Positions 1-64,000 of a stretch of 64,000 nucleotides of DNA are shown here, one piece after another (position 1 is the stretch's first letter; each line of letters opens with the position of its first letter). A program made the translations under genes and the position numbers. Source of the stretch: a virus; IMG/VR virus record IMGVR_UViG_3300042894_004439, positions 19,175 through 83,174 of that record, one strand, 5' to 3'. The notes below the pieces were generated by a model. The model saw only the letters and a list, made by a program, of their open reading frames with translations. It was not told the DNA's origin and ran no database searches.

Positions 1-1280
1 GCTCAAGCCCATGGTTGCACATGAGAATCAACAATTCTGGCAGTTACGAGTATTGCAGATGGCAATCCAAAACATCTCAAACCAGCAGGATTGACGCTGA
101 TCACAACATAAGAAATCAATCACCAATTGACTACTTTCAGAATACCATGGCGCCCATACGGACAAAATTACTTTCGGGTCAAGACCATGCTCCATGTTCT
201 GAATGTCATCACATGGAACAACACAAAAAACCCAGTGGTAGACAGCGCCAGTTATTGAAAGTTGGTGTCACTGTTGACAAATTTGAAAAAACCATGATCA
301 GCAGTCCGGTATTTCACGAATTTAAATACAGCAATGATCACAACGGGCATACTAACAGATTGCCCAGTGACTGGCAGATTGATCTTGGTAATTTTTGCAA
401 TTCGGCGTGTGTGTATTGTAATCCAGAATTTAGCAGTAGATTGGCCACAGAATTTAAACGCATTGGATTGATAGATCAAATGCCTCCGGGCTCGTGGTGC
501 AACGATGAAAAATTAATAAAAAAGTTCATTGACAATTTAAGCGTCTGCAATGAATTGCATTACCTGCACTTTCTTGGAGGTGAAACACTGATCACGCCTG
601 GATTTGAAATTATTCTAAAAGGGATCATTGCCGCAGGCCTGGCCAAGAATGTCACAATAGGATTCACTACAAATCTCACTGTATGGAACAGTGATGTTAT
701 TGATTTGTTAACACAATTCAAACAGGTCAATTTGGGAGTAAGCATTGATACCTTGACGCCAGTCAATGACTACGTGCGTTGGCCCAGTGATTTGCCCGAG
801 GTCAATAAAATTTTAAATCAATGGATATCATTGTCTAAAAATCATGGTTGGTTAATGCAACTCAGAGTAACTCCAACTTGTTTGACAATACATGACTTGA
901 CAACAATTTATGATTTTGCATGGGACAATAAATTGTCAGTGGAAAGCTGTAATTTTCTTCAAGACCCAGAATTTTTAAGAATCAATGTGTTACCAAAACA
1001 ACAAAGACTACAAATTTGTCAAGGTATAAAACAATGGATTGATGCACACACTGTAGAATCAACTGCGCAAATAATAAACACACGCGATCCTGGCATTGTG
1101 GAACAACAGTTGGTACAGGATGCAGCTAGTTATTGTAATTTGTTGGAGTTTGGCGAAGATGAACACCATCGATTGCCGCAACTTGTGCAGTATTTAAAAA
1201 AATTAGAAGCCAGCCGTAGCAATTGTGTGTTAGACTATGTGCCCCAATATGAATCAATTTTCAGATCTGCTGGGTACTGA
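1..1280 (+). CDS. Twitch-type radical SAM protein (5' end outside window)
   Basis: Radical SAM iron-sulfur enzyme; substrate unknown. The reading frame is open to base 1. The codons before the first possible start (TTG at 15) already read S-S-P-W-L-H-M-R, the 'PWxH' opening common in phage radical SAM proteins, so the true start lies upstream. A CSEC pair (about residues 61-64 counted from base 15) is followed by the SAM-radical cluster motif CNSACVYC (C128, C132, C135), then a TIM-barrel-like stretch with GGE and FTTNL segments. A hypothetical gene and a GT4 glycosyltransferase follow directly, which suggests a role in making or modifying a glycan or peptide; that is inference. Family assignment is firm, substrate is not. 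Confidence 0.85.
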   Translation, partial: SSPWLHMRINNSGSYEYCRWQSKTSQTSRIDADHNIRNQSPIDYFQNTMAPIRTKLLSGQDHAPCSECHHMEQHKKPSGRQRQLLKVGVTVDKFEKTMISSPVFHEFKYSNDHNGHTNRLPSDWQIDLGNFCNSACVYCNPEFSSRLATEFKRIGLIDQMPPGSWCNDEKLIKKFIDNLSVCNELHYLHFLGGETLITPGFEIILKGIIAAGLAKNVTIGFTTNLTVWNSDVIDLLTQFKQVNLGVSIDTLTPVNDYVRWPSDLPEVNKILNQWISLSKNHGWLMQLRVTPTCLTIHDLTTIYDFAWDNKLSVESCNFLQDPEFLRINVLPKQQRLQICQGIKQWIDAHTVESTAQIINTRDPGIVEQQLVQDAASYCNLLEFGEDEHHRLPQLVQYLKKLEASRSNCVLDYVPQYESIFRSAGY

Positions 1281-1683
1281 CATTCAACTCAATGTGCAAT
1301 TACGACTGTCAGCTATTGTTGACAACGGCGTACCCACTGCCTTGGTCAAATACAACAATAAAATTTTGTTAAATCAAACACTTGATAGTGCAGTTTGTAT
1401 AAACTGGGATTGTGGTCTGCTTGATCCCATGTGCATCCAGGTAGAACTCATTGATAAAATATACAATGATCAAAAAGAAACTGCAATAATTATTGAATCC
1501 TTGACAGTTGATGGTGTTGCACTGATTCCTAAATACAATAATTTGATTACTTATGTCAATGATCATGATATAGATACTCCTACTAATTATTTGGGATTCA
1601 ATGGCATTTGGGAATTGCATATTCCTAGGCCATTTTATCAATGGCTACACACCGTGCAAGGTCAAGGACTGTTGATCGAATAA
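1249..1683 (+). CDS. Conserved hypothetical protein between radical SAM and glycosyltransferase genes
   Basis: Protein of about 144 residues overlapping the 3' end of the radical SAM gene. An in-frame ATG at 1237 is an alternative start; neither has a clear Shine-Dalgarno sequence. It looks like a soluble beta-rich protein and ends with an aromatic segment (LGFNGIWELHI, then PFYQW and GQG). I know no function. Its stop codon shares a base with the glycosyltransferase ATG, so the three genes are probably translationally coupled. Confidence 0.7.
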   Translation: MNQFSDLLGTDIQLNVQLRLSAIVDNGVPTALVKYNNKILLNQTLDSAVCINWDCGLLDPMCIQVELIDKIYNDQKETAIIIESLTVDGVALIPKYNNLITYVNDHDIDTPTNYLGFNGIWELHIPRPFYQWLHTVQGQGLLIE

Positions 1684-2756
1684 TGAAAATTAGACTAATT
1701 GGACTACGCAACAATCTAGGTATTGGTCGGCACTACACCTGCTTTGCAGACGCTATCAAAAGAGTCAACGGCATTGGTAATCTTGTGGAAGAAATCAACT
1801 TTCAAGATTCGGCACAATTAAATTCAGCAGTGCAACAAAGCCAACCTGGAGACATCAACATCAGCTTTGTGCCCATGAACATACATGAACATTTTTGCGG
1901 ACACAACGTTCAATGGACTGTGTTTGAAAGCACTCGCATACCCAGTTTGTTGATGAAGGTATTGCCACATGCTGACAGTGTGTGGGTTCCCAGTGGTTGG
2001 GGACAACAAACATTGATTACTCACGGAATTGATCCAGCCCGTGTGGCAGTGGTTCCTGAAGGCGTGGACACAGATCAATTCCATCCGTATGCTAGACCCA
2101 GCAACTTGGGCCGTCCGTTTAGATTTTTGTTTGTGGGCAAATACGAACAAAGAAAAAGTTGCAACGAAGTTATCCAAGCATTTGCACAAGCATTTGGCAA
2201 TAATCCAATGGTAGAGCTGGTGATCAAAACAAACTATTTTGTAGGATACGGGCTGACTCAACAGGATTTAGAAAAATACATACAAGATCAAGGGCTAACC
2301 AATGTGCAAGTGTTCTGGGGCGAAGCTGATAATCTAGTGGACTTTTATCGCAACTGTGACGTTTTTGTGTTGCCATCCAAAGGCGAAGGTTGGGGCCTGC
2401 CCATCATTGAAGCTGCCGCATCAGGTATGCCCATTGTGTCAACATTTTACAGTGGGCATAGAGAATACCTGCAACACATAACAAGTGGCACAGTGCCTGT
2501 GGACTACAAATTGGGCACAATTGAGTGTCCCGAATACCACAGATTTTATCCCGAACCCAGCAACAATTGGGGACTATGGGCCATACCTGATGTTGACCAT
2601 TTGGCAGAATGCCTGAGGTTTGCTAAAAATCACTGGGATTTTTTAGCACCCAATGCTCTTAAAAACAGCAGGGTTATCAGAACTGAATTTAGTTGGGCAA
2701 ATAGCGTAAATTCTGCCCTAAAAACCCTTCAAAATCAAGGACTTTTATCTGGTTGA
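1683..2756 (+). CDS. GT4-family glycosyltransferase
   Basis: Retaining GT-B glycosyltransferase of about 357 residues that would transfer a sugar from a nucleotide-sugar donor. An in-frame TTG at 1641 gives a longer product, but the ATG at 1683 overlaps the upstream stop by one base and opens with a typical N-terminal strand (MKIRLIGLRNNLGIG), so I choose it. The C-terminal half has the GT4 features FVGKYEQRK and VFVLPSKGEGWGLPIIEA, the E-x7-E donor-site region. It could glycosylate virion proteins, host surface polymers or DNA bases; the sequence does not say which. Confidence 0.85.
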   Translation: MKIRLIGLRNNLGIGRHYTCFADAIKRVNGIGNLVEEINFQDSAQLNSAVQQSQPGDINISFVPMNIHEHFCGHNVQWTVFESTRIPSLLMKVLPHADSVWVPSGWGQQTLITHGIDPARVAVVPEGVDTDQFHPYARPSNLGRPFRFLFVGKYEQRKSCNEVIQAFAQAFGNNPMVELVIKTNYFVGYGLTQQDLEKYIQDQGLTNVQVFWGEADNLVDFYRNCDVFVLPSKGEGWGLPIIEAAASGMPIVSTFYSGHREYLQHITSGTVPVDYKLGTIECPEYHRFYPEPSNNWGLWAIPDVDHLAECLRFAKNHWDFLAPNALKNSRVIRTEFSWANSVNSALKTLQNQGLLSG

Positions 2757-2781
2757 CCAAATACTCCCAAACTGCTATAAT
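2753..2781 (+). promoter_or_regulatory. Sigma-70 promoter
   Basis: TTGACC (2753-2758), 17-base spacer, TATAAT (2776-2781). Only six bases separate the -10 from the ATG at 2788, so the transcript should be leaderless or nearly so. Confidence 0.85.
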
Positions 2782-2787
2782 CATAGT

Positions 2788-3027
2788 ATGAAATTAGATA
2801 CTGATGAAATTTTGCAATGGGCCGGAGCTGTGTTTATTGTAGCAGGACACAGTTTAAATGCCGCAGGTCCTGAGGCCTATCCTTACAATATCCTTACATT
2901 TTTTATAGGAACAATACTGTTTCTGGCCTGGACTATCCGTGTTCGAAACAAGCCACAGATGTTTGTGAACCTGGTGAGTGTGGCCATTGGGTTTACAGGA
3001 CTAGTAAAAGCAATTGGCCAAGTTTAA
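2788..3027 (+). CDS. Small three-helix membrane protein
   Basis: A 79-residue protein with three hydrophobic segments at about residues 10-25, 33-51 and 60-77 and basic residues between the last two (IRVRNKP). Function unknown. The ATG sits six bases after a perfect -10 hexamer with no room for a Shine-Dalgarno sequence, and there is no alternative ATG until late in the protein. It is probably expressed early in infection in the inner membrane. Confidence 0.7.
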   Translation: MKLDTDEILQWAGAVFIVAGHSLNAAGPEAYPYNILTFFIGTILFLAWTIRVRNKPQMFVNLVSVAIGFTGLVKAIGQV

Positions 3028-3042
3028 AGGAAAACATAAGCA

Positions 3043-3411
3043 ATGAAAGCATTTCTTGAAATCACTGATTGGGGCAACGAACGGGTGGTCAATCACGTTT
3101 ACTTCTTAAGCGACAGCAAAGACAAGATGTATGCTTACATCAACAAGGAAGGTCGGATTGATGAAGTTAAAACTCCGTATCGCTTTCATGTTCGCGGACG
3201 CAAGTTTAAAGAGATCGCCAACACCTGGGGATTCCGACCACGTGATGAAGTAGAAGTAGAATCAGCAGGTGAACAGTACCGGGTTCCTGGTAGCAAGGGT
3301 GCAGTTTATACTGTGACCAATGACCGCGGAAGTTGGACTTGCACCTGCCCTGCATCGAAATGGCAAAAGGGCGAGTGCAAACACATTGTGAAATTAAAGA
3401 CCGAAGCGTGA
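3043..3411 (+). CDS. SWIM-type zinc finger protein
   Basis: A 122-residue protein whose C-terminus carries a SWIM zinc-binding motif (CTCPASKWQKGECKH, pattern CxC-xn-CxH, about residues 103-117). SWIM domains bind DNA or proteins, but no partner can be named here. The gene follows an AAAGGAAAA ribosome binding site. Its last 18 bases overlap the 3' end of the convergent fibre gene on the other strand. Confidence 0.75.
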   Translation: MKAFLEITDWGNERVVNHVYFLSDSKDKMYAYINKEGRIDEVKTPYRFHVRGRKFKEIANTWGFRPRDEVEVESAGEQYRVPGSKGAVYTVTNDRGSWTCTCPASKWQKGECKHIVKLKTEA

Positions 3412-4101
3412 CTTGAAGTAGTTGAAGTTTTGCAGTTGTTCTTCTGCTGTTAATGTTCTGTTATACATCAACACCACAGCAATCTTACCTTGCATGTTGC
3501 GATTCTCATAGCCACTGGTACCAACATATAATTGTGTAGGTCCAGAGAAAGCAGGGTTGGTTGTTGTGCCTCCCATGACATTCCATCCGGCCACTGCCTG
3601 ATCGCTTGCTATTCCATTTACGTAGAAAGTGGTTGCACCAAAGGTTCCAGCAGCCCAATCGTCGTCATTGCCGGGATTGGGTGCTTCCCAGCCGTTGTTG
3701 TAAAATCTCATGCTCTTGTCGCCTGGGATACCAAATAGGCCTGCTAGTCCACTCACAGTGAAATCAGGTTGGAATACCATGGTAAAATCTTGATACACAT
3801 TGGTTGATGCAGTGTGGATACTGCCACCAAATGAGTTTGATCCACTACCGCCTGCATTGGTAGACCAGTTGAAATAACTGGTCTGGCCATCAGCCACATA
3901 GGATATAGCACTGTAGTCGTTGACCACAGTTCCGTTATTGGCGGCAGTGGACAAGTCAGTTACGGCAGTGCCTGTTCCTGGGTAACTGGCAGGATCGCTA
4001 AAATCGTAATGTAATACTAATCCATCAGTGACTATTGACGAAGTCTGTGTAACGGACACGCCAGCTCCAACAGTGATTCCAGGTCCTATAGTTATGGCCA
4101 T
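3394..4101 (-). CDS. LamG/concanavalin-like fibre protein
   Basis: A 235-residue protein with a laminin-G/concanavalin-A-like jelly-roll domain: LVLHYDFSDPASYPG near residue 28, an NGTV segment, then FYVNG and KIAVVLMYNRTLTAEE near the end, the usual LamG finish. Such domains bind sugars or decorate fibres and capsids. It lies three bases downstream of the large fibre gene on the same strand, so a receptor-binding or tip role is likely. The 3' end overlaps the SWIM gene. Confidence 0.8.
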   Translation of the reverse strand: MAITIGPGITVGAGVSVTQTSSIVTDGLVLHYDFSDPASYPGTGTAVTDLSTAANNGTVVNDYSAISYVADGQTSYFNWSTNAGGSGSNSFGGSIHTASTNVYQDFTMVFQPDFTVSGLAGLFGIPGDKSMRFYNNGWEAPNPGNDDDWAAGTFGATTFYVNGIASDQAVAGWNVMGGTTTNPAFSGPTQLYVGTSGYENRNMQGKIAVVLMYNRTLTAEEQLQNFNYFKSRFGL

Positions 4102-4104
4102 TGT

Positions 4105-7100
4105 TTAACTTATCTTGGTGTAACCGTAATTTACAGTTACAGCGTTGCCGCTGGTGTTGTTGATACCAAAAGAGAACACATTGGTGTTGGCCACCGCAGG
4201 TTGAGCATTGGCGATAGCACCGGCTGTGCCTATAATCTGAGCAGGGATGCTGGTAAACATCAATATGTTGCCACCGCCTTCATAGTTCCAGGCAAACTGT
4301 TGACCTATCACTGGCACGTTGGTGTTGGACACACTGACCGTGGCATTGTAGACTATGATACCGTTGGGTATGTTACCAAGGACCCATAGTTGATACGTGT
4401 TGTTGATCGGCACAGTGAAATTCTGTGTGCTGTTGCCTACGGGCACAGTCCAAGTGCTTTCGAATGTTGTGGCAACATTAGATAAGGTATTACCATTACC
4501 AAAGAAATTAGCGGCTGTAACATTGCCTGTGGCACTGATATTACCAGCTGAAATATTACCGGCACCAGTGATGTTGCCGCCACTCATGGTGATGGCACCG
4601 CCTGAGCCTGTGGTAATTAAATTACCGCCGGTTATGTTGCCAGAACCTCCTACTGTACCAGTGCCAAATGCTACATTGCCATTGAAATTTGCACCATTGA
4701 CATTTCCGCCAGTTATAGTACCTGATCCAACAGTTAAGTTTCCACTGACAATGTTGCCAACAGCACTGATGTTGCCAGGAGCACTCAAATTGCCAGTAGT
4801 ATCAAATTGCCAAGTTCCACTAACAGTGGTAATAAAACCACCATTGCCACTAACGCCCATATAAGAGCTTTCATCAGCAGTTATCAAGTTTACATAACCA
4901 CCACCAGCAAATAGATCCAAATTGGCGCCTAGGGGTCTAATTCGACTGCCACCGGGCAATGTTAATGTGCCAGCGGTATTAAATATCCACTGTGCTGAGT
5001 TACCAGCCGCATCATTGCTGTTGATTACGATGTTGCCGGTATTGGCCAACTGTATATACTTGTTGTCATCGCCGATGAACTGATTGAAGTATTGATTGTT
5101 GCCGGTGTCAAAATGTATGTGTGTGGGTTCGTCAATGATATTGCCCCGCACTCGCAGGTATAAATCATTTGTTAGGGACACAGGATCCGGTGCAAGATAC
5201 AGTCCACTCTGTGTGTTGCTGGTGCCGGTGCCGATCACTGCCTCACCATTGAATGTGACGCCGCCGGTTACTCGATTACCGTTGGCATAGTTTATTGCGA
5301 TAATATTACCCGGCAAGGTCAAGTTACCATTGGCACCAAAGGTCCACTGTGCTGTGTTGCCTGTATCGTCGTTGCTGTTGACCACGACATTACCGGTATT
5401 GGCCAACTTGACATACAAGTTGTCGTCGCCTAAGAATAACTCTGTGTTGTATAAGTTGCCTGTGGTCAAGTGCAAGTGATTGGCATCATTGACTGTGGGA
5501 TAAATCAACAACTCTTGATCAGCATTGGTTCCACCTGTTGGTTTTAAAGCAATGGCACTACCACTAAGTCCGCCGTCCGGAATGTTGGTTTCATAAACAA
5601 CACCACCCATTGGCAAGTTGAGGTTACCAGCCCCGTCAAAAGTCCAGGTACCACCGGCTTGAATCACAACATCACCTGCCAATGCGCTTGCATCAGCGGC
5701 ACCCGAAGTTAGATAGATAGTGCCACCATTAACGCCATTACCAGTGCTGTCGCCAGCTTCGATGATTACATTACCACCTGCAGCACCTCTATCAATATTG
5801 CCCATGTTGCCGCCAGCATCGCCGGCACGGAGTGTGAGTATACCACCGTCTTGGGCAGGATAGTTGTCAACGCCAGTGGAAGCCGCACCGCCCTGGCCGC
5901 CCTGTATGGTAATAGTTCCGCCTGATCCACCAAAATCAACGTTGGATGCTCCACCGCGGCCGCCTTCAATCACAACATCGCCGCCACTGCTGTCGCTGTC
6001 TTCGGCCGAATCACCAGCAAAAATATTGATGTCACCACCTTCGGAAGTAGATCCTGCACTGCGATCACGAGCCTGTAACAAGATGTCATCGGCTGAGTAG
6101 AGTTGTATGTCTGCACCGTTGCCTGTGGCACGGTTGTCGATGTCTATGGTAGCTGTACCAACAATATTGCCGGGAATAGTTACATTACCTGTTGTGTCAA
6201 AAGTCCAGGTACCTGCACCTGCTACCGCCACTGTGACATTGCCGTTGGCCGTGGCTATGGCCACGTTGCTGTTGCCGTTTGAAATGCTTGACGTGGACAC
6301 ATTGATACCGGTCAGTTGGCTGCCGTTGCCAAAGAAATAGTTGCCAGTGATGTTGCCTGTAGCACTGACCAATCCAGTAGTAGTAATGTTGCCGCCTGCA
6401 ATGTTACCACTGGAGGGTTCAACTGTGGCATAGTTTACATATTTTATGTTGCCATCATAAGTCATTATACTCATGGCACCATTGGAGGTGATATCTTGTG
6501 TGACCACAGGAGCTGGTAAACTGGTCAATTCACTGCCGTTACCTTTGATGTAAGCACCTGTGACGTTGCCAGTGGCACTGACGTTGGCCGGTGCTGTCAA
6601 GTTGCCATTTGAGTCAAAGGTCCATTGATAAGTGCCACCCAGACTGCGCACCGTGACTTGGCCATCACCGGTTATGCTTACGTCTGAGGCACTGGTCTGC
6701 ACTATGCTGGCATTGGACCAGGTCAAACTTCCACCGGTAATGCTTATATTACCAGCAGTGATGTTGCCTGTAGTTGATATGCTGGTGTTACTATCGTTTT
6801 GTAATACAGCATTGCCGTTGACTGTAAGCACATTGCCTGGGCTTAGACTGACAGGCACATTGTTCATAAAAATGGTAGCGTTCGACACATACAAATCGTT
6901 CCACTGATTTGTGGCATTGCCCAAACTGTAAATAGCATTGCCACTTGGAATGATATTGCCGGCCCATCCTGATTCACCGTAGGCCACAGCATTGCTATTG
7001 CCATACGTTGCTGGGAATCCATTTGCTTGACTGACATTGCCAAAGAAATATCCACCTGTGATATTGCCAGTGGTGCTCACTGTGTTGGCACCAAACCCAG

Positions 7101-7995
7101 CCAACAATGTGACCACGTTGGCATTGCCGTAAGTTGCGGCGAGCCCAGTCAATTGACTGCCGTTGCCAAAGAAATATGGTGCAGTGATGTTGCCAACTGC
7201 ACTCAACCCAATGTTTGTGGTCCACACATTGCCGGTAGAATTATATAACAATGTAGCAATGTTATCATTGGCACCTACAGTAATGCCAGAACCATTGGCC
7301 GCATTGGCTGTGCTGGCTGCATTGGCCAATTGAATGGTCAATGTTTCGGTAACAATGTTGCCAACTTGTATAATGTTGCCTTGGACTGTTAAATTTCCAG
7401 CCACAGTCAGGTCACCATTTACCGAAGTGCCGGCACTGATGTTTAGATACTGAGAATACACTGTGGCCCAACGACGTGTTGCACTACCTAAATTTCTAAT
7501 GTTTGCTGTGTCTGGAAGCACAGATGAATTGACTACTACTGTGCCAACTCCATTGGGCACCAAGTTGATATTGCCATTGGTATTGGTGGTTAGAACAGTG
7601 TTGTTGGCAATTTGGATATTGCTGTTCACTGGACCTGCAGCAAATATTTGGTCAAAGTTTACATTAACTGCCGTAAAAGCCGTGATCAATGATTCACCTG
7701 GAGGTACAGTGTTGATGATCTGTTGACCACCCGAACTAAAAACCGCAGTCATGTTGCCCGAAGCGTTGGAAACTGCGTATGTTGCACCACCTGGCAAACT
7801 GGATAGGGTTATTGTGCTTGTGGGATATCCTGGTATCACTGTGCCAATGTAATAGGTGGCATTGGCCGTGATGCCACCAAACGTGTTGCCCGAAAACACA
7901 ATGGGCAGACCCGAAAACATATTGTCCACGGAATTGACGGTTATGATATTTCCAACAGGATTGGCAGCAGTGGCGTAAATGGTATATTGTGTCAT
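4105..7995 (-). CDS. Large repetitive tail-fibre-like structural protein
   Basis: A 1296-residue protein built largely from degenerate repeats rich in Gly, Asn, Thr and Ser (variants of NITGGN, SATGNIT, YFFGNGSQLTG). This is typical of beta-helical or trimeric long fibre shafts in T4-like phages of aquatic bacteria. The N-terminus (MTQYTIYATAANPVGN) is not repetitive and may attach to the virion. A ring of Gly/Asp-rich blocks around residues 620-780 (GGDVVIEGG, GGTITIQGG) resembles a right-handed beta-helix. The C-terminus is a non-repetitive globular segment. Related repeats occur in the plus-strand fibre at 31.5 kb. A late-type TAAATA element lies just upstream. Confidence 0.85.
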   Translation of the reverse strand: MTQYTIYATAANPVGNIITVNSVDNMFSGLPIVFSGNTFGGITANATYYIGTVIPGYPTSTITLSSLPGGATYAVSNASGNMTAVFSSGGQQIINTVPPGESLITAFTAVNVNFDQIFAAGPVNSNIQIANNTVLTTNTNGNINLVPNGVGTVVVNSSVLPDTANIRNLGSATRRWATVYSQYLNISAGTSVNGDLTVAGNLTVQGNIIQVGNIVTETLTIQLANAASTANAANGSGITVGANDNIATLLYNSTGNVWTTNIGLSAVGNITAPYFFGNGSQLTGLAATYGNANVVTLLAGFGANTVSTTGNITGGYFFGNVSQANGFPATYGNSNAVAYGESGWAGNIIPSGNAIYSLGNATNQWNDLYVSNATIFMNNVPVSLSPGNVLTVNGNAVLQNDSNTSISTTGNITAGNISITGGSLTWSNASIVQTSASDVSITGDGQVTVRSLGGTYQWTFDSNGNLTAPANVSATGNVTGAYIKGNGSELTSLPAPVVTQDITSNGAMSIMTYDGNIKYVNYATVEPSSGNIAGGNITTTGLVSATGNITGNYFFGNGSQLTGINVSTSSISNGNSNVAIATANGNVTVAVAGAGTWTFDTTGNVTIPGNIVGTATIDIDNRATGNGADIQLYSADDILLQARDRSAGSTSEGGDINIFAGDSAEDSDSSGGDVVIEGGRGGASNVDFGGSGGTITIQGGQGGAASTGVDNYPAQDGGILTLRAGDAGGNMGNIDRGAAGGNVIIEAGDSTGNGVNGGTIYLTSGAADASALAGDVVIQAGGTWTFDGAGNLNLPMGGVVYETNIPDGGLSGSAIALKPTGGTNADQELLIYPTVNDANHLHLTTGNLYNTELFLGDDNLYVKLANTGNVVVNSNDDTGNTAQWTFGANGNLTLPGNIIAINYANGNRVTGGVTFNGEAVIGTGTSNTQSGLYLAPDPVSLTNDLYLRVRGNIIDEPTHIHFDTGNNQYFNQFIGDDNKYIQLANTGNIVINSNDAAGNSAQWIFNTAGTLTLPGGSRIRPLGANLDLFAGGGYVNLITADESSYMGVSGNGGFITTVSGTWQFDTTGNLSAPGNISAVGNIVSGNLTVGSGTITGGNVNGANFNGNVAFGTGTVGGSGNITGGNLITTGSGGAITMSGGNITGAGNISAGNISATGNVTAANFFGNGNTLSNVATTFESTWTVPVGNSTQNFTVPINNTYQLWVLGNIPNGIIVYNATVSVSNTNVPVIGQQFAWNYEGGGNILMFTSIPAQIIGTAGAIANAQPAVANTNVFSFGINNTSGNAVTVNYGYTKIS

Positions 7996-8018
7996 TGAAG
8001 TAAATCAACCTTTATTGT

Positions 8019-8027
8019 TATTTATGG
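8019..8027 (-). promoter_or_regulatory. T4-late-type promoter element
   Basis: On the minus strand this reads CCATAAATA, matching the TAAATA core of T4-type late promoters, 24 bases upstream of the fibre ATG. No sigma-70 -35 box is evident at the right distance. Confidence 0.55.
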
Positions 8028-8048
8028 TTAAACTTGGTTCTAAAACTG

Positions 8049-8077
8049 TTGCGTAGATTCTGCAATCGTGTTATACT
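8049..8077 (+). promoter_or_regulatory. Sigma-70 promoter
   Basis: TTGCGT (8049-8054), 17-base spacer, TATACT (8072-8077), leading into a 55-base leader that ends in an AAAAAGGAAAA ribosome binding site. Confidence 0.65.
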
Positions 8078-8132
8078 AGCATCATACTGTTAGTTAACAG
8101 TTATTTTAAATTTAAAAAGGAAAACTTAAATT

Positions 8133-8405
8133 ATGATCACTCGTTTTAGTCCAAAAACAAAAACCTACAAACTGTTCACAGCATTGCACAGTGGCGAAAC
8201 TGTTACTCCTGCCCAGGCTGAGAAACGTTTTGGTATCAAGAACATTTCTGCCGAAGCCAGCAGAATCCGTTCCGCTGGATTTGCAGTGTATTGCAACACC
8301 CGTAAAGCTGGCAACGGTGTAATGGTATCAGAATACGCCATTGGCAAACCTTCACGCAAGGTTGTGGCTGCTGGTTACCGAGCATTGGCCATGGGCCTGG
8401 TGTAA
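8133..8405 (+). CDS. Small basic protein, possible winged-helix
   Basis: A 90-residue protein. Residues 15-55 look like a helix-turn-helix or winged-helix unit (TPAQAEKRFGIKNISAEASRIRSAG), with a basic C-terminus (KPSRKVVAAGYRAL). Together with its own promoter, strong ribosome binding site and a following terminator, this suggests an abundant DNA-binding protein. The function is inferred from pattern only. Confidence 0.7.
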   Translation: MITRFSPKTKTYKLFTALHSGETVTPAQAEKRFGIKNISAEASRIRSAGFAVYCNTRKAGNGVMVSEYAIGKPSRKVVAAGYRALAMGLV

Positions 8406-8430
8406 TTCTTAGTTTAGGCTAGGAAGTTGT

Positions 8431-8458
8431 AAAAACCCTGCATTATGTAGGGTTTTTT
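8431..8458 (+). terminator. Rho-independent terminator
   Basis: Hairpin AAAACCCTGCA / TGTAGGGTTTT followed by a T run. The next promoter's -35 begins at the end of this T run, making a terminator-promoter tandem. Confidence 0.85.
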
Positions 8459-8459
8459 A

Positions 8460-8488
8460 TTGACCTAAAAATCACAACAGTGTAAAAT
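8460..8488 (+). promoter_or_regulatory. Sigma-70 promoter
   Basis: TTGACC (8460-8465), 17-base spacer, TAAAAT (8483-8488), immediately after the terminator and upstream of the cupin gene. Confidence 0.65.
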
Positions 8489-8513
8489 ATAGTTTTAGCC
8501 AAGTTTAATAACC

Positions 8514-8975
8514 ATGTCAAATTTCTTACTGCGTTGGTTGGAACGTCATGACCGTAAACGTATCATAATGGATCGAGTCAATGACGCACCTTATTTAGAA
8601 CGTTATTATGTTTTTTTAAAAGATCGTGCACGTTTTCCATTCAATGTGTTTTTACATCGATTCTTAAAAAGCGACCCAGATGATGTGCATGATCATCCGT
8701 GGCCGTATTTTACTCTCATTCTAAAAGGTGGCTACACCGAATGGATCCCGCATTTTAACATGCACGGTCAAAAAGTCATGGAAGTTGCAGTATGGCGCGG
8801 TCCTGGGCATTTTAGATTTAGCCGTGCAACCAGTTATCATCGTATTGAAATAGATCCAACAGTTGACACATGGACACTGTTTGTTCCTGGCCCAAAACAA
8901 CGAGACTGGGGCTTTTTGACTCGCACCGGATGGATAGAAAGCGAGCAGTATCTTGCTCAACGGGCTCAACAATGA
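8514..8975 (+). CDS. Cupin-like protein
   Basis: A 153-residue single cupin-like beta-barrel. Possible metal ligands are the HDHPW motif (about residues 62-66), preceded by an Asp pair, and a later YHR motif. The pattern 'DDVHDHPWPYFTLILKGGY' is typical of phage and bacterial cupins annotated as dioxygenase-like. The reaction is unknown. It overlaps the next gene by four bases (ATGA). Confidence 0.7.
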   Translation: MSNFLLRWLERHDRKRIIMDRVNDAPYLERYYVFLKDRARFPFNVFLHRFLKSDPDDVHDHPWPYFTLILKGGYTEWIPHFNMHGQKVMEVAVWRGPGHFRFSRATSYHRIEIDPTVDTWTLFVPGPKQRDWGFLTRTGWIESEQYLAQRAQQ

Positions 8976-9130
8976 TTTACTTAAATATTGCCATAGTGAT
9001 GCTGACCGGGTACTGGTTAGTGACCTTTGATTACACAGAACGCCGGATCACTTATATTTTTGATGGTATAATTTTTAGTTGGAATTTGGCAGAAATTTTG
9101 TTGTACGTAAATAAACTATTGGGGGAATAA
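8972..9130 (+). CDS. 52-residue membrane protein
   Basis: Starts at the ATG overlapping the cupin stop (ATGA). One hydrophobic helix near the N-terminus (LNIAIVMLTGYWLV) and a second amphipathic hydrophobic stretch (IIFSWNLAEILLYV). No recognised family. It is one base upstream of the next gene in the same operon. Confidence 0.55.
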   Translation: MIYLNIAIVMLTGYWLVTFDYTERRITYIFDGIIFSWNLAEILLYVNKLLGE

Positions 9131-9131
9131 G

Positions 9132-9491
9132 ATGGACATCAACATTGGTGATATTGTGATCGGTATGGTATTCGGTATTGTGTTATCCATAATGACATTT
9201 AACTGGATAATGAACAGAATTGGTGCACAAATTGCTGCCGAACTAGAGCAGGCACTGCCTGACAACATAGGTGTCACTGTTGAGGTTGACCAAAATGTAA
9301 TTTACTGCTATAATAGCGAAACAAATCAATTTCTCTGTCAAGGGCAAACACTGAAAGAAATACAGGAAGCATTCCAATCAAGATTTCCCAACATCAGTGC
9401 TTATATTGTTGGCGGAGATCCTGCAGTTGTGGCACAGTGGAAAAAAGAAATAAAAAATGAAATTAGCAATCACATCAGATCTACATCTTGA
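9132..9491 (+). CDS. N-terminally anchored membrane protein, unknown
   Basis: A 119-residue protein with one transmembrane helix (about residues 5-27) and a soluble C-terminal domain of about 90 residues containing a single Cys pair (YCYN, FLCQG). No family recognised. The 3' end overlaps the metallophosphoesterase start by 35 bases. Confidence 0.6.
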   Translation: MDINIGDIVIGMVFGIVLSIMTFNWIMNRIGAQIAAELEQALPDNIGVTVEVDQNVIYCYNSETNQFLCQGQTLKEIQEAFQSRFPNISAYIVGGDPAVVAQWKKEIKNEISNHIRSTS

Positions 9492-10254
9492 ATTCAGCGA
9501 CATTGTTCTTGAGAACAATGAGTCAGCTGATGTGTTGATTCTTGGCGGTGATATCTATGTGGCAGACTCACTGACATCTGCAGTGACAGACTTTTTTCAG
9601 CGTGTGAGTTTTCGATTCCCTGAAACTATCTACGTCATGGGAAACCACGAACACTATCATGGAGACTATGCCAAAAGTGCTGAGCGTATTCAAAACATGT
9701 TGGATTCGTTGAACATCCGCAATGTACATTTATTGGATCGTAGCACATTAAAACTTGGTGATATCACATTCATTGGTGGCACACTATGGACTGATTTTAA
9801 CCAGCGTGACCCATTGACCTTGCACGCCGCAGGCTCAATGATGAGTGATTTTCGCGGTGTTCGAAACACCAATGATCATGTAAGTTGGAAGTTTTTGCCT
9901 GTGCATGCTTTACAAGAGCACACAGACATGATCAACTATATAAAACTAGTGCTAGATAATCGTCGGGCCAACAACATACATGATCCAAATGTTGTGGTAG
10001 TAGGTCATCATGCTCCGAGTTTTCAAAGTATCGCAGAGCAGTACCAGGGTGACAAAGTGATGAATGGATGTTTTGCAAGTGATCTAAGCAAGCTGATTCT
10101 GAACTATCCAGAGATTGTGCTTTGGACTCACGGGCACATGCATGATGAGTTTGACTATGAAATTGGCACCACACGAGTGGTCTGCAACCCAAGAGGCTAT
10201 CATGGATATGAAACCCGAGCCAACAATTTTGTCATCAAATATGTTGATGTCTAA
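9457..10254 (+). CDS. Calcineurin-like metallophosphoesterase
   Basis: A 265-residue binuclear metallophosphoesterase with the full set of motifs: SDLHLEF (DxH) at the N-terminus, GGDIYVAD (GD), MGNHEHY (GNHE), a VVVGHHAP motif, and THGHMHD (GHxH) near the end. The enzyme would hydrolyse a phosphomonoester, phosphodiester or nucleotide; the substrate cannot be read from sequence. It is the best-defined enzyme of the 8.5-12.9 kb operon. The start ATG lies inside the previous gene. Confidence 0.88.
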   Translation: MKLAITSDLHLEFSDIVLENNESADVLILGGDIYVADSLTSAVTDFFQRVSFRFPETIYVMGNHEHYHGDYAKSAERIQNMLDSLNIRNVHLLDRSTLKLGDITFIGGTLWTDFNQRDPLTLHAAGSMMSDFRGVRNTNDHVSWKFLPVHALQEHTDMINYIKLVLDNRRANNIHDPNVVVVGHHAPSFQSIAEQYQGDKVMNGCFASDLSKLILNYPEIVLWTHGHMHDEFDYEIGTTRVVCNPRGYHGYETRANNFVIKYVDV

Positions 10255-10265
10255 TTGTACTCACA

Positions 10266-10568
10266 GTGAAATTGATAAATGGATTGAATTTGCCGAGCAT
10301 GAGATTTAGTTTTCAAGAGTGTCCAAGTTGGTTTACTAACTATGTAGTAGATGAATTTTTAGATGAGTTTCATTCTGGTGCTCATGCTACAAATGCAGTA
10401 AGTGATTCATTGAATGATTCTACACAGAGAGACAAGTTATTGGATTATGCAGTAGAATTTTTTACTGCCAAAGGGATTTGTGTTAAAAAGCAAGATCGTC
10501 AAATTTGGTTTGACATAGATGAAAATGATCCAAAATATTTTTGGCTTATATTAAAATGGAGTGAATGA
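10266..10568 (+). CDS. Hypothetical phage protein
   Basis: A 100-residue acidic protein starting at GTG 10266. An in-frame ATG at 10299 would give 89 residues, and neither has a strong ribosome binding site. The C-terminus has an acidic-aromatic segment (WFDIDENDPKYFW). No function known. It overlaps the next gene by four bases. Confidence 0.6.
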   Translation: MKLINGLNLPSMRFSFQECPSWFTNYVVDEFLDEFHSGAHATNAVSDSLNDSTQRDKLLDYAVEFFTAKGICVKKQDRQIWFDIDENDPKYFWLILKWSE

Positions 10569-10828
10569 TGAGCAAACGAATTTATGAACTTGCTGAGCAA
10601 GCCGGAGCCTATTGCGAATCACTCAGAGGTGGCGATTATAAACCGCCAGTACTGGATGGCATGAACTTGGAAAAGTTTGCTGAGTTATTGATTCAGGAGT
10701 GTGCTGACTTTGCGTACCAGCAATCGATCTACTGTAAAGGTGTTCCATGGAATCAAGTTATTAAACAACATTTTAACATGGAAATAACAGACGCTGATCG
10801 AGCACCGTATTTTAGGACAACCACATGA
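10565..10828 (+). CDS. Hypothetical phage protein
   Basis: An 87-residue helical protein. The segments ELAEQAG near the start and EKFAELLIQECADFAYQ recur in small proteins of many tailed phages. Function unknown. Two adjacent ATGs (10565, 10568) are possible starts; the first overlaps the previous stop. Confidence 0.65.
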   Translation: MMSKRIYELAEQAGAYCESLRGGDYKPPVLDGMNLEKFAELLIQECADFAYQQSIYCKGVPWNQVIKQHFNMEITDADRAPYFRTTT

Positions 10829-11502
10829 AAATTTACAAAAGCAACTACCGATATCATTGGGTCAGTCCATATACCATTCTAAAAGCAGTTTGCTTTTGGG
10901 AAAAGGACGATGATGTTTTTTACAATCACGAAGATACGCCCGGCCACAAATACGACAAATGGGTGGCCCGTTTAGAACCCATTTGCAAGGCCTGGATGAA
11001 GTTTTTAGACTTTGTTCATCCCAAGATCAACTATGTAAAAATTGACAGATACGATACCTGGAGCATGGATCATACCCTGGCTGACATAATCTTGCCCATG
11101 CTCAAACAGTTGAAGACAACCAAGCATGGCTCTCCCAGTGTGGATGACCAGGATGTGCCTGAAGGACTAGGATTGAGAAGCACAGAAGCCGGACCCAAGG
11201 AAAACGAGTGGGACACCGACGATAACTGGTTCAAGCGTTGGGATTGGGTGTTGGATGAAATGATCTTTGCGTTTGAACACAAGGTCGACGATTCCTGGCA
11301 AGATGCTTTTCGCTCAGGCGAATTTGATCACAAAACAGTTGCCTGCGAATGGGACAAAAATGGCAAAGCCACCATGTACCACTGGGAAGATGGTCCAAAT
11401 CACACATACAAATGTGACTACGAAGGCATGAAAAAAGTAGAGGAACGTATGCAAAACGGATTTGCATTGTTTGGCAAGTATTATCAAAATCTCTGGGACT
11501 GA
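10825..11502 (+). CDS. Conserved phage protein, unknown
   Basis: A 225-residue protein with a conserved core I associate with aquatic myoviruses: DTWSMDHTLADIILPML, then KHGSPSVDDQDVP. It is rich in Trp and Asp, with no membrane segment and no catalytic motif I recognise. It overlaps both neighbours by 1-4 bases, so it is translated with the operon. Confidence 0.7.
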   Translation: MKIYKSNYRYHWVSPYTILKAVCFWEKDDDVFYNHEDTPGHKYDKWVARLEPICKAWMKFLDFVHPKINYVKIDRYDTWSMDHTLADIILPMLKQLKTTKHGSPSVDDQDVPEGLGLRSTEAGPKENEWDTDDNWFKRWDWVLDEMIFAFEHKVDDSWQDAFRSGEFDHKTVACEWDKNGKATMYHWEDGPNHTYKCDYEGMKKVEERMQNGFALFGKYYQNLWD

Positions 11503-11972
11503 TGGAAGAAAATAACTCAGCCAAAGGCCGTGCCAGTTTTGATATAACTACAGGCAACACTTTGGTTAATTTTATTAACCGAAACGTCACACCATATCCT
11601 ACCGAAGCTGGTGGTCCTAAATTTGATCTGATTCCTATAGAGAAACAGAAAGACATAATGATCAATCATGCTAGGATGTATGCCCAGCAAGAGTATGATA
11701 GAATTATGGAATTGGTTACAGTATTACAGAAACAAGCAGAAGACATCAAACGCAGACTTGATGTCACTGACATGGTTTATGCAGCAGAATATCAATTTCA
11801 AATTGTTATGGGCCAGTATTATTGGTTAGCGTTTGACACAAGAAAGCAAAAAATGATTTTATCACTTCACGGTCCAACTGAATGGAGCACAGGTAAACCA
11901 GAAAACTATGACTACATAACACAAGTCAAGTACATGGGCGACCATACCTGGATGGAAATTCAACATGACTGA
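11502..11972 (+). CDS. DUF2452-like protein
   Basis: A 156-residue protein matching the pattern of the DUF2452 family: PYPTEAGGPKFDLIPIEKQK near residue 31, followed by AQQEYDRI and a coiled helix, then a C-terminal WSTGKP...YDYITQVKY region. The function of the family is not known to me. It overlaps its neighbours by 1 and 8 bases. Confidence 0.7.
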   Translation: MEENNSAKGRASFDITTGNTLVNFINRNVTPYPTEAGGPKFDLIPIEKQKDIMINHARMYAQQEYDRIMELVTVLQKQAEDIKRRLDVTDMVYAAEYQFQIVMGQYYWLAFDTRKQKMILSLHGPTEWSTGKPENYDYITQVKYMGDHTWMEIQHD

Positions 11973-12234
11973 ACCGCAAAGTTCTGCAGTTTTTGCATCA
12001 CATGTGAAACAATTACTAGCAGACACAGATCACAAAAAAGATCTTTGTGTTTACAAAAAAATTCCATTGATCGAATACACGGCATGGAAACAACAGTTTT
12101 CTTGGGATGCACTGTACGGTCTACGTTATGCTCAAAGTTTTTGCAATCATTTTAACATAACAGACAACATACTGTACCACGACACAAACATTGATCGAGC
12201 AGATAAGTATATAAAGGAACAGTATCTTGAATAA
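11965..12234 (+). CDS. Hypothetical protein
   Basis: An 89-residue protein with no recognised motif, rich in Lys and aromatic residues. It overlaps the DUF2452-like gene by 8 bases and the next gene by 8 bases. Supported by continuous coupling in the operon. Confidence 0.6.
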   Translation: MTEPQSSAVFASHVKQLLADTDHKKDLCVYKKIPLIEYTAWKQQFSWDALYGLRYAQSFCNHFNITDNILYHDTNIDRADKYIKEQYLE

Positions 12235-12661
12235 ACGTCTTTATTTTGCGTATGGTGCCAATATGAATCGTGCGGTCATGCGCCGCCGATGCCCTACCGC
12301 TCAGCCGATCAAAGCCATGATGTTACAAAACTGGCAATTGGAATTCTACAGCCATGCCACCATAATTCCGGTCAACGGTGCACAATGTGCCGGTGTACTG
12401 TGGTCGTTGACACCGCAGGACGAAGATGAACTGGATCATTTTGAAGGATTTCCGCATTATTATTCAAAACGTGATTGGCGTCAAAATGGTAGTGATTTTT
12501 TCTTTTATGAAATGAACGGTCCACTGGGCGGTTATCCTGGCGAACGTTACGTAAATGATATTGGCTTATCTTATACTCAGTGGCGCTTGCCCGAAAAATT
12601 ATTTGATGCGGCCATTGATCGAGTGTACACCAGATATGATCAAGAATATCCTGCCACCTAA
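12227..12661 (+). CDS. Gamma-glutamylcyclotransferase-like (AIG2) protein
   Basis: A 144-residue protein with the GGCT fold signature: LYFAYGANMNRAVMRRRCP at residues 4-22 (the YGxN substrate loop), GVLWSLTPQDEDELDHFEGF in the middle (the DE...LD.FEG motif with the catalytic-type acidic residue) and a YxR segment. Family members open gamma-glutamyl amines or dipeptides. The phage substrate is unknown. It lies inside the 8.5-12.9 kb operon. Confidence 0.82.
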   Translation: MNKRLYFAYGANMNRAVMRRRCPTAQPIKAMMLQNWQLEFYSHATIIPVNGAQCAGVLWSLTPQDEDELDHFEGFPHYYSKRDWRQNGSDFFFYEMNGPLGGYPGERYVNDIGLSYTQWRLPEKLFDAAIDRVYTRYDQEYPAT

Positions 12662-12663
12662 TC

Positions 12664-12900
12664 ATGCTATTAGATCCTCCGGTTAGTTATCTCCGAGAAG
12701 CAGTGAGTTTTAGTCATGCCTGCGAAATCACCAAACCATTTGGAGAAATTGAATATATTTTAGCTTGGTGCAAATTAGGAATGGACGATGAATGGCGTTG
12801 GCAATTGATAGAAACCAGTTCTGACCGCACTCCGGGAAAATATATCTTTTATTTTGATTCAGAACGGGATTACCTGGCATTTGTAATGCGGTGGCACTGA
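12664..12900 (+). CDS. Hypothetical protein
   Basis: A 78-residue acidic protein starting two bases after the cyclotransferase-like gene. It contains SHACEITKPFGE and a C-terminal FDSERDYLAFVMRWH segment. It ends at the next promoter, so it is the last gene of its operon. Function unknown. Confidence 0.6.
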   Translation: MLLDPPVSYLREAVSFSHACEITKPFGEIEYILAWCKLGMDDEWRWQLIETSSDRTPGKYIFYFDSERDYLAFVMRWH

Positions 12901-12901
12901 G

Positions 12902-12930
12902 TTGACACCAATTCAAATGTGTGCTATAAT
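12902..12930 (+). promoter_or_regulatory. Sigma-70 promoter
   Basis: TTGACA (12902-12907), 17-base spacer, TATAAT (12925-12930): a full consensus match upstream of the gene at 12960. Confidence 0.88.
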
Positions 12931-12959
12931 TTAACTGTTATAAACTCTTTGGATAAACC

Positions 12960-13205
12960 ATGATGAGCCTTTTGAACTTGACACTACGCCCTACTGTAAT
13001 ATTTGATGTAACAAATGTTGAACATAGAAAAACTGTTGAACAATTTTTTCGTACTGGCACCTGGCGGCGTACTGATGTAATTTTTTTGTTGGAAACTCCC
13101 TACTATGATTTACCGGCAATGGTTACTGCTAAACTTACAGATTATTATCTTCAATGTGAATTTGCCCCGTCAAAAGACAAGAAAAAACAAATTCAGGTGT
13201 TATGA
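12960..13205 (+). CDS. Hypothetical protein
   Basis: An 81-residue basic protein; two ATGs (12960, 12963) are possible starts. It contains LRPTVIFDVTNVEHRKTVEQ and a short basic C-terminus (KDKKKQ). First gene behind a consensus promoter, so probably early. It overlaps the next gene by four bases. No family recognised. Confidence 0.6.
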   Translation: MMSLLNLTLRPTVIFDVTNVEHRKTVEQFFRTGTWRRTDVIFLLETPYYDLPAMVTAKLTDYYLQCEFAPSKDKKKQIQVL

Positions 13206-13534
13206 CCCATACTTTTATAGCCATGTGGGACTGCAATGGTCTTGAATACCTCGATGACGTCACTGCAGATGAACAACGAGTCATGTGGGAACGACTACAA
13301 GGCAAGTCCAGCCCAAGACATGCACTTGCTAACCCATTCCATCTCAGACTCAGGGCACAGGCAAACCCTCAGCGCAACTACGAGATTTACTTGTTTTCTG
13401 TTGATGATGGAATAACCAAACAGGATCTAGTGGAAGCATTTGATACAAATCCCCAATACATAGTGGATCATATACGCAAAAATGGCGAATGTTTTTACAG
13501 TGACCGCAACACCAACAAAAGAGTGATTGCCTAG
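13202..13534 (+). CDS. Hypothetical phage protein
   Basis: A 110-residue protein (FIAMWDCNGLEYLDDV at the N-terminus, SVDDGITKQDLVEAF later) resembling small proteins found in several T4-like phages. No catalytic motif seen. Its stop lies directly before the next promoter. Confidence 0.62.
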   Translation: MTHTFIAMWDCNGLEYLDDVTADEQRVMWERLQGKSSPRHALANPFHLRLRAQANPQRNYEIYLFSVDDGITKQDLVEAFDTNPQYIVDHIRKNGECFYSDRNTNKRVIA

Positions 13535-13535
13535 G

Positions 13536-13564
13536 TTGACAACTGCTTTGTTTTTTAGTACAAT
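13536..13564 (+). promoter_or_regulatory. Sigma-70 promoter
   Basis: TTGACA (13536-13541), 17-base spacer, TACAAT (13559-13564); about 60 bases of leader follow before the ParB-like gene, whose ribosome binding site is AAAGGAAA. Confidence 0.82.
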
Positions 13565-13634
13565 TACAACTGTTTGATAGAGTGGCTTCGTGCTGTTTTA
13601 AAAAACAATTTTATTAATTTTAAAGGAAATTCAA

Positions 13635-14825
13635 ATGACAACAACTGTCAATGCTATCACTTTGCCTCGTACTGTGAACAGAGGTGCCAATCCGTTTGCA
13701 CCCATTGTGCTACAACAAAATCGTCGACTTACTCCTAACCAGGCTCGGGCCATTTATGTGCCGCTGACTCAAAGAGCCGCAAAGGCCAATGCCAATACCA
13801 AGGTTCAAAAAGCCGTTGCAGATTTAAAAGCTCGTCTTGCTGGACAAACATATACACAGGAGCATTTTGGTGAACTCCTGCTGGTACCAGCCAGTGAAAT
13901 TGACATCAATGTTGAGATCCAACGTGATGAGGAAGCCGACCATCAAGCAGACATTCTTGAACGTTTTGATCCACGCATTATCATGCCTGTGATGTGCACC
14001 AAATTGGCCAATGGTAGATACAGTGCCTGGGAAGGCCAGCAAAGTTCTTGTATCATATTCCACTTGATGCAGGCTGGATTGGTCAGCCCAGACCATTTGA
14101 TCCAGATCAAATCTTTTGATGAAGACATGGCAGTTCCTGGCAGTGATCTCAAAGGCGAAGCAGTAGGCAACTATGGATTCCGACAGATCAATGGTGGCAT
14201 GCGCAAACCCATTGATGCATTTCACCTGCATCGCAGTCGTGTAAACGGTGTTAGACTGTACAATTCAGAATTTACTGAAGATGTGCAAAGTGAAGAAATC
14301 CAGCAGATACTTGAAAACAACAGTATGTTTCCGGCCAAGGCCAGTGCAGCTCAAAGCAATCAGGCCACACCGGGCATGGTCACATACCTGCATGGTTGTA
14401 ACTTGATTGCTGGACACGGCACAGAACAAAAAGTGTTTGATTTGGCCAAGCAAGATTTGGACTGGGCACTAGCCTGGCACAATCGCTATTACCCAAACGA
14501 AAAAGGTGTAGATGGCGGTTTTATTTTGGCATTTGGTCGACTGCATCATGCGGCTCGTGTCAACAAACCTGCAGTCAAACTGGATGCAGCAATGGAAAAT
14601 GATCTGTTCAACATGTTCAAAACACTGTATGGTTCACCCAAGGCCTTTCATAAAGATTGTAAACAACGTCTGGAGTCATTTCAGTATGCCAACAATCTAA
14701 ACAAATCCTGGAGTGACAGTTGTCTCACTCCAATTTTGGTGCTGGACTATCTTGATGCCAAAAAGTATGCTGGCAAATTGAACATGCCTGTGGTACCTGG
14801 TATGAATCTGTATGCAGGAATCTAA
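13635..14825 (+). CDS. ParB/Srx-like domain protein
   Basis: A 396-residue protein. After a basic N-terminal tail, residues 80-140 (LLLVPASEIDINVEIQRDE, then AWEGQQ) resemble the ParB N-terminal/sulfiredoxin-like fold, whose members bind CTP or DNA or act as nucleases. The remaining 250 residues are helical and have no match I recognise. In phages, ParB-like proteins often precede DNA methyltransferases, as here two genes downstream. It could act in DNA modification or as a nuclease; not certain. Confidence 0.6.
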   Translation: MTTTVNAITLPRTVNRGANPFAPIVLQQNRRLTPNQARAIYVPLTQRAAKANANTKVQKAVADLKARLAGQTYTQEHFGELLLVPASEIDINVEIQRDEEADHQADILERFDPRIIMPVMCTKLANGRYSAWEGQQSSCIIFHLMQAGLVSPDHLIQIKSFDEDMAVPGSDLKGEAVGNYGFRQINGGMRKPIDAFHLHRSRVNGVRLYNSEFTEDVQSEEIQQILENNSMFPAKASAAQSNQATPGMVTYLHGCNLIAGHGTEQKVFDLAKQDLDWALAWHNRYYPNEKGVDGGFILAFGRLHHAARVNKPAVKLDAAMENDLFNMFKTLYGSPKAFHKDCKQRLESFQYANNLNKSWSDSCLTPILVLDYLDAKKYAGKLNMPVVPGMNLYAGI

Positions 14826-15174
14826 ACCTTATTACTTTTATCTGTGGCGCCATCGTTTTGTTGATGATGCTACAGATAACATCCTAACCAGGACTTGTTT
14901 TGGCATCACTGGCAACCCAACAGGCCGTACACAAGGCTACGAAGGTCATGTTGGGCACACAGTAAAATTCACAGGTTTATGGACAGGTCCAGAACGGCTT
15001 GTACGTGAACTAGAAAACAGAATCAAATCTGATTTTTATCAACACATTGTAACAGGCACTAATGGATTTAGATACGAGTGGATCAACGAAAACATTGACC
15101 ATCAAGCGGTACACGGATGGGTAGAATGGGAAATAGAAAATACATTCATTGGAATAGAACGTGTCACTGATTGA
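14812..15174 (+). CDS. Possible GIY-YIG-like protein
   Basis: A 120-residue protein with YYFYLWRH at the start, CFGITGNP (in the position of the YIG element), R-x-QGYEGH, and a later LENRIKSDF. This layout resembles the GIY-YIG nuclease core but is degenerate. It overlaps the previous gene by 14 bases and the methyltransferase by 14 bases, so the three are co-translated. Treat the nuclease call as tentative. Confidence 0.5.
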   Translation: MQESKPYYFYLWRHRFVDDATDNILTRTCFGITGNPTGRTQGYEGHVGHTVKFTGLWTGPERLVRELENRIKSDFYQHIVTGTNGFRYEWINENIDHQAVHGWVEWEIENTFIGIERVTD

Positions 15175-16315
15175 AACCTATTACAATAACATCTGTGCAG
15201 AGTGGGGAGTGATCCCCACTTCTGACGAATACACTGGTTACGAATCTGTAGATAGTCAACTCCGAGTGTTGAGCAAACAGGCATGGACTGCTGCAGACGA
15301 TGCCGGCAAAGAAGCCATACAAGAAGCGGCATTTCAAATATATAGATCAGTTGGCATTGTTCCTATAACTTATTACAGTTTAGAAGGATGTCGTCAACAG
15401 ATTCATGCAGTGGCTGCGGCAAAAAAATCGGTTAAAAATAGCACTTTGGCCATTGGCGGTTCAGCAGGATCAGCATTTGGCCGTTTTTGGTTTCCCAACA
15501 TGCAGGATGCCAAATGGAACAACAATGACACTGTGAGTATTCGGTCACGGTTCAATCATGACAACAAACTCAGACGTGCCATTAAGATCTGTTACAAGTT
15601 CCGTGACAATGGAGATCAAGCAGTTCATCCTCGGAGTCTTAGAACCGCACTGGAATTGGTCAACGGCGGTACCATACAGAATTTCAAGCCAATGAATGCT
15701 CAGGCCATATGGGAATACATTTGTCCGGTGTTTCGCGGGCAAGTGTTGGATTTTAGCTCAGGCTACGGTGGCCGCATGCTGGGAGCATTGACCAGTAATC
15801 TACGCTATCATTATTCGGGTATAGATCCCAACACTCGCACCTATCAAGGTCTCGTGGCACTGGGCGAATTGATCACTGATTGTGGAATGGGTGCCGGATA
15901 TGAAATGCACAACTGCGGCAGTGAAGAACTGGAGTCAGCACCTGACGCATACGATGCAGCATTTTCAAGTCCGCCTTATTTCAATCTGGAAACCTACTGC
16001 GATGAACCCACTCAGTGCATGAATCGCTATCGTAACCTTGATGCTTGGTTTGAATCTTATGTTGTGCCCACATTGCAAATGATACATCGCAGCTTGTGTT
16101 CAGATGGCATATATGCAGTAAACATAGCAGATTATAAAAATGGCAAAGAGCAGTTTGAAATTGTGGATCGATGGAAAGAAATAAGCAAGCAGGTCGGTTT
16201 TGAATACCAAGAAACTGTGAACATGTTATTGACCACACGACCCGGAGTAGGAAATAACAGAGCTGAGCAGGCTACAAAATCTGAAGGCATTTATATTTTT
16301 ACCAAAAAACAATAG
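15161..16315 (+). CDS. DNA methyltransferase (SPPY-type)
   Basis: A 384-residue S-adenosylmethionine-dependent DNA methyltransferase. The SAM-binding motif I is VLDFSSGYGGRM (about residue 195) and the catalytic motif IV is FSSPPYFNLE (about residue 268), as in N4-cytosine or N6-adenine methylases. The N-terminal 190 residues may hold target recognition. It starts at GTG 15161. No restriction enzyme gene lies next to it, so protecting phage DNA from host restriction is the simplest role; that is inference. Confidence 0.82.
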   Translation: MSLIETYYNNICAEWGVIPTSDEYTGYESVDSQLRVLSKQAWTAADDAGKEAIQEAAFQIYRSVGIVPITYYSLEGCRQQIHAVAAAKKSVKNSTLAIGGSAGSAFGRFWFPNMQDAKWNNNDTVSIRSRFNHDNKLRRAIKICYKFRDNGDQAVHPRSLRTALELVNGGTIQNFKPMNAQAIWEYICPVFRGQVLDFSSGYGGRMLGALTSNLRYHYSGIDPNTRTYQGLVALGELITDCGMGAGYEMHNCGSEELESAPDAYDAAFSSPPYFNLETYCDEPTQCMNRYRNLDAWFESYVVPTLQMIHRSLCSDGIYAVNIADYKNGKEQFEIVDRWKEISKQVGFEYQETVNMLLTTRPGVGNNRAEQATKSEGIYIFTKKQ

Positions 16316-16396
16316 TTTGTCAACTAAATGTGTTGCCCAGGCGTTGTATATATGTAGGGATAGAAATTTCTACATTAACCAAAAAGGAAACTTATC

Positions 16397-16618
16397 ATGA
16401 AATTAGTCGCAACTTTGATCGCTTCAGCATTTGCTGTCTCTGCTTTTGCCGCAGAACCTGCCAAGAAAGAAGAAAAGAAAGCTGATGCCAAGCCTGCTGC
16501 CACAGCACCTGCTAAACCAGCTGCCGCACCTGCACCAGCAACGCCTGCCAAAAGTGAGCCTGCTAAGAAGGACGCACCTAAAGCAGACGCCAAGGCAGCT
16601 GCACCGGCATCCAAATAA
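16397..16618 (+). CDS. Secreted Ala/Pro/Lys-rich low-complexity protein
   Basis: A 73-residue protein with a Sec signal peptide (cleavage expected after VSAFA, about residue 18) followed entirely by Lys/Ala/Pro/Glu repeats. Such short periplasmic proteins are common in betaproteobacteria and unusual in phages. A strong AAAAAGGAAA site precedes the ATG. A second coding-looking stretch in the +1 frame begins where this one stops. It could bind the envelope or be a host gene picked up by the phage. Confidence 0.72.
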   Translation: MKLVATLIASAFAVSAFAAEPAKKEEKKADAKPAATAPAKPAAAPAPATPAKSEPAKKDAPKADAKAAAPASK

Positions 16619-16619
16619 T

Positions 16620-16799
16620 CTAGATGACAATGATGACTTCATAATAGACGATGAAGTCACATTTGGACGTAATCGCAGGAGTTTAGAGTTTGGAAAAGTA
16701 GTACACGATGATGAAGAACTTTCTGATTATGTCCAAGATAGATTAGCATTGGCAAGATCCTTGGCAATGCAAGCATACAAAAAAGCCCACGCTACGTAA
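16620..16799 (+). pseudogene. Coding-like stretch without a start codon
   Basis: In the +1 frame relative to the gene ending at 16618, an open stretch encodes an acidic segment (NDDFIIDDEVTFG, later DDEELSDYVQDRLAL) and ends at the terminator. It has no ATG, GTG or TTG in a plausible place. Its IIDDE...YV pattern resembles the C-terminus of the gene at 23483. It may be a broken gene, or the product of a +1 frameshift from the secreted protein. Confidence 0.4.
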
Positions 16800-16816
16800 A
16801 AGTGCCTGGGCTTTTT
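16780..16816 (+). terminator. Rho-independent terminator
   Basis: Arms AAAAAGCCCA (16780-16789) and TGGGCTTTTT (16807-16816). The A and T runs on each side could make it work in both directions. Confidence 0.82.
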
Positions 16817-16833
16817 ATTTGAATATATACACT

Positions 16834-17736
16834 ATGTTAGAATATGAACTGTCACAAACAGGCATTGGGTCAACACTGTCAATATTGTCAATGCTGTTGC
16901 ATTCTGGAGAACCCATTACTCTGCATACGCCAGCATCAAACACAACTCTTAGAGAAATAAAAAAAATCTTTCAAATTGAACAATTGACCATTGTTGACAA
17001 ACAGGCATTGGAAGATGATCTAATATTAAAATGCACAGACAAAGGTAAATTTTTTAGTCCGTATCTTCATAATGATAATTTGGCTTTGTTTGGTAAACAA
17101 TATCCTATCTCTGACCAGCGCAAACCATGCATTGGATTGGCCACCTGGGACCTGCAGTATGAATTTGCAAACAATGCATTTCCTTACAATCGATTATATT
17201 CAAAAGAATTCTGGAGTGAAATTTTTCAGTTGGCGCAATCAGCGGGATATGATGTCATAACATTTAACAGATTAGATACCAGCATTGAACAAAAAGTCTG
17301 GCAGCTAAATGAACTATGTGATTGTGTGATTGGCTACGAAGGCGGCATGTGTCATCTTGCTCACACATTGTCAATCCCTACTGTAATAATGCCCTGGCAT
17401 CATTATGAGGATGGACGTTCTCCTGACTCTGATATGTTTTATGTACCACAAAAATTACACCTAGATCCCAAAACTTATTTTGTCAAAGACGAGCAAGAAA
17501 TACTGTCTTGGACTCCAACATATTTTGCTGAACTAATAACACAGTTGCACGACAGTCAGGGAAATAGTGTATTTTTTAATAGTGACCTTATTATAAGCCC
17601 GCCCAATCTTAAAAGTGTTGCAATAAAAACTGTTGATGGACAAGAGTTAAACATAGTGTTGTCACAGTTTGAATTAGATTTCATTAAAAAATACATAAAA
17701 AATATTGCAATTGCCGGAATCAAATATTCCATATAA
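16834..17736 (+). CDS. GT-B glycosyltransferase-like (GT9-like) protein
   Basis: About 300 residues. The segment CDCVIGYEGGMCHLAH followed by SIPTVIMPW matches the C-terminal donor-site pattern of GT9 heptosyltransferase-like enzymes (gp/GG-x-x-H-LA). The N-terminus has a T-G-I-G-S turn fitting a Rossmann start. ATG 16834 is chosen over TTG 16819; neither has a ribosome binding site. It precedes an SGNH hydrolase by 11 bases, suggesting joint work on a glycan. The exact sugar is unknown. Confidence 0.65.
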   Translation: MLEYELSQTGIGSTLSILSMLLHSGEPITLHTPASNTTLREIKKIFQIEQLTIVDKQALEDDLILKCTDKGKFFSPYLHNDNLALFGKQYPISDQRKPCIGLATWDLQYEFANNAFPYNRLYSKEFWSEIFQLAQSAGYDVITFNRLDTSIEQKVWQLNELCDCVIGYEGGMCHLAHTLSIPTVIMPWHHYEDGRSPDSDMFYVPQKLHLDPKTYFVKDEQEILSWTPTYFAELITQLHDSQGNSVFFNSDLIISPPNLKSVAIKTVDGQELNIVLSQFELDFIKKYIKNIAIAGIKYSI

Positions 17737-17747
17737 AGTAGGATAAT

Positions 17748-18509
17748 ATGTCACGAATAATAGCGTTTGGAGATAGTTTTGTTGTGGGCGACCAAGATGA
17801 TTTTGGCCCTGCTGATATAAACTACAATCCAAAATTTCCACCAACACACAACATGCCGCCGATTGAAAGAGAAGAATATCTTAAAAACAATGTTAGTTTT
17901 GCGGCCATTATTGCAAAAAAATTAAATTGCGAATTTCTTAACAAGGCAGGAAGAGGACATAGCAATTTTTACCAGTTGGATAGATTAATGAGAATTATCT
18001 ACAATGGATTATTAACAGAAAAAGACACAATATTGTTTGGGATTACCACCACCTATAGAGATAGAAGAAGTCTGTCAGTCAATAATAAAGGTATAAATGA
18101 CAATGGATTAGTAGAAAATCAGAATTTACGTTTTGTTGAGATATTTGATTTATTTTATATTATATCTGCATTGGATCAAATATCTAAGAAATACAAAGTA
18201 AATATAATCAAATTTAATTTATTTGATAATCCATTGTATAGTTTTGAAGATCATTTAAATAGTTTTGATAAGATTCTTGAAACTGACAATTTCTTGGGTC
18301 ATCAGTTTAATAATAATACTCTAGTAGATATACTCAATGATACTTGGGGGCAAAATTATAATAAAAGGCCACCTTATCACACTGAATTAACAGTATCGGA
18401 TGCATACAAAAAATATTATACATGGAATAATCATCCTTCAATATTGGGACATCAGAAAATTGCAGATTGGTTTTTACAAAATATCAACTGGTCCGATTTA
18501 ATAAAGTAG
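17748..18509 (+). CDS. SGNH/GDSL-family hydrolase
   Basis: A 253-residue protein with the block I GDSF motif (residues 8-11: IAFGDSFVVG), a block II-like region (NKAGRGHSNFY) and a C-terminal block V NHPSILGHQKIADW supplying the catalytic Asp/His region. SGNH enzymes remove acetyl or other acyl groups from sugars and lipids. One of seven SGNH-like genes in the window. Its sequence is markedly A+T-rich compared with nearby early genes. Confidence 0.8.
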   Translation: MSRIIAFGDSFVVGDQDDFGPADINYNPKFPPTHNMPPIEREEYLKNNVSFAAIIAKKLNCEFLNKAGRGHSNFYQLDRLMRIIYNGLLTEKDTILFGITTTYRDRRSLSVNNKGINDNGLVENQNLRFVEIFDLFYIISALDQISKKYKVNIIKFNLFDNPLYSFEDHLNSFDKILETDNFLGHQFNNNTLVDILNDTWGQNYNKRPPYHTELTVSDAYKKYYTWNNHPSILGHQKIADWFLQNINWSDLIK

Positions 18510-18527
18510 TGCTAAAAAACAACACCT

Positions 18528-18556
18528 AAAACCCTGTATTTTATAGGGTTTTTTTG
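18528..18556 (+). terminator. Rho-independent terminator
   Basis: AAAACCCTGTA hairpin closed by TATAGGGTTTT and a T run; almost the same stem as the terminator at 8431. A sigma-70 promoter follows 26 bases later. Confidence 0.85.
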
Positions 18557-18581
18557 TGGCTAAAATACAACAAAATTTTGG

Positions 18582-18610
18582 TTGACCCAAAATGCCCGAT
18601 TTGCTATAAT
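18582..18610 (+). promoter_or_regulatory. Sigma-70 promoter
   Basis: TTGACC (18582-18587), 17-base spacer, TATAAT (18605-18610). The GIY-YIG gene's ATG is only six bases further on, implying a leaderless mRNA. Confidence 0.87.
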
Positions 18611-18616
18611 ACTAAC

Positions 18617-18931
18617 ATGAAGACAAGAAAACGCCGTCAAGACACCAAGCATGCAGTTTACATGTTAGTAAACACTAACACCAATGAGTCATATATTGGC
18701 ATCACTGTATGCGGCTCGCAAGTAAAAAAAGCATTGAAAGTTCGCTTCCAAAAGCATGTGCGTCGCGCACTGACTGAAAACAAAACGTGGGCTTTATGCA
18801 ACAGCATCCGCGAACACGGAGCAGAAGCTTTTGCAGTACTTTTAGTTGACATTGTGCGTGGACGCAAACCAGCTCATGCAGTAGAACGCGAGCTAATCAA
18901 TGGCGAAAATCCAGCTCTGAACAGTCACTAA
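18617..18931 (+). CDS. GIY-YIG-family endonuclease
   Basis: 104 residues from ATG 18617. Core elements: VYMLVNTNTNESYIGIT (GIY-YIG), a conserved basic region with R and H (VRFQKHVRRAL) and a Glu in ERELINGENP at the end, which fits the metal-binding Glu. No DNA-binding NUMOD region is present, so it is a free-standing small nuclease. The ATG follows the -10 by six bases; an upstream in-frame start at 18554 would fall before the promoter and inside the terminator, so it is rejected. Confidence 0.78.
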   Translation: MKTRKRRQDTKHAVYMLVNTNTNESYIGITVCGSQVKKALKVRFQKHVRRALTENKTWALCNSIREHGAEAFAVLLVDIVRGRKPAHAVERELINGENPALNSH

Positions 18932-18935
18932 ACGG

Positions 18936-18964
18936 TTGACCCAAAACACAAGATCGGTTATAAT
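18936..18964 (+). promoter_or_regulatory. Sigma-70 promoter with conserved leader
   Basis: TTGACC (18936-18941), 17-base spacer, TATAAT (18959-18964), then a leader with GTTAAG and AAAAAGGAG that recurs at 20.9, 21.2 and 21.6 kb. Confidence 0.88.
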
Positions 18965-18994
18965 AACAGCATGTTAAGCAAAAAGGAGTTCAAA

Positions 18995-19312
18995 ATGGTA
19001 GATGAAAAGTACAAATCTCAGTTTTATTTAGACTGGACCAATGATGAAACTGGTCCAGTTGCTCGCTGGCATTCCAACGATAAAATTCCTTTTGCAGACA
19101 TGTTGCAAAATTTTGTAGATGCAGGTTGGATGGATGCTCAGATACAATCCAACAGTTTGGCTCAACGCATAATTGAAGACCGTGCCGCTATTGAAGCTTA
19201 TCGTGCCAACTATCGTGGTCCTAGCACAGAAGAAATGTTAGAAGCCCGCGCCGAATTTGGCCCTGGTGCCCGAGTGGTAAATGTGTTGACCGGCGCATCA
19301 TATACAGTTTAA
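18995..19312 (+). CDS. Hypothetical early phage protein
   Basis: A 105-residue acidic protein. An ATG at 18971 also opens the frame, but the AAAAAGGAG ribosome binding site (18980-18988) lies between the two ATGs and points to 18995. Contains MLEARAEFGPGARVVNVLTG at the C-terminus. No known function. Confidence 0.68.
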   Translation: MVDEKYKSQFYLDWTNDETGPVARWHSNDKIPFADMLQNFVDAGWMDAQIQSNSLAQRIIEDRAAIEAYRANYRGPSTEEMLEARAEFGPGARVVNVLTGASYTV

Positions 19313-19322
19313 GGAGAGACAG

Positions 19323-19691
19323 ATGTTTACAGTATGGGAAGACATGACACAATTAGAGCAGGCCCAAGCTACCTTTTGGGACATGTATAAAGATGCTTAC
19401 GGCTTCCGTCCCCGTCACATTGACACCTCTACCTGGACTCTTGAGCAGTTCGATGCAGAGTTCGAAGGTCTCGGTGTAGCAATCGATGCGGCCGACCAAG
19501 AACGCAAAACAGCCGAAGCTCGGGCTGTAGAAACATTTGAGCGCCGTGTTGCTGAATTGATCAGCATGGGTGCCAAAGACTTGGCCATGGCCATGCGTTG
19601 GATCCACGAAGCAGAAGAGACCAACGGTGACGACAGTTACCTTGCTTGGACACTGGGCTTGCCCTATATGTACTTCCGCAAAGCGGGTTAA
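19323..19691 (+). CDS. Hypothetical early phage protein
   Basis: A 122-residue helical protein preceded by AAGGAGAGA. It starts WEDMTQLEQAQATFWDMYKD and ends with a Trp/Tyr-rich tail. No catalytic motif. Second gene of the operon from the 18.9 kb promoter, probably cytoplasmic and early. Confidence 0.66.
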   Translation: MFTVWEDMTQLEQAQATFWDMYKDAYGFRPRHIDTSTWTLEQFDAEFEGLGVAIDAADQERKTAEARAVETFERRVAELISMGAKDLAMAMRWIHEAEETNGDDSYLAWTLGLPYMYFRKAG

Positions 19692-19701
19692 GGAGAATTC
19701 A

Positions 19702-19935
19702 ATGAAGACAGGTTACAAAGCAGAATACAATGGTTGTACATACGAAGTCGAGCACGGTGATGCGTTTGATCGTGGTTCAGCAGACAGCTACTACGGTCGC
19801 CCACGTAGACCGCACAAAGGCGGAGTGGGTGGTGATTCGGGTTCTTTAAACATAAACCTTACACCGCAAGAGATTGCAGACTACATGGCCGGTTACGACT
19901 GGAACGAAGCCGACGGCAACAAAAAGGATTGGTAA
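19702..19935 (+). CDS. Hypothetical early phage protein
   Basis: 77 residues from ATG 19702, chosen because AAGGAG precedes it. An Arg/Pro/Gly-rich middle (GRPRRPHKGGVGG) is followed by an acidic amphipathic helix (LTPQEIADYMAGYDW). Function unknown. The stop overlaps the next ATG. Confidence 0.64.
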   Translation: MKTGYKAEYNGCTYEVEHGDAFDRGSADSYYGRPRRPHKGGVGGDSGSLNINLTPQEIADYMAGYDWNEADGNKKDW

Positions 19936-20180
19936 TGAATGATTTAGAATTGCATGGGCTGAACGCTCGCCAACAGGTGCTGGCAGACATCATGTGGAGT
20001 CTTGAAGAATACGACCAAGTTCAGGCCTTTATCAACACCTTGCCCAAGCGAGAAAAGATTGAGTGTGAAGGCATCATTGAAATGATGAAAATGGCCGTAG
20101 TTGAACAATGCCGCACTGGCGTTGAAAACACCAAAGAAGCTGATAAAATTATTAAACAAATACGTTCTAAAAAGGATTGA
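19935..20180 (+). CDS. Hypothetical early phage protein
   Basis: 81 residues from ATG 19935, which overlaps the preceding TAA and follows AAAAAGGA. Mostly helical, with a basic C-terminus (IIKQIRSKKD). No family recognised. Confidence 0.64.
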   Translation: MNDLELHGLNARQQVLADIMWSLEEYDQVQAFINTLPKREKIECEGIIEMMKMAVVEQCRTGVENTKEADKIIKQIRSKKD

Positions 20181-20181
20181 T

Positions 20182-20355
20182 ATGGGACAGATGAAATCAT
20201 TGTTTGTGGAGTTTTTAGAGAAATACGAATCATGCACTCCGGAAGAAATTCAGGAAGAGCTAGACCTGTACAATAGTCTGCAGAGTCGAGGTGTGACTGA
20301 CGAAATTCGTATTTCATTCTTGGAACAATTATTGACTAATAAAGAGGTGGCATAA
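20182..20355 (+). CDS. Small hypothetical early protein
   Basis: 57 residues from ATG 20182, which follows AAAAAGGA and the upstream stop. Acidic and helical (FLEKYESCTPEEIQEELDLY). Its stop overlaps the next ATG by one base. Function unknown. Confidence 0.6.
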   Translation: MGQMKSLFVEFLEKYESCTPEEIQEELDLYNSLQSRGVTDEIRISFLEQLLTNKEVA

Positions 20356-20627
20356 TGGATATCAAAGAAATCAACAATGCAATCATGTTCAATGGATTAA
20401 CCAATGAGCAGTTGGAATCTGTTATGATGGCAGTGAAATTTGCTCGAACCCAACTGGTAATCAACAACAAACGGTCGTTGTGTATTGGGGATCGTGTTAA
20501 GTTTACCAGCAATCGCAATGGCCGTACTTATCTTGGCACAGTTGAAAAAATTGCCATCAAGTATATCACAGTTCACACCGGCGGCTCTTTGTTTAGAGTT
20601 CCAGCAAACATGTTAGAGGCGGCATGA
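20355..20627 (+). CDS. Hypothetical protein with SH3/KOW-like C-terminus
   Basis: 90 residues. N-terminal helices (NGLTNEQLESVMMAVKFAR), then GDRVKFTSNRNGRTYLGTV and an ITVHTGG...VPANML segment, which looks like a small beta-barrel (SH3/KOW-like). The barrel call is by pattern only. Preceded by AAAGAGG. Confidence 0.58.
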   Translation: MDIKEINNAIMFNGLTNEQLESVMMAVKFARTQLVINNKRSLCIGDRVKFTSNRNGRTYLGTVEKIAIKYITVHTGGSLFRVPANMLEAA

Positions 20628-20640
20628 TAGCCGAGTTAAA

Positions 20641-20868
20641 TTGTTTTTTGTAGTGTATCGGGTGAAATCGGGTCACTGCATAAGTGTGTATGATCGCGAA
20701 AGTTCAGCCAAGGCTCAGGTCACACGAAATAATCGTGTCCTGATGATGGATATATTACGGGGTGAAAACCGACCAATTAATTGGTGGCCAGGCCGTCGAG
20801 AAGAATGGGCCTATTGCAATTATGCAGACTATGCAGCCCATTTTTACAAGGCCTACAAAGCCAAATAA
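20641..20868 (+). CDS. Small basic hypothetical protein
   Basis: 75 residues from TTG 20641; the start is uncertain because there is no ATG nearby and no ribosome binding site. Rich in Tyr and Trp (NWWPGRREEWAYCNYADY). It ends just upstream of the next promoter. No known function. Confidence 0.5.
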   Translation: MFFVVYRVKSGHCISVYDRESSAKAQVTRNNRVLMMDILRGENRPINWWPGRREEWAYCNYADYAAHFYKAYKAK

Positions 20869-20895
20869 GTGTTGCAAAAAAACAACACAAAAAGG

Positions 20896-20924
20896 TTGAC
20901 CAAAAACACCCGTTTTGCTATAAT
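20896..20924 (+). promoter_or_regulatory. Sigma-70 promoter with conserved leader
   Basis: TTGACC (20896-20901), 17-base spacer, TATAAT (20919-20924), then ATAGTAAG and ACAAGGAGTT before the ATG at 20955. Confidence 0.88.
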
Positions 20925-20954
20925 AGAAGTATAGTAAGAAACAAGGAGTTAAAG

Positions 20955-21218
20955 ATGACTTTAAGATACGAAACAGTTGGTGAAATGATCACTCAGCACC
21001 AGCAAGAAAAATTTGAAAGCGATGTAACTTACATTGTTCGTCCGTTGCTAAATGACAACGAACATGCTGGTTTTTTTGGAGAAACTGGCACCTTGTTTGC
21101 TGCTTGTTCTGAGTTGACTGCCCAGACCATTTTTGACCGATTGATCCTGGAATTTGGTGTGGGAAAAGTGCAACTCAACGGCCCAATTCAAGGCGAATAC
21201 GCCTATGATTTTGTGTGA
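20955..21218 (+). CDS. Hypothetical early phage protein
   Basis: 87 residues from ATG 20955, nine bases after AAGGAG. Upstream in-frame codons precede the promoter and are not transcribed from it. Contains FFGETGTLFAACSELTAQ. Function unknown; sole gene of its promoter unit. Confidence 0.65.
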   Translation: MTLRYETVGEMITQHQQEKFESDVTYIVRPLLNDNEHAGFFGETGTLFAACSELTAQTIFDRLILEFGVGKVQLNGPIQGEYAYDFV

Positions 21219-21224
21219 AAACGG

Positions 21225-21253
21225 TTGACCAAAAATACCCAATTTGTTATAAT
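21225..21253 (+). promoter_or_regulatory. Sigma-70 promoter with conserved leader
   Basis: TTGACC (21225-21230), 17-base spacer, TATAAT (21248-21253), then AACAGCATAGTAAG and AAAAAGGAG, the fullest copy of the repeated cassette. Confidence 0.9.
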
Positions 21254-21283
21254 AACAGCATAGTAAGTAAAAAGGAGATAGTT

Positions 21284-21637
21284 ATGCAAGCAGTCGCAAC
21301 AGTGATCACAGAGCAGTTGGTACAAGACGCTACCAACGAAGCAGGCATCCAAGCCCGTACTGCCGCCAAGGCATTCCACGCCAAGCATGGCGATCGTGAT
21401 GCTTGTGGCTTTGCCTGGGTTAACGTCTACGGCGTTCGCTCAAACAGCAAGCTGGGCAAGTGGTTGGCAGCCGCAGGCTTCCGCAAAGACTACACGGGTG
21501 CCTTGTGCCTGTGGAACCCCAGTGGTTTCCCTACACAAAGCATCAGCATCTTGGAAGCCGGCGCCGAAGCCTACGCCGAAGTACTGAAGAACAAGCTGGG
21601 TCTGGATCGTGTTTACGCAGGTTCACGGTTAGATTGA
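21284..21637 (+). CDS. Conserved phage protein, unknown
   Basis: 117 residues from ATG 21284 behind AAAAAGGAG. The core ACGFAWVNVYGVRSNSKLGK with C-terminal AGSRLD is a pattern I associate with small proteins of many tailed phages. No catalytic role known. Codon use is more GC-rich than its neighbours. Confidence 0.7.
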   Translation: MQAVATVITEQLVQDATNEAGIQARTAAKAFHAKHGDRDACGFAWVNVYGVRSNSKLGKWLAAAGFRKDYTGALCLWNPSGFPTQSISILEAGAEAYAEVLKNKLGLDRVYAGSRLD

Positions 21638-21666
21638 TTGACCAATAAATTCCGATCTGTTATAAT
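21638..21666 (+). promoter_or_regulatory. Sigma-70 promoter with conserved leader
   Basis: TTGACC (21638-21643), 17-base spacer, TATAAT (21661-21666), then TATAGTAATTAAAAAGGAG. The -35 starts at the stop codon region of the previous gene. Confidence 0.88.
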
Positions 21667-21696
21667 ACTTGTATAGTAATTAAAAAGGAGTTCAAG

Positions 21697-21975
21697 ATGA
21701 GTTATGTAATTGTTGCCAAAGGTACTGGTCTTATTGTCACAGACGGTCCCAACCGAACTCGTGCCTACAAAACTTTTGGTGCCGCCAAAGCCACCCGCAC
21801 TCGTCTGTGTAACAAGGCAGGTTGGAACGAAAGCCAACTGAACATTGTAGATCGCGGCACTTACACTGCACCCCGGATCACTGTTCGCAATTTAATGACA
21901 GGCAAGCCGGTAGAGATTGATGCAGACACTCCGTGGTCATGCAACCCGGCTTCGGAAACTTATTGGAGCATGTGA
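21697..21975 (+). CDS. Conserved phage protein, unknown
   Basis: 92 residues, strong AAAAAGGAG site. Basic first half (TRAYKTFGAAKATRTRLCNK) and a C-terminal PWSCNP motif. Possibly nucleic-acid binding, but there is no proof. Its TGA overlaps the next ATG. Confidence 0.65.
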   Translation: MSYVIVAKGTGLIVTDGPNRTRAYKTFGAAKATRTRLCNKAGWNESQLNIVDRGTYTAPRITVRNLMTGKPVEIDADTPWSCNPASETYWSM

Positions 21976-22058
21976 TGACAGATTTAGAAATTATTGTAAC
22001 AACAGCAGTGGTCGTTGTGATCTTTGCTGTGAAGGTTTGGATTCTCACAAAGATTTAA
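21975..22058 (+). CDS. 27-residue single-helix membrane peptide
   Basis: Short frame starting at the ATG that overlaps the previous TGA. Its product is an acidic tip, one hydrophobic helix (IIVTTAVVVVIFAVKVWI) and a basic end (LTKI). Translational coupling and the clean membrane helix argue that it is real. Role unknown; small inner-membrane peptides of phages often target host processes. Confidence 0.5.
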   Translation: MTDLEIIVTTAVVVVIFAVKVWILTKI

Positions 22059-22079
22059 GGCAACAAAAGGAGCAAAAAG

Positions 22080-22787
22080 ATGCAATATTATATGCCAGGC
22101 AAATACCCAAAATCAACTCGTTCAGCCGCACCCGGTACCAAGTATCCAGTGGCCCTGGTTTGGGCAGCGGCCATTGCAGCACATCGTATCAATGATAACC
22201 GTTATATCAAGGCCACTGAATGGGATCACCAAGCAGATCCACCTGTGTTGAAATTTAAAACCAGTCGCGAAGTGTTTGCAGAATTGCTGACTGACCCAAC
22301 TCAGTTGACTGCCGAAGATTACCAAGCTGGTCAAGAGTGTTTGGATTGGGTGCGTGGTGACTTCACTGTCAAAGCCCTAAAAGGTCAATTGAGCGAATTT
22401 GATCTAAGTGTGCAAAAGGTCGTTGCAGTAGAGGAAAGTTTTGATTCCAATTTGGATCGACTGGCCTTGGCCATTGTTCCATGCTTGCCAGCAAGCCAAG
22501 CTCGTGGCCAGGCTCGTGCAGAAACAGATTCGAGACTGCGTCAAACTGCCAATGAACACATTGGCCGTGTGGGTGAAAAAGTCAGTTTAGAAGTAGAAGT
22601 TTTGAGAGCTTCTTACAGCGCCAACTACAATGTTTGGTTTGTAGCTGCGGTTGATAGTCAAAATCGTAGTGTGTTTTTTAGCTACCGCGCTCCTATTGAA
22701 ACAGGACCCGGTACAAAGATCCGTGGCACTGTCAAAGCTCACCGTGACAATAACACCACCCAACTCAACCGTGTGAGCATTATCTAA
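22080..22787 (+). CDS. Hypothetical early phage protein
   Basis: 235 residues with an AAAAGGAGCAAAAAG ribosome binding site. Helical N-terminal half (ALVWAAAIAAHRIND), then a beta-rich C-terminal half (EVLRASYSANYNVWFVAAVD, then GTVKAH) that could be an OB-like or small barrel domain. No family recognised. Confidence 0.65.
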   Translation: MQYYMPGKYPKSTRSAAPGTKYPVALVWAAAIAAHRINDNRYIKATEWDHQADPPVLKFKTSREVFAELLTDPTQLTAEDYQAGQECLDWVRGDFTVKALKGQLSEFDLSVQKVVAVEESFDSNLDRLALAIVPCLPASQARGQARAETDSRLRQTANEHIGRVGEKVSLEVEVLRASYSANYNVWFVAAVDSQNRSVFFSYRAPIETGPGTKIRGTVKAHRDNNTTQLNRVSII

Positions 22788-22796
22788 GGAAATATC

Positions 22797-22925
22797 ATGA
22801 GCAAACTCATAATTGGATTCATTTTAGGCTTGGTGGTCAGTGCCGTTGGATTTTCGGGCATTGCTCGAATGTTTGACAAGGGCGTTCAGACCATCCAAAC
22901 TCAAAGCAAAGAATTGGCCCAGTGA
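22797..22925 (+). CDS. 42-residue membrane peptide
   Basis: Follows the previous gene by nine bases with an AAGGAAA ribosome binding site. One N-terminal hydrophobic helix (IIGFILGLVVSAVGFSG) and a polar tail (GVQTIQTQSKELAQ). Last gene before the next promoter. Function unknown. Confidence 0.5.
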   Translation: MSKLIIGFILGLVVSAVGFSGIARMFDKGVQTIQTQSKELAQ

Positions 22926-22961
22926 TTCGGGCAAACCCAATCAAAATTATTGCAAAAAGAC

Positions 22962-22990
22962 TTGACCATAAACTGTTCTTTTGCTATAAT
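22962..22990 (+). promoter_or_regulatory. Sigma-70 promoter
   Basis: TTGACC (22962-22967), 17-base spacer, TATAAT (22985-22990); a leader of about 65 bases leads to ATG 23062. Confidence 0.87.
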
Positions 22991-23061
22991 ATTGATATGT
23001 TGTGTGACAAGCAACATGTATTTTAACTTAAACTTTATAGGCAACTTTGAAAGGCAACACC

Positions 23062-23409
23062 ATGTCAACAACTGAAAAACTCTTCTCCGTCGCAGGCACT
23101 GCAACTAATCCTGATGGCACTACCAAAGCTCGCTTTGCGAATGATTTGGTATCTCGTCATAAGATTTTGAACAAGTCTGGTTGCACAGATATCAATCTGA
23201 TTGAACTTCCACATGCAATGACCAAATTGCAGGCTTTGCAGTTCTTGCAAGACACACAGGGCTACACTGGCGATGCCAGCTATGCAGTAGCCAACAAATT
23301 GGCAGAAAAAACCAAACTTGCCAAGAAAGGCGAATTGACTGTCAGTGCTTCAAGTGTGAAGTCTGGCAAAACACCTGCCAAGGCTGTTAACTCAGCAGTA
23401 GAAGCCTAA
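23062..23409 (+). CDS. Hypothetical early phage protein
   Basis: 115 residues from ATG 23062 after GAAAGGCAACACC; an in-frame TTG at 23047 is less likely. The C-terminal third is Lys/Ala/Ser-rich (KTKLAKKGELTVSASSVKS). It stands alone between its own promoter and a terminator, so it is probably well expressed. Function unknown. Confidence 0.66.
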   Translation: MSTTEKLFSVAGTATNPDGTTKARFANDLVSRHKILNKSGCTDINLIELPHAMTKLQALQFLQDTQGYTGDASYAVANKLAEKTKLAKKGELTVSASSVKSGKTPAKAVNSAVEA

Positions 23410-23427
23410 TAGGAATCTACTCCAACA

Positions 23428-23452
23428 CAATGGCACTTCGGTGCCATTTTTT
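23428..23452 (+). terminator. Rho-independent terminator
   Basis: AATGGCAC-TTCG-GTGCCATTTTTT: a perfect six-pair core stem with a stable TTCG tetraloop and a T run. Confidence 0.92.
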
Positions 23453-23482
23453 ACGATTTTTAAATCTGTCATAATTAATTGT

Positions 23483-23728
23483 ATGCTCGATGAAAACACC
23501 CAAGAAGAAATAATCCGTATAGCTACCATGCATCTCATGTTGGTATTGTATCGAGAAGGTATAACTAAAATCCATATGGGCGGTCTCATGCGTGTTTTGG
23601 GTGTGCCCAATGACACTGCAGCTGAACACGACAATGAAGAAGTCATAATAGACGATGAATTTGCTAAATATGTTGAGCAATTGACTGCGCTTGCTTGTAG
23701 TCAGCCTGCCAATCAATCCTTGCACTAA
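23483..23728 (+). CDS. Hypothetical phage protein
   Basis: 81 residues from ATG 23483. Upstream in-frame codons run through the terminator hairpin, so they are rejected. N-terminal helices (EEIIRIATMHLMLVLYREG), then an acidic EVIIDDEFAKYVEQLTAL end that resembles the broken stretch at 16.7 kb. A weak CATAAT -10 lies seven bases before the ATG. Confidence 0.62.
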   Translation: MLDENTQEEIIRIATMHLMLVLYREGITKIHMGGLMRVLGVPNDTAAEHDNEEVIIDDEFAKYVEQLTALACSQPANQSLH

Positions 23729-23971
23729 ATGTCCCAACCCAAAGATAAACATGGTGAAGCCATGTTTATAATATTACTCAGAACGTCTCAGGCTAGAAAT
23801 TTATTCACTGCCTGGATCAACGACAATAAAAATGCTCGTGCCAGAATCGATGATGGACGTATGTATTTGTTTGATCATAATTCATTGAACTTGTTTATGG
23901 TGACCTGGCGCCACAATTGGGACGATGTAACTATATGGGATACTTGGAATCGTCGACACATACATGGGTGA
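23729..23971 (+). CDS. Hypothetical protein
   Basis: 80 residues directly abutting the previous stop. Basic and aromatic, ending WRHNWDDVTIWDTWNRRH. No known family; probably translated by coupling. Confidence 0.58.
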   Translation: MSQPKDKHGEAMFIILLRTSQARNLFTAWINDNKNARARIDDGRMYLFDHNSLNLFMVTWRHNWDDVTIWDTWNRRHIHG

Positions 23972-23974
23972 TTT

Positions 23975-24694
23975 ATGTCGCAATTTATAAAATTACAAGT
24001 TTCGTTCCCTCCTGGAGCAGGAGGCAATTGGCTTGCAAGTGTGTTAAGTTATTGTGTTTACCCTGATTATAGTTGGGCAGCTCAAAAAATAAATTTTCAT
24101 AACATATATAAAATTGAGTTAGGTCACCATCCAATGATTACAGATAATACATTGTCCATTGGAAATAACTCTTACAAATATAATTTTTGGAAATTATATC
24201 TGCATAAACAAATATTACGCAACTCCAAGTACACACGTATTGGAGGGAAAAAATTTATAGTAAATCCTCACAAACAAACTATTAACAACAAAGATAATTT
24301 TTTCTGGTTAATTGATCAATGTAGATGTATACAAAACTATCAATGTCCTGGAAAATTTCAAATTGATTGGCAAGATTTATTTGTTGATCCTAATCGTGCC
24401 TGGACTGCTATCTGTAATTTCCTTGAATACAATCACAAAAAAAATCATATTGATTTTCCTCAATTTAAAATTGCATTAGATAGCTATACAAAAACTTGCC
24501 AGGTTGTAAATTACAAAACAAATGTTAATCATAGGTTGTTTTTAATATGGAGTTTGGCATTTTTACAAAATAATAATTACACTGCACCATTTGATGTATT
24601 TGAAAAATTCGGGTCGGAAGAAATGACGACCTGGGTTCATAAATTCCGCCCGATGATTTTAGAGTACACACAGCAAAATACGTTTTCAATTTGA
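23975..24694 (+). CDS. P-loop sulfotransferase-like protein
   Basis: 239 residues opening with a glycine-rich loop, SFPPGAGGNWLASVL, in the position of the 5'-phosphosulfate-binding loop of sulfotransferases. The C-terminal part has helical DLFVDPNRAWTAICNFLEYN, like the region that follows the 3'-phosphate site. PAPS-dependent sulfo transfer is possible but residues are too diverged to be sure. A+T-rich compared with its neighbours. One of seven such proteins here. Confidence 0.55.
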   Translation: MSQFIKLQVSFPPGAGGNWLASVLSYCVYPDYSWAAQKINFHNIYKIELGHHPMITDNTLSIGNNSYKYNFWKLYLHKQILRNSKYTRIGGKKFIVNPHKQTINNKDNFFWLIDQCRCIQNYQCPGKFQIDWQDLFVDPNRAWTAICNFLEYNHKKNHIDFPQFKIALDSYTKTCQVVNYKTNVNHRLFLIWSLAFLQNNNYTAPFDVFEKFGSEEMTTWVHKFRPMILEYTQQNTFSI

Positions 24695-24705
24695 TTAAAC
24701 AAAAT

Positions 24706-24733
24706 TTGACAAGTGTGCAAAATGTTGTATAAT
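24706..24733 (+). promoter_or_regulatory. Sigma-70 promoter
   Basis: TTGACA (24706-24711), 16-base spacer, TATAAT (24728-24733), followed by an AAAGGAAA ribosome binding site. Confidence 0.83.
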
Positions 24734-24758
24734 TACTATACATTTAAAGGAAACACAA

Positions 24759-24950
24759 ATGACACAACATGAACAAATCGTAGCCGCTTATGAAACTTAC
24801 CTTGCCGAAAATGCCAAGTTTACAGAAAAAGGTGTCAAAGCCGCAGCGGCCCGTGCTAGAAAAGCCCTGCAGGAAATGAGCAAAGGTATCAAAGAGCGTC
24901 GTAAAGAAATTACCGCTGAAAAAGAAACATTAGCAACTGCCAAACCCTAA
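24759..24950 (+). CDS. Lys/Ala-rich helical protein
   Basis: 63 residues, almost entirely helical and rich in Lys, Ala, Glu and Arg (KGVKAAAARARKALQEMSKG). It resembles small histone-H1-like or nucleic-acid-binding helices. Own promoter and strong ribosome binding site. Binding to DNA or RNA is a guess from composition. Confidence 0.62.
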   Translation: MTQHEQIVAAYETYLAENAKFTEKGVKAAAARARKALQEMSKGIKERRKEITAEKETLATAKP

Positions 24951-24966
24951 TCCGGGTACCGCTTTG

Positions 24967-24972
24967 TAAATA
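24967..24972 (+). promoter_or_regulatory. T4-late-type promoter element
   Basis: GTAAATACTG contains the TAAATA core 28 bases before the start of a structural-type gene at 25000. Confidence 0.5.
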
Positions 24973-24999
24973 CTGCTGGTTGAATATAAAAGTAATTGC

Positions 25000-25491
25000 A
25001 TGGATTTAGCAAAATCTAACAACACCACTCACTACAGTGAAGATACCATTTCTATAGATTCAATAGACGCACCTGCTACCATTGGTGCTATTGACTCTAT
25101 AACTGTATCATCACTTGGTAACACAACTGGTACCTACTCCATTGACAATCCTTACTTAATCAATGGTGGTAGCACTATTAGTGCGGTCACAGGGGCCAAC
25201 GGCTACAGTTATGCCAACTGGAACACACAGGCTGGCACCATTGTTCCCAGCGGAACAATCAGTCTCCAAGGTGAAAATGCTGACATCCGGGTCAACGGTG
25301 TAAGCCTGATGGATACATTAAACACCATTGCAGAACGCTTGAATATTTTACACCCAAACCCAGAACTAGAAACAGAATGGGATCAACTTCGAGAACTTGG
25401 CGAGCAGTACCGAGAACTAGAAAAACAACTTAAAGAAAAATCAGAGATGTGGGAAAAGCTAACTGCAATGCCACCACCGATTGTTGATTAA
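25000..25491 (+). CDS. Virion-associated protein with C-terminal coiled coil
   Basis: 163 residues. Ser/Thr/Gly-rich beta-type first half, then GENADIRVNGVSLMDTLN and a charged coiled coil (ELETEWDQLRELGEQYRELE) ending in EKLTAMPPP. This tail pattern is one I associate with conserved structural proteins of T4-like aquatic phages. Preceded by a late-type TAAATA element, which fits late expression. Exact virion position unknown. Confidence 0.68.
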   Translation: MDLAKSNNTTHYSEDTISIDSIDAPATIGAIDSITVSSLGNTTGTYSIDNPYLINGGSTISAVTGANGYSYANWNTQAGTIVPSGTISLQGENADIRVNGVSLMDTLNTIAERLNILHPNPELETEWDQLRELGEQYRELEKQLKEKSEMWEKLTAMPPPIVD

Positions 25492-25569
25492 GTGTGTAGT
25501 TAACGACAAAAATGTACCAGAATTTCCGGTATAACAGTCCATTAACAAAGTCAGAACTAAGTATTTGCG

Positions 25570-25633
25570 GGGGCAGAAAACCCAATCTGCTAATTTATAT
25601 ATTGGCAATAGGTCACAATCATACATCTGCCCC
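25570..25633 (+). promoter_or_regulatory. Candidate structured leader RNA
   Basis: In the 173-base gene-free gap before the wall hydrolase, GGGGCAGA (25570-25577) can pair perfectly with TCTGCCCC (25626-25633), enclosing CCAAT/ATTGG (25582-25586 with 25601-25605). A competing short hairpin GCAGA/TCTGC (25573-25577 with 25586-25590) shares the same 5' strand. Two exclusive folds suggest regulation, not proven. Confidence 0.4.
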
Positions 25634-25664
25634 TTCTTATCAATCCAGTTAAAAGGAGAACAAG

Positions 25665-26243
25665 TTGAATAATTCAACCAACAGCATCTGCACCATCTTA
25701 GAAACATGGGGTAGTGTATTAGTAAAATTTGTAAGTCTCTTGATGGTTATTATGATAGTGGTAAATTTTACAACTTATCATCTTGACAATCTAAAAGCAA
25801 ACAACGCATTACATAAACCAGAACATGTGAGCGCAAAAGAGCGCACCCAACAATTAGAATGCCTGACTCGTAATATCTATTGGGAAGCAGCTGGTGAGCC
25901 GTTTGAAGGTAAAGTAGCAGTGGCACAGGTTACTATGAATCGAGTGGACAGTGGAAAATTTGCCAGCAATGTGTGCGGAGTAGTTTATCAAAAGAACATT
26001 GTATACGAAAAGGTAATTTGTCAGTTCAGCTGGTACTGTGAAGGCACACACAAAACTAAATCTGTGCATGGAGCCATGTGGAAAGAAAGCGAAGAAGTAG
26101 CCAAAAAAGTACTGCTTGAAGGTTTTCGATTGCCTAGTTTACAAAAGGCCATGTATTTTCATGCAGTGCATATAAAACCACAATGGGGTAAACCTGTTGT
26201 TGCTCAAATTGGAAATCACATCTTTTACGGAGAAAAAATATGA
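25665..26243 (+). CDS. SleB-type cell wall hydrolase (signal-anchored)
   Basis: 192 residues. A hydrophobic anchor at about residues 18-38 is followed by a Hydrolase_2/SleB-like domain: LTRNIYWEAAGEPFEGKVAV (catalytic-type Glu at about 74), AQVTMNRV, then QFSWYCEG and MYFHA. Such enzymes cleave peptidoglycan glycan strands. The start is TTG 25665, fixed by AAAAGGAG seven bases upstream. It overlaps the following membrane protein by four bases, forming a possible lysis pair. Confidence 0.82.
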   Translation: MNNSTNSICTILETWGSVLVKFVSLLMVIMIVVNFTTYHLDNLKANNALHKPEHVSAKERTQQLECLTRNIYWEAAGEPFEGKVAVAQVTMNRVDSGKFASNVCGVVYQKNIVYEKVICQFSWYCEGTHKTKSVHGAMWKESEEVAKKVLLEGFRLPSLQKAMYFHAVHIKPQWGKPVVAQIGNHIFYGEKI

Positions 26244-26563
26244 AATTTGGATTAACTTTTATTGAATCTGCAGTTCAAGGATTTAGACAATTTATTGACG
26301 AACATTTACCTAAAATTTCAGCTGAAACGCTGGGATGGTTGGCCACTGTTATTATTCATTGTGCAACCATCCCTACTTTGTTGAGCCTATTAACCGGACT
26401 CAGTGACCGCACACCCAATTTGGACATTGTGCTATTCATGTGGGCAGGACTTATCCTAATGTTTGGCCGAGCAGTCATACTCAAAGACGCACTTAACATC
26501 ATTACCATTGGTATGGGATTTATGGCACAGGCTGTTTTAATGGCTCTAATACTATTCAAATGA
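26240..26563 (+). CDS. Membrane protein, possible holin-like
   Basis: 107 residues: an amphipathic N-terminal region (about 1-30), then hydrophobic helices at about 33-54, 64-82 and 86-106. Size, topology and overlap with the wall hydrolase fit a holin-like or accessory lysis protein, but no holin family is recognised. It overlaps the next gene by four bases. Confidence 0.55.
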   Translation: MKFGLTFIESAVQGFRQFIDEHLPKISAETLGWLATVIIHCATIPTLLSLLTGLSDRTPNLDIVLFMWAGLILMFGRAVILKDALNIITIGMGFMAQAVLMALILFK

Positions 26564-27132
26564 TTGAAAATTTATTTGTTATATTTGCACCAGGACTTGG
26601 CGGCAATCATCTAGCAAATTTAATTGGATTATCTAGTAGATTTACACGCAATACTGATCTTAGTAAATATCGGCCGGGCATAAAAACTGCACATCTGGCT
26701 GATATATCAAATCTACAAGAAAAATCTTTGTTGGATAATTTGCCACAGTTACAGATCCAAAGCAACGTGTTATGTGGACATTTAGCAGAATATCTTTGGA
26801 TACAACAAAAACAAATTGATAAATTTTTTATAAATCGTAAATTTTTAATAATAACATTTCCAAAAAAAAATACTGCAGCTTATGATAGGCTGCTAAAATT
26901 TTGTCCAAATTTTAAGAACTATTGGTTCCATGAACAAACCAGTTTATACTCTGTTCAATATATGGAAAAATTATTTGGTGAAAAAGATTTTTTTACACTG
27001 AATGCTGAAGATATATTTACAGAACAAGTTGATCAAATAATCAAATTTATAGAATCAGAACTTGTTACGCAAATTGATGCAAAACTTGCCCAAAAGTTGC
27101 ACACTATATGGTATAAATCAGTAACAGGTTGA
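26560..27132 (+). CDS. P-loop sulfotransferase-like protein
   Basis: 190 residues opening with VIFAPGLGGNHLANLIGLSS, a glycine-rich loop like the phosphosulfate-binding loop. It is a clear relative of the gene at 49000: both have APxLGGNHxAN, a VLxGHxxxxxW element in the middle and a C-terminal LHxxxYK. Very A+T-rich. Enzymatic role uncertain. Confidence 0.55.
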   Translation: MIENLFVIFAPGLGGNHLANLIGLSSRFTRNTDLSKYRPGIKTAHLADISNLQEKSLLDNLPQLQIQSNVLCGHLAEYLWIQQKQIDKFFINRKFLIITFPKKNTAAYDRLLKFCPNFKNYWFHEQTSLYSVQYMEKLFGEKDFFTLNAEDIFTEQVDQIIKFIESELVTQIDAKLAQKLHTIWYKSVTG

Positions 27133-27157
27133 CCAATAACTAATAACTTGTTATAAT
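27129..27157 (+). promoter_or_regulatory. Sigma-70 promoter
   Basis: TTGACC (27129-27134), 17-base spacer, TATAAT (27152-27157), driving the three-gene unit that ends with IF-1. Confidence 0.88.
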
Positions 27158-27188
27158 TGACTATTCACACATGATTACAGGATAAATT

Positions 27189-27581
27189 ATGAGCATGCAT
27201 TTACACCATCCTTCGTTGAGTCTAAATGGTAAACGCAAGGGCAAGATAAAATTTCGTAATGCCGATGAAGCACGTAAGGCCCGTGAGCTAGATGCGTCAT
27301 GGAAAGAATTGCTTAAAAAACAAGGCATCGAAGCTGAAGAAAAAAAGCGTAGTCGTGCCATGAAAGCAGAGACCTTGACTTATAGCCTTCCTACTCCTAT
27401 AGGTCGTACAGATACAAAACATATTCCTAGTTTAAATTCAGGCGCCGGTGTTGCCACAGTAGCACCAGCAAAAGTTTACACAGGCACCAAAGTCAAAGGT
27501 ATTGCTACAATGCATAAATCAAATGCAGTACCGGTTTTCAGTGACGAACAAGCCATAGATATTTCAAGGATGAGACGATGA
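27189..27581 (+). CDS. Conserved phage protein, unknown
   Basis: 130 residues. N-terminus MHLHHPSLSLNGKRKGK and the charged helix ADEARKARELDASWKELLKK are a pattern I associate with a conserved protein of many T4-like phages. Basic overall. Two starts (27189 and 27195) are possible. It overlaps the next gene by four bases. Confidence 0.7.
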   Translation: MSMHLHHPSLSLNGKRKGKIKFRNADEARKARELDASWKELLKKQGIEAEEKKRSRAMKAETLTYSLPTPIGRTDTKHIPSLNSGAGVATVAPAKVYTGTKVKGIATMHKSNAVPVFSDEQAIDISRMRR

Positions 27582-27937
27582 AATTTGACCTACAAGCATT
27601 TAATAAAAGCGAAACTTGGCGTTTACTCCAGGGCAACGCTGGCAATTGGTACCAAGAAGCCAGTGAGCCGGACCGGCAAAAATTGCAAAATTGGATGTAT
27701 GGTATGCTCAATGAATCCACAGTTCAAATTGAGTTTACCAAAGCTGATGGAAGTATGCGCTCAATGACCTGCACTTTAAACGAGACCTTGGGTGCTAAAC
27801 ATGTAAATAAAGAGCCTGTAAACCAATCCAAAACCGTAGACAAAAAAGAAACCTGTGCAGTTTGGGATTGCAACGCCAATGGGTGGCGTAGTTTCAGATG
27901 GGATAGATTACAAAAGATAGCGGTCACAATTGAGTAA
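27578..27937 (+). CDS. SH3-barrel (WYL_2/DUF2693-like) protein
   Basis: 119 residues. The C-terminal 80 residues match a small beta-barrel family: VQIEFTKADGSMRSMTCTL, then CAVWDCNANGWRSFRWD. Members are often encoded by phages and plasmids and are thought to bind ligands or nucleic acid. It overlaps the IF-1 gene by eight bases, so both are translated together. Confidence 0.72.
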   Translation: MKFDLQAFNKSETWRLLQGNAGNWYQEASEPDRQKLQNWMYGMLNESTVQIEFTKADGSMRSMTCTLNETLGAKHVNKEPVNQSKTVDKKETCAVWDCNANGWRSFRWDRLQKIAVTIE

Positions 27938-28148
27938 AGACGATTTTATAAAGATGGATGGTGTGGTAATAGAAGTGTTACGAAACACTACATACCGAGT
28001 AAAACTAACAGGTATTGAAAATACTGTACTAGCCTCATTGAATGGGCGTATGCGCCAAAACAACATCAAAGTATTGGCTGGTGATATAGTAGAGATGGAG
28101 TTTAGTCCTTACGATGTAACTCGTGGACGCATAGTAAGACGTAGATAA
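27930..28148 (+). CDS. infA: Translation initiation factor IF-1
   Basis: 72 residues, the same length as bacterial IF-1, an S1/OB-fold protein that binds the ribosomal A site during initiation. Key elements align along the whole length: IKMDGVVIEVL, TYRVKL, NGRMRQNNIKVLAGDIVEME and the hallmark SPYDVTRGRIVRR ending. The start is TTG 27930, which gives the MSKDDFIKM opening corresponding to MAKEDNIEM of bacterial IF-1; the ATG at 27954 would remove the first strand. It is the last gene of a sigma-70 unit, so made early. IF-1 in a phage is unusual. Confidence 0.92.
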   Translation: MSKDDFIKMDGVVIEVLRNTTYRVKLTGIENTVLASLNGRMRQNNIKVLAGDIVEMEFSPYDVTRGRIVRRR

Positions 28149-28149
28149 T

Positions 28150-28761
28150 TTAAAATTTAAATTTATTTAATAGATAATCGGCTGCTATCCGATGCGAAGA
28201 TTGTTTTGGATGCGACCCGTTGAATTCATAATTATTCTTTTTACACCAGGTTAAAAATCCATGATTATCAAACAACACCACACGATTCCAATCAATTAGA
28301 ATTTTCAATGAACTGATATAATTATCCGGTTCTGCTAACAAATTACTGGCAATGATATCGTCGTAGTCAAATGTAAACATGTAAGGTATACCACGAGCAA
28401 CAAGGAATGTCTGTGCTAATATAATTTCCTTCAAGGATGAAGATATTCCGGTATACTCCCATTGGCCAGGACCTTGATACCAGTGTTCTTCAAATCCGCA
28501 ACCGGGTTTGTATGTTGCCCTGCTGGTACCCACCCATCCTTGTTCAGTTCTGAACTCGTGTCGTATAGTTGTTGTCCAATCCACCAGCACAAAATCATCA
28601 GATTCGTAGCTTTGGTATAACACCATTCTGGCAATTTTGTGATTGGAATTGACAGGTTTGATTCGTGACACATAATCACGAGACAGATGTGTTGCTATCA
28701 ACTCTGGAAATGAGTTTTTTTCCATTATAATACTGGATCCAAATGCAACAAGTCTAGACAT
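28150..28761 (-). CDS. SGNH-hydrolase-like protein
   Basis: About 203 residues from the ATG at 28761 (minus strand), which follows GAAAGG; a start at 28776 is possible but overlaps the upstream gene. N-terminal LVAFGSSI is a variant block I in which GSS replaces GDS, and SHPKQSSHRIAADYLL near the end matches block V. Catalytic ability is therefore uncertain. It lies one base downstream of the acyl-adenylate ligase, on the same strand. Confidence 0.6.
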   Translation of the reverse strand: MSRLVAFGSSIIMEKNSFPELIATHLSRDYVSRIKPVNSNHKIARMVLYQSYESDDFVLVDWTTTIRHEFRTEQGWVGTSRATYKPGCGFEEHWYQGPGQWEYTGISSSLKEIILAQTFLVARGIPYMFTFDYDDIIASNLLAEPDNYISSLKILIDWNRVVLFDNHGFLTWCKKNNYEFNGSHPKQSSHRIAADYLLNKFKF

Positions 28762-28762
28762 A

Positions 28763-29842
28763 CTAATACCTTTCATTTAACCAGATTCGAGAAATTTTTC
28801 CAGACGGACTCACTGGTATCAAGTCAATCTGTTCTAGCACTCGTGGCCAACAATGTTGTCCTAGGCCAATTAAAAAATCTTTAATGGTCTGTGAATCACA
28901 GGTGCCAGTGTACAAACACTTGACACAATCTGTGCCAAAAATCACACAGTCTGTGAGATTGTCAATGTTGGATTTCAGTTGATATTCCAAGCTCACTGGA
29001 TTAACTTTGATGCCGCGAACATTGATTTGATCTTTGCTGCGCCCTAATATACGATAATATCCAGCCTCATCACGATCGGCCAAATCGCCAGTGTCGTACC
29101 ATCCAGGAGCAAACACAGTAGAACCTTGAATGTAGAGATGTCCGTCCACAATATCAGCTTCTATTCCGTCGGGCAAACCCACAGTGCCCGGTCGTTGTTC
29201 TCCATGCAAAGGATTGGTAAAACATTGACTCAAGGACTCAGTCATACCAAATGCTTCTATCACAGGCACCTGATATTTTTCTGACAGATGCTGATACAAT
29301 TCCGTGGGCAAAGCCGCACTGGCAGATCTTATAAATCTCAAATGATCAAAATCCATTTGAGAAATAACTCGTAAAAAATCAGGAATAGCACTGATAAAAG
29401 TTGGATCATAGTCAGGCATGGACTTGATATTTTTTACAGGCATATAGTGTATTTCGCACCGGGCCTGTTGTATAGCCCAATACATTCCTTGTCCGTGTGC
29501 ATGCCACAGAGGCATTATGCTGACATACCGATCATTTGCAGTGATATCATAGGCAGAACAGATTCGCTGAGCCAATGTATTCACTTGATCTTGAGTAAAA
29601 CTACAAAACTTGCTGTCTCCGGTGGTACCACTGGTATACCAAAGCAAGCGTTCGTTGCAGTAGTCCGCACCGTCTCTGTAGCTTTCACCTTGGTTGGTGA
29701 TTAATAAACTATAGTCAGCATTGTCTAATAAATATTTTTGTCTTGATGCAGCCGCATCAGGATTGATGATCATGATACTGTAATCATCTAATTGATTGAT
29801 ATAATCCTGAGGGTTGTTTGCACAAATAACTGCTCGTTTCAT
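28763..29842 (-). CDS. ANL-superfamily adenylate-forming ligase
   Basis: 359 residues, short for the family (usually about 500). It would activate a carboxylic acid with ATP. Signature A3 is WYTSGTTGDSK (about residues 68-78), the middle has MPLWHAHGQ, A5-like AFGMTESLSQC, A7 GWYDTGDLADRD and A8 GRSKDQINVRGIKVNPVSLE. The C-terminal lid is present, with SPSGKI near the end supplying the A10 Lys. The missing part is in the N-terminal subdomain. It is co-directional with an SGNH-like gene, suggesting acyl transfer or removal. A rare gene type for a phage. Confidence 0.85.
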   Translation of the reverse strand: MKRAVICANNPQDYINQLDDYSIMIINPDAAASRQKYLLDNADYSLLITNQGESYRDGADYCNERLLWYTSGTTGDSKFCSFTQDQVNTLAQRICSAYDITANDRYVSIMPLWHAHGQGMYWAIQQARCEIHYMPVKNIKSMPDYDPTFISAIPDFLRVISQMDFDHLRFIRSASAALPTELYQHLSEKYQVPVIEAFGMTESLSQCFTNPLHGEQRPGTVGLPDGIEADIVDGHLYIQGSTVFAPGWYDTGDLADRDEAGYYRILGRSKDQINVRGIKVNPVSLEYQLKSNIDNLTDCVIFGTDCVKCLYTGTCDSQTIKDFLIGLGQHCWPRVLEQIDLIPVSPSGKISRIWLNERY

Positions 29843-29881
29843 GTCAATACTTATTGGCTCAAAATAAACAAGTAAAAGAAA

Positions 29882-30592
29882 ATGACAACTAAAAAAATTA
29901 TAGGATTTGGCGATAGTTTTGTCTATGGCTCAGAACAAGAAAACAACGACGACGGATCTTTGGGATGGCCGGGTCGCGTTGCCAACAATTTAAATTGTGA
30001 ATATCATACTAGGGCAAACTCCGGATGTGGGAACGATTACATTGCACAGCAAATTTATTCTTGGTTTGCACAAAATCCAGTTGAAGACACCTTGGCAGTT
30101 ATAAACTGGACTTGGATCAGTCGTTGGGATTATTATGTTTTTGACCATAAAACTTGGATTACCTTTGGCCCTACTTGTGTGCCAGCACGTCTTAAAGACT
30201 TGGTAGACCGCACTCAGGCTAAAGAAATGGTCGAGTTTTATCATTCACGAATCAATGCTGGCATACTATGGAATAAATTACGAAATTTACAAATAATATA
30301 TGCGGCACAATCATATATGAAACAAAAAAATATCAATTGCATACAAACCTACATGGATTATGACATGTTTGATATTTCTTGTGAACACAAGGATTTGACT
30401 CCCGATTACATCAACGAACTGCAAAAACTAGTATATCCAGAACTAGAATTATTTGAAGGGCAAAATTTTGTAGACTGGTCCAGAAAAAATGGATTTTTTG
30501 TGTCCAAGGGAGGAATGCATCCATTGGAAGATGCACACATTGCCGCGGCAGCTCTGTGGCAAAACCGATATGCAAATGCACTAGGCGCATAA
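29882..30592 (+). CDS. SGNH-family hydrolase-like protein
   Basis: 236 residues. Block I IIGFGDSFVYGSE, block II/III-like RANSGCGNDYIAQ, and block V MHPLEDAHIAAAALW with the Asp/His pair. Close in plan to the protein at 47456 (both have VxxWxWIxRxDY and HPLExAH). Divergent from the ligase gene 39 bases away. Acts presumably on an acylated glycan. Confidence 0.75.
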   Translation: MTTKKIIGFGDSFVYGSEQENNDDGSLGWPGRVANNLNCEYHTRANSGCGNDYIAQQIYSWFAQNPVEDTLAVINWTWISRWDYYVFDHKTWITFGPTCVPARLKDLVDRTQAKEMVEFYHSRINAGILWNKLRNLQIIYAAQSYMKQKNINCIQTYMDYDMFDISCEHKDLTPDYINELQKLVYPELELFEGQNFVDWSRKNGFFVSKGGMHPLEDAHIAAAALWQNRYANALGA

Positions 30593-30595
30593 ATA
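30589..30595 (+). promoter_or_regulatory. T4-late-type promoter element
   Basis: GCATAAATACCC with the TAAATA core ending five bases before ATG 30601; predicts a leaderless late transcript for the superoxide dismutase gene. Confidence 0.5.
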
Positions 30596-30600
30596 CCCAT

Positions 30601-31155
30601 ATGCACTACGAAATACGACAAGATTTAAATCTAGTAGAGGCCAGTACACGGCCTGCCAAGCTGGAAACTACACCGCTGCCTTACGGTGAGAAAGACCTGG
30701 AGCCAGTATTGAGTAAAGAAAGTTTAGAATACCATTACGGGCATTTGGCCAAAGGCTATGCAAAGCGTTACAACGCAGGCGAAGGCAACGCAGATTTTAA
30801 TCGTGCTGGTAGCTTTTTACACAACAAATTCTTTCCGCAATTGCGCCCGCCCAAAGGCGCCAACCGGCCACGGGGTGCGGTGCTGGCCTTAATTGAAGAG
30901 AATTTTAAAACCTATGAAGATTTTAAAATTGCAGTTAAAGAAACAGCAATGAAAATTCAAGGTTCTGGATGGGTGTATTTGAGCACCAATGGCACAATTA
31001 AAACTATACCCAACCATGCTGTTCGCACAGACATTTGTGTGCTGATTGATTGGTGGGAGCATGTTTGGGCCACTGATTATCAGTGGGACAAAGAAAAATA
31101 CCTGGATAATATTTGGAAGATTATCGACTGGGATGTTTGTAACGAAAGACTATGA
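30601..31155 (+). CDS. sodB: Fe/Mn superoxide dismutase
   Basis: 184 residues from ATG 30601; upstream in-frame codons overlap the SGNH gene. Metal ligands are in place: H45 (LEYHYGHL), H74 (SFLHNKFF), D150 and H154 ([11 protein letters not shown]). Also GSGWVYLS and the C-terminal [14 protein letters not shown]. The enzyme converts superoxide to peroxide and oxygen. Fe versus Mn cannot be settled. It overlaps the ErpA-like gene by four bases, a small redox/Fe-S unit. Confidence 0.9.
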
Positions 31156-31478
31156 TGACACTGACTGAATCAGCTACAACTAGGATACAAGACCTTATTG
31201 CAGAAGAAGGTAATCCTGCACTTAAACTGCGTGTATTTGTACAAGGTGGCGGATGCTCCGGTATGCAATACGGCTTTACTTTTGACGAAGTTGCCAACGA
31301 AGATGATTGGGATCTTGAATTCAACGGTGTCAAAGTACTGGTGGATTCAATGAGCGGCCAATATTTAACTGGTGCAACTGTAGATTTCAAAGAAGATCTA
31401 CACGGCAGTAGTTTTGTTATTCAAAATCCCAACGCAGAAACCACCTGTGGCTGCGGCAGCAGTTTTAGTCCAACCTAA
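31152..31478 (+). CDS. erpA: Fe-S cluster insertion protein ErpA-like
   Basis: 108 residues, an A-type iron-sulfur carrier. The three conserved cysteines are C35 ([11 protein letters not shown]) and C99/C101 (TTCGCGSSF). It would carry and deliver 2Fe-2S or 4Fe-4S clusters to target proteins, which could include the phage radical SAM enzymes. The sequence is close to the type found in betaproteobacteria, which supports such a host. Starts at ATG 31152 or 31155. Confidence 0.9.
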
Positions 31479-31509
31479 TTCCTCAAAGTTCGCAGGCTAG
31501 CAAATCTGC

Positions 31510-31515
31510 TAAATA
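31510..31515 (+). promoter_or_regulatory. T4-late-type promoter element
   Basis: GCTAAATACT, with the core 20 bases upstream of the fibre ATG at 31536; an AGAGGA ribosome binding site lies between. Confidence 0.55.
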
Positions 31516-31535
31516 CTAGCAGAGGACGACTATCC

Positions 31536-33692
31536 ATGACTCAACAGATTATCTACGTAGGTACTGCACCCAATGATGGTGCTGGTGATCCTATACGAAC
31601 CGCGTTTATAAAAACCAATGACAATTTCAGTGAGTTGTATGCTCGTGTGCAGGTTGATCCACCAACCACTTTAATAGGCAAAGTGGGCGACGAAATTGGC
31701 TACTATTCTCCTACAGCTGATTATTTGTACTATTGTTTTGCCAATTACGATGGCTCAACTGTGATTTGGGCCCAGATTACAGCTATTGGAAATATATCTG
31801 CTACCAAGATAGAAAATGGTACCAGTGTTATAGAAATCATTGATCCCAATGGCAACGCTAATGTCAGCATAAACGGCACTGGCAATGTGGCAGTTTTTGC
31901 CAACACTGGCGTTTATGTGTCTCAACTCAGTGCCATTGGTAATATTTCAACTGCTAACTATGTTCTTGGAAATGGTGCATTTTTAAGCGGATTGCCAGCA
32001 ACTTATAGCAATGCCAATGTTGCAGACTTTTTACCTGTGTACAGTGGCAACATTGCTGCGGCATATGTTTCGTCGTCGGGCAATGTTGTAGGCGGTAATC
32101 TTTTAACTCTGGGCAATGTATCAGCCCAGGGCACAATCAACGCTCTAGGCAATATTGTCACCAGTGGATATTTTGTTGGCACGTTTGTGGGCAATGTCAC
32201 AGGCAATTTTGTGGTTCCAGGGGCCAACACCCAGGTTATTTTCAACACCAGTGGCAATGCTGATGCAGTAGCAGGAATGACCTACAACAAAGATGCCAAC
32301 ACATTTGCTGTGCTGGGAATTGTATCTGCTCAGGCCAATGTTATAGGTGGCAATTTACTAACTGCTGGATTGATCTCAGCTTCGGCCACAATCACTGGCG
32401 GCAATTTGGCCACTGGCGGCACTGTGAGTGCCAGTGGCAATGTTATAGGTGCAAATCTAGTGACTGCAGGAATTGTCACTGCCACAAACACCATCACTGG
32501 CGGCAATTTGGCCACTGGCGGCACTATAAGTGCTAGCAGCAACATAACCGGCGGCAATTTACTTGCCAGCGGATTGATTTCGGCTGCCGCAAATATCAAT
32601 TCAAATGCCACAATAAATGTAACTAATAATATCAACGCTGGCGGAAACATAACCGCAACCAATTACACAGGAACACTGGTCAGTGTGGCAGGCAATGTCA
32701 CTGGCGGCAACATACGCACCGCTGGATTGATCAGTTCAACTGGCAACATAACTGGCAATTACATTCTTGGCAATGGTGCCTGTTTGACCGGCGTTATAAC
32801 CAGTGTGGCAAATATCAATAATGGCACAAGCAATATCAGTATTCCGTCCACCGACGGTAATATTATTGTCAGTGTCAACAACAACAGTGAAATAGTAACA
32901 TTTACCAACACCGGTATATTGGCCAATGGTATAGTATCAGTTGTTGGTAATGTGACAGGTGGTAATCTTTTAACTGTGGGATTGATTAGTTCAACTGGCA
33001 ATATGACCGGTGGTAACATAAGTGCTACTAACCATACAGGAACCACTATAAGCGTCACCGGCAACATAACTGGTGGTAATATAGCCACTGCTGGATTGAT
33101 CAGTACCAGTGGTAATGTCACCAGCAGTAATATCAATGCTAATGTATACGGAGTAACTGTCAGCGCCAGTGGTAATGTAACTGCTGGCAACCTATCAGTG
33201 GCCACTGGCACTATCACAGTTGGCAATATTGTCAATGCAAACGGTAACGCAGTTGGTAATATTGGTAGTGCTGCAAATTATTTTAACACAGTATTTGCAT
33301 TGGCCACATCAGCTCAGTACGCTGACTTGGCAGAATGTTACCTAGGTGATGCATACTATATGCCAGGAACAGTGGTGAGTTTTGGCGGTGTCGCCGAAAT
33401 TACGTTTTGTGATACAGATCAAGATCCAGCAGTGGCCGGAGTTGTATCTACTAGGCCAGCGTACCAGATGAATACCGGGTTAACAGGTGACCATGTGACC
33501 ACAGTGGCACTAATGGGGCGAGTTCCTTGCCAAATACAAGGCCCGGTTGTTAAAGGTGCATTAATGGTGTCAGCTGGTAATGGTCGTGCTCGGGCACAGA
33601 TAAATCCACCAGCAGGAACCATAATTGGCAAGGCACTGGAATCCTTTGATGGTGATGTTGGAACAATTGAAATTGTAGTTGGAAGAGTTTGA
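31536..33692 (+). CDS. Tail-fibre-like structural protein
   Basis: 718 residues. N-terminus IIYVGTAPNDGAGDPIRTAF with KTNDNFSELYA is a conserved attachment-type segment. A long repetitive shaft (variants of NVTGGNLLTAGLIS and SATGNITGGN) follows, then a non-repetitive C-terminal domain with TSAQYADLAECY and PGTVVSFGG. The repeat units resemble those of the minus-strand fibre at 4.1-8.0 kb. It overlaps the next structural gene slightly. Confidence 0.82.
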   Translation: MTQQIIYVGTAPNDGAGDPIRTAFIKTNDNFSELYARVQVDPPTTLIGKVGDEIGYYSPTADYLYYCFANYDGSTVIWAQITAIGNISATKIENGTSVIEIIDPNGNANVSINGTGNVAVFANTGVYVSQLSAIGNISTANYVLGNGAFLSGLPATYSNANVADFLPVYSGNIAAAYVSSSGNVVGGNLLTLGNVSAQGTINALGNIVTSGYFVGTFVGNVTGNFVVPGANTQVIFNTSGNADAVAGMTYNKDANTFAVLGIVSAQANVIGGNLLTAGLISASATITGGNLATGGTVSASGNVIGANLVTAGIVTATNTITGGNLATGGTISASSNITGGNLLASGLISAAANINSNATINVTNNINAGGNITATNYTGTLVSVAGNVTGGNIRTAGLISSTGNITGNYILGNGACLTGVITSVANINNGTSNISIPSTDGNIIVSVNNNSEIVTFTNTGILANGIVSVVGNVTGGNLLTVGLISSTGNMTGGNISATNHTGTTISVTGNITGGNIATAGLISTSGNVTSSNINANVYGVTVSASGNVTAGNLSVATGTITVGNIVNANGNAVGNIGSAANYFNTVFALATSAQYADLAECYLGDAYYMPGTVVSFGGVAEITFCDTDQDPAVAGVVSTRPAYQMNTGLTGDHVTTVALMGRVPCQIQGPVVKGALMVSAGNGRARAQINPPAGTIIGKALESFDGDVGTIEIVVGRV

Positions 33693-33697
33693 ACACC

Positions 33698-36271
33698 ATG
33701 TCACAACCAGTTTGGGTAACACAACCAGGCAGTTTAGGAACAATTCCAGAAGGAGTATTTTACTCTATTCCATTGGTTGCTGTTGCACCTGCTGACACAG
33801 TCTACTATCAAGTGATTGCTGGTGCCTTGCCCACTGGAATGTTTGTGAATGAATCGGGTATACTGGGTGGCAATCCATCTGCGCAGGCCACTGCACAGGG
33901 TGTTCCTGCACCAGTGCCCATTGATATCACCAGCAAATTTGCCGTCAGAGCCTACACCGAAAAAGTTATTGCAGGACGCACTGTGATTGATCGACTAGCA
34001 GATCGAACATTTACTATCACAGTCACAGGCCAAAATACACCAGTGTTTGTGACTCCGCCCGGAACCATTGCAACCTATTACGATGGCACACAAGTTAGTG
34101 ATCTACAGGTGCAAGTGTTTACTCCAGATATCTATGCTGAGGAAGTGGTAACACTGATCAGTGGATCTCTCCCTCCTGGGTTAACCATATCAACATCTGG
34201 AATCATTTCCGGATATGTTGGTGAAAACACCACTGTTACTCCTACTCCAACGGAGACCAATTATCCGTTTACTCTCAGAGTCACCAATGGCGTAGCCGGT
34301 GATGTGCGAGCGTTTAATATTCTTGTTTATGCTCGCTCTGCAATGACAGCAGACAACACAGTAATCACTGCAGACAATACCTTTATAACTGCAGATGTTA
34401 GCCCACAAATTCCGCCAATTATACTAACACCCACTGGATCCATTGGCACAACAAGAAGCAACAATTTCTACACATTTCAATTCACAGGTGTTGATTTCAA
34501 TGATCAAGCATTTCAATTCATAGCTAATACTACTCCAACAGGGTTGACTCTGGATCCTAATTCAGGATGGTTGTACGGATATATTCCACCATTGGGCTTG
34601 GCATCCATAACATACCCGTTTTCAGTCAGAGTTTACGAAACTGCCAACCCAGATGTTATCAGTAATCCTTATAATTACAGTTTAACTGTGACTGGGCCGT
34701 TAAGCGGCGAAGTCACTTGGTTAACACCTAGTAATTTAGGCACAATAGACAATGGTACAACCAGTACACTTTATGTGGCAGCAATCAGTGCATCTGGATT
34801 GAGTCTGCAGTATCAACTGGTGTCGGGCAGCGCCAGCAGATTACCACAAGGTCTTGAATTGTTAACATCAGGCGACATAGCCGGACGTGTGAGTTTTGAT
34901 ACATTTGCTCTGGATGGTGGTACCACTACATTTGATGTTACAACTAATCCATTGTACAATACTGTTATAAATCCTGCAACCAGTACCACCGAAACAACAT
35001 TTGATCTTAGCTGTACATTTACAGTCAATGCCTTCAGTGTCAATGGTGTAGTGAATGCCACGCAGACATTTACCATAACAGTGATACGCCAATTCAATGA
35101 ACCTTTTGACAATCTGTACATACAGGCCATGCCTCCGCAGAATGACCGAACATTTGTAAACACATTCTTACAAAATTCCACTATATTCCCACCAAGTTCT
35201 ATTTACAGATACAATGATCCCAACTTTGGTGTTGCACGTAATATTTTTTATTATCATGCCTATGGGCTAACTGCAGCCACGCTAGATGACTATGTGTCCA
35301 GTTTGAATTTGAATCACTATTGGAAAAATTTAGTTCTAGGCAGCATACAAACTGCACAGGCTTTGGATGACAATGGAAACATTTTATACGAAATAGTTTA
35401 TAGTAAGATCATTGACGATCTTGTGAACAATCAAGGCCAAAGTGTGGGCAAAGAAGTTACACTGGCATACCCTGTACAGGGTGCAGACAGCACAGAAATT
35501 ACCACAGTGTATCCCAACAGCTTGGTCAACATGCGAACCCAGGTTATTGATGTTGTTGGACAAGTCAGTAATGTACTACCTCGTTGGATGGTCAGCAAAC
35601 AAACAAACGGCCAGGTACTGGGTTTTATTCCTGCCTGGGTAATTGCCTACTGTAAACCCGGACAAAGCGGACAGATTGCCTACAATATTAAAACTGCCAT
35701 TGGTGATGCACTTAATGTGGTTGATTACCAAGTTGATAGATACGAGTTAGATAATTTATTAACTAAAAATTGGAATAGAGAAGAACAACAATGGATTCCA
35801 ACACCACCAAGTTGGGTAAGTTTTGATGTACAATGCCACTATCAATTGCCAGTGCCAAATGATTCCAGTTTGATATTTACAGGCGGAATAAATTATGCCG
35901 TCGGAGACCGCATACGTATCCTGGGTAGCCAGATTGGCGGAGTCAATGGTGTGTATAACCCTGATCTAGATGAATATGGCAACAATGTAATAATCACCGT
36001 GGAACAAGTGGACGAATTCGGTACCATACAACAAGCCCGTGCCCAGGGTCTAGCACCGTTGAATTCCGCAGGAGAACTTTTTTACAATATTGTAGGCACA
36101 AACATCACAGGTACAGGTACAGGTGCAACTTGGGATATAGAAACAGTGCCAGGCGTGGCCACCACGTTTGACGGCAATAGCATGCAGTTTACTGCACCAG
36201 TAGATATGTATTCAAACACTCAAGCCTACGATAAATACCTTGTATTCCCCAAACGGAACATTTTAGAATAA
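33698..36271 (+). CDS. Virion structural protein with Ig/cadherin-like repeats
   Basis: 857 residues from ATG 33698 (a TTG at 33689 is also open). Repeats of about 100 residues with SLGTIPEG/GSIGTTRSNN/NLGTIDNGT openings and 'LPxGLxLxxSGxIxG' cores are typical of He_PIG-type putative Ig domains. The second half is a non-repetitive domain with many aromatic residues. Located between the fibre and a conserved T4-like structural gene, so a baseplate- or fibre-associated protein is likely. Confidence 0.8.
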   Translation: MSQPVWVTQPGSLGTIPEGVFYSIPLVAVAPADTVYYQVIAGALPTGMFVNESGILGGNPSAQATAQGVPAPVPIDITSKFAVRAYTEKVIAGRTVIDRLADRTFTITVTGQNTPVFVTPPGTIATYYDGTQVSDLQVQVFTPDIYAEEVVTLISGSLPPGLTISTSGIISGYVGENTTVTPTPTETNYPFTLRVTNGVAGDVRAFNILVYARSAMTADNTVITADNTFITADVSPQIPPIILTPTGSIGTTRSNNFYTFQFTGVDFNDQAFQFIANTTPTGLTLDPNSGWLYGYIPPLGLASITYPFSVRVYETANPDVISNPYNYSLTVTGPLSGEVTWLTPSNLGTIDNGTTSTLYVAAISASGLSLQYQLVSGSASRLPQGLELLTSGDIAGRVSFDTFALDGGTTTFDVTTNPLYNTVINPATSTTETTFDLSCTFTVNAFSVNGVVNATQTFTITVIRQFNEPFDNLYIQAMPPQNDRTFVNTFLQNSTIFPPSSIYRYNDPNFGVARNIFYYHAYGLTAATLDDYVSSLNLNHYWKNLVLGSIQTAQALDDNGNILYEIVYSKIIDDLVNNQGQSVGKEVTLAYPVQGADSTEITTVYPNSLVNMRTQVIDVVGQVSNVLPRWMVSKQTNGQVLGFIPAWVIAYCKPGQSGQIAYNIKTAIGDALNVVDYQVDRYELDNLLTKNWNREEQQWIPTPPSWVSFDVQCHYQLPVPNDSSLIFTGGINYAVGDRIRILGSQIGGVNGVYNPDLDEYGNNVIITVEQVDEFGTIQQARAQGLAPLNSAGELFYNIVGTNITGTGTGATWDIETVPGVATTFDGNSMQFTAPVDMYSNTQAYDKYLVFPKRNILE

Positions 36272-36283
36272 ACAGGACACATT

Positions 36284-37177
36284 ATGACCAGTGCAATTAA
36301 CCCAAACAACATCGACGGCGCTTATCCAGTGGCCGGACAGGACAACAACAGTCAAGGTTTTCGTGACAACTTCACCAACACTTCGACTAATTTTCAATAT
36401 GCAGCCAATGAAATAACTGCGTTACAAAATAATTCTGTGCTAACAACAGACCTTGCAACCAGTACTCAACCTGTGTTTAATAACTTGTTGGCTAGCACAA
36501 TAAGCAATGGCTTTTTGCAAAATATGTACACACCATTGGTTGCATTGGGTACCCTCAGCGGCGCAGTGACCATGAACTATGCACTTGGGTCGTTTCAAAC
36601 GCTGACCACCAGTGGTGCAATAACATTGGGATTCAGCAATTTTCCAGCTGCTGCTAAAGTTGCAACCATGGCACTGCAAATTACTATTGTCAGTACCGCA
36701 CATACACTACAATTACCTGCTGCGGTCACAGTTAATAATGCCGGTATACAAGGCATCAATACGTCCACCAACATCATAACGTTTGCTGCAGTAGGAACAT
36801 ATGTTTTCCAATTTACCACTAGCAATGGTGGTTCAACTGTGTCTGTTGCCCAGGCCAATGAACAGATCACACCTTTTAACAATAGCTCAGAAGATCTGGC
36901 TCCAAGCACAGGTGCAAGCCTGGCCACTACTGCAAGTTATTTTACCACTGCAGGCACTGAAGCAGCAACATTGGCAGCAGGCGTTGCAGGACAAATCAAA
37001 ACTTTTAGTGCAGTGGATATCACTGCTGGCAACATGGTCATTACTGTGACCAATGCAGGGTGGAAATCGTCTGGAACTGGTACAATCACATTCAGCACAA
37101 GAGGATCTGGGTGTACCTTGCAGTATGTCAACTCCAAATGGTTCTGTATTGGCAATAACGGTGCAGCGTTTGCTTAA
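36284..37177 (+). CDS. Conserved T4-like structural protein
   Basis: 297 residues. N-terminus INPNNIDGAYPVAGQDNN followed by SQGFRDNF is one I associate with tail/fibre proteins of T4-like cyanophages. The rest is beta-rich, with several TTSGAITLGF-like strands and a C-terminal QYVNSKWFCIGNNGA. It follows the Ig-like protein by 12 bases. Confidence 0.8.
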   Translation: MTSAINPNNIDGAYPVAGQDNNSQGFRDNFTNTSTNFQYAANEITALQNNSVLTTDLATSTQPVFNNLLASTISNGFLQNMYTPLVALGTLSGAVTMNYALGSFQTLTTSGAITLGFSNFPAAAKVATMALQITIVSTAHTLQLPAAVTVNNAGIQGINTSTNIITFAAVGTYVFQFTTSNGGSTVSVAQANEQITPFNNSSEDLAPSTGASLATTASYFTTAGTEAATLAAGVAGQIKTFSAVDITAGNMVITVTNAGWKSSGTGTITFSTRGSGCTLQYVNSKWFCIGNNGAAFA

Positions 37178-37185
37178 CCAAACCC

Positions 37186-37202
37186 GTTGACTAACAGTCA
37201 AC
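37186..37202 (+). repeat. Perfect inverted repeat over a -35 box
   Basis: GTTGACT-AAC-AGTCAAC: seven-base arms, three-base spacer, with the promoter's TTGACT lying in the left arm. Could be an operator or chance. Confidence 0.5.
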
Positions 37203-37215
37203 ACTGTTGTACAAT
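37187..37215 (+). promoter_or_regulatory. Sigma-70 promoter
   Basis: TTGACT (37187-37192), 17-base spacer, TACAAT (37210-37215). ATG follows after six bases, so the mRNA should be leaderless. Confidence 0.8.
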
Positions 37216-37221
37216 TAGTAG

Positions 37222-37443
37222 ATGGAACATCCGTTAATCTCTAATTTAAATGATCTAACAGAAGAACAACTGTTAGAAAAAATTACCGAACTACAGAAAA
37301 AATTAAGCATTGCTTATCGCACAGGCAATGCTGATCTTTGCAATCAAATACGCATGGCCATTGAAAGTTTTCAAACCAAATATCAAGATAAAATACGGCG
37401 AGATGACAACAACAACTTTGACGAAATAATCAACATTTCATGA
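37222..37443 (+). CDS. Conserved T4-like hypothetical protein
   Basis: 73 residues, helical, acidic C-terminus. MEHPLISNLNDLTEEQLLEK and GNADLCNQIRMAIESF are a pattern I associate with T4-like phages of aquatic bacteria. Function unknown. The ATG lies six bases after a -10 box. It overlaps the next gene by four bases. Confidence 0.7.
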   Translation: MEHPLISNLNDLTEEQLLEKITELQKKLSIAYRTGNADLCNQIRMAIESFQTKYQDKIRRDDNNNFDEIINIS

Positions 37444-38045
37444 ACGCAAGAATTTCAACAGATCTCCATTTCATTGCCGGAGTGTATTACGACGGAGTCC
37501 TGCAGATGAATTCCTACATACTAAAACTCTGGATGATGACTTGCACTGCTGACGCCGAAAGTCATAACATAGCATTTGAGCGAATAAAATATTTTGTGTA
37601 CAATCAACTTGACAGTTCAATTTTGATCAACAGTGAGCACCAAGAACAGTGTGAAAAATTTGTTGCAGCAGGACTAAAAGTAACCACAATGCCCACAGAA
37701 CCAGTTGATCAATTGGTGGGGATTATGTTATACTACAAGCTCAACTCCATAATGGAAGGTCGAATAACTGTGGCAGAAACTGAAATAAGCAGTACTCTAG
37801 GCGATGCTATGGTTTATCTACATAATGAAATAGAAAATCTAGAAATAGACAATCAGCCAGATTGGTGGAAATCTGCAGACCTTGATCACTGTGACACTGA
37901 TCTACTAGACACTGACAAAATAGTATCAATGCCACATTTGCAATCATGGAAAAAATTAGATCTAGATTGGCCTGCCACTGTGGATCAAAACACAGTTGGA
38001 AACACTGTGGTATTTGCAGATTTTAGCAAGAATGATACAGAATAA
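37440..38045 (+). CDS. Conserved T4-like hypothetical protein
   Basis: 201 residues. N-terminus RISTDLHFIAGVYYDGVLQM with SYILKLWMMTCTADAESHN resembles a protein conserved in T4-like phages. No catalytic motif. Helical middle, acidic end. Overlaps the downstream PolIII-like gene by 14 bases. Confidence 0.68.
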   Translation: MNARISTDLHFIAGVYYDGVLQMNSYILKLWMMTCTADAESHNIAFERIKYFVYNQLDSSILINSEHQEQCEKFVAAGLKVTTMPTEPVDQLVGIMLYYKLNSIMEGRITVAETEISSTLGDAMVYLHNEIENLEIDNQPDWWKSADLDHCDTDLLDTDKIVSMPHLQSWKKLDLDWPATVDQNTVGNTVVFADFSKNDTE

Positions 38046-38556
38046 ATTTGGTGAAATGATATTTGATGAAACAGACATATGTGATCTGTTGATGCAAGGA
38101 CGTGATTTTAAAAGTCTCAAAGGTATGTTGGTTGATAGTTCAGTGGATATTGAAAAAATAGTAAGTTTTGTTGAAAATTTTCCAGACACTTTAGTTCATT
38201 ATAAATTTGATAGTGAAAACAGTACAGCAGTTCCGGACTGGGATAGGGTTCAACAACAGACTTGGTTCATGCCTGATGAATATCGTCAGTTAGATATTGC
38301 TCAATTTGTGTTAGATCTGTGCACCGGCGAGTCAGAGCTACAACGATGTGGAGAAGAATTGTTGTTGTATCAAGAACGCAGTTTATTTCCTTTGTTACAG
38401 TATCTAAAATATCTAGTGGATGTTATGACTCAAAATCAAGTGATCTGGGGAGTTGGCAGAGGATCCAGCGTGGCCAGTTTTGTATTGTACAAATTAAAGG
38501 TTCATCGCATTGACAGTTTGTACTATAATTTAGATGTATGCGAATTTTTGCGTTAA
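38032..38556 (+). CDS. PolIII-alpha-like fragment protein
   Basis: 174 residues from ATG 38032. Near the C-terminus, IWGVGRGSSVASFVLYKLKV followed by HRIDSLYY matches the conserved GRGSgvgSlv-Y-lgit-vDPl block of DNA polymerase III alpha (DnaE). The rest of the polymerase is absent. Proteins of this size with only this block occur in T4-like aquatic phages. A DNA- or nucleotide-binding role is possible; it is not a full polymerase. Confidence 0.65.
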   Translation: MIQNKFGEMIFDETDICDLLMQGRDFKSLKGMLVDSSVDIEKIVSFVENFPDTLVHYKFDSENSTAVPDWDRVQQQTWFMPDEYRQLDIAQFVLDLCTGESELQRCGEELLLYQERSLFPLLQYLKYLVDVMTQNQVIWGVGRGSSVASFVLYKLKVHRIDSLYYNLDVCEFLR

Positions 38557-38559
38557 ATA
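38554..38559 (+). promoter_or_regulatory. T4-late-type promoter element
   Basis: CGTTAAATATG; the core ends 24 bases upstream of ATG 38584, with an AAAGGAAA ribosome binding site between. Confidence 0.5.
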
Positions 38560-38583
38560 TGCAATCGTTTAAAGGAAATAATT

Positions 38584-39057
38584 ATGACCAATAGAACTTA
38601 TAAAACAGCCCAAGGAAAAACAGTTGATTTGGGTCAACTTATATTAAAAAATGAAACTGTTAGGGCAGTGGGCAACATGAATGTCAATGCACGTGGCGAT
38701 CTATTAGACAGTTCAAATCGAGTTATTGATTCTAAAAATCAACAAATACAACGCCAACATCAACAACAAATTGTCAACAATGTGTCTGACCGAACTGTGC
38801 ATACCAGTAATGTACATGCTAGACGAGCCAGAAAAGCCGCGCAACAAGATACGCCCACAGTTGATACTGACCTTGAAGATGCACCAGTGGACATTGTGCC
38901 CGAGATAACACCTGAGCCCGTGGATACAACTCCAGTTGATACTGCACCCGGCGGTGGACTGGCAGCAGCCATTGCTCGATCAAGAACAGTGGTACAAGAA
39001 AAAGAAAAAACACCAAGAGAAATCAAACAATTCAAACCCGGAGTAAACAGAATTTAA
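38584..39057 (+). CDS. Conserved T4-like protein, probably virion-associated
   Basis: 157 residues. N-terminus TYKTAQGKTVDLGQLILKNE and AVGNMNVNARGDLLDSSNR is one I associate with T4-like cyanophages. A Gln/Asn-rich linker and an acidic Pro/Thr/Val-rich stretch follow, then a basic tail ending KPGVNRI. Late-type promoter upstream. Possibly a head or scaffold-related protein; unproven. Confidence 0.7.
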   Translation: MTNRTYKTAQGKTVDLGQLILKNETVRAVGNMNVNARGDLLDSSNRVIDSKNQQIQRQHQQQIVNNVSDRTVHTSNVHARRARKAAQQDTPTVDTDLEDAPVDIVPEITPEPVDTTPVDTAPGGGLAAAIARSRTVVQEKEKTPREIKQFKPGVNRI

Positions 39058-39059
39058 CC

Positions 39060-39446
39060 ATGACAAAACTAGCATTTGCGCCGCACCGATTTAACAAATC
39101 ACAAATACATCCATTGAACAACAGTGTCATAGTGTCTGACATGTTGTTTGATCAACGCATCACAAGTGGAGGAATTATCCTACCCAATGATAACGGCACA
39201 GGATCTGGTATTCGTCCACGCTGGGGTCAGGTGTATGCCATTGGTCCAGATCAACTGGATGTCAAAATAGGACAATGGATCTGTGTAGCGCACGGTCGCT
39301 GGACTCGAGGTATTGATATTGAGGATGAAGATGGAAAGAAAACTCTGCGCAGAATTGACCCTGACGATATCTTAATGGTGTCTGACACTTTTGTGGAAGA
39401 CGATACCATGAGTGATGCAGTCAACGTGACCAAGAAAGAACGCTAA
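39060..39446 (+). CDS. GroES-like co-chaperonin (gp31-type)
   Basis: 128 residues. PLNNSVIVSDMLFDQRITSG with GGIILPND forms the start and mobile-loop region, then GIRPRWGQVYAIGPDQ, VKIGQWICVAHGRW and RIDPDDILMV, matching the GroES barrel. It would cap host GroEL to fold phage proteins, as T4 gp31 does for the capsid protein. Larger than GroES (about 97). Follows the previous gene by two bases. Confidence 0.88.
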   Translation: MTKLAFAPHRFNKSQIHPLNNSVIVSDMLFDQRITSGGIILPNDNGTGSGIRPRWGQVYAIGPDQLDVKIGQWICVAHGRWTRGIDIEDEDGKKTLRRIDPDDILMVSDTFVEDDTMSDAVNVTKKER

Positions 39447-39449
39447 CTC

Positions 39450-40532
39450 ATGTATGCCAATGGCATAGAAAAAGTCGAAATAGAACTGACCACACGATGT
39501 AATGCATCATGTCCGCAATGTTCAAGAAATTATTTCGGAGGAAAAGTTTGGCCAACGCTACCAATTGTTGATTTAAAATTAAGTGTTTTAAAAGAAAAAC
39601 TTAGTAAATCATTTTTATCAACTTTAAAACAAATTGATTTAATAGGAACCTATGGTGATCCTTGCATACACAAAGATTTAATAGCCATTGTAACATGGAT
39701 ACATGAATCCACAGATGCCAAAATAGTTATCAGTACCAATGGTAGTTTGCGCAGCACTGATTGGTGGCACAAGCTTGGCAGTACACTGCGATCGCAAGAT
39801 CGTGTGCTGTTTGGAATTGACGGACTAGAAGACACTAATCATTTGTATAGAAAAGGTACTAACTTTAAAAAAATTATTGCCAATATGACTGCATTTAATA
39901 ATGCAGGTGGAAAAAGCATTTGGAGCTATGTTGTATTTCAACACAACGAGCATCAAATTGACAAGGCAAAAAAACTAAGTGAGGAATTGAATTGTTATGG
40001 TTTTGCAGTAAAACCCACCAACAGATTTGTAAACAAACAACACAACTTAATTGAAAATTTTCCAGTTGTAAATAAAAATGGAAAAACAATTTATTGGTTG
40101 CAACCTCCTACAAATACTGCATATATTAATCCAGGTTACAAAAAGTATAAAGGACTCAACGAAGGTCCTGGTGATTACAATAACTATTTAAAAAATACTC
40201 AAATTGATTGTTTTGGAGTAAAAATTAAATATGTTGTAATTTCTGCCGAAGGATATGTTTTTCCGTGTGGATGGTTGCAGGACAGACTGTATGGATATGA
40301 AGCAGAATCGCACCCTGACAGGCAACGGTTACTTGATCTAATAGAAAAATCGGGCGGGTTTGACAGTATTAATATACGTTACAAATCTGTAACTGAAATT
40401 CTTGCTGGTGATTTTTTTAAAAGTATTAAAGATTCATGGACCAATGAATATCGTCTTGATAGATGTGCCAATCAATGCGGTGCACACAATTTATTTGGTG
40501 CATCTTATAATAATATTAAAGAACTGTTATGA
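39450..40532 (+). CDS. Radical SAM/SPASM-type protein
   Basis: 360 residues. Cluster motif CNASCPQC (C17, C21, C24) followed by GTYGDPCIH and STNGSLR, typical of the radical SAM barrel. C-terminal Cys-rich region (CFGVKIK, FPCGWLQ, CANQCGAH) fits an auxiliary Fe-S cluster (SPASM/twitch). Such enzymes modify peptides or sugars. It overlaps the SDR-like gene by four bases, so the pair probably act in one pathway. Fe-S supply could come from the phage ErpA. Confidence 0.85.
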   Translation: MYANGIEKVEIELTTRCNASCPQCSRNYFGGKVWPTLPIVDLKLSVLKEKLSKSFLSTLKQIDLIGTYGDPCIHKDLIAIVTWIHESTDAKIVISTNGSLRSTDWWHKLGSTLRSQDRVLFGIDGLEDTNHLYRKGTNFKKIIANMTAFNNAGGKSIWSYVVFQHNEHQIDKAKKLSEELNCYGFAVKPTNRFVNKQHNLIENFPVVNKNGKTIYWLQPPTNTAYINPGYKKYKGLNEGPGDYNNYLKNTQIDCFGVKIKYVVISAEGYVFPCGWLQDRLYGYEAESHPDRQRLLDLIEKSGGFDSINIRYKSVTEILAGDFFKSIKDSWTNEYRLDRCANQCGAHNLFGASYNNIKELL

Positions 40533-41071
40533 CTACAGTAGCACTGGTAGGCGGTGGCGATTTGGCCGACGTTTTTTGTGAAAAAAATAAAAACAACTAC
40601 AAGATTAAAATTTATACACATAGCAATTTTGACATAACTGATCAAGATAATTGCAACGCACTGGTTGATCAGCTGTTAGATTTCCATGCAATTGTTATCA
40701 CAGCAGGATACATGGGCAATGATATATGGAAAATGTGGCTAACCAACACAGTAGGACCGTCGTATATAATTAATAAATTGATTGAAAAAAATTATAGTGG
40801 ACATGTTATAGTGATATCGAGCAATGCGGGAAACTGGACCAGTTGGCCAGATATTGATCTTACTAGATTATCCTATAATAATACAAAAAATGCAATAAGC
40901 AATTTTGTACACGGAGTAAAACAAAAAAACTATAAAGGAAAATATTCCGTGATTGAGCCATCAAAATTTAAATCGTCAATGAGTAATTTTCAAGGTCATG
41001 ATATCAACACAATCGTCAATGTGTTGGAATTCATGCTAGCCAATGATACAATTTGGAATGTAAAAATTTAA
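40529..41071 (+). CDS. Short-chain dehydrogenase/reductase-like protein
   Basis: 180 residues, shorter than typical SDRs (about 250). Nucleotide-binding start VALVGGGDLADVF, then VITAGYMGND (NAG-like) and NTVGPSYIINKLI, an SSNAG strand with catalytic Ser, and YNNTKNAI supplying the YxxxK pair. It may reduce a sugar or epimerise a sugar nucleotide. Directly coupled to the radical SAM gene. Confidence 0.78.
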   Translation: MTTVALVGGGDLADVFCEKNKNNYKIKIYTHSNFDITDQDNCNALVDQLLDFHAIVITAGYMGNDIWKMWLTNTVGPSYIINKLIEKNYSGHVIVISSNAGNWTSWPDIDLTRLSYNNTKNAISNFVHGVKQKNYKGKYSVIEPSKFKSSMSNFQGHDINTIVNVLEFMLANDTIWNVKI

Positions 41072-41072
41072 T

Positions 41073-41294
41073 ATGGGATTTCAGAAACCTGATTTGTTTA
41101 AAGCACAGTATGCTATTCAAAAAACTTTGGGCGAAATACATAGCCCCTACAACGATGGATGGACAGCCTCCGGTTGCAAACAAGAACTTTATATGTTAAA
41201 ATGTTGGTTAGAAGATGAATATAATCAACTTCCAAAATTTTCAGGAGAAGAAAAATGGGAACAGGAACGTATAGTAGAGTTATTAAGGAAATAG
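41073..41294 (+). CDS. Hypothetical T4-like protein
   Basis: 73 residues starting one base after the SDR stop. GWTASGCKQELYMLKCWLED and PKFSGEEKWEQER are the notable segments. Located directly before the clamp loader, where T4-like phages carry small conserved genes. Function unknown. Confidence 0.62.
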   Translation: MGFQKPDLFKAQYAIQKTLGEIHSPYNDGWTASGCKQELYMLKCWLEDEYNQLPKFSGEEKWEQERIVELLRK

Positions 41295-41295
41295 T

Positions 41296-42213
41296 ATGAA
41301 AGCGTTATGGACAGAGTTGTATAGGCCCAACACACTAGATGGCTATGTATTTAAAGATACCGCACAACGAGAACAAATAGAAAGTTGGGTACGAGAAGGA
41401 TCAATTCCGCATTTGTTATTTTCTGGTGCGCCTGGCGTAGGAAAAACCACACTGGCTAAAATTTTAATTAATCTACTAGACATTGACACATATGACGTCC
41501 TGGAAATCAATGCCAGTCGAGAAAATTCAGTGGACACAATTCGTGACAAGATCACAGGATTTGTACAGACCATGCCATTTGGCCAATTCAAAGTGGTACT
41601 GTTAGACGAAGCAGATTATATCACACCCAATGGGCAAGCAGCTCTACGCGGAGTCATGGAAACATATCATGCGTCGGCTCGATTCATACTTACTTGCAAT
41701 TACCCTAATCGGGTTATTCCTGCTCTGCACAGTCGGTGTCAAGGATTTCACATTGACAGAATTGATCTCACTGAATTTACTGCTCGTATTGCCACTGTTC
41801 TTGTGGAGGAACATGTGGAGTTTGAGTTAGATACCCTAGACACTTATGTGAGATCAACTTATCCAGATTTGCGTAAATGCTTAAACACCTGTCAGATGAA
41901 TTCTACCACAGGTACATTGATAGCGCCACAAAATACTGGCGTCGGATCACAAGACTGGAAATTGTCAGCAGTAGATTTGTTTAAAACAGGTCGCATACTT
42001 GAAGCTCGAAAGCTCATGTGTGCTAATGCTCGAGCAGAAGAAATGGAAGAAATGTTTCGTTGGTTGTATGACAATTTAGATCTTTGGGGGAAAGACCAAG
42101 AAACACAGGATCAAGCAATTATCATTATTCGTCAAGGATACGTTAATGTTCCATTGGTGGCGGATCAAGAGATAAATTTGAGCGCAACATTATGTGAGTT
42201 GTCAAGACTATGA
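41296..42213 (+). CDS. Sliding-clamp loader ATPase subunit (gp44-like)
   Basis: 305 residues, AAA+ ATPase that opens and loads the replication clamp. Walker A GAPGVGKT (residues 44-51), Walker B LLDEAD (102-107), sensor 1 TCN (133-135), and the SRC arginine finger (146-148). The N-terminal YRPNTLDGYV is the RFC-box opening. Length matches gp44. The small partner subunit gp62 is not obvious next to it. Overlaps the next gene by four bases. Confidence 0.92.
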   Translation: MKALWTELYRPNTLDGYVFKDTAQREQIESWVREGSIPHLLFSGAPGVGKTTLAKILINLLDIDTYDVLEINASRENSVDTIRDKITGFVQTMPFGQFKVVLLDEADYITPNGQAALRGVMETYHASARFILTCNYPNRVIPALHSRCQGFHIDRIDLTEFTARIATVLVEEHVEFELDTLDTYVRSTYPDLRKCLNTCQMNSTTGTLIAPQNTGVGSQDWKLSAVDLFKTGRILEARKLMCANARAEEMEEMFRWLYDNLDLWGKDQETQDQAIIIIRQGYVNVPLVADQEINLSATLCELSRL

Positions 42214-42521
42214 GATATATGATTTTAACTTATTTCAAACAGGCATCTGGTAAAATTGATGAGGTCATGTCGTTGTCTAAACGAATAAAGCCCACAGATT
42301 TACAAACGGCAAGTATCATACTTGACTTTCGTGATCAAGTTGTGCTAAAATGTATGATAGACGGCAAATCAATGCCCCGTGATTGGGACACAATTGTTTC
42401 TTATTATTACGAGCACTACAAATCAATCATGGAACGATTATTTAAGGAAAATGGACATGAACTTAAAATGGAAGAAAAGCCAGTTGAACAAACAACTGGC
42501 AATGCAGTTCCAACAGAATAA
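42210..42521 (+). CDS. Conserved T4-like hypothetical protein next to clamp loader
   Basis: 103 residues (YMILTYFKQASGKIDEVMSL, SIILDFRDQVVLKC, then DWDTIVSYYYEHYK). It resembles a conserved protein near gp44 in T4-like cyanophages. I considered gp62 but the sequence does not fit what I know of it. Acidic C-terminal tail. Confidence 0.65.
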   Translation: MRYMILTYFKQASGKIDEVMSLSKRIKPTDLQTASIILDFRDQVVLKCMIDGKSMPRDWDTIVSYYYEHYKSIMERLFKENGHELKMEEKPVEQTTGNAVPTE

Positions 42522-42533
42522 GTCGATAAGTCG

Positions 42534-43385
42534 ATGAGTTATTTTAATTTATTAGTCAAAATACACAAGAATCTTTCATCTCCAGCAAGATCGTGGTATC
42601 ATGAATCATTGCACAATAAAGACACTTTGTTAATCACAGCTGGGGACAGTTGGACCTGGGGAGATAGTCTTTTTGACATTGACGCCGAAGCTGGTAAGCA
42701 AGATCATCCTGACAGAGTTAATAAAATATATGGTGCATTGCTAGCGAAAAAACTAGATGCTGATTTTATCAATCTTGCCAAGTGTGCCGGTGCCAATATA
42801 GAGTTTTGTGATTGGGTAAAAAGTCTTTTACCAATGGTTGAAACAAAATATAAAAAGATTATTGTGGCAATTACTCTCACCGAGAACTGCCGAGAAGCAC
42901 ATTGGGATAGAGTTTGGGTTCCTGAAGAGCAGCCCAGTCTTGAAGAATATTTGTGTGAATACGAAAAAAATATGTTTGAGAATCTTGCTCAGACATTCAA
43001 GCAACACAGTTCAATTCAATTTGTAGTTTCTAGAAACTTTACCTACAGTTTTGACAGTAACATTTCGGTACTCAAGGATTATCTCACTGAAAAAATCTGG
43101 GTCGATTGTTTAGCCGAGTATCAGAGCAATCAAGATTATCCCACTGATGTTAGGTTTCTTTCTAGTATTGCACTGGTGCCATTGCACAAGCTACTCAAAG
43201 ATATTGACCTATATAAAAAATATAAATTTCAATTTATGAGTTTATATGCCAGCAGTGAGTTGGCAATCTCATGGTTAGAGAAAAGTAAGTTGAATTACCA
43301 AAAAGCCACAAAACACCCAACCGAACTTGGGCATGAGATTTGGGCAGATTATCTATACAATACAATCACTGCCCGTTTGCATTGA
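42534..43385 (+). CDS. SGNH-family hydrolase
   Basis: 283 residues. Block I LLITAGDSWTWGDSLF, an oxyanion-type INLAKCAGANIEF (Gly/Asn block), and block V KHPTELGHEIWADYL with the Asp/Glu-His region. A long helical middle carries many aromatic and acidic residues. Probably a deacylase of a glycan. It follows clamp-loader genes and is more A+T-rich than they are. Confidence 0.78.
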   Translation: MSYFNLLVKIHKNLSSPARSWYHESLHNKDTLLITAGDSWTWGDSLFDIDAEAGKQDHPDRVNKIYGALLAKKLDADFINLAKCAGANIEFCDWVKSLLPMVETKYKKIIVAITLTENCREAHWDRVWVPEEQPSLEEYLCEYEKNMFENLAQTFKQHSSIQFVVSRNFTYSFDSNISVLKDYLTEKIWVDCLAEYQSNQDYPTDVRFLSSIALVPLHKLLKDIDLYKKYKFQFMSLYASSELAISWLEKSKLNYQKATKHPTELGHEIWADYLYNTITARLH

Positions 43386-43410
43386 CTTAATATTATACTT
43401 CTGTTATTAT
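43383..43410 (+). promoter_or_regulatory. Sigma-70 promoter
   Basis: TTGACT (43383-43388), 16-base spacer, TATTAT (43405-43410), followed by a GATGGAG ribosome binding site and ATG 43432. Confidence 0.6.
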
Positions 43411-43431
43411 AAACTACAAAGATGGAGTGAT

Positions 43432-44043
43432 ATGTATAAAGATTTTAAAAATTCTGACCAATTGATCTTAGTCGACTGCGACGGTGTACTGCTTAATTGG
43501 GAGTATGCTTTTGCAATCTGGATGGAATCACATGGATTTGAGTCAGTTCCGGGTGGTGAATTAAACTACAACATTGGCGAACGTTATAATATCTCTCATG
43601 AACAGGGTCGAAAACTGATCAAGATGTTTAATGAAAGCGCCGCAATTGGTTTTCTTCCACCATTGCGCGATGCCATGTACTATGTTAAAAGATTACACGA
43701 AGAACATGGTTATGTTTTTCATTGCATTACCAGTCTTAGCACAGATCCCAACGCACAGAAATTACGCAAGATGAATCTTGACAAATTGTTTGGCGATACA
43801 GTATTTGAAAAGATTGTGTGTTTACCCACAGGTGCTGACAAACACGAAGCACTCGAGCCTTATAGAGACTCTGGTTGCTGGTGGGTCGAGGACAAGCCCG
43901 AAAATGCCGAAGTTGGCCATGCAGTAGGATTAAAATCATTGATCATTGAGCACGGGCATAACATGCACTATCATAATGAACACATCACGATAGTAAAAAA
44001 CTGGCGTGATGTGTATCAAATTATCACTGATCAATCAGTGTAA
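43432..44043 (+). CDS. HAD-superfamily hydrolase
   Basis: 203 residues from ATG 43432. Motif I LVDCDGVLLNWE (nucleophile and acid Asp pair), motif II ITSLST, and motif IV WWVEDKPENAEVG with the acidic metal ligands. HAD enzymes remove phosphate from small molecules; this size fits 5'-nucleotidase-like or sugar phosphatases. Substrate unknown. The 3' end overlaps phoH on the other strand by 13 bases. Confidence 0.82.
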   Translation: MYKDFKNSDQLILVDCDGVLLNWEYAFAIWMESHGFESVPGGELNYNIGERYNISHEQGRKLIKMFNESAAIGFLPPLRDAMYYVKRLHEEHGYVFHCITSLSTDPNAQKLRKMNLDKLFGDTVFEKIVCLPTGADKHEALEPYRDSGCWWVEDKPENAEVGHAVGLKSLIIEHGHNMHYHNEHITIVKNWRDVYQIITDQSV

Positions 44044-44765
44044 AGTTTTAATACGGATCCTATGATCTCGTGTCGCTGAATATCGCGAGCTGACAACTCG
44101 CACACAGCAATACCATTTACACCCCCTTCCTCCAGTCTTTGACAAAGGTCCATAAGGCCATTGTCGCCATTACTACGGTCGGCTTGTTCTATGTCTCCAG
44201 TGATCACAATTTTACTGTGTACACCTATACGGGTCATCAGCATCTTGGTCTGGGCGGGTGTTGCGTTTTGCATTTCATCTGCAATGATCCATGAGTTCTT
44301 GAAAGTTCTACCTCTCATAAACGCCAATGGGGCTATTTCTATCACTTGATCTTCTATCATGCCTGCAATTTCCGGCGGGCGATAATACTCTCGTAACACA
44401 TCCAATAACGGACGAGTCCACGGTTCCATTTTGGCAACCAAGTTGCCGGGTAAGAATCCATGTTGTTCACCTTCTACACCCACTGCTGGGCGTGTTAGTA
44501 CTATACGTTCACAATCTCCTTCTTTTAGTGCTTTTACAGCGGCCTGCATGGCAAGGTAAGTTTTACCAGTACCAGCGGGTCCTACTGTGACTACGATGTG
44601 TTGCGCTTCATCTTGAAGAGCCAGCACCAAGCGTTCCTGGTTCCTAGTTCTAGGAACCAATTCTACTCTGCGAGTGGATATTTTTGGAAGTGCTTGATTA
44701 AAACTTATAGTGTTTTCTACTGGATTCATATGACGATGTGCTTTTGCGGCTCTTTGTCTGCTCAA
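44031..44765 (-). CDS. phoH: PhoH-like ATPase
   Basis: 244 residues. Walker A GPAGTGKT (62-69), LTRPAVGVEGEQHGFLPG after it, Walker B WIIADEMQN (about 159-167), and VITGDIEQ as sensor. The PhoH family is widespread in bacteria and aquatic phages, with RNA-related ATPase roles suggested. It is on the minus strand between plus-strand operons, with a TAAATA element 47 bases upstream. Confidence 0.92.
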   Translation of the reverse strand: MSRQRAAKAHRHMNPVENTISFNQALPKISTRRVELVPRTRNQERLVLALQDEAQHIVVTVGPAGTGKTYLAMQAAVKALKEGDCERIVLTRPAVGVEGEQHGFLPGNLVAKMEPWTRPLLDVLREYYRPPEIAGMIEDQVIEIAPLAFMRGRTFKNSWIIADEMQNATPAQTKMLMTRIGVHSKIVITGDIEQADRSNGDNGLMDLCQRLEEGGVNGIAVCELSARDIQRHEIIGSVLKLYTD

Positions 44766-44812
44766 GTGCTATTCTCCATATGGTTAAATGCCAACAATTA
44801 CTGCTGGCAAAG

Positions 44813-44820
44813 TATTTAGG
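44813..44820 (-). promoter_or_regulatory. T4-late-type promoter element
   Basis: Minus strand CCTAAATA followed by CT, upstream of phoH. Within the 170-base gap between phoH and the gene at 44936; I see nothing else there on this strand. Confidence 0.4.
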
Positions 44821-44922
44821 CATAGGCAACCAAAAGTTTAGTGGGTATTGATATTTTGTAAAATTGAACTAAGTATTAGGCTGTCCTGTAACATCATTTT
44901 ATTACCACTATGATAATAATCT

Positions 44923-44928
44923 TAAATA
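44923..44928 (+). promoter_or_regulatory. T4-late-type promoter element
   Basis: CTTAAATAAC; the core ends seven bases before ATG 44936, predicting a leaderless transcript. Confidence 0.45.
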
Positions 44929-44935
44929 ACAGTGC

Positions 44936-45586
44936 ATGTTAACTTCGATCAAAGAAATTTCAAATCACCCGATTGTAATATTATTGTACCAAGCTGGATC
45001 TAGCGGCGAATTCTTATCGTATGCGTTGACCCAAAGCATTAGTCAATTTACAAAAATGAAAACGCTTTGGGAAAATAATAATCGATGTGTAGTTCAAGAT
45101 TATTTTGGAAGAACCCTATTATTTGGACCAATCACTGAAGATATTTTATTGCCTAGGATTAATTTGTTTTTTGAAATGGCCAAATCAAAAGGTGTAAGGC
45201 ACATGGGATTATCGCATCACAATCCGCATCAAATTGATTTTATTAAAAATTACGGTGCAACATGGCCTGTAATTGAAATTACAACCTTACAACCTGTAAG
45301 CATTAAGTTTCGAAAATTAGCTGGTGCTAGCAAAATACCCAAAAAGTACCAGTTAAGCCCTTTCAACGAAAATGAAGAAGTCACCACTGCGTTGGATATA
45401 GGATTCATCCCAGATCATCATTTGCAGATAGAATGGAGTGAATTATTTTTAACCGATATTCGCACAACATATTTTAAAATATTAAAATTTCTTGATTGCG
45501 CCGGTGATGTGGATTATTTTGTTGATATAGTTAATGATTATGTCAACAACAATCAAAACTTAATACAGTCTGTTTATGAAAATTAA
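44936..45586 (+). CDS. P-loop sulfotransferase-like protein
   Basis: 216 residues. N-terminal PIVILLYQAGSSGEFLSYAL resembles the phosphosulfate-binding loop of sulfotransferases, with SSGEF instead of GGNH. Later GFIPDHHLQIEWSELFLTD then a helical YFKILKFLDCAG resembles the C-terminal part of this group. Overlaps the next SGNH-like gene by 11 bases. Substrate unknown. Confidence 0.52.
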   Translation: MLTSIKEISNHPIVILLYQAGSSGEFLSYALTQSISQFTKMKTLWENNNRCVVQDYFGRTLLFGPITEDILLPRINLFFEMAKSKGVRHMGLSHHNPHQIDFIKNYGATWPVIEITTLQPVSIKFRKLAGASKIPKKYQLSPFNENEEVTTALDIGFIPDHHLQIEWSELFLTDIRTTYFKILKFLDCAGDVDYFVDIVNDYVNNNQNLIQSVYEN

Positions 45587-46286
45587 ACATTTACGCACCA
45601 TTGGAGATGGATTTTGTTTTAATCATTACTGGCCAATGTGGAGCCAGTTATTGGCAGAAATTTTAGACTGTGAATGGCAAAATTTTTCATTGCCTGGACT
45701 TGGCAATGAAGCTATAGCCAACATTGTGCTTGATCAGGTGTCAGCCGAAGATTTACCAAACACCTTATGGGTGATTCAGTGGGCCGAACCTAAAAGACTA
45801 GATTTTAGAGTAGATACTATTAACCCTGCATTTTTAAAAGAAACAGAGTCAGACCCAATTTACTATAAAAACTTTATCACCACAGCGCAAGGAAGGAAAT
45901 ACTGGTCTAGTAGTGCTAGTATTTTGCCTTGGGTAGCCGAACAACGAAATTTAATAACATTAGAACAATACCAAGATCGACAAAAATTATTTGAATTAGC
46001 AGTTACACATGCATTGGAAAAAGCTGGCGTAAAATGGCAATATATCTCTACCCCGGCCATGATGAGTTTTTTAAAACAAAGCAAGTATTTTGATCTTGAT
46101 GTAGGAGAAATACAACCAGTGAGTTCCGTACATTTGGACTTTTTAGAACAGTTTGTACTACCGAGATTAGACATTGATACCTCCAGATTGGATAATATTC
46201 GTGAAAAAACACTTCTCGTCGATCAAGAACGCAAACATAGCAATCAATTTGTGCCTTGGGACAGAAATATGCATAAACGAGTTTGA
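45576..46286 (+). CDS. SGNH-hydrolase-like protein
   Basis: 236 residues. Block I is degenerate (RTIGDGFCFNH: GDG instead of GDS), but the next block SLPGLGNEAIANIVLDQ and WVIQWAEPKR follow the plan of the other SGNH-like proteins here. The C-terminal block is PVSSVHLDFLEQFVLPR. Missing the usual Ser suggests altered chemistry or a non-catalytic role. Coupled to the sulfotransferase-like gene. Confidence 0.55.
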   Translation: MKIKHLRTIGDGFCFNHYWPMWSQLLAEILDCEWQNFSLPGLGNEAIANIVLDQVSAEDLPNTLWVIQWAEPKRLDFRVDTINPAFLKETESDPIYYKNFITTAQGRKYWSSSASILPWVAEQRNLITLEQYQDRQKLFELAVTHALEKAGVKWQYISTPAMMSFLKQSKYFDLDVGEIQPVSSVHLDFLEQFVLPRLDIDTSRLDNIREKTLLVDQERKHSNQFVPWDRNMHKRV

Positions 46287-46288
46287 CC

Positions 46289-46295
46289 ATAAATA
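46289..46295 (+). promoter_or_regulatory. T4-late-type promoter element
   Basis: CCATAAATAATCAT; the core ends five bases before ATG 46301, the same arrangement as at 30601. Confidence 0.55.
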
Positions 46296-46300
46296 ATCAT

Positions 46301-46903
46301 ATGGGACTCAAAGATCAAGAATTATTTAAAGACCACAGTGATTACTGGCAGGTTGCGGAGAACATCCGCGACATCTATCTTTCTGAAGGCAGTTTGTTAA
46401 GTTTGTTAGACTTTGAAAGAGTACTTGATGAACTGGATTTATATGCTTTTAAAAACTGGGCTATTGGCGAACTGGTGCAAGGTCCTGATATAGGCAAGTA
46501 TCGTGTGGGTTGTATTTTTATGTGGCCAGAAAAACTCATGCCAGACCCGCGTGGTGCAAAACGTTTACTGCCATTTGACTGTGAAGTTCGCTATAAAAAA
46601 ACCAATATGAAAATTCCTGTTAAAATTGAAGACCCTAGTGATTTTCGCCCAGGCACGCACAAGGCCAAAATTGTAGAGAAAAAAGTTTGGCTGGTAGAAA
46701 TAGTCATGCCCAAGGCACTGATGAGTGACATACGCACCGGTTCAGTTGAATTAGAGGATCAAGATATCGATCTTGAAGATTTAGATAGCGCCTACGAGCA
46801 AGATCTAGATCAACAGTCATTCCAGACTGATAATAATGCACAACAACAAAATGCACAACAACAGCAATCACAAACAGCCATCCAGCCACCAGTCGCTATT
46901 TGA
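46301..46903 (+). CDS. Conserved T4-like protein
   Basis: 200 residues from ATG 46301. A TTG at 46283 is in frame but lies before the TAAATA element. GLKDQELFKDHSDYW, RDIYLSEGSLLSLLDFERVL, MWPEKLMPDPRGAKRLLPFD and an acidic-then-Gln-rich tail are features of a protein conserved in T4-like aquatic phages, probably virion- or assembly-related. Overlaps the next gene by 68 bases. Confidence 0.72.
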   Translation: MGLKDQELFKDHSDYWQVAENIRDIYLSEGSLLSLLDFERVLDELDLYAFKNWAIGELVQGPDIGKYRVGCIFMWPEKLMPDPRGAKRLLPFDCEVRYKKTNMKIPVKIEDPSDFRPGTHKAKIVEKKVWLVEIVMPKALMSDIRTGSVELEDQDIDLEDLDSAYEQDLDQQSFQTDNNAQQQNAQQQQSQTAIQPPVAI

Positions 46904-47423
46904 AAGCCTAGGATACAAGGATCTTGAGGGTTTGTTAAAACCCACAATTCACGTTGACGAATTTTCTAGTAAAATGGGCGATGACGATGATATTATTGTG
47001 TTGAGTTTTTTTGTGCGTGATCAACAAGCTGCCAAGGACCTAATGAACTGGTTTGAAAAAGGCTATGACTTTGTGGTTGACGCAGACAAAAGCCCAGGAG
47101 AAATTCGTCCCAATCGTTATTTGGTCTATGTAGAAATACGTCGCCGTAGCACTGCTGCTGGTCATGTAGAAACACTGTTGACAGATTTAGACACGCTGAC
47201 AGAATTTGGGTCAGACGATTGGTTAATGCATTACGATGGAAAAGAAGTGCCATTCTCACGTGACGCATTTGAATCTATGGTGCCAATGAGTCCAAAAGCA
47301 TATCGCAAAATACACGATGAAGATCTCAACGAAGTTCGTGTGGCAGCTGGATTACCTACAAAATCTATCTATGAAAAAGACGATCCTGCCATTCGAGCAA
47401 TGCAACACGCTGCAGGAATTTAA
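46836..47423 (+). CDS. Conserved T4-like protein
   Basis: 195 residues. FSSKMGDDDDIIVLSFFVRD, AKDLMNWFEKGYDFVVDADK and a C-terminal DPAIRAMQHAAGI are typical of a protein in T4-like cyanophages, near structural genes. Function unknown to me. The start (46836 or 46851) lies within the Gln-rich tail of the upstream gene. Confidence 0.72.
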   Translation: MHNNKMHNNSNHKQPSSHQSLFESLGYKDLEGLLKPTIHVDEFSSKMGDDDDIIVLSFFVRDQQAAKDLMNWFEKGYDFVVDADKSPGEIRPNRYLVYVEIRRRSTAAGHVETLLTDLDTLTEFGSDDWLMHYDGKEVPFSRDAFESMVPMSPKAYRKIHDEDLNEVRVAAGLPTKSIYEKDDPAIRAMQHAAGI

Positions 47424-47455
47424 ACATTGTTCTAAAACTAGGTATATAATTACCT

Positions 47456-48184
47456 ATGATACTTAAAAGTTTTGGATGTAGTTTTATTTTTGGTAGCGAG
47501 TTGGCAGAAGACAGAATGCACACGCGGATGTATCCTTCGCCAGACGAGAAAAACAGGCAACATGTTACTGGGAGTCGGTTAACATGGCCAGCATTACTTG
47601 CAAAACATTACAATTATCAATATCAAACATATGCGAAACCAGGGTCTGGCAATCTACAAATTTTAGAACGCATGATGAGTCATTTTGCTGACCCAGTGAA
47701 TGACGATACAATTTGTGTTGTTGGTTGGTCTTGGATAGATCGATTTGACTATTGTGTAAAAAATTCTACATGGCCAGGAGCACCATGGGCCACTATAATG
47801 CCAAATGACGAGAACGAAACTGCTAAAATTTATTATAGAGATTTACACTCTGAATTACAGGATAAGTTGGTTAATTTATTGTATATACGTCAAGCAATTG
47901 ATTTTCTCAAAGAAAAACAAATTCCATTTTTAATGACCTACATGGATCATCTGTTATTCGATACTCGATGGAATACCACGCCAGCAGTGACAGAACTGCA
48001 AACATATATAAAACCATATATGACAACATTTGAAGGATTAAATTTCCAAGAATGGACCAAAAAAAATAATTTTCCTATAGGTAAAAATGGTCATCCATTG
48101 GAATCGGCTCATCAAGCTGCTAGTGAGTACATAATCAAACTTTTTGGTACGAAAAGTATAGGCGTTCATTGCCATCCTTCTTGA
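47456..48184 (+). CDS. SGNH-family hydrolase-like protein
   Basis: 242 residues. Block I is variant (SFGCSFIFGSE: GCS for GDS), block II YAKPGSGNLQILERM, then CVVGWSWIDRFDY, and block V GHPLESAHQAASEYI. It resembles the protein at 29882 throughout. TATAAT lies five bases before the ATG. The 3' end overlaps the methyltransferase on the opposite strand by 50 bases. Confidence 0.7.
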   Translation: MILKSFGCSFIFGSELAEDRMHTRMYPSPDEKNRQHVTGSRLTWPALLAKHYNYQYQTYAKPGSGNLQILERMMSHFADPVNDDTICVVGWSWIDRFDYCVKNSTWPGAPWATIMPNDENETAKIYYRDLHSELQDKLVNLLYIRQAIDFLKEKQIPFLMTYMDHLLFDTRWNTTPAVTELQTYIKPYMTTFEGLNFQEWTKKNNFPIGKNGHPLESAHQAASEYIIKLFGTKSIGVHCHPS

Positions 48185-48860
48185 ATTCTAATAATTTAAG
48201 ATTGTATTTTTCAGCAAATTCATTTACTATTTCAAACGTCCAAGGGAATATATCCACATAAGGACCTGTCTTGTGTGTGATTCCTGGATTGGCACGTAAA
48301 TAAAATTTACCTCCAGTTATCAATAAATCCACGCAGTGGGAAAACCTTGCTTCAATTTCGTCTTGGCTGTTAAAGTTAATTGATCCCAGTGCAAGTATGT
48401 GATCGTGTTTGTGCTTAACTTTATAGTCTAATATGTCAACTTCAAAGTCTGCACAGTTATTATAAGGATCGATTCCTACTAGGTTCTGTATGCGTCCTTT
48501 GAATGGATGATATCCACACCCTACATCTAAAACCGCCTGGGGATTTTGTTTATTAATTTCTTCAGCCAGTGCCCATCCGGTGTAGTCATAATCGCCAGTG
48601 CGCGGTTTCCAAATTTCAGCAAAAAACCTGTGCGTGTAACGCTCGCTTAGATCATCCACAATAGTTTTTAATGTACCTATATAATCACACGGTAAACTGA
48701 GTTGGGCATCTACTGCGTCTTTAAACTTGCCATAGCGAGCAGGAGTCCACGGCAACTGATCCACGTGTGTGTCTTTGTCTATGACAATATTCTGGTATTT
48801 TGGTAAATTAAAAGCTGTGTGCAAATTTTCTTTAATCAAGTTAAAAATTTTAGTATTCAT
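48135..48860 (-). CDS. Class I SAM-dependent methyltransferase
   Basis: 241 residues. SAM motif I AVLDVGCGYHPF (about residue 110), an acidic strand-2 end (VGIDPY), then ILALGSINF and a late LLITGGKFYLRANPG strand. Typical small-molecule or sugar methyltransferase. Alone on the minus strand between plus-strand SGNH and accessory operons. Substrate unknown. Confidence 0.82.
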   Translation of the reverse strand: MNTKIFNLIKENLHTAFNLPKYQNIVIDKDTHVDQLPWTPARYGKFKDAVDAQLSLPCDYIGTLKTIVDDLSERYTHRFFAEIWKPRTGDYDYTGWALAEEINKQNPQAVLDVGCGYHPFKGRIQNLVGIDPYNNCADFEVDILDYKVKHKHDHILALGSINFNSQDEIEARFSHCVDLLITGGKFYLRANPGITHKTGPYVDIFPWTFEIVNEFAEKYNLKLLEFKKDGNERLYFSYQKV

Positions 48861-48891
48861 TAGATTTTTCTCATATTAGATAAATAATTTT

Positions 48892-48929
48892 ACAACAGAG
48901 ACAAAAATTTTGCCTCTGTTGTGTTTTTT
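48892..48929 (+). terminator. Rho-independent terminator
   Basis: ACAACAGAG (48892-48900) pairs with CTCTGTTGT (48914-48922), with an inner CAAAA/TTTTG stem and a T run after. It would stop plus-strand reads passing antisense through the methyltransferase gene. Confidence 0.72.
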
Positions 48930-48951
48930 CATATATATTTAAGGAGAATTT

Positions 48952-48975
48952 ATGAACACAAAAGATTTTGTCTGA
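48952..48975 (+). CDS. Seven-residue mini-ORF with strong ribosome binding site
   Basis: AAGGAG sits seven bases before an ATG that opens only seven codons (MNTKDFV) then stops, 24 bases before the next gene's ATG. May be a leader peptide, or the remains of a gene start. The next gene itself has no good ribosome binding site. Confidence 0.3.
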   Translation: MNTKDFV

Positions 48976-48999
48976 CAGAATTAAAACATTACTTTTTAA

Positions 49000-49617
49000 A
49001 TGAAACACATTAAACAATATAAAACATTAGGAATATTATTTGCTCCTGCACTTGGTGGAAACCATATTGCTAACATGATTTCAACTTCTCCTCACGTGGA
49101 AAATAGAATTAAAACTGCCCAGTACGAGCAAAATCTAATAGATTTATATAGTAATTCAAAAGGATACATGTTTCATGCTGAGGAATTTTTAAATTTTAGT
49201 TCAGAGGATTATACTAAATCGTATAATTTGGTTTTAGAAAATAAATTGTCTACTGTTTTGCCAGGCCATATGGAAGATGCATATTGGGTTTTGAATAAAT
49301 TAAAACCACTGGGCAAAATGGGGTTTATTACTATGGAAGTATTCAATATAGATATTTTTAATTTTTATAAAAATATTAATACTAGATCCTACGTAGAAAA
49401 TTATAATCCCTATATATATCGATTTATGTACACTAAAGATGTTGCATCACGATTATTAGATATACCAATGGACGATGGGTATGTTATTGACGCTGAAAAA
49501 ATAATCCAGCCGGACATCACTGAATTATTAAACAATTTAAATGATGAGTTACAGTTGGATATGAATCTTACACTGTGCAAAGAGTTGCACAGCATGAGAT
49601 ATAAAAAAATACATTAA
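49000..49617 (+). CDS. P-loop sulfotransferase-like protein
   Basis: 205 residues. LGILFAPALGGNHIANMIST is the glycine-rich loop; VLPGHMEDAYWVLNKL and a C-terminal LCKELHSMRYKKI match the paralogue at 26560 in order and spacing. Very A+T-rich. First full gene of the accessory cluster running to 53306. Sulfo transfer is possible but unproven. Confidence 0.55.
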   Translation: MKHIKQYKTLGILFAPALGGNHIANMISTSPHVENRIKTAQYEQNLIDLYSNSKGYMFHAEEFLNFSSEDYTKSYNLVLENKLSTVLPGHMEDAYWVLNKLKPLGKMGFITMEVFNIDIFNFYKNINTRSYVENYNPYIYRFMYTKDVASRLLDIPMDDGYVIDAEKIIQPDITELLNNLNDELQLDMNLTLCKELHSMRYKKIH

Positions 49618-49629
49618 AAGGAAAAACAA

Positions 49630-50607
49630 ATGAAAAAAATACTAGCACTGATACTTGCTACCGCAAGCATGTTAGCACAGGCATGGGAACCAACCAAGCC
49701 AGTACAAGTCTATATCGGTAACACGCCTGGAGCCGGGAACGAAATGGCCTTTAGAAAACTAGCACAGATTGTACAAAAAGAAAATCCTAAATTTGTCTAT
49801 GTTGTACAAAACATTCCCGGAGCAGACTCAGTCATAGCCAACAACCGGTTTTTAGAAGCCACAAACGATGGGCATACCATTAACTTGCCAAGTCACATGA
49901 GCAGTTATGTTACAAATGATATCTGGGAAAAGTCAATTAAGAAATACAACTACGACAGTTTCGTAGATGTGTTGACCATGGGTAAATCACCATTGGTGTT
50001 GGTTGCTAATCCCAAGAGCGGCATTAATACTCCACAGGAGTTTGTGAAGTATATTCAATCTGGTAGAACTATTAGCATTGCTGTAGGCGGTGGAGCACAT
50101 AGAACAGCATTTGAATATTTGATGGACAAAGGTCGAGGCAACAAAGACACAGTCAAACCCATCAAGTTTAACGGACCAATGCCTGCTGTGACCAGCGTGG
50201 CATCATTTGATCCTAAGACAGGAGGAACAGAATTTGGCATCATTCCCATTGCTGTGGCCAAGGCCTTGGTGGATGCAGGCAAAGTCAAACCCATTGGATT
50301 CACTGGTACACGTAAGATGGCACAATTTCCAGAAGTTCCGTTGTTGAACACCATTGCACCTGGGATCAATGTGTATGCGGCTTGGTCAATTCAATTGCCT
50401 CCTGGCACAGACAAGGACATTGTGGCCTGGTATCAACTGCAATTCAGTCGTGCAGTTCGTAGCGCAGAATACAAAGAGTACATGGATGCCAACGTTATAT
50501 TCTACGCAGAAGATGAACTTACTCCTGCAGGATTAAAGCGCAACATGGACGAACTACGTGCTACCTTTTTACCAGTACTGAGTCGAATTGATTTAAGTAA
50601 AGAATGA
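49630..50607 (+). CDS. Bug/TctC-family periplasmic binding protein
   Basis: 325 residues. Signal peptide (about residues 1-18, ending MLAQAWE), then the family core: VQVYIGNTPGAGNEMAFRKL, VVQNIPGADSVIANNR, a later GINTPQEFVKYI and the C-terminal TFLPVLSRIDLS. The family binds carboxylates in the periplasm for tripartite tricarboxylate-type uptake and is greatly expanded in Burkholderiales. It has an AAAAGGAAAA ribosome binding site. The membrane subunits TctA/TctB are not in the window, so it must use host partners or act as a binding protein. Confidence 0.88.
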   Translation: MKKILALILATASMLAQAWEPTKPVQVYIGNTPGAGNEMAFRKLAQIVQKENPKFVYVVQNIPGADSVIANNRFLEATNDGHTINLPSHMSSYVTNDIWEKSIKKYNYDSFVDVLTMGKSPLVLVANPKSGINTPQEFVKYIQSGRTISIAVGGGAHRTAFEYLMDKGRGNKDTVKPIKFNGPMPAVTSVASFDPKTGGTEFGIIPIAVAKALVDAGKVKPIGFTGTRKMAQFPEVPLLNTIAPGINVYAAWSIQLPPGTDKDIVAWYQLQFSRAVRSAEYKEYMDANVIFYAEDELTPAGLKRNMDELRATFLPVLSRIDLSKE

Positions 50608-51233
50608 AATATATCTTTGTAGCCGGTGCTCCGGGCTCTAAATGGAGCAGTGTGGTCAAAAACATCTACTATAGTCCTAGCATTGATCGTTCGGACTATA
50701 GAGATGAATGGACCTATTATCATGACGCTTCGGGCACCCGGGAACTAATGCATCTGGGTGCTTACTTTGACCCAGGTATGATTTCTCCCTTGCCCGAAGA
50801 TTTAACAACATTAGATAGAGAACAATTGGAAGAGATATTTGCCGAGCCGTTTCAATTTAAAGAATCCAAGGGTACGCGAATTATCAAAAGCCATGTGTTT
50901 TCAAATCATATTGATTATCTGAGAAAATTGTTCCCCGAAGTGCCCATTGTGATTGTGCATCGCAATGACGATTCGTGCCTGGGCTGGTGGGTAAAATGCG
51001 GGCATTTTGATATCACATATCCTGACTATCATGAGTATTTCAAAGATCTCAAACACATGGCCCAAATCATTCGAAGACAAAATGCTGATATTTTGGCGGC
51101 TTGGTGGAAATACAATGATAAACCTGTAATGGACAATAATCTCCGATTGGCAGCGGCCCTGGGCATAGAACCACCTCCTGCAGAATACACACAAGAATAC
51201 GTAGTAAGCGATATAAGGGTAAAAGTAATATGA
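50604..51233 (+). CDS. Sulfotransferase-like P-loop protein
   Basis: 209 residues. FVAGAPGSKWSSVVKNIYY is the phosphosulfate-binding-loop region; the strand VPIVIVHRNDDSCLGWWVK is placed like the 3'-phosphate site of sulfotransferases (R-x7-S variant). Later helices (MAQIIRRQNADILAAWWKY) complete the fold. It overlaps the Bug-type gene and the oxygenase by four bases each, so all three are coupled. Confidence 0.62.
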   Translation: MKYIFVAGAPGSKWSSVVKNIYYSPSIDRSDYRDEWTYYHDASGTRELMHLGAYFDPGMISPLPEDLTTLDREQLEEIFAEPFQFKESKGTRIIKSHVFSNHIDYLRKLFPEVPIVIVHRNDDSCLGWWVKCGHFDITYPDYHEYFKDLKHMAQIIRRQNADILAAWWKYNDKPVMDNNLRLAAALGIEPPPAEYTQEYVVSDIRVKVI

Positions 51234-51889
51234 TAACAGACGAATTTAAAAGCAGTTGGGATTTTACAAAGAGTTACAGTACATATCATTTTGACAGCGT
51301 CAAAATAGATCGATTTGAAGATGTGATTGCACATCTAGGACATATTGAACCCACATGGCAAGCTGATCTTGAAGACATTGTTGCTAACTCAAACCCAGCC
51401 ACTTGGGAAACTCGCGGTTACAAAGGTGAAGGTATTCCTCCTCCGCGTGAAGATTTGTTGGCAGAAGAATATGATATTGAACGGGTAGGCGCTGATCCCA
51501 AAATGATCATCACCCATATCAATTGGCGTATTCCCGATTCGTTGCAAGCAATTACTGCGGCATTTGGCCTAGATGATTGCATGGAACGCATACACGTACA
51601 GCAACCTGGAGAAGTGTGGAACCTACACATAGATAAACTGCAGAAATGGTGCCCTGAAGATCCGTCAAAGATAGGACGTTATTTTGTACAATTAACAGAC
51701 TGGCAACCTGGGCAGTTCTGGGAGTATGGTAATTATCACTGGAACCAATGGCGTGCCGGCGATGTCAGCACATTTGACTGGGCCAACATGCCACACTCTA
51801 CAGCCAATGCTGGCCATTATCCCAGAGTTACATTCCAGTTAACTGGTGTTATTACAGAAAAGACTAAAGCATTTTTAGCCACACTATGA
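51230..51889 (+). CDS. 2OG-Fe(II) oxygenase-like protein
   Basis: 219 residues. Double-stranded beta-helix with iron ligands H133 and D135 (WNLHIDK) and H189 (MPHSTAN), plus a 2-oxoglutarate-type Arg at about 199 (PRVTFQL). The segment QFWEYGNYHWNQW lies between. The family hydroxylates side chains or small molecules. It sits between two sulfotransferase-like genes with four-base overlaps, suggesting that it acts on the same product. Confidence 0.72.
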   Translation: MITDEFKSSWDFTKSYSTYHFDSVKIDRFEDVIAHLGHIEPTWQADLEDIVANSNPATWETRGYKGEGIPPPREDLLAEEYDIERVGADPKMIITHINWRIPDSLQAITAAFGLDDCMERIHVQQPGEVWNLHIDKLQKWCPEDPSKIGRYFVQLTDWQPGQFWEYGNYHWNQWRAGDVSTFDWANMPHSTANAGHYPRVTFQLTGVITEKTKAFLATL

Positions 51890-52512
51890 AAACTCTATTA
51901 ATCATTACTGGTCCGCAAGGGTCTGGTAATCATTTATGGTCAAAAATCTTTGCGCTACACCCAGATGTGTATGGCTGGCACACCCTGTTACATGAATACT
52001 GGATAGGGCATGATCAAGAACCTTTTGCAGATTGTTGGGCTGATCCCGACGAGTTAAAAGAATTTGACTGGGGTGAATGCAAGTACTTTGTCACAAGTGT
52101 AAGTACTCCGTACATGCTCAACGGTGAACGTACCATACCCAACATTGTGCGTTTTGCTGCCACAGCCCTGGGACTGGGCATACGGGTAAAAATTGCCATC
52201 ATTGGACGTGATCGTAATATATTACAGTATCAAGAGACTCGTGTACGTGGAGAACCCACATTCGATATAGCACTAGCAGAATATGAAAAATTAACAACAT
52301 GGAATCCTGTATTCTTAAGTTATGAATTGTTGCATCTTTATGGTGATCTTTATCTACAACAGCTATCTGATCAATTGGAGTTCCCTATTGATTATTCTAG
52401 TCCCCAACTGGAAAATATTTTACAGGATGATACAAACAGTAAGTACTTTCAACCAGTGACACATCATCCTACAGATGATTTAGCACGACATACTTCAAGG
52501 AAATGGCGATGA
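51886..52512 (+). CDS. P-loop sulfotransferase-like protein
   Basis: 208 residues. LLIITGPQGSGNHLWSKIFAL is the P-loop-like start; a strand with VKIAIIGRDRNILQYQETRV follows, placed like the 3'-phosphate-binding Arg region. The fold fits the sulfotransferase/kinase-like P-loop group. It overlaps the following kinase-nucleotidyltransferase by 10 bases. Confidence 0.6.
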   Translation: MKTLLIITGPQGSGNHLWSKIFALHPDVYGWHTLLHEYWIGHDQEPFADCWADPDELKEFDWGECKYFVTSVSTPYMLNGERTIPNIVRFAATALGLGIRVKIAIIGRDRNILQYQETRVRGEPTFDIALAEYEKLTTWNPVFLSYELLHLYGDLYLQQLSDQLEFPIDYSSPQLENILQDDTNSKYFQPVTHHPTDDLARHTSRKWR

Positions 52513-53306
52513 CAGCACAACGTATATTAATCATGGGCTTGCCCGGCGCAGGCAAAACATATCTAGCACAGCACATATTAGACCACTTGCAGGCAGAACG
52601 CAAACGTGTGCATTGGCTCAATGCCGACGATGTGCGTAAAGAATACAACGACTGGGACTTTACTGAAGCAGGCCGTATTCGACAGAGTGTGCGTATGCGT
52701 ACACTAGCAGATTCATTCACTGACGTAGACTACGTAATCTGTGACTTTGTTGCACCACTGGTAGAAATGCGCAACAACTTCAAAGCAGACTGGTGTGTGT
52801 GGGTTGACACCATTGACAAAGGTCGTTTTGAAGATACCAACCGAGCGTTTATTCCTCCAGAAGTTTATGACTTCCGTATTACAGAACAAAAGTCAGAGAA
52901 ATGGGGTGAATTCATCGCCGCACACATATTAGATAATAGACGCCGTCCTGTGTTTGATTGGCAACGAGAAACTGTACAGATGCTGGGCCGTTGGCAACCG
53001 TGGCATGCCGGTCATCGTGCGCTGTTTGAACGTGCTATCGCTAAAACTGGACAAGTGGTTATTCAAATACGTGACTGTCAGGGATGGCAAGGTAGTAACC
53101 CGTTTGAAATAGACAAAGTCAAATCATTTATCAAACGTGATTTGGACATGCTATATCAAGGTCAATATGAAATTCAAGTTGTGCCCAACATTGTTAATAT
53201 CACTTACGGTCGAGATGTGGGTTATAAGATTGAACAAGAATCATTTGACGAAAAAACTCATGCTATCAGCGCCACTGAAATTAGAAAACAAATGGGACTC
53301 AAATAA
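52503..53306 (+). CDS. CysC-like kinase fused to nucleotidyltransferase
   Basis: 267 residues, two domains. Residues 8-130: P-loop kinase with GLPGAGKT (12-19) and NADDVR (40-45), in the place of the DGDNVR element of adenylylsulfate (APS) kinase; the lid may be the R108...R114 region. Residues 155-267: nucleotidyltransferase with GRWQPWHAGH (HxGH at 168-171) and ISATEIR (255-261). APS kinase makes PAPS, the sulfotransferase donor, which fits its neighbours; however the second domain looks more like NMN or cytidylyl transferases than ATP sulfurylase. Last gene of the operon. Confidence 0.75.
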   Translation: MAMTAQRILIMGLPGAGKTYLAQHILDHLQAERKRVHWLNADDVRKEYNDWDFTEAGRIRQSVRMRTLADSFTDVDYVICDFVAPLVEMRNNFKADWCVWVDTIDKGRFEDTNRAFIPPEVYDFRITEQKSEKWGEFIAAHILDNRRRPVFDWQRETVQMLGRWQPWHAGHRALFERAIAKTGQVVIQIRDCQGWQGSNPFEIDKVKSFIKRDLDMLYQGQYEIQVVPNIVNITYGRDVGYKIEQESFDEKTHAISATEIRKQMGLK

Positions 53307-53321
53307 AGAAACTTTTAATTA

Positions 53322-53351
53322 TTGTTTTTTACTTTCAGAAAATAATATAAT
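53322..53351 (+). promoter_or_regulatory. Sigma-70 promoter
   Basis: TTGTTT (53322-53327), 18-base spacer, TATAAT (53346-53351). The ATG follows after six bases. Confidence 0.55.
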
Positions 53352-53357
53352 CATCTA

Positions 53358-54260
53358 ATGACCGAATTAATAAAGCCTTGTGAGTCTATTCTTAACTCAA
53401 CAAGAATTATATTAAGAGCCAATGAAAACTGTTTGTTTTCTGGCATAGATTCTGCGGAAGCTAATTCTACATTGGCCTTTAAAGAAAAAAAACATTTTCG
53501 AAATTACCCACATCCAATAGAGTATCATTATAACAGCCGTGGATTTAGAGATCAGGAATGGCCAGACACTATGATAGAATTACAAAATTCAATTTGGTGC
53601 ATAGGTGATAGTTTTACTGCTGGAGTAGGTTTACCATTTACGCATACATGGCCACAGGTACTACAACAAACAACAGATCAACGAACTATTAATGTAAGTT
53701 TAGATGGCGCTAGTAATAACTGGATTGCAAGACACACTTGTGCAATTATCAATGAAATTGCTCCTCGGAATTTAATAGTGCAGTGGAGTTATTCGCACCG
53801 CCGAGAAGCTGATATCAAAGTGGCATTAGATCCAATATGGAGAGAATTTTATAATGCTATAAAAGGCACTGATTGGCCACCTTGTGAATCATTTGATTTG
53901 TTTAATACATTGCCCATTAATATACAAATTGATCTACGCAATGATCCGCGGTTTAACTCGTGGCACAAGGAATTTGATCTAGAAACGCCGCGTAGAATAT
54001 ATGAAGTTGATTCAACTCCCGAAGAAAACATTGCAAATACACAAGCGGCAATTGATGCAATCTGTTCTACTTCCACAACCACCAATATTATACACACGTT
54101 TATACCAAATTGGCACAACACCAACAAGTATCAATTGAACTTTCACGGGTATCCTGTGATCGAAAATTTTCCTGTTTTAGACTTAGGACGCGACTATTTT
54201 CACTATGATATTACAACTGCTACTAATTTAGCAAATCAATTAGTAGGATTACTATTATAA
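53358..54260 (+). CDS. SGNH-family hydrolase
   Basis: 300 residues. An N-terminal NSRGFRDQEWP module precedes block I WCIGDSFTAGVGLPF, a plan common in bacterial surface-polysaccharide acyl esterases. Then SLDGASNNWIARH (block II/III) and WSYSHRREAD. The C-terminal block is less clear (DYFHYD). Possibly leaderless, as the -10 box lies six bases before the ATG. Convergent with the gene at 54263. Confidence 0.72.
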   Translation: MTELIKPCESILNSTRIILRANENCLFSGIDSAEANSTLAFKEKKHFRNYPHPIEYHYNSRGFRDQEWPDTMIELQNSIWCIGDSFTAGVGLPFTHTWPQVLQQTTDQRTINVSLDGASNNWIARHTCAIINEIAPRNLIVQWSYSHRREADIKVALDPIWREFYNAIKGTDWPPCESFDLFNTLPINIQIDLRNDPRFNSWHKEFDLETPRRIYEVDSTPEENIANTQAAIDAICSTSTTTNIIHTFIPNWHNTNKYQLNFHGYPVIENFPVLDLGRDYFHYDITTATNLANQLVGLLL

Positions 54261-54262
54261 TA

Positions 54263-55387
54263 CTAGTCATTGATCCAAACTAGGTCACTCAGTGCCAACT
54301 GTTTTTTTGGAATATCATTATAGGTTATTAACGATTTATTTGCAGACTCAGCAGACGTCCAGTTAGTGTGTTCTAATTGTGCAGCCTGTGTCAATGTTTC
54401 TGGATGATATGATATTGCATATGACGGTTGATTGATGCCAACCCATTTGTTATAATTCAACAAACATTGATCTATATTAGTAATGAGGTCAGCTTTTTCT
54501 TTAAGCGTATGTAATTTTATTGGAATTCCAGACATTACAATACCATCATCTTGCAGATCTTGAATGAATATTCTGCACTGGGTATAATCATCTATGTTTA
54601 ATTTGATAAATGATTTTTCTTCATCACTGAATTCATGATTAAATGGTATTAAACTTAACAAATAATGTACACGATTCCAATCATGCCAATTAATGTTAAA
54701 TCTATCTTGCCATGTTAATAAATTTTTTTTATCTTTAAATACATTTAAATTCAAAATAAATTTTTCAATTTCAGGCAAATCTCTTTCATATTCAAAATAA
54801 CTATTCACATTAAAGTGACGATCAACCCAGTCAAGATATTCGTGATAGTGTAGTAAATATTTTTCCATAACATCGTTTTGAACATGTATTTTGTTTTCAT
54901 GAATATTTTTAAATATTTCATATTTTTGTTCAACTGAGTATACATTTAGATTTTTTGACTCTCCAGCAATGGCCCAACTCATTGCATGCTCAAACAAATT
55001 TTTTCTACGACAAGATATAATGTGAAAATTATCATTTAAATATTGATAAAATGCCAATTGGTCATTTAATGAATCATTTCGGTTTTTAATATGATAGTGT
55101 GCCAATCTTGCAGTGACGTCATGTTTACAATTTTCTAATAGATTAACAATAGTTTCTAAGCTTTGAAAGTATCCCCATCCTGCTTGCGGCCGGGCTTCCA
55201 TGGACTGTTTTTTGCCTAGCACAGTTTGATTAAATTTTGTATTATGATACGGTATTAGCCCGTTGGTTAACTCATGCAAATTAATAGTCAACGGATTGTA
55301 GTTTTCGTTGATATTTGCATAAACTGTAACTAGTCGTTGTAACAGCGTGCTGCCCACTCGATCCGGAGTTAAAATTAAAACATTCAT
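54263..55387 (-). CDS. Sulfotransferase-like protein
   Basis: 374 residues from the ATG at 55387; longer readings would enter the divergent promoter region. VLILTPDRVGSTLLQRLVTV is the phosphosulfate-loop region (TPxRVGSTLLQR type, known from phage sulfotransferases). A later FHIISCRRKNLFEHAMSWAI corresponds to the 3'-phosphate site R-x7-S. This is the best match to true sulfotransferases among the seven such proteins in the window. A+T-rich. Confidence 0.7.
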   Translation of the reverse strand: MNVLILTPDRVGSTLLQRLVTVYANINENYNPLTINLHELTNGLIPYHNTKFNQTVLGKKQSMEARPQAGWGYFQSLETIVNLLENCKHDVTARLAHYHIKNRNDSLNDQLAFYQYLNDNFHIISCRRKNLFEHAMSWAIAGESKNLNVYSVEQKYEIFKNIHENKIHVQNDVMEKYLLHYHEYLDWVDRHFNVNSYFEYERDLPEIEKFILNLNVFKDKKNLLTWQDRFNINWHDWNRVHYLLSLIPFNHEFSDEEKSFIKLNIDDYTQCRIFIQDLQDDGIVMSGIPIKLHTLKEKADLITNIDQCLLNYNKWVGINQPSYAISYHPETLTQAAQLEHTNWTSAESANKSLITYNDIPKKQLALSDLVWIND

Positions 55388-55407
55388 AGTTTTACTTATA
55401 GACAGAA

Positions 55408-55413
55408 TAAATA
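55408..55413 (+). promoter_or_regulatory. T4-late-type promoter element
   Basis: AATAAATACTTG upstream of the lysis module; an AAAGGA site follows at 55428 before the small ORF at 55439. Confidence 0.5.
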
Positions 55414-55438
55414 CTTGTCTAAGAATCAAAGGAATGAC

Positions 55439-55495
55439 ATGGCAATAACTCAACAATACACGCAGATACTGCCTTGTTATATTCCAGGAATATAA
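55439..55495 (+). CDS. 18-residue peptide upstream of spanins
   Basis: ATG 55439 follows AAAGGA and opens an 18-codon frame (MAITQQYTQILPCYIPGI) that ends one base before the i-spanin ATG. Possible leader peptide or remnant of a structural gene start. Low support. Confidence 0.3.
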   Translation: MAITQQYTQILPCYIPGI

Positions 55496-55496
55496 C

Positions 55497-56120
55497 ATGA
55501 GCCAACTTACTTGGATGTTTAGTTTAATTCCAGACGGCATTTTTGTACTTTGTACCTATGCAATATTTGCACTGGGTTTGCTGTTGTACATTGCTTCAAA
55601 ACTGGTGCAATGGATTCCTATAATGATGCAATATCGCATACCTGCAGAACTTGTGGGTGTGTTGTGCTTGTGCGTTGGGGCTTATTTCTTTGGCTGGCGC
55701 GGCAATGAAGAGAAATGGCTAGATCGTATTAAAGAGCTTGAAGAAAAGGTTCAGATCGCCGAAGCTAAGAGCCGTGAAGTCAATACCGTAATTGAAACCA
55801 AATTTGTTACTAAGATCAAAGTTGTAAAGGAAACAGTATATGCAAACCGAGAAATCATTCGTGAAGTTGCTGGGGCTCAGCTTGATAGTCAGTGTACTTT
55901 GCCTCGGTCTACAGTCGTGCTCCACGACAGTGCCAGTCGTAATGAAGTGGCCCGAGGTCCCGACAGTGTTGATGGAACCCCCTCGGGAGTTGAAGCCCAT
56001 CGACTCCTTGAAGCCGTCATTGACAACTACGGAAGCTGCCACGAAAACATTGAAAAATTAAAAGCCTGGCAAGAATGGTATCGAACACAAAAACAAATAT
56101 TTGAAGGAGTGAGTAAATGA
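55497..56120 (+). CDS. i-spanin-like membrane protein (Rz-type)
   Basis: 207 residues. Two N-terminal hydrophobic helices (about 13-35 and 50-66), then a long charged coiled coil (ELEEKVQIAEAKSREVNTV...) and a C-terminal helical region with two Cys. It lies directly before the endolysin and contains a lipoprotein gene in another frame, the arrangement of Rz/Rz1 spanins that fuse inner and outer membranes. Two helices rather than one is unusual for an i-spanin. Overlaps the endolysin by four bases. Confidence 0.7.
   Translation: MSQLTWMFSLIPDGIFVLCTYAIFALGLLLYIASKLVQWIPIMMQYRIPAELVGVLCLCVGAYFFGWRGNEEKWLDRIKELEEKVQIAEAKSREVNTVIETKFVTKIKVVKETVYANREIIREVAGAQLDSQCTLPRSTVVLHDSASRNEVARGPDSVDGTPSGVEAHRLLEAVIDNYGSCHENIEKLKAWQEWYRTQKQIFEGVSK
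55840..56061 (+). CDS. Embedded o-spanin-like lipoprotein (Rz1-type)
   Basis: 73 residues entirely inside the i-spanin gene in the +1 frame. A basic start, hydrophobic helix (VKLLGLSLIVSVLCLGL) and lipobox-type LQSC (Cys about 27) are followed by a Pro-rich segment (VPVVMKWPEVPTVLMEPP), as in Rz1 lipoproteins. Position relative to the i-spanin and endolysin fits. A gene finder would normally discard it as an overlap. Confidence 0.7.
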   Translation: MQTEKSFVKLLGLSLIVSVLCLGLQSCSTTVPVVMKWPEVPTVLMEPPRELKPIDSLKPSLTTTEAATKTLKN

Positions 56121-56734
56121 GTACAATATTGACCCGAGAGCAACTGAAACAGATGGTCAAAAATCCCCATATTGATCACTGGTATGATGCACTGGAGCAG
56201 TTGCTAGATGATTATGAAATCAACACGCCACAACGTGTGGCGGCGTTCATAGCACAATGCGCACATGAGTCGGGCAACTTTGCGTTCATCAAAGAAAATC
56301 TCAACTACAAAGCAGCCAGCTTGAGAAAAGTTTTCCCTAAGTATTTCCCTACAGACGCACTTGCGGCACAGTATGCCAACAAGCCTGAAATGATTGCCAA
56401 CAGAGTGTATGCCAAGCGCATGGGCAACGGTCCTGAAGAATCCGGAGATGGCTGGAAGTACTGCGGTCGTGGACTTATTCAATTAACAGGCAAAGACAAC
56501 TACACATTCTTTGCTGGCAGTTTGGGCATTGAAGAAGAAGAAGCTGCCGAATACCTGGCCACATTTGAAGGTGCTTGTCAAAGTGCCTGTTGGTTCTGGG
56601 AACAAAACAATCTAAATCGCTTTGCTGACGCAGGCGATATTCGAGGGCTCACCCGAGCAATCAATGGTGGTTATATTGGTCTAGAAGATCGTATCAAACA
56701 CTATGAGCATGCATTACATGTAATGGGAGTATAA
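56117..56734 (+). CDS. GH19 chitinase-like endolysin
   Basis: 205 residues. QCAHESGNFAFIKENLNY places catalytic-type Glu at 51 and 60; GWKYCGRGLIQLTGKDNY and ACQSACWFWEQNNLN follow, and the end RGLTRAINGGYIGLEDR is typical of the GH19 lysozyme-like family. It would cut peptidoglycan after holin and spanin action. No signal peptide, so it needs the holin. Confidence 0.88.
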   Translation: MSTILTREQLKQMVKNPHIDHWYDALEQLLDDYEINTPQRVAAFIAQCAHESGNFAFIKENLNYKAASLRKVFPKYFPTDALAAQYANKPEMIANRVYAKRMGNGPEESGDGWKYCGRGLIQLTGKDNYTFFAGSLGIEEEEAAEYLATFEGACQSACWFWEQNNLNRFADAGDIRGLTRAINGGYIGLEDRIKHYEHALHVMGV

Positions 56735-56737
56735 ATC

Positions 56738-56857
56738 ATGTTAGAAACACTATTTTGGTTAGCATTAGGTGCATTTGTTGGATGGAATTTTCCTCAACCT
56801 GAATTTGCAAAACGTATACAAGCCCGTGTGATGGCTGTGTTTCGAAAGGATCAATAA
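56738..56857 (+). CDS. 39-residue membrane peptide
   Basis: Starts three bases after the endolysin. N-terminal hydrophobic helix (LETLFWLALGAFVGWNF) and a basic tail (RIQARVMAVFRKDQ). Placed within the lysis module, so it could be an antiholin or accessory peptide. One base separates its stop from the next ATG. Confidence 0.5.
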   Translation: MLETLFWLALGAFVGWNFPQPEFAKRIQARVMAVFRKDQ

Positions 56858-56858
56858 A

Positions 56859-57401
56859 ATGGCAGAACAACAAGAAACTAAGCCACTGTCACGATCGGAA
56901 CGTGAAGCACAGATCAAAGACAAAGCCGGACTGGTCATTGTATTCATGGCGTTGTTTTTAGCGGCCAACACATACATTGCCAATGGCTTTTCAAGCACAG
57001 CACAAACCAATCTGTTGCAGGCCAGCAACACCTACGGATTTTATCAAAGCAAAAGTATCAAGCAAACTCTTGCTGAAGGTCAGTTGGAAGAAGCCCGGAA
57101 GGGCGTGGATAAAGACCGTGTTGCCAAGCTAGAAGCCAAGATTGCCCGCTACGAAAGCGAACCTGAGACAGGCGAGGGCAAGAAGGAATTACTGGCCAAA
57201 GCACGAGCACAAGAAACCGCACGTGAAGCAGCCAGGGCACATGGTCCATGGCTCACATTCTCAGGCATGCTGTTCCAGCTTGCTATTGTATTGCTGTCAG
57301 CAAGTATTTTAGCAGTCAACACCAAGATGTACAAGGCCAGTTTAGGCGTGGGTGCGATAGGTTTAATACTGATGGCCCAGGGCTATTGGTTATGGTTTTA
57401 A
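56859..57401 (+). CDS. DUF4337-like membrane protein
   Basis: 180 residues. A transmembrane helix near 24-45 (VIVFMALFLAANTYIAN), then NTYGFYQSKSIKQTLAEGQ, a charged coiled coil, and two C-terminal helices (LAIVLLSASILAV; GAIGLILMAQGYWL). This layout matches the DUF4337 family of bacteria. Its function is not known. It lies between lysis genes. Confidence 0.7.
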   Translation: MAEQQETKPLSRSEREAQIKDKAGLVIVFMALFLAANTYIANGFSSTAQTNLLQASNTYGFYQSKSIKQTLAEGQLEEARKGVDKDRVAKLEAKIARYESEPETGEGKKELLAKARAQETAREAARAHGPWLTFSGMLFQLAIVLLSASILAVNTKMYKASLGVGAIGLILMAQGYWLWF

Positions 57402-57416
57402 TAACAAGGATTTAGT

Positions 57417-57935
57417 ATGACAGCAAAAATGAGTGAGAGTGAAAAGAAAAAAGAAGATTGGATGAATTCAAAATGGCGTCCTATGATGGGCTGGACCTAT
57501 ATGATCACCTGTATATTTGATTTTGTAGTGGCACCAATTCTTTGGAGTTTGACACAGAGTTTATTTCACGGCAGTGTACAAACCCAATGGCAGCCGTTGA
57601 CTCTGCAAGGCGCTGGGCTGTATCACATCGCTATGGGTGCTGTGTTGGGTATTGCAGCCTACGGTCGTACACAAGAAAAACTCGGCGGAGCCAACAATGG
57701 CGGAATCAATCTACCACCAAATGCTGGAACAACATATGTGCCCCCAACTGCGGCAGTACAAACCATGCCCGGTGCATTTGGTACACCAACGGCAACAACA
57801 GTCACACAATCCTGGGGCAGTCCAGTCTCACCAGCACCTGGCTGGGGAACAACCAACATCGGATCCAGTGGTGTAACCACTGGCTTTGGAGGCAAACTTG
57901 CTCCTCCACAACCTGACTTTTATCCAGAAAGATAA
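57417..57935 (+). CDS. Holin (3-TM type)
   Basis: 172 residues. KWRPMMGWTYMITCIFDFVV, then VAPILWSL and LQGAGLYHIAMGAVLGIAAY give the 'RPxxxWxY...DF...P' pattern of the 3-TM holin family first seen in gene transfer agents. A Pro/Thr/Gly-rich C-terminal tail of about 80 residues is unusual for a holin. It makes the inner-membrane holes that release the endolysin. Confidence 0.78.
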   Translation: MTAKMSESEKKKEDWMNSKWRPMMGWTYMITCIFDFVVAPILWSLTQSLFHGSVQTQWQPLTLQGAGLYHIAMGAVLGIAAYGRTQEKLGGANNGGINLPPNAGTTYVPPTAAVQTMPGAFGTPTATTVTQSWGSPVSPAPGWGTTNIGSSGVTTGFGGKLAPPQPDFYPER

Positions 57936-57937
57936 CT

Positions 57938-58153
57938 ATGAAAAAACTATTAATTGCACTATCATTGGCAATGGCTGGTCAATTTGTCCAGGCAGATACA
58001 CCGCCAAGGGAAACCAAAAAGATCTGTGTTGATGTCAAAGACAAAGAAGGTAAAGAAGTCATAGACCCAAAAACCAAAAAAGTCAAACAGAACTGCAAAG
58101 AAGTCAAGCAACACAAAAAACTTGAAGGTACAGATGTACCTGTGAAGAAGTAA
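57938..58153 (+). CDS. Small Lys-rich periplasmic protein
   Basis: 71 residues: signal peptide (LLIALSLAMAGQFVQA) followed by a Lys/Asp/Glu-rich mature part with two Cys (KICVDVKD, KQNCKEV). Last gene of the lysis operon, before the terminator at 58168. Similar in style to the secreted protein at 16.4 kb. Function unknown. Confidence 0.6.
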   Translation: MKKLLIALSLAMAGQFVQADTPPRETKKICVDVKDKEGKEVIDPKTKKVKQNCKEVKQHKKLEGTDVPVKK

Positions 58154-58182
58154 TTGACCACTGCACTAAAATCCTGTATAAT
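58154..58182 (+). promoter_or_regulatory. Sigma-70 promoter overlapping a terminator
   Basis: TTGACC (58154-58159), 17-base spacer, TATAAT (58177-58182), which lies within the hairpin that ends the lysis operon. Confidence 0.85.
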
Positions 58183-58202
58183 TATGTGTACAGGATTTTT
58201 TT
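58168..58202 (+). terminator. Terminator interleaved with the dnaJ promoter
   Basis: AAAATCCTGTA (58168-58178) and TACAGGATTT (58189-58198) form the stem, with a T run ending two bases before the dnaJ ATG. Transcripts from the promoter start near the right arm, which also supplies AGGA as ribosome binding site. Confidence 0.78.
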
Positions 58203-58991
58203 ATGACCGATCACTACGCCACACTGGGCGTTGCTAAAACTGCTACTGCAAATGAAATCAAACAGGCCTTTCGCCGGTTAGCCAGTCAGCATCATCCCGA
58301 CAAGGGTGGCGACACAGCCAAATTCCAGGCCATCCAGGCCGCGTATGCCACACTAGGCGATCCGCAGCAACGTGCCGCGTATGATAATCCTCGCCCACAA
58401 ATGCCGCCTGGGTTTGGATTTCAATCCAATGGGCCATTTGATTTCAACACAATATTCAACATGTTTGGCACAAGAATGCAATCGCCCGGGCAACAACGTC
58501 ATCAACAGGCTCGCATGGATCTGTGGATCACAATAATGGACATTGCCACAGGCGGGCGTAGAACTGTGAGCGTGGGCAGTCAACAGGGCACAATGACTGT
58601 GGAGATAGAAATTCCATTGGGCATAGAAGATGGCAACACAGTGCACTATTCAGGTATTGGCCCCAGTGGAATGGATCTACTGGTCACTTACCGAGTGCAT
58701 CCTCACCCTCGGTGGCAACGAAACGGACTGACTCTTTCAACCAATCATGTGTTGCCTATCTGGGATCTGATACTGGGTTGTGATACTGTGTTTACAGACG
58801 TACAAGGCACAGAATTACTATTGACTATTCCGCCAAAAACTCAACCCGGAACTCAAATGAGAATGAAGGGTCGCGGCCTGCGGGCAAAATCTGGAATCGC
58901 TGGCGATATGTTAGTTGCTATACAAGCTCGTATACCCGACAACATATCCCCAGAACTCTTGGAAATGATAAAACAAAGTCAGACAAAATAA
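58203..58991 (+). CDS. DnaJ-like co-chaperone (CbpA/type II)
   Basis: 262 residues. J domain with HPD at 31-33 (HYATLGV to YDNPRPQ), a Gly/Phe-rich linker (PPGFGFQSNG), then two substrate-binding barrels without the zinc-finger domain (LGIEDGNTVHYSGIGP; IPPKTQPGTQMRMKGRGL), as in type II DnaJ/CbpA. It would direct host DnaK to phage targets. The C-terminus ends in a short helix in place of a dimerisation domain. Its own promoter lies within the preceding terminator. Confidence 0.88.
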   Translation: MTDHYATLGVAKTATANEIKQAFRRLASQHHPDKGGDTAKFQAIQAAYATLGDPQQRAAYDNPRPQMPPGFGFQSNGPFDFNTIFNMFGTRMQSPGQQRHQQARMDLWITIMDIATGGRRTVSVGSQQGTMTVEIEIPLGIEDGNTVHYSGIGPSGMDLLVTYRVHPHPRWQRNGLTLSTNHVLPIWDLILGCDTVFTDVQGTELLLTIPPKTQPGTQMRMKGRGLRAKSGIAGDMLVAIQARIPDNISPELLEMIKQSQTK

Positions 58992-59004
58992 ATATTCGTA
59001 ATGG

Positions 59005-59032
59005 TTGTATAAGTTTAAAAATCCTGTACAAT
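59005..59032 (+). promoter_or_regulatory. Sigma-70 promoter
   Basis: TTGTAT (59005-59010), 16-base spacer, TACAAT (59027-59032). The AAAATCCTGTAyAAT block is shared with the dnaJ promoter. Confidence 0.6.
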
Positions 59033-59061
59033 AGTAATTGGGAATACAAGTAATAATATCC

Positions 59062-61335
59062 ATGCAAAATAATCCAGAAATTGAACAGATCCTTGAGTCA
59101 GCAGTTGCCATTGCTCATGCCTATAAACATGAATACGTCACAACCGAACATGTGTTGTTAGCATTGATACGTCACGATCCTTTTCGTCGTGTGGTAGAAA
59201 AGTTTGGGGCTGATGTAGCGTTATTTGATCAGGAGCTGACAAATTATATCGGTAGCCTAGTAAGTTTAATCAAAGATCCTGCACCACAACCAAGGAAAAC
59301 CAATGCGTTGGAGCGAGTGTTTAATCGCGCATTAACACAGGTACTGTTTACTGGGCGCAAGCAAGTATCAACAATTGATTTAATGGTGGCCATGCTGGCA
59401 GAAACCAATGGACATGCACATTATTTCTTGTTGAAATACGGAATTAAGAAACAAGAGTTTATAGATTTCTGGCAGAGTAACTATACCCACGCCAGCGTGT
59501 CAATGAACGAAAATCAGGCCACACAGATATTAGAAGAGCATTGTACTAATTTAACGCAATTGGCCAAAGAAGATCGACTAGAACCCATGATTGGGCGCAG
59601 TGTAGAACTAGAAGAAATGATCACAGTGTTGGCACGTAGATTCAAAGCCAACGTGCTGATGGTAGGCGATCCAGGTGTGGGCAAGACTGCAATCATTGAT
59701 GGTCTTGCACAAGAAATTGCCGCTGACAGAGTTCCTGAATTTCTTCGAGGGCATGAAGTTTGGGGCTTGGAAATTGGCAGCTTGCTGGCAGGATCAAAAT
59801 ATCGCGGTGAGTTTGAAGAAAAGTTCAAACAGGTCATTGGAGCACTAGAAGCCAAGAAGAAATGTATTTTGTTCATAGACGAAGCACACACCATGATGGG
59901 TGCAGGTGCTGGTGGGCAAAGCAGTTTGGATTTTGCCAACATGTTGAAGCCAGCCATAACCAAAGGCAATCTCAAAGTGGTAGCCAGCACCACCTGGGAA
60001 GAATACTACGAGAGCTTTGAAAAAGATCGTGCGCTGATGCGTCGTTTCCATCGTGTGGCAATTGACGAACCCACTCCCGGTACCACAGAACAGATCCTTA
60101 TTGGGCTGAGTCCAAGATTAGAAAAGTTTCACAATGTGCTAATTGACACTGCTGCCATAACTGCTGCAGTTGAACTGTCAGGCCGTTACATACACGATCG
60201 TAAGAATCCTGACAAGTCAATTGACCTGCTGGACGGTGCTTGTGCAAAAGAACGTGTTAAAGATCAAGGACAACTTACTATCACTCAAGAATTGATCATG
60301 GCACAGTTGGCTCGTACCACAGACATTCCAATTGATCGACTACAAAATGAACGTAGCACTAAAATTCTTGAATTAGAAAACAACATCAAGCAAAAGTTAT
60401 ACGGGCAAGACGAAGCAGTGGATTCAGTGCTTGAGCGAATTTACATTAACTTTTCTGGCATTGGCAATGCTCGCCGACCTATTGCCAGCTTCTTGTTCCT
60501 AGGGCCAACTGGCACAGGCAAAACAGAATTGGCCAAACTGCTGGCGGAAAACTTGGACATGAAATTGCTCAAATATGACATGAGTGAGTACCAGGAGAAA
60601 CACACAGTGTCAAGTTTGATTGGTGCACCACCTGGATATGTGGGATTTGAAGACGGCAATGTGGGTGGCGGCAAACTGATCAGCGATATCAGTAAGAATC
60701 CATTTAGTATTATTTTGTTTGATGAGATTGAAAAGGCACACCCAGATGTGATCAACATCATGTTGCAGATGTTGGACGAAGCAAGATTAACATCCAGCAA
60801 TGGCAAAACTGTTGATCTTAAAAACGCCATTATCATTATGACATCTAATTTGGGTGCGAGAGACAACGAGAATCATAACATTGGATTCAGTACTCTGTTA
60901 GAAAAATCTGGCGAAGAAGATCGGGCCATGAAAGAGTTTTTCAAGCCAGAATTGCGCAATAGGATTGATAGAGTTTGTAAATTTGCCAAACTTGACACAC
61001 TGGCAATTAAGAAAATTGTGATCAAGTTTGTGGAAGAACTACAAACAAGTTTGGCAGCCAAACAAATACGATTGACATTGACCGAATCAGTGATTGATAT
61101 GTTGGCCAACAAGGGCTATGATAAAAAGATGGGCGCACGTCCATTGGGTAGAAAAATCGACGAACTTATTCGTGTGCCATTGAGCAAGCGCATATTGTTT
61201 GATCGTCTTGAAAACTGTACCATTCACGCAGTGATGAAAGATGATAAAATTGATTTTATGATAGAAGAAATTGCAAAACCCGTGGTCAACGAACAAGGAT
61301 ATATTGTACTTGATAACTTCAAACCTAAAATTTAA
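59062..61335 (+). CDS. clpA: ClpA-like AAA+ unfoldase
   Basis: 757 residues from ATG 59062 (TTG 59038 is also open). N-terminal Clp-N repeat region (EHVLLALI), first AAA+ domain with GDPGVGKT (202-209), second with GPTGTGKT (481-488), arginine and sensor motifs ending in FFKPELRNRIDR and MGARPLGRKI. An IGF tripeptide at 607-609 sits where ClpA/ClpX have the loop that docks to ClpP, so it may recruit host ClpP for proteolysis. No M-domain, so not ClpB. Its 3' end overlaps the next frame. Confidence 0.9.
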   Translation: MQNNPEIEQILESAVAIAHAYKHEYVTTEHVLLALIRHDPFRRVVEKFGADVALFDQELTNYIGSLVSLIKDPAPQPRKTNALERVFNRALTQVLFTGRKQVSTIDLMVAMLAETNGHAHYFLLKYGIKKQEFIDFWQSNYTHASVSMNENQATQILEEHCTNLTQLAKEDRLEPMIGRSVELEEMITVLARRFKANVLMVGDPGVGKTAIIDGLAQEIAADRVPEFLRGHEVWGLEIGSLLAGSKYRGEFEEKFKQVIGALEAKKKCILFIDEAHTMMGAGAGGQSSLDFANMLKPAITKGNLKVVASTTWEEYYESFEKDRALMRRFHRVAIDEPTPGTTEQILIGLSPRLEKFHNVLIDTAAITAAVELSGRYIHDRKNPDKSIDLLDGACAKERVKDQGQLTITQELIMAQLARTTDIPIDRLQNERSTKILELENNIKQKLYGQDEAVDSVLERIYINFSGIGNARRPIASFLFLGPTGTGKTELAKLLAENLDMKLLKYDMSEYQEKHTVSSLIGAPPGYVGFEDGNVGGGKLISDISKNPFSIILFDEIEKAHPDVINIMLQMLDEARLTSSNGKTVDLKNAIIIMTSNLGARDNENHNIGFSTLLEKSGEEDRAMKEFFKPELRNRIDRVCKFAKLDTLAIKKIVIKFVEELQTSLAAKQIRLTLTESVIDMLANKGYDKKMGARPLGRKIDELIRVPLSKRILFDRLENCTIHAVMKDDKIDFMIEEIAKPVVNEQGYIVLDNFKPKI

Positions 61336-61987
61336 ATCTGTTGATAAAGATCGATTGTTTTATAATCAGTATCAATACTCTGTAAGCATTCCATTACAGG
61401 AAGTAAATGCGCTGAGAACAGAACTATCACACGAATCAATAGATCGTGCCATAGCTCGCAGACTAGCATTTTGGTCAACAATGCCAAATCGTGCCAATCG
61501 AGTGATTGAGTCAGACACAGTGGACCAATTGCATAAAATCTGTGATTTTTTATTGTCTATCACTGACCAATACAAACTGGTATTTTACTATAATCACTGG
61601 CTCACAATCTACACCAATAGTCTGGAATTGCTTGATCAAGTTGATGCACTTGATTACGTTGATATTAAAAATTACAGTCAGGTCAATATCAATCGTCCCA
61701 AAGGTACAATATTGTTAAAAAATTCTGTGCATACCAAACGCAGTTATTTTCGTCAACGTACTATAAACAATCACGAAAGAAATACACTAACTAATTTTCT
61801 AATGTCTCAACAGGATTATATAAAATTAAGTCCGGGACTAAGAAATTGGATGCATAAAGATCGAATTCATACCTATGTGCTTGACTATTTCTTTATTGAT
61901 TATTCAGATGATCAATGGCTGACCATGTTAAGTTTGGTGCATCCAGGACTGGTAAGAAAAACTGTACAAATCATACAAGATAAATAA
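61304..61987 (+). CDS. Conserved T4-like hypothetical protein
   Basis: About 227 residues; the start is uncertain (TTG at 61304 or 61310 after AAGGA, or TTG 61271), all within the end of clpA. LKFKSVDKDRLFYNQYQYSV and NRPKGTILLKNSVHTKRSYF are features of a protein in T4-like aquatic phages. It has an acidic, aromatic-rich helical C-terminus. No known activity. Confidence 0.66.
   Translation: MYLITSNLKFKSVDKDRLFYNQYQYSVSIPLQEVNALRTELSHESIDRAIARRLAFWSTMPNRANRVIESDTVDQLHKICDFLLSITDQYKLVFYYNHWLTIYTNSLELLDQVDALDYVDIKNYSQVNINRPKGTILLKNSVHTKRSYFRQRTINNHERNTLTNFLMSQQDYIKLSPGLRNWMHKDRIHTYVLDYFFIDYSDDQWLTMLSLVHPGLVRKTVQIIQDK
61980..61986 (+). promoter_or_regulatory. T4-late-type promoter element
   Basis: GATAAATAATAC at the end of the preceding gene; the core ends seven bases before ATG 61994. 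Confidence 0.5.
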
Positions 61988-61993
61988 TACACT

Positions 61994-62161
61994 ATGGCAA
62001 AAATACACGAAGAAATACTTGTAATCAAACTATCAAAATTGGTCAAAGACAGCGGCGAAAATGTGCCTGTTATTGCCAACAAAGATTTGGAAGATGCACT
62101 GACCGCAGTGGCTCAAGAGCTTGTTGGTACCGGTGTTATTGTAGAAATTGAACAGGCCTAA
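61994..62161 (+). CDS. Small conserved T4-like protein
   Basis: 55 residues (MAKIHEEILVIKLSKLVKDS ... LVGTGVIVEIEQA). Acidic, with an alternating beta-type C-terminal strand. It resembles small proteins near structural genes in T4-like cyanophages. Its TAA overlaps the next ATG by one base. Function unknown. Confidence 0.6.
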   Translation: MAKIHEEILVIKLSKLVKDSGENVPVIANKDLEDALTAVAQELVGTGVIVEIEQA

Positions 62162-62532
62162 TGTCCACATATTATACCACTGTTGTACTGTTGCCCACTA
62201 CCACCTATGGTACAGCATCGGGCAACTATGATGGTAGTAGTCAAGACTTTTTTGGCAATGCAGTGCCTGCAGTCAATTATTATGGCGGGCAAGGGTACGT
62301 TCAAACCATAACCTACAGTGTGACCAATTTCACTGGAACAATAACCACACAGGCTACCTTGAGCGATCAACCAGAGCAGGCTGCCTGGTTTGATATTGAC
62401 GTTTACGGAGACGGATCTTCGGTCATACCCGCAGACTATCATCCTGTGAGCATTTTAGGCAATTTTGCATGGTTACGAGTGAAAGTCACTGGATTTGAAT
62501 CTGGCACAGCAAACGTAGTTGCATCATATTAA
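62161..62532 (+). CDS. Structural-type protein, unknown
   Basis: 123 residues, beta-rich, Ser/Thr/Gly/Tyr-rich (YYGGQGYVQTITYSVTNFTG), ending with WLRVKVTGFESGTANVVASY. Composition and position after a late-type promoter suggest a small virion or fibre-associated protein. No family known to me. Confidence 0.6.
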   Translation: MSTYYTTVVLLPTTTYGTASGNYDGSSQDFFGNAVPAVNYYGGQGYVQTITYSVTNFTGTITTQATLSDQPEQAAWFDIDVYGDGSSVIPADYHPVSILGNFAWLRVKVTGFESGTANVVASY

Positions 62533-62540
62533 AACGTGAC

Positions 62541-62547
62541 ATAAATA
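62541..62547 (+). promoter_or_regulatory. T4-late-type promoter element
   Basis: CATAAATATG; the core ends seven bases before ATG 62555. Confidence 0.5.
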
Positions 62548-62554
62548 TGTTACA

Positions 62555-64000
62555 ATGAATTATCTTGTAATATATCCCGGACGTTTCCATCCTTTTCATC
62601 GCGGTCATCGTGCCAGCTATGAATATCTTGCTAAAAAATACGGTGCTGATCATGTGTACATTGCCACCACTGGTGTGCAAGCACCTGTAACCAGTCCATT
62701 TACCTTTGCTGACAAAGTTAAAATGATTACTACACTGGGCATTCCTGCCGGACATGTGGTCAAGGTTACTAATCCTTATCAAAGTCGAGAAATAACAGAT
62801 TCAATTCCCACAGAAGAAAAATCCAAAACTGTGCTGATATTTGCACTCAGCGCCAAGGATGCAGAACGCTTTAGCTTTGCTCCTAAAAAAGACGGCACAC
62901 CCAGTTATCTTCAGTCCATGCCTGCCAATCTCAAGCAGTTGACGCCAATGACTGAGCATGCTTACGTAGAAATTACACCCACAGTTAATTTCAAAGTACG
63001 TGGTCAAGATGCCAACTCAGCCAGCCAAATCCGCAGTTTTTATATCAAAGGCAACAACAACGATCGAGATCAAGTTATAGCCGACCTATATGGTGAAGCT
63101 TACCCTGAGTTACGAGACATATTTGATAATCAACTGGGTGTCAGTGAACGAGTACAGAATATAGTCCGAGAAGCCAAGTTACTTAACACTACAAAAAGCA
63201 TAGCACTGATAGAACGCATATTGACCAAAGAGCGTCGTGCGTTGAACGAATTTAGTGTCAACAGTGGCGATGATGGTTCCAGTGATGACCCATATCAGTA
63301 TCCCAAGCCCGAACATTATGCCCGTAGCATAGATTACTTTGGTCAATTTGAAGCAGAACACTTTGACGAAGAAGATATGAATGATGCCACAGGCGAGTTC
63401 AAGGGTTACTGGTACTACGATGGCAAGCCGAGACAAATTGCCTATTTCAAGTTTGACAATCCCGAGCGCACCGGCAGTAATCATCCGGGCATGGGCTGGT
63501 ACTATGAGCCACAAAACGAAGGTATAGCGGAGGCTAAAAGAAAGGAAAAGAAAAAAACTTCAAGATCCTTAGGCAGATATTTCTTTCCAGGTTACGGATA
63601 CTATGGCAGTGGAGAATCTGGTGAAGGTGGCGGGGATGGGGGAGGTGAAGGTGTTGACCGGGGCATGGCAGAAGCAGAAAAAACAGCCAAAATCTTTCAT
63701 CCACAGTATGTAGATGTATATTTTCTTAATGGTCCAAGAAGAACTCCCACACTGGTCAATCGCCGAGTTCCGTACAATTTAATTGATAGATATTTAAAAG
63801 TAGTTGTTAAAAAATACAATCTGCATCAAGGTCGTTTTGAATTCAGAAACGCCGAAGAACCACACATGGCCGAAGAATTCAGACCCACTGATGGCCAGGC
63901 TATGAATATACGTAGACAAACTGCACAAAAAATGAATCCAGTTACCGACAAATTTGTTTGGAAAAGACCCAATCAAATAGGCGGTAGTCACAGTGAGAAC
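62555..64000 (+). CDS. Nucleotidyltransferase-domain protein, C-terminus outside window
   Basis: 482 codons remain open to the window end. Residues 1-170 are an HxGH nucleotidyltransferase: YPGRFHPFHRGHRASYEYL (HRGH about 15-18) and VRGQDANSASQIRSFY, in the place of the ISAxxIR motif. Beyond it lie acidic regions, a YWYYDGKPRQIAYFKFDNP block, a Gly/Glu-rich linker (GEGGGDGGGEGV) and more unclassified sequence. The size and late-type promoter resemble proteins of T4-like aquatic phages in which the enzyme domain is part of a larger, possibly virion-carried protein. Substrate unknown. Confidence 0.75.
   Translation, partial: MNYLVIYPGRFHPFHRGHRASYEYLAKKYGADHVYIATTGVQAPVTSPFTFADKVKMITTLGIPAGHVVKVTNPYQSREITDSIPTEEKSKTVLIFALSAKDAERFSFAPKKDGTPSYLQSMPANLKQLTPMTEHAYVEITPTVNFKVRGQDANSASQIRSFYIKGNNNDRDQVIADLYGEAYPELRDIFDNQLGVSERVQNIVREAKLLNTTKSIALIERILTKERRALNEFSVNSGDDGSSDDPYQYPKPEHYARSIDYFGQFEAEHFDEEDMNDATGEFKGYWYYDGKPRQIAYFKFDNPERTGSNHPGMGWYYEPQNEGIAEAKRKEKKKTSRSLGRYFFPGYGYYGSGESGEGGGDGGGEGVDRGMAEAEKTAKIFHPQYVDVYFLNGPRRTPTLVNRRVPYNLIDRYLKVVVKKYNLHQGRFEFRNAEEPHMAEEFRPTDGQAMNIRRQTAQKMNPVTDKFVWKRPNQIGGSHSEN

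Follow-up and report, generated by a model that had tools for sequence, protein, structure and literature searches.

Genes for sulfotransferase-like proteins, an oxygenase and an APS kinase-like enzyme lie side by side in an uncultivated phage, raising the question of whether they form one pathway and, if so, which group it activates and transfers. We analysed a window of 64,000 nt, the whole stretch considered here, from the 83-kb IMG/VR record IMGVR_UViG_3300042894_004439. ORF calling in the window placed genes on the plus strand at 49000-49617, 49630-50607, 50604-51233, 51230-51889, 51886-52512, 52503-53306 and 53358-54260, and one more on the minus strand, in agreement with the coordinates and gene order of the original prediction, whose quoted motifs were all found. 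The first ORF precedes the second by 12 bp, and the successive junctions onward overlap by 4, 4, 4 and 10 bp, as first described. The mechanical ORF of the minus-strand gene, ST54263, extends to 55540, and its MNVLILTPD start, which is conserved, falls at 55387, as originally given.

A conserved four-gene core with optional additions

Comparison with 56 well-flanked relatives revealed a core of four genes, present in 54-55 of them and seen in several unrelated phage backgrounds: a divergent methyltransferase (MT), a TctC/Bug-type binding protein, the sulfotransferase-like ST50604 and a 2OG-type oxygenase (OX). The 4-bp overlap between ST50604 and OX is retained in 57 relatives and that between TctC and ST50604 in 36, and because these overlaps persist across relatives the layout exceeds chance. 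The contigs are related to one another, so such counts overstate independent events. The fused kinase-nucleotidyltransferase (K) is an add-on, found in 35/56 loci, the other 21 having the core without it. SGNH53 and ST54263 never occur in K-less loci. The original view of the genes as one functional module is thus upheld by the conserved core order and overlaps and by the dependence of SGNH53 and ST54263 on K, the exception being the 49000 ORF, which recurs in just 3/95 loci.

MT (48135-48860, minus strand), a core member overlooked by the original prediction, is SAM-methyltransferase-like, with a conserved VLDVGCG motif; it occurs in 55/56 loci and had no match in Pfam or NCBIfam. TctC (49630-50607, plus strand; 54/56 loci) has a signal peptide-like N-terminus and matches PF03401 at 69.7 bits (cut-off 27, E 3.7e-19); no TctA membrane partner was found in the 83-kb record, which is possibly incomplete. 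ST50604 (50604-51233, plus strand) bears an AGAPGSKWS loop and matches Sulfotransfer_3 (PF13469) at 28.7 bits against a cut-off of 27; 19/34 of its relatives match the family at E<=0.1. K95-x-H97 and R120 are invariant in its family alignment (n=34), the Ser of the R...S motif not being kept; by comparison with cytosolic sulfotransferases, we take these to be the K-x-H and the 3'-phosphate Arg. The AF2 model of ST50604 (pLDDT 87.7) retrieved sulfotransferases as its top three Foldseek hits, the best being a weak match to Cpz8 (E 7.7e-3, TM about 0.4). OX (51230-51889, plus strand; 55/56 loci) shows the HxD...H...R pattern of an Fe(II)/2OG-type oxygenase, with H133xD135, H189 and R199 invariant (n=23), and matched no Pfam family.

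Among the accessory genes, the 49000 ORF (49000-49617, plus strand) encodes a putative P-loop-like protein (APALGGNH), with nothing significant in Pfam, PHROG or NCBIfam. ST51886 (51886-52512, plus strand) is a P-loop protein whose family alignment displays the sulfotransferase-like motifs GPQGSGNH and GRDxNI; it is present in 29/56 loci and enriched alongside K (OR 4.8). SGNH53 (53358-54260, plus strand), a GDSL/SGNH-like hydrolase by a weak, sub-cut-off match to Lipase_GDSL_2 (E 0.0014), occurs in 16/35 loci with K and 0/21 without, and in 15/16 of these loci is accompanied by ST54263 (54263-55387, minus strand), which is convergent to it and whose family alignment is sulfotransferase-like (TPDxVGSTLLQRL; R130...S139). 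Neither ST51886 nor ST54263 matched a family, and PDB profile searches with the ST50604, OX, ST51886, MT and ST54263 families returned nothing. The family labels of the original prediction therefore hold for TctC, the APS_kinase domain and ST50604, which exceed Pfam cut-offs, and for the oxygenase through its invariant residues; ST51886 and ST54263 are sulfotransferase-like by motif only, and the 49000 ORF is without family support.

The cassette occurs in hundreds of further uncultivated phage fragments, and its proteins had no convincing match among 50,697 GenBank phage records. In that set ST51886 and OX gave 0 matches, TctC a single 21% match in an unannotated record and ST50604 two partial matches of ~30% in marine virus fragments, while a DNA megablast of 25 kb found none. 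A search of 369 class-level genomes with ST50604 also gave 0 matches and, being without a positive control, is uninformative. As originally supposed, the gene set is not described in the literature searched (phage APS kinase with sulfotransferase, DUF2061 with APS kinase, and auxiliary TctC genes of phages). PADLOC matches to AbiO and mad8 were weak P-loop similarities and were discarded as generic. The cassette is thus real and modular in uncultivated phage fragments and absent from the GenBank phage records searched, in which the four-gene core bearing TctC and the oxygenase is unrepresented.

K joins an APS kinase-like domain to a shortened NMNAT-like domain

K (52503-53306, plus strand) consists of an APS kinase-like domain (residues about 1-150) and a shortened NMNAT-like HxGH nucleotidyltransferase (NTase) domain (about 158-267), as assigned by Pfam, PHROG, fold and alignment. 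It matches PF01583 (APS_kinase) at 42.1 bits (cut-off 21.1, E 1e-10), its profile matches APS kinases at 5e-16, and all 50 of the 50 best PDB matches to its AF2 model (pLDDT 90.8) by Foldseek were APS kinases or PAPS synthases. D42, R45, F53 and R58 are invariant in 42/42 diverse relatives and match the APS-contact residues Asp480, Arg483, Phe492 and Arg497 of M. tuberculosis CysC (PMC4373884). The CysC-like kinase of the original prediction is therefore supported by its fold and by its conserved APS-contact residues. In the lid, whose sequence has diverged, K/R114 and the invariant F116 are possible counterparts of CysC Lys562 and Phe576. K shares its kinase fold and the APS-site Asp, Arg, Phe and Arg with CysC, including phage 'cysC' genes (PMC10914622, PMC9529941), but differs in its fused NTase, in having LNADD for LDGD, the first Asp (the Mg-water Asp478 of CysC) being Asn in 40/42 relatives, in its score against the apsK equivalog TIGR00455 (29 bits, cut-off 138.7) and in neighbours that suggest transfer, not reduction.

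The C-terminal domain is closest to NMNAT by profile comparison (3e-10), and the ATP sulfurylase domain PF01747 was not found in K, so that the NTase is NMNAT-like and not an ATP sulfurylase. R163, Q165, H168 and H171 (GRxQPxHxGH), together with S256 and R261 (SxTxxR), are invariant. The match to the NMNAT family TIGR01527 reaches 24.8 bits against a cut-off of 181.2, and the span from GRxQPxH to IxAT is 90-96 residues versus about 117 in MJ0541, some 25 shorter; the missing segment presumably held part of the MJ0541 NMN pocket. ATP sulfurylase is itself a member of the HxGH superfamily. Bifunctional PAPS synthases (metazoan PAPSS; bacterial Sat-CysC) likewise fuse an APS kinase domain to an NTase of that superfamily, and K keeps the APS-contact residues, whereas its second domain spans only ~110 residues and the whole protein 267, against about 550-630. 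PHROG 10255 covers residues 6-265 (E 5.5e-49) and is the same fused protein, described there as a 'kinase' and nothing beyond, with no cassette context.

K lies beside sulfotransferases and DUF2061 in other phages

The neighbourhoods of K elsewhere give an independent view of its partners. A Sulfotransfer_3 gene lies within 5 kb of K in 20/24 hits, after removal of two more that were K's own P-loop (uncorrected, 22/26 versus 5.6 expected at random), so that bona fide sulfotransferases accompany K in other phages, in line with the sulfotransferase-type partners originally proposed for it. A DUF2061 membrane protein lies within 36 bp of K in 12/22 hits and close to it in 26/66 loci with deeply divergent K; other neighbours include sugar-nucleotide and tail genes. 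A general link of DUF2061 to bacterial CysC was rejected, because only 1/15 loci (L343) showed it, and that single case is kept as an anecdote. One bacterial DUF2061 directly follows a Sat-APS kinase fusion. In Casjensviridae phages K adjoins a NADAR gene, not a sulfotransferase. In SAR11, K is located in the aprBA operon, and many SAR11 genomes have a split K in an operon of one-carbon-type genes. Genomic contexts are mixed on the K tree (29 label changes versus a minimum of 7), in which bootstrap is not settled; cassette K may have a single origin.

Which group does the cassette handle?

We give an even chance to the proposal that the cassette makes a PAPS-type donor via K for its sulfotransferase-fold enzymes. 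The main rival, which we consider unlikely, is a donor carrying a phosphoramidate or some other group than sulfate, on the model of the O-methyl-phosphoramidate (MeOPN) capsule pathway of Campylobacter (Cj1415-Cj1418), with which the cassette shares the logic of NTase, 3'-kinase and transferase: the NTase would make a nucleotide-linked group, the CysC-like domain would 3'-phosphorylate it, transferases would move it and the methyltransferase would cap it. Cytidine diphosphoramidate kinase is CysC-like. That pathway uses this kinase according to a title cited in PMC10919079, the phage core contains a methyltransferase, and 27/95 cassette loci carry a GATase whose best NCBIfam match is NF045546 (gamma-glutamyl-CDP-amidate hydrolase; 1.1e-19, next 5.7e-9). 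Yet the score, 71, is far under the cut-off of 250, the window has no GATase, and the association with K expected of such a pathway failed (OR 0.48, p 0.24), the two genes not being found together outside the cassette. K's NTase is moreover of the HxGH type, and the transferases are sulfotransferase-type.

An auxiliary gene for assimilatory sulfate reduction, by which phage K would raise host PAPS for cysteine, is how reported freshwater phage cysC genes have been read (62 cysC in PMC10914622; also PMC9529941). This reading fits poorly, because no CysH (PAPS reductase) or Sat (ATP sulfurylase) exceeded the cut-off on 50 K-bearing phage contigs, themselves fragments; K has sulfotransferase, DUF2061, sugar-nucleotide and tail genes as neighbours, and SAR11, which carries K, lacks the pathway (PMC5069961), leaving it improbable. 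No more credible is a hotspot coincidence, in which unrelated accessory genes gathered in a permissive region: the region is indeed accessory and variable, with single-gene insertions between core genes, but several backgrounds share the order of the core genes and their 4-bp overlaps, and SGNH53 and ST54263 depend on K. An NAD-related enzyme, combining nicotinamide riboside kinase with NMN adenylyltransferase and perhaps restoring NAD against host defence, would suit the NMNAT-like domain and the NADAR-domain gene found next to K in Stenotrophomonas phage Bhz60; we regard it as the least probable reading, given the APS kinase-like domain with its APS-contact residues and the shortened NTase, and no NadV-like partner was noticed.

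Arguments against the PAPS-type proposal are the NTase not being ATP sulfurylase, the LDGD Asp to Asn change, the weak fold match of ST50604, the missing family matches of ST51886 and ST54263, the K-less core loci, and the NADAR and one-carbon-type neighbours of K in Casjensviridae phages and SAR11. The original prediction would have abandoned sulfation had every P-loop protein lacked a PAPS pocket and the kinase not bound APS; this is not what we see, as K, judged from sequence, keeps its APS site, and ST50604 keeps sulfotransferase motifs, with a weak fold match (E 0.008).

Proposed pathway and implications

Taken together, the cassette probably produces a donor bearing an activated, sulfate-like group and transfers that group to a target, rather than serving host cysteine synthesis. 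In the order we infer, the HxGH domain of K would couple a nucleotide to a small anion, sulfate being the likeliest, and so turn ATP into APS, or host APS would be used; the N-terminal domain would then phosphorylate the ribose 3'-OH, yielding a PAPS-type donor, from which ST50604, joined by ST51886 and ST54263 in cassettes that have K, would move the group to an acceptor. OX may install the acceptor hydroxyl, hydroxylating the same target, and MT and SGNH53 may tailor the acceptor further, the latter possibly by acyl editing. Because TctC is predicted to be exported, the substrate or site of action may lie at the cell envelope, with a surface glycan as a candidate target. Where K is absent, the core may use a host donor or do something else.

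A more specific and rather doubtful proposal is that K is a new, compact kind of PAPS synthase whose ATP sulfurylase has given way to a minimal NMNAT-like domain. Phages would use it in a mobile, modular sulfation cassette that chemically alters an envelope glycan, a lipid or a protein of the cell they infect, while in SAR11 it would supply the missing step after AprBA has made APS. Lake phage 'cysC' genes are reportedly widespread and at times highly transcribed, and are read as an aid to cysteine synthesis (PMC10914622); if many are K-type, that reading is probably wrong, the partners being transferases and the enzyme the fused protein. An orphan SAR11 'cysC' co-occurs with aprA where sat is missing (PMC5069961), and since the K family is probably this orphan, the chemistry of K would bear both on the phage question and on how SAR11 metabolizes sulfur. 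The four-gene core, with its exported binding protein and oxygenase, raises the question of what phages modify in freshwater hosts.

A conserved gene cassette in related viruses

The window covers positions 19175-83174 of an 83,174-bp IMG/VR virus record. ORF calling by a simple longest-ORF rule confirmed the operon genes of the original prediction in their positions, with one 12-bp gap followed by overlaps of 4, 4, 4 and 10 bp; its inclusion of the gene at 49000 was not upheld, and we remove that gene from the claim. Pfam cut-offs were passed by a TctC/Bug protein (49630; PF03401), of a type typical of betaproteobacteria, a sulfotransferase-like protein (50604; PF13469, Sulfotransfer_3) and the product of 52503-53306 (+; PF01583, APS kinase), hereafter K, and the remaining operon genes matched no family above the Pfam cut-off. 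Its Pfam score and invariant K95-x-H97 and R120 mark 50604 as sulfotransferase-like, though its predicted model matches solved sulfotransferases only marginally; for 51886 and 54263 (-), motifs tentatively suggest a sulfotransferase-like label. Reading of the sequence alone suggests three further genes just upstream of the cassette (45576-46286, 47456-48184 and 44936-45586), two of them SGNH-like and one P-loop-like. Downstream, a small lipoprotein-like ORF (LSLIVSVLCLGLQSC; 55840-56061) is nested in another frame within an i-spanin-like gene (55497-56120), probably as an embedded Rz/Rz1 pair; an endolysin-like gene comes next, at 56117.

An IMG/VR search seeded with 50604 found 264 related places, and the best 80 of these, the window and 14 loci seeded with 51886 gave 95 loci, whose genes were clustered by single linkage. 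The same block was found repeatedly: a methyltransferase (48135, opposite strand), TctC, 50604 and a 2OG-type oxygenase (51230). In the 56 loci whose flanks were long enough, the 50604 seed was accompanied by the methyltransferase in 55, TctC in 54 and the oxygenase in 55, frequencies that, coming from locus lists capped at the best 80, describe near relatives. The 4-bp overlaps are maintained, and the block occurs in at least three recognisable genomic contexts (PhoH/lysis type, 30; c16/c20 type, 11; c31 type, 5; others, 10). That the cassette is a conserved module is well supported. Searches of GenBank phages with the cassette proteins yielded either nothing or weak, isolated hits, and a search with the DNA found no match.

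Accessory genes vary across the 56 loci: K occurs in 35, 51886 in 29, a glutamine-amidotransferase-like gene in 16, the SGNH-like hydrolase 53358 in 16, 54263 in 15 and DUF2061 (PF09834, a predicted small membrane protein) in 6. Neither 53358 nor 54263 was found in the 21 loci lacking K (Fisher p about 1e-4 and 3e-4), and 51886 is commoner with K (OR 4.8), statistics that are indicative only because the loci share descent. Four loci (L331, L335, L338 and L339) carry a different version, with a second TctC gene after K and then PP-loop (ATP-pyrophosphatase-like) genes. An amidinotransferase-like protein, read from the sequence, adjoins the cassette in six loci (e.g. L248:9473-10519) and matched no family in profile searches.

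K combines an APS-kinase-like domain with an unusual partner

Relatives of K were found in at least 599 IMG/VR stretches, the best 80 being 82-91% identical on contigs of 4.6 to 525 kb. Relatives at 38-40% identity occur in Casjensviridae and phage DLP_6. Genomes such as those of SAR11, SAR86, SAR116 and Bradyrhizobium carry relatives at about 35-59%, with the two domains either fused or encoded by neighbouring genes. PHROG 10255 ('kinase') spans the fused protein end to end.

The AlphaFold2 model of K is confident (pLDDT 90.8), and its 50 best PDB matches consist entirely of APS kinases and PAPS synthases. In M. tuberculosis CysC structures, APS is held by Asp480 (the proposed base), Arg483, Phe492 and Arg497 (PMC4373884). 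HMMER alignment and motif spacing place their equivalents at D42, R45, F53 and R58, invariant in 42/42 diverse relatives; the first Asp of LDGD is replaced by Asn in 40 of the 42. With PF01583, these matches and residues bear out the predicted CysC-like kinase, and model and alignment support well an APS-kinase relative whose nucleotide-acceptor site is largely intact. The second domain retains GRxQPxHxGH and IxATxxR motifs, matches NMNAT rather than ATP sulfurylase by profile, and is about 25 residues shorter than MJ0541 between the two motifs. The fusion joins a familiar-looking kinase to an unusual second domain.

Genes linked to K in phages and bacteria

Across 50 K-bearing contigs (4.1 Mb), Sulfotransfer_3 matched 26 times, two being the P-loop of K itself; 20 of the remaining 24 lie within 5 kb of K, where random placement of all 26 expects 5.6. 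These sulfotransferases include kinds unlike those of the window (e.g. at L073; PF13469, 7e-16). Of 22 DUF2061 matches on these contigs, 12 are no more than 36 bp from K, and in 26/66 loci with a divergent K a DUF2061 gene is close by (at 0-442 bp for the 25 listed). Genes for an epimerase, an RfaE-like nucleotidyltransferase, a PfkB-type kinase and RCC1-repeat proteins are also common near K; these are sugar-nucleotide genes and probable tail genes.

Four SAR11 loci (L090, L093, L123 and L124; e.g. L093:7998-8774) have K a few genes upstream of aprB and aprA, mostly in genomes lacking ATP sulfurylase. A search of 24 bacterial genomes with K, several of them incomplete, found ATP sulfurylase in just 2. 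SAR11 cysC has been recorded exactly in strains with aprA, with sat noted as missing (PMC5069961); by position and sequence, this orphan cysC is likely the K-type kinase-nucleotidyltransferase. Many SAR11 genomes carry kinase and nucleotidyltransferase as two adjacent genes (e.g. L136:7992-8773; likewise L116, L122, L127, L140 and similar loci); the operon around them also encodes a methyltransferase, an M24-peptidase-like protein, a dehydrogenase and a HalD-like oxygenase. In a gammaproteobacterial genome (L343:3-1725), a DUF2061 gene begins 4 bp after an ATP sulfurylase-APS kinase fusion, and its product may be a membrane-bound partner in PAPS formation.

Sulfate is favoured as the transferred group

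Phage cysC is usually interpreted as serving assimilatory sulfate reduction (PMC10914622, PMC9529941), a reading we disfavour for K because family profile searches found neither CysH nor Sat above cut-off on 50 K-bearing phage contigs. PAPS synthase, like K, combines a nucleotidyltransferase with a 3'-kinase, and the Campylobacter phosphoramidate donor pathway follows the same logic. A phosphoramidate role would accommodate the glutamine-amidotransferase-like gene, present as an insertion close to TctC and 50604 in 27 cassette loci (e.g. L288:5429-6004). The best curated NCBIfam match of this gene is gamma-glutamyl-CDP-amidate hydrolase; however, it shows no linkage to K. An NAD-related enzyme is another rival, in keeping with the NMNAT-like second domain and with the NADAR-domain gene that divergent K immediately follows in Casjensviridae (e.g. 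Stenotrophomonas phage Bhz60, L082:5562-6738).

That K is linked to sulfotransferases across several lineages, and in SAR11 to aprBA, speaks for sulfate as the group handled. The activation and transfer pathway originally proposed, perhaps for sulfate, is partly supported, through the conserved module, the APS-kinase-type K and the sulfotransferase linkage; 49000 lies outside the module. The export of the TctC protein and the neighbouring genes in other phages suggest that this real, widespread and apparently undescribed cassette may have its target at the cell envelope.
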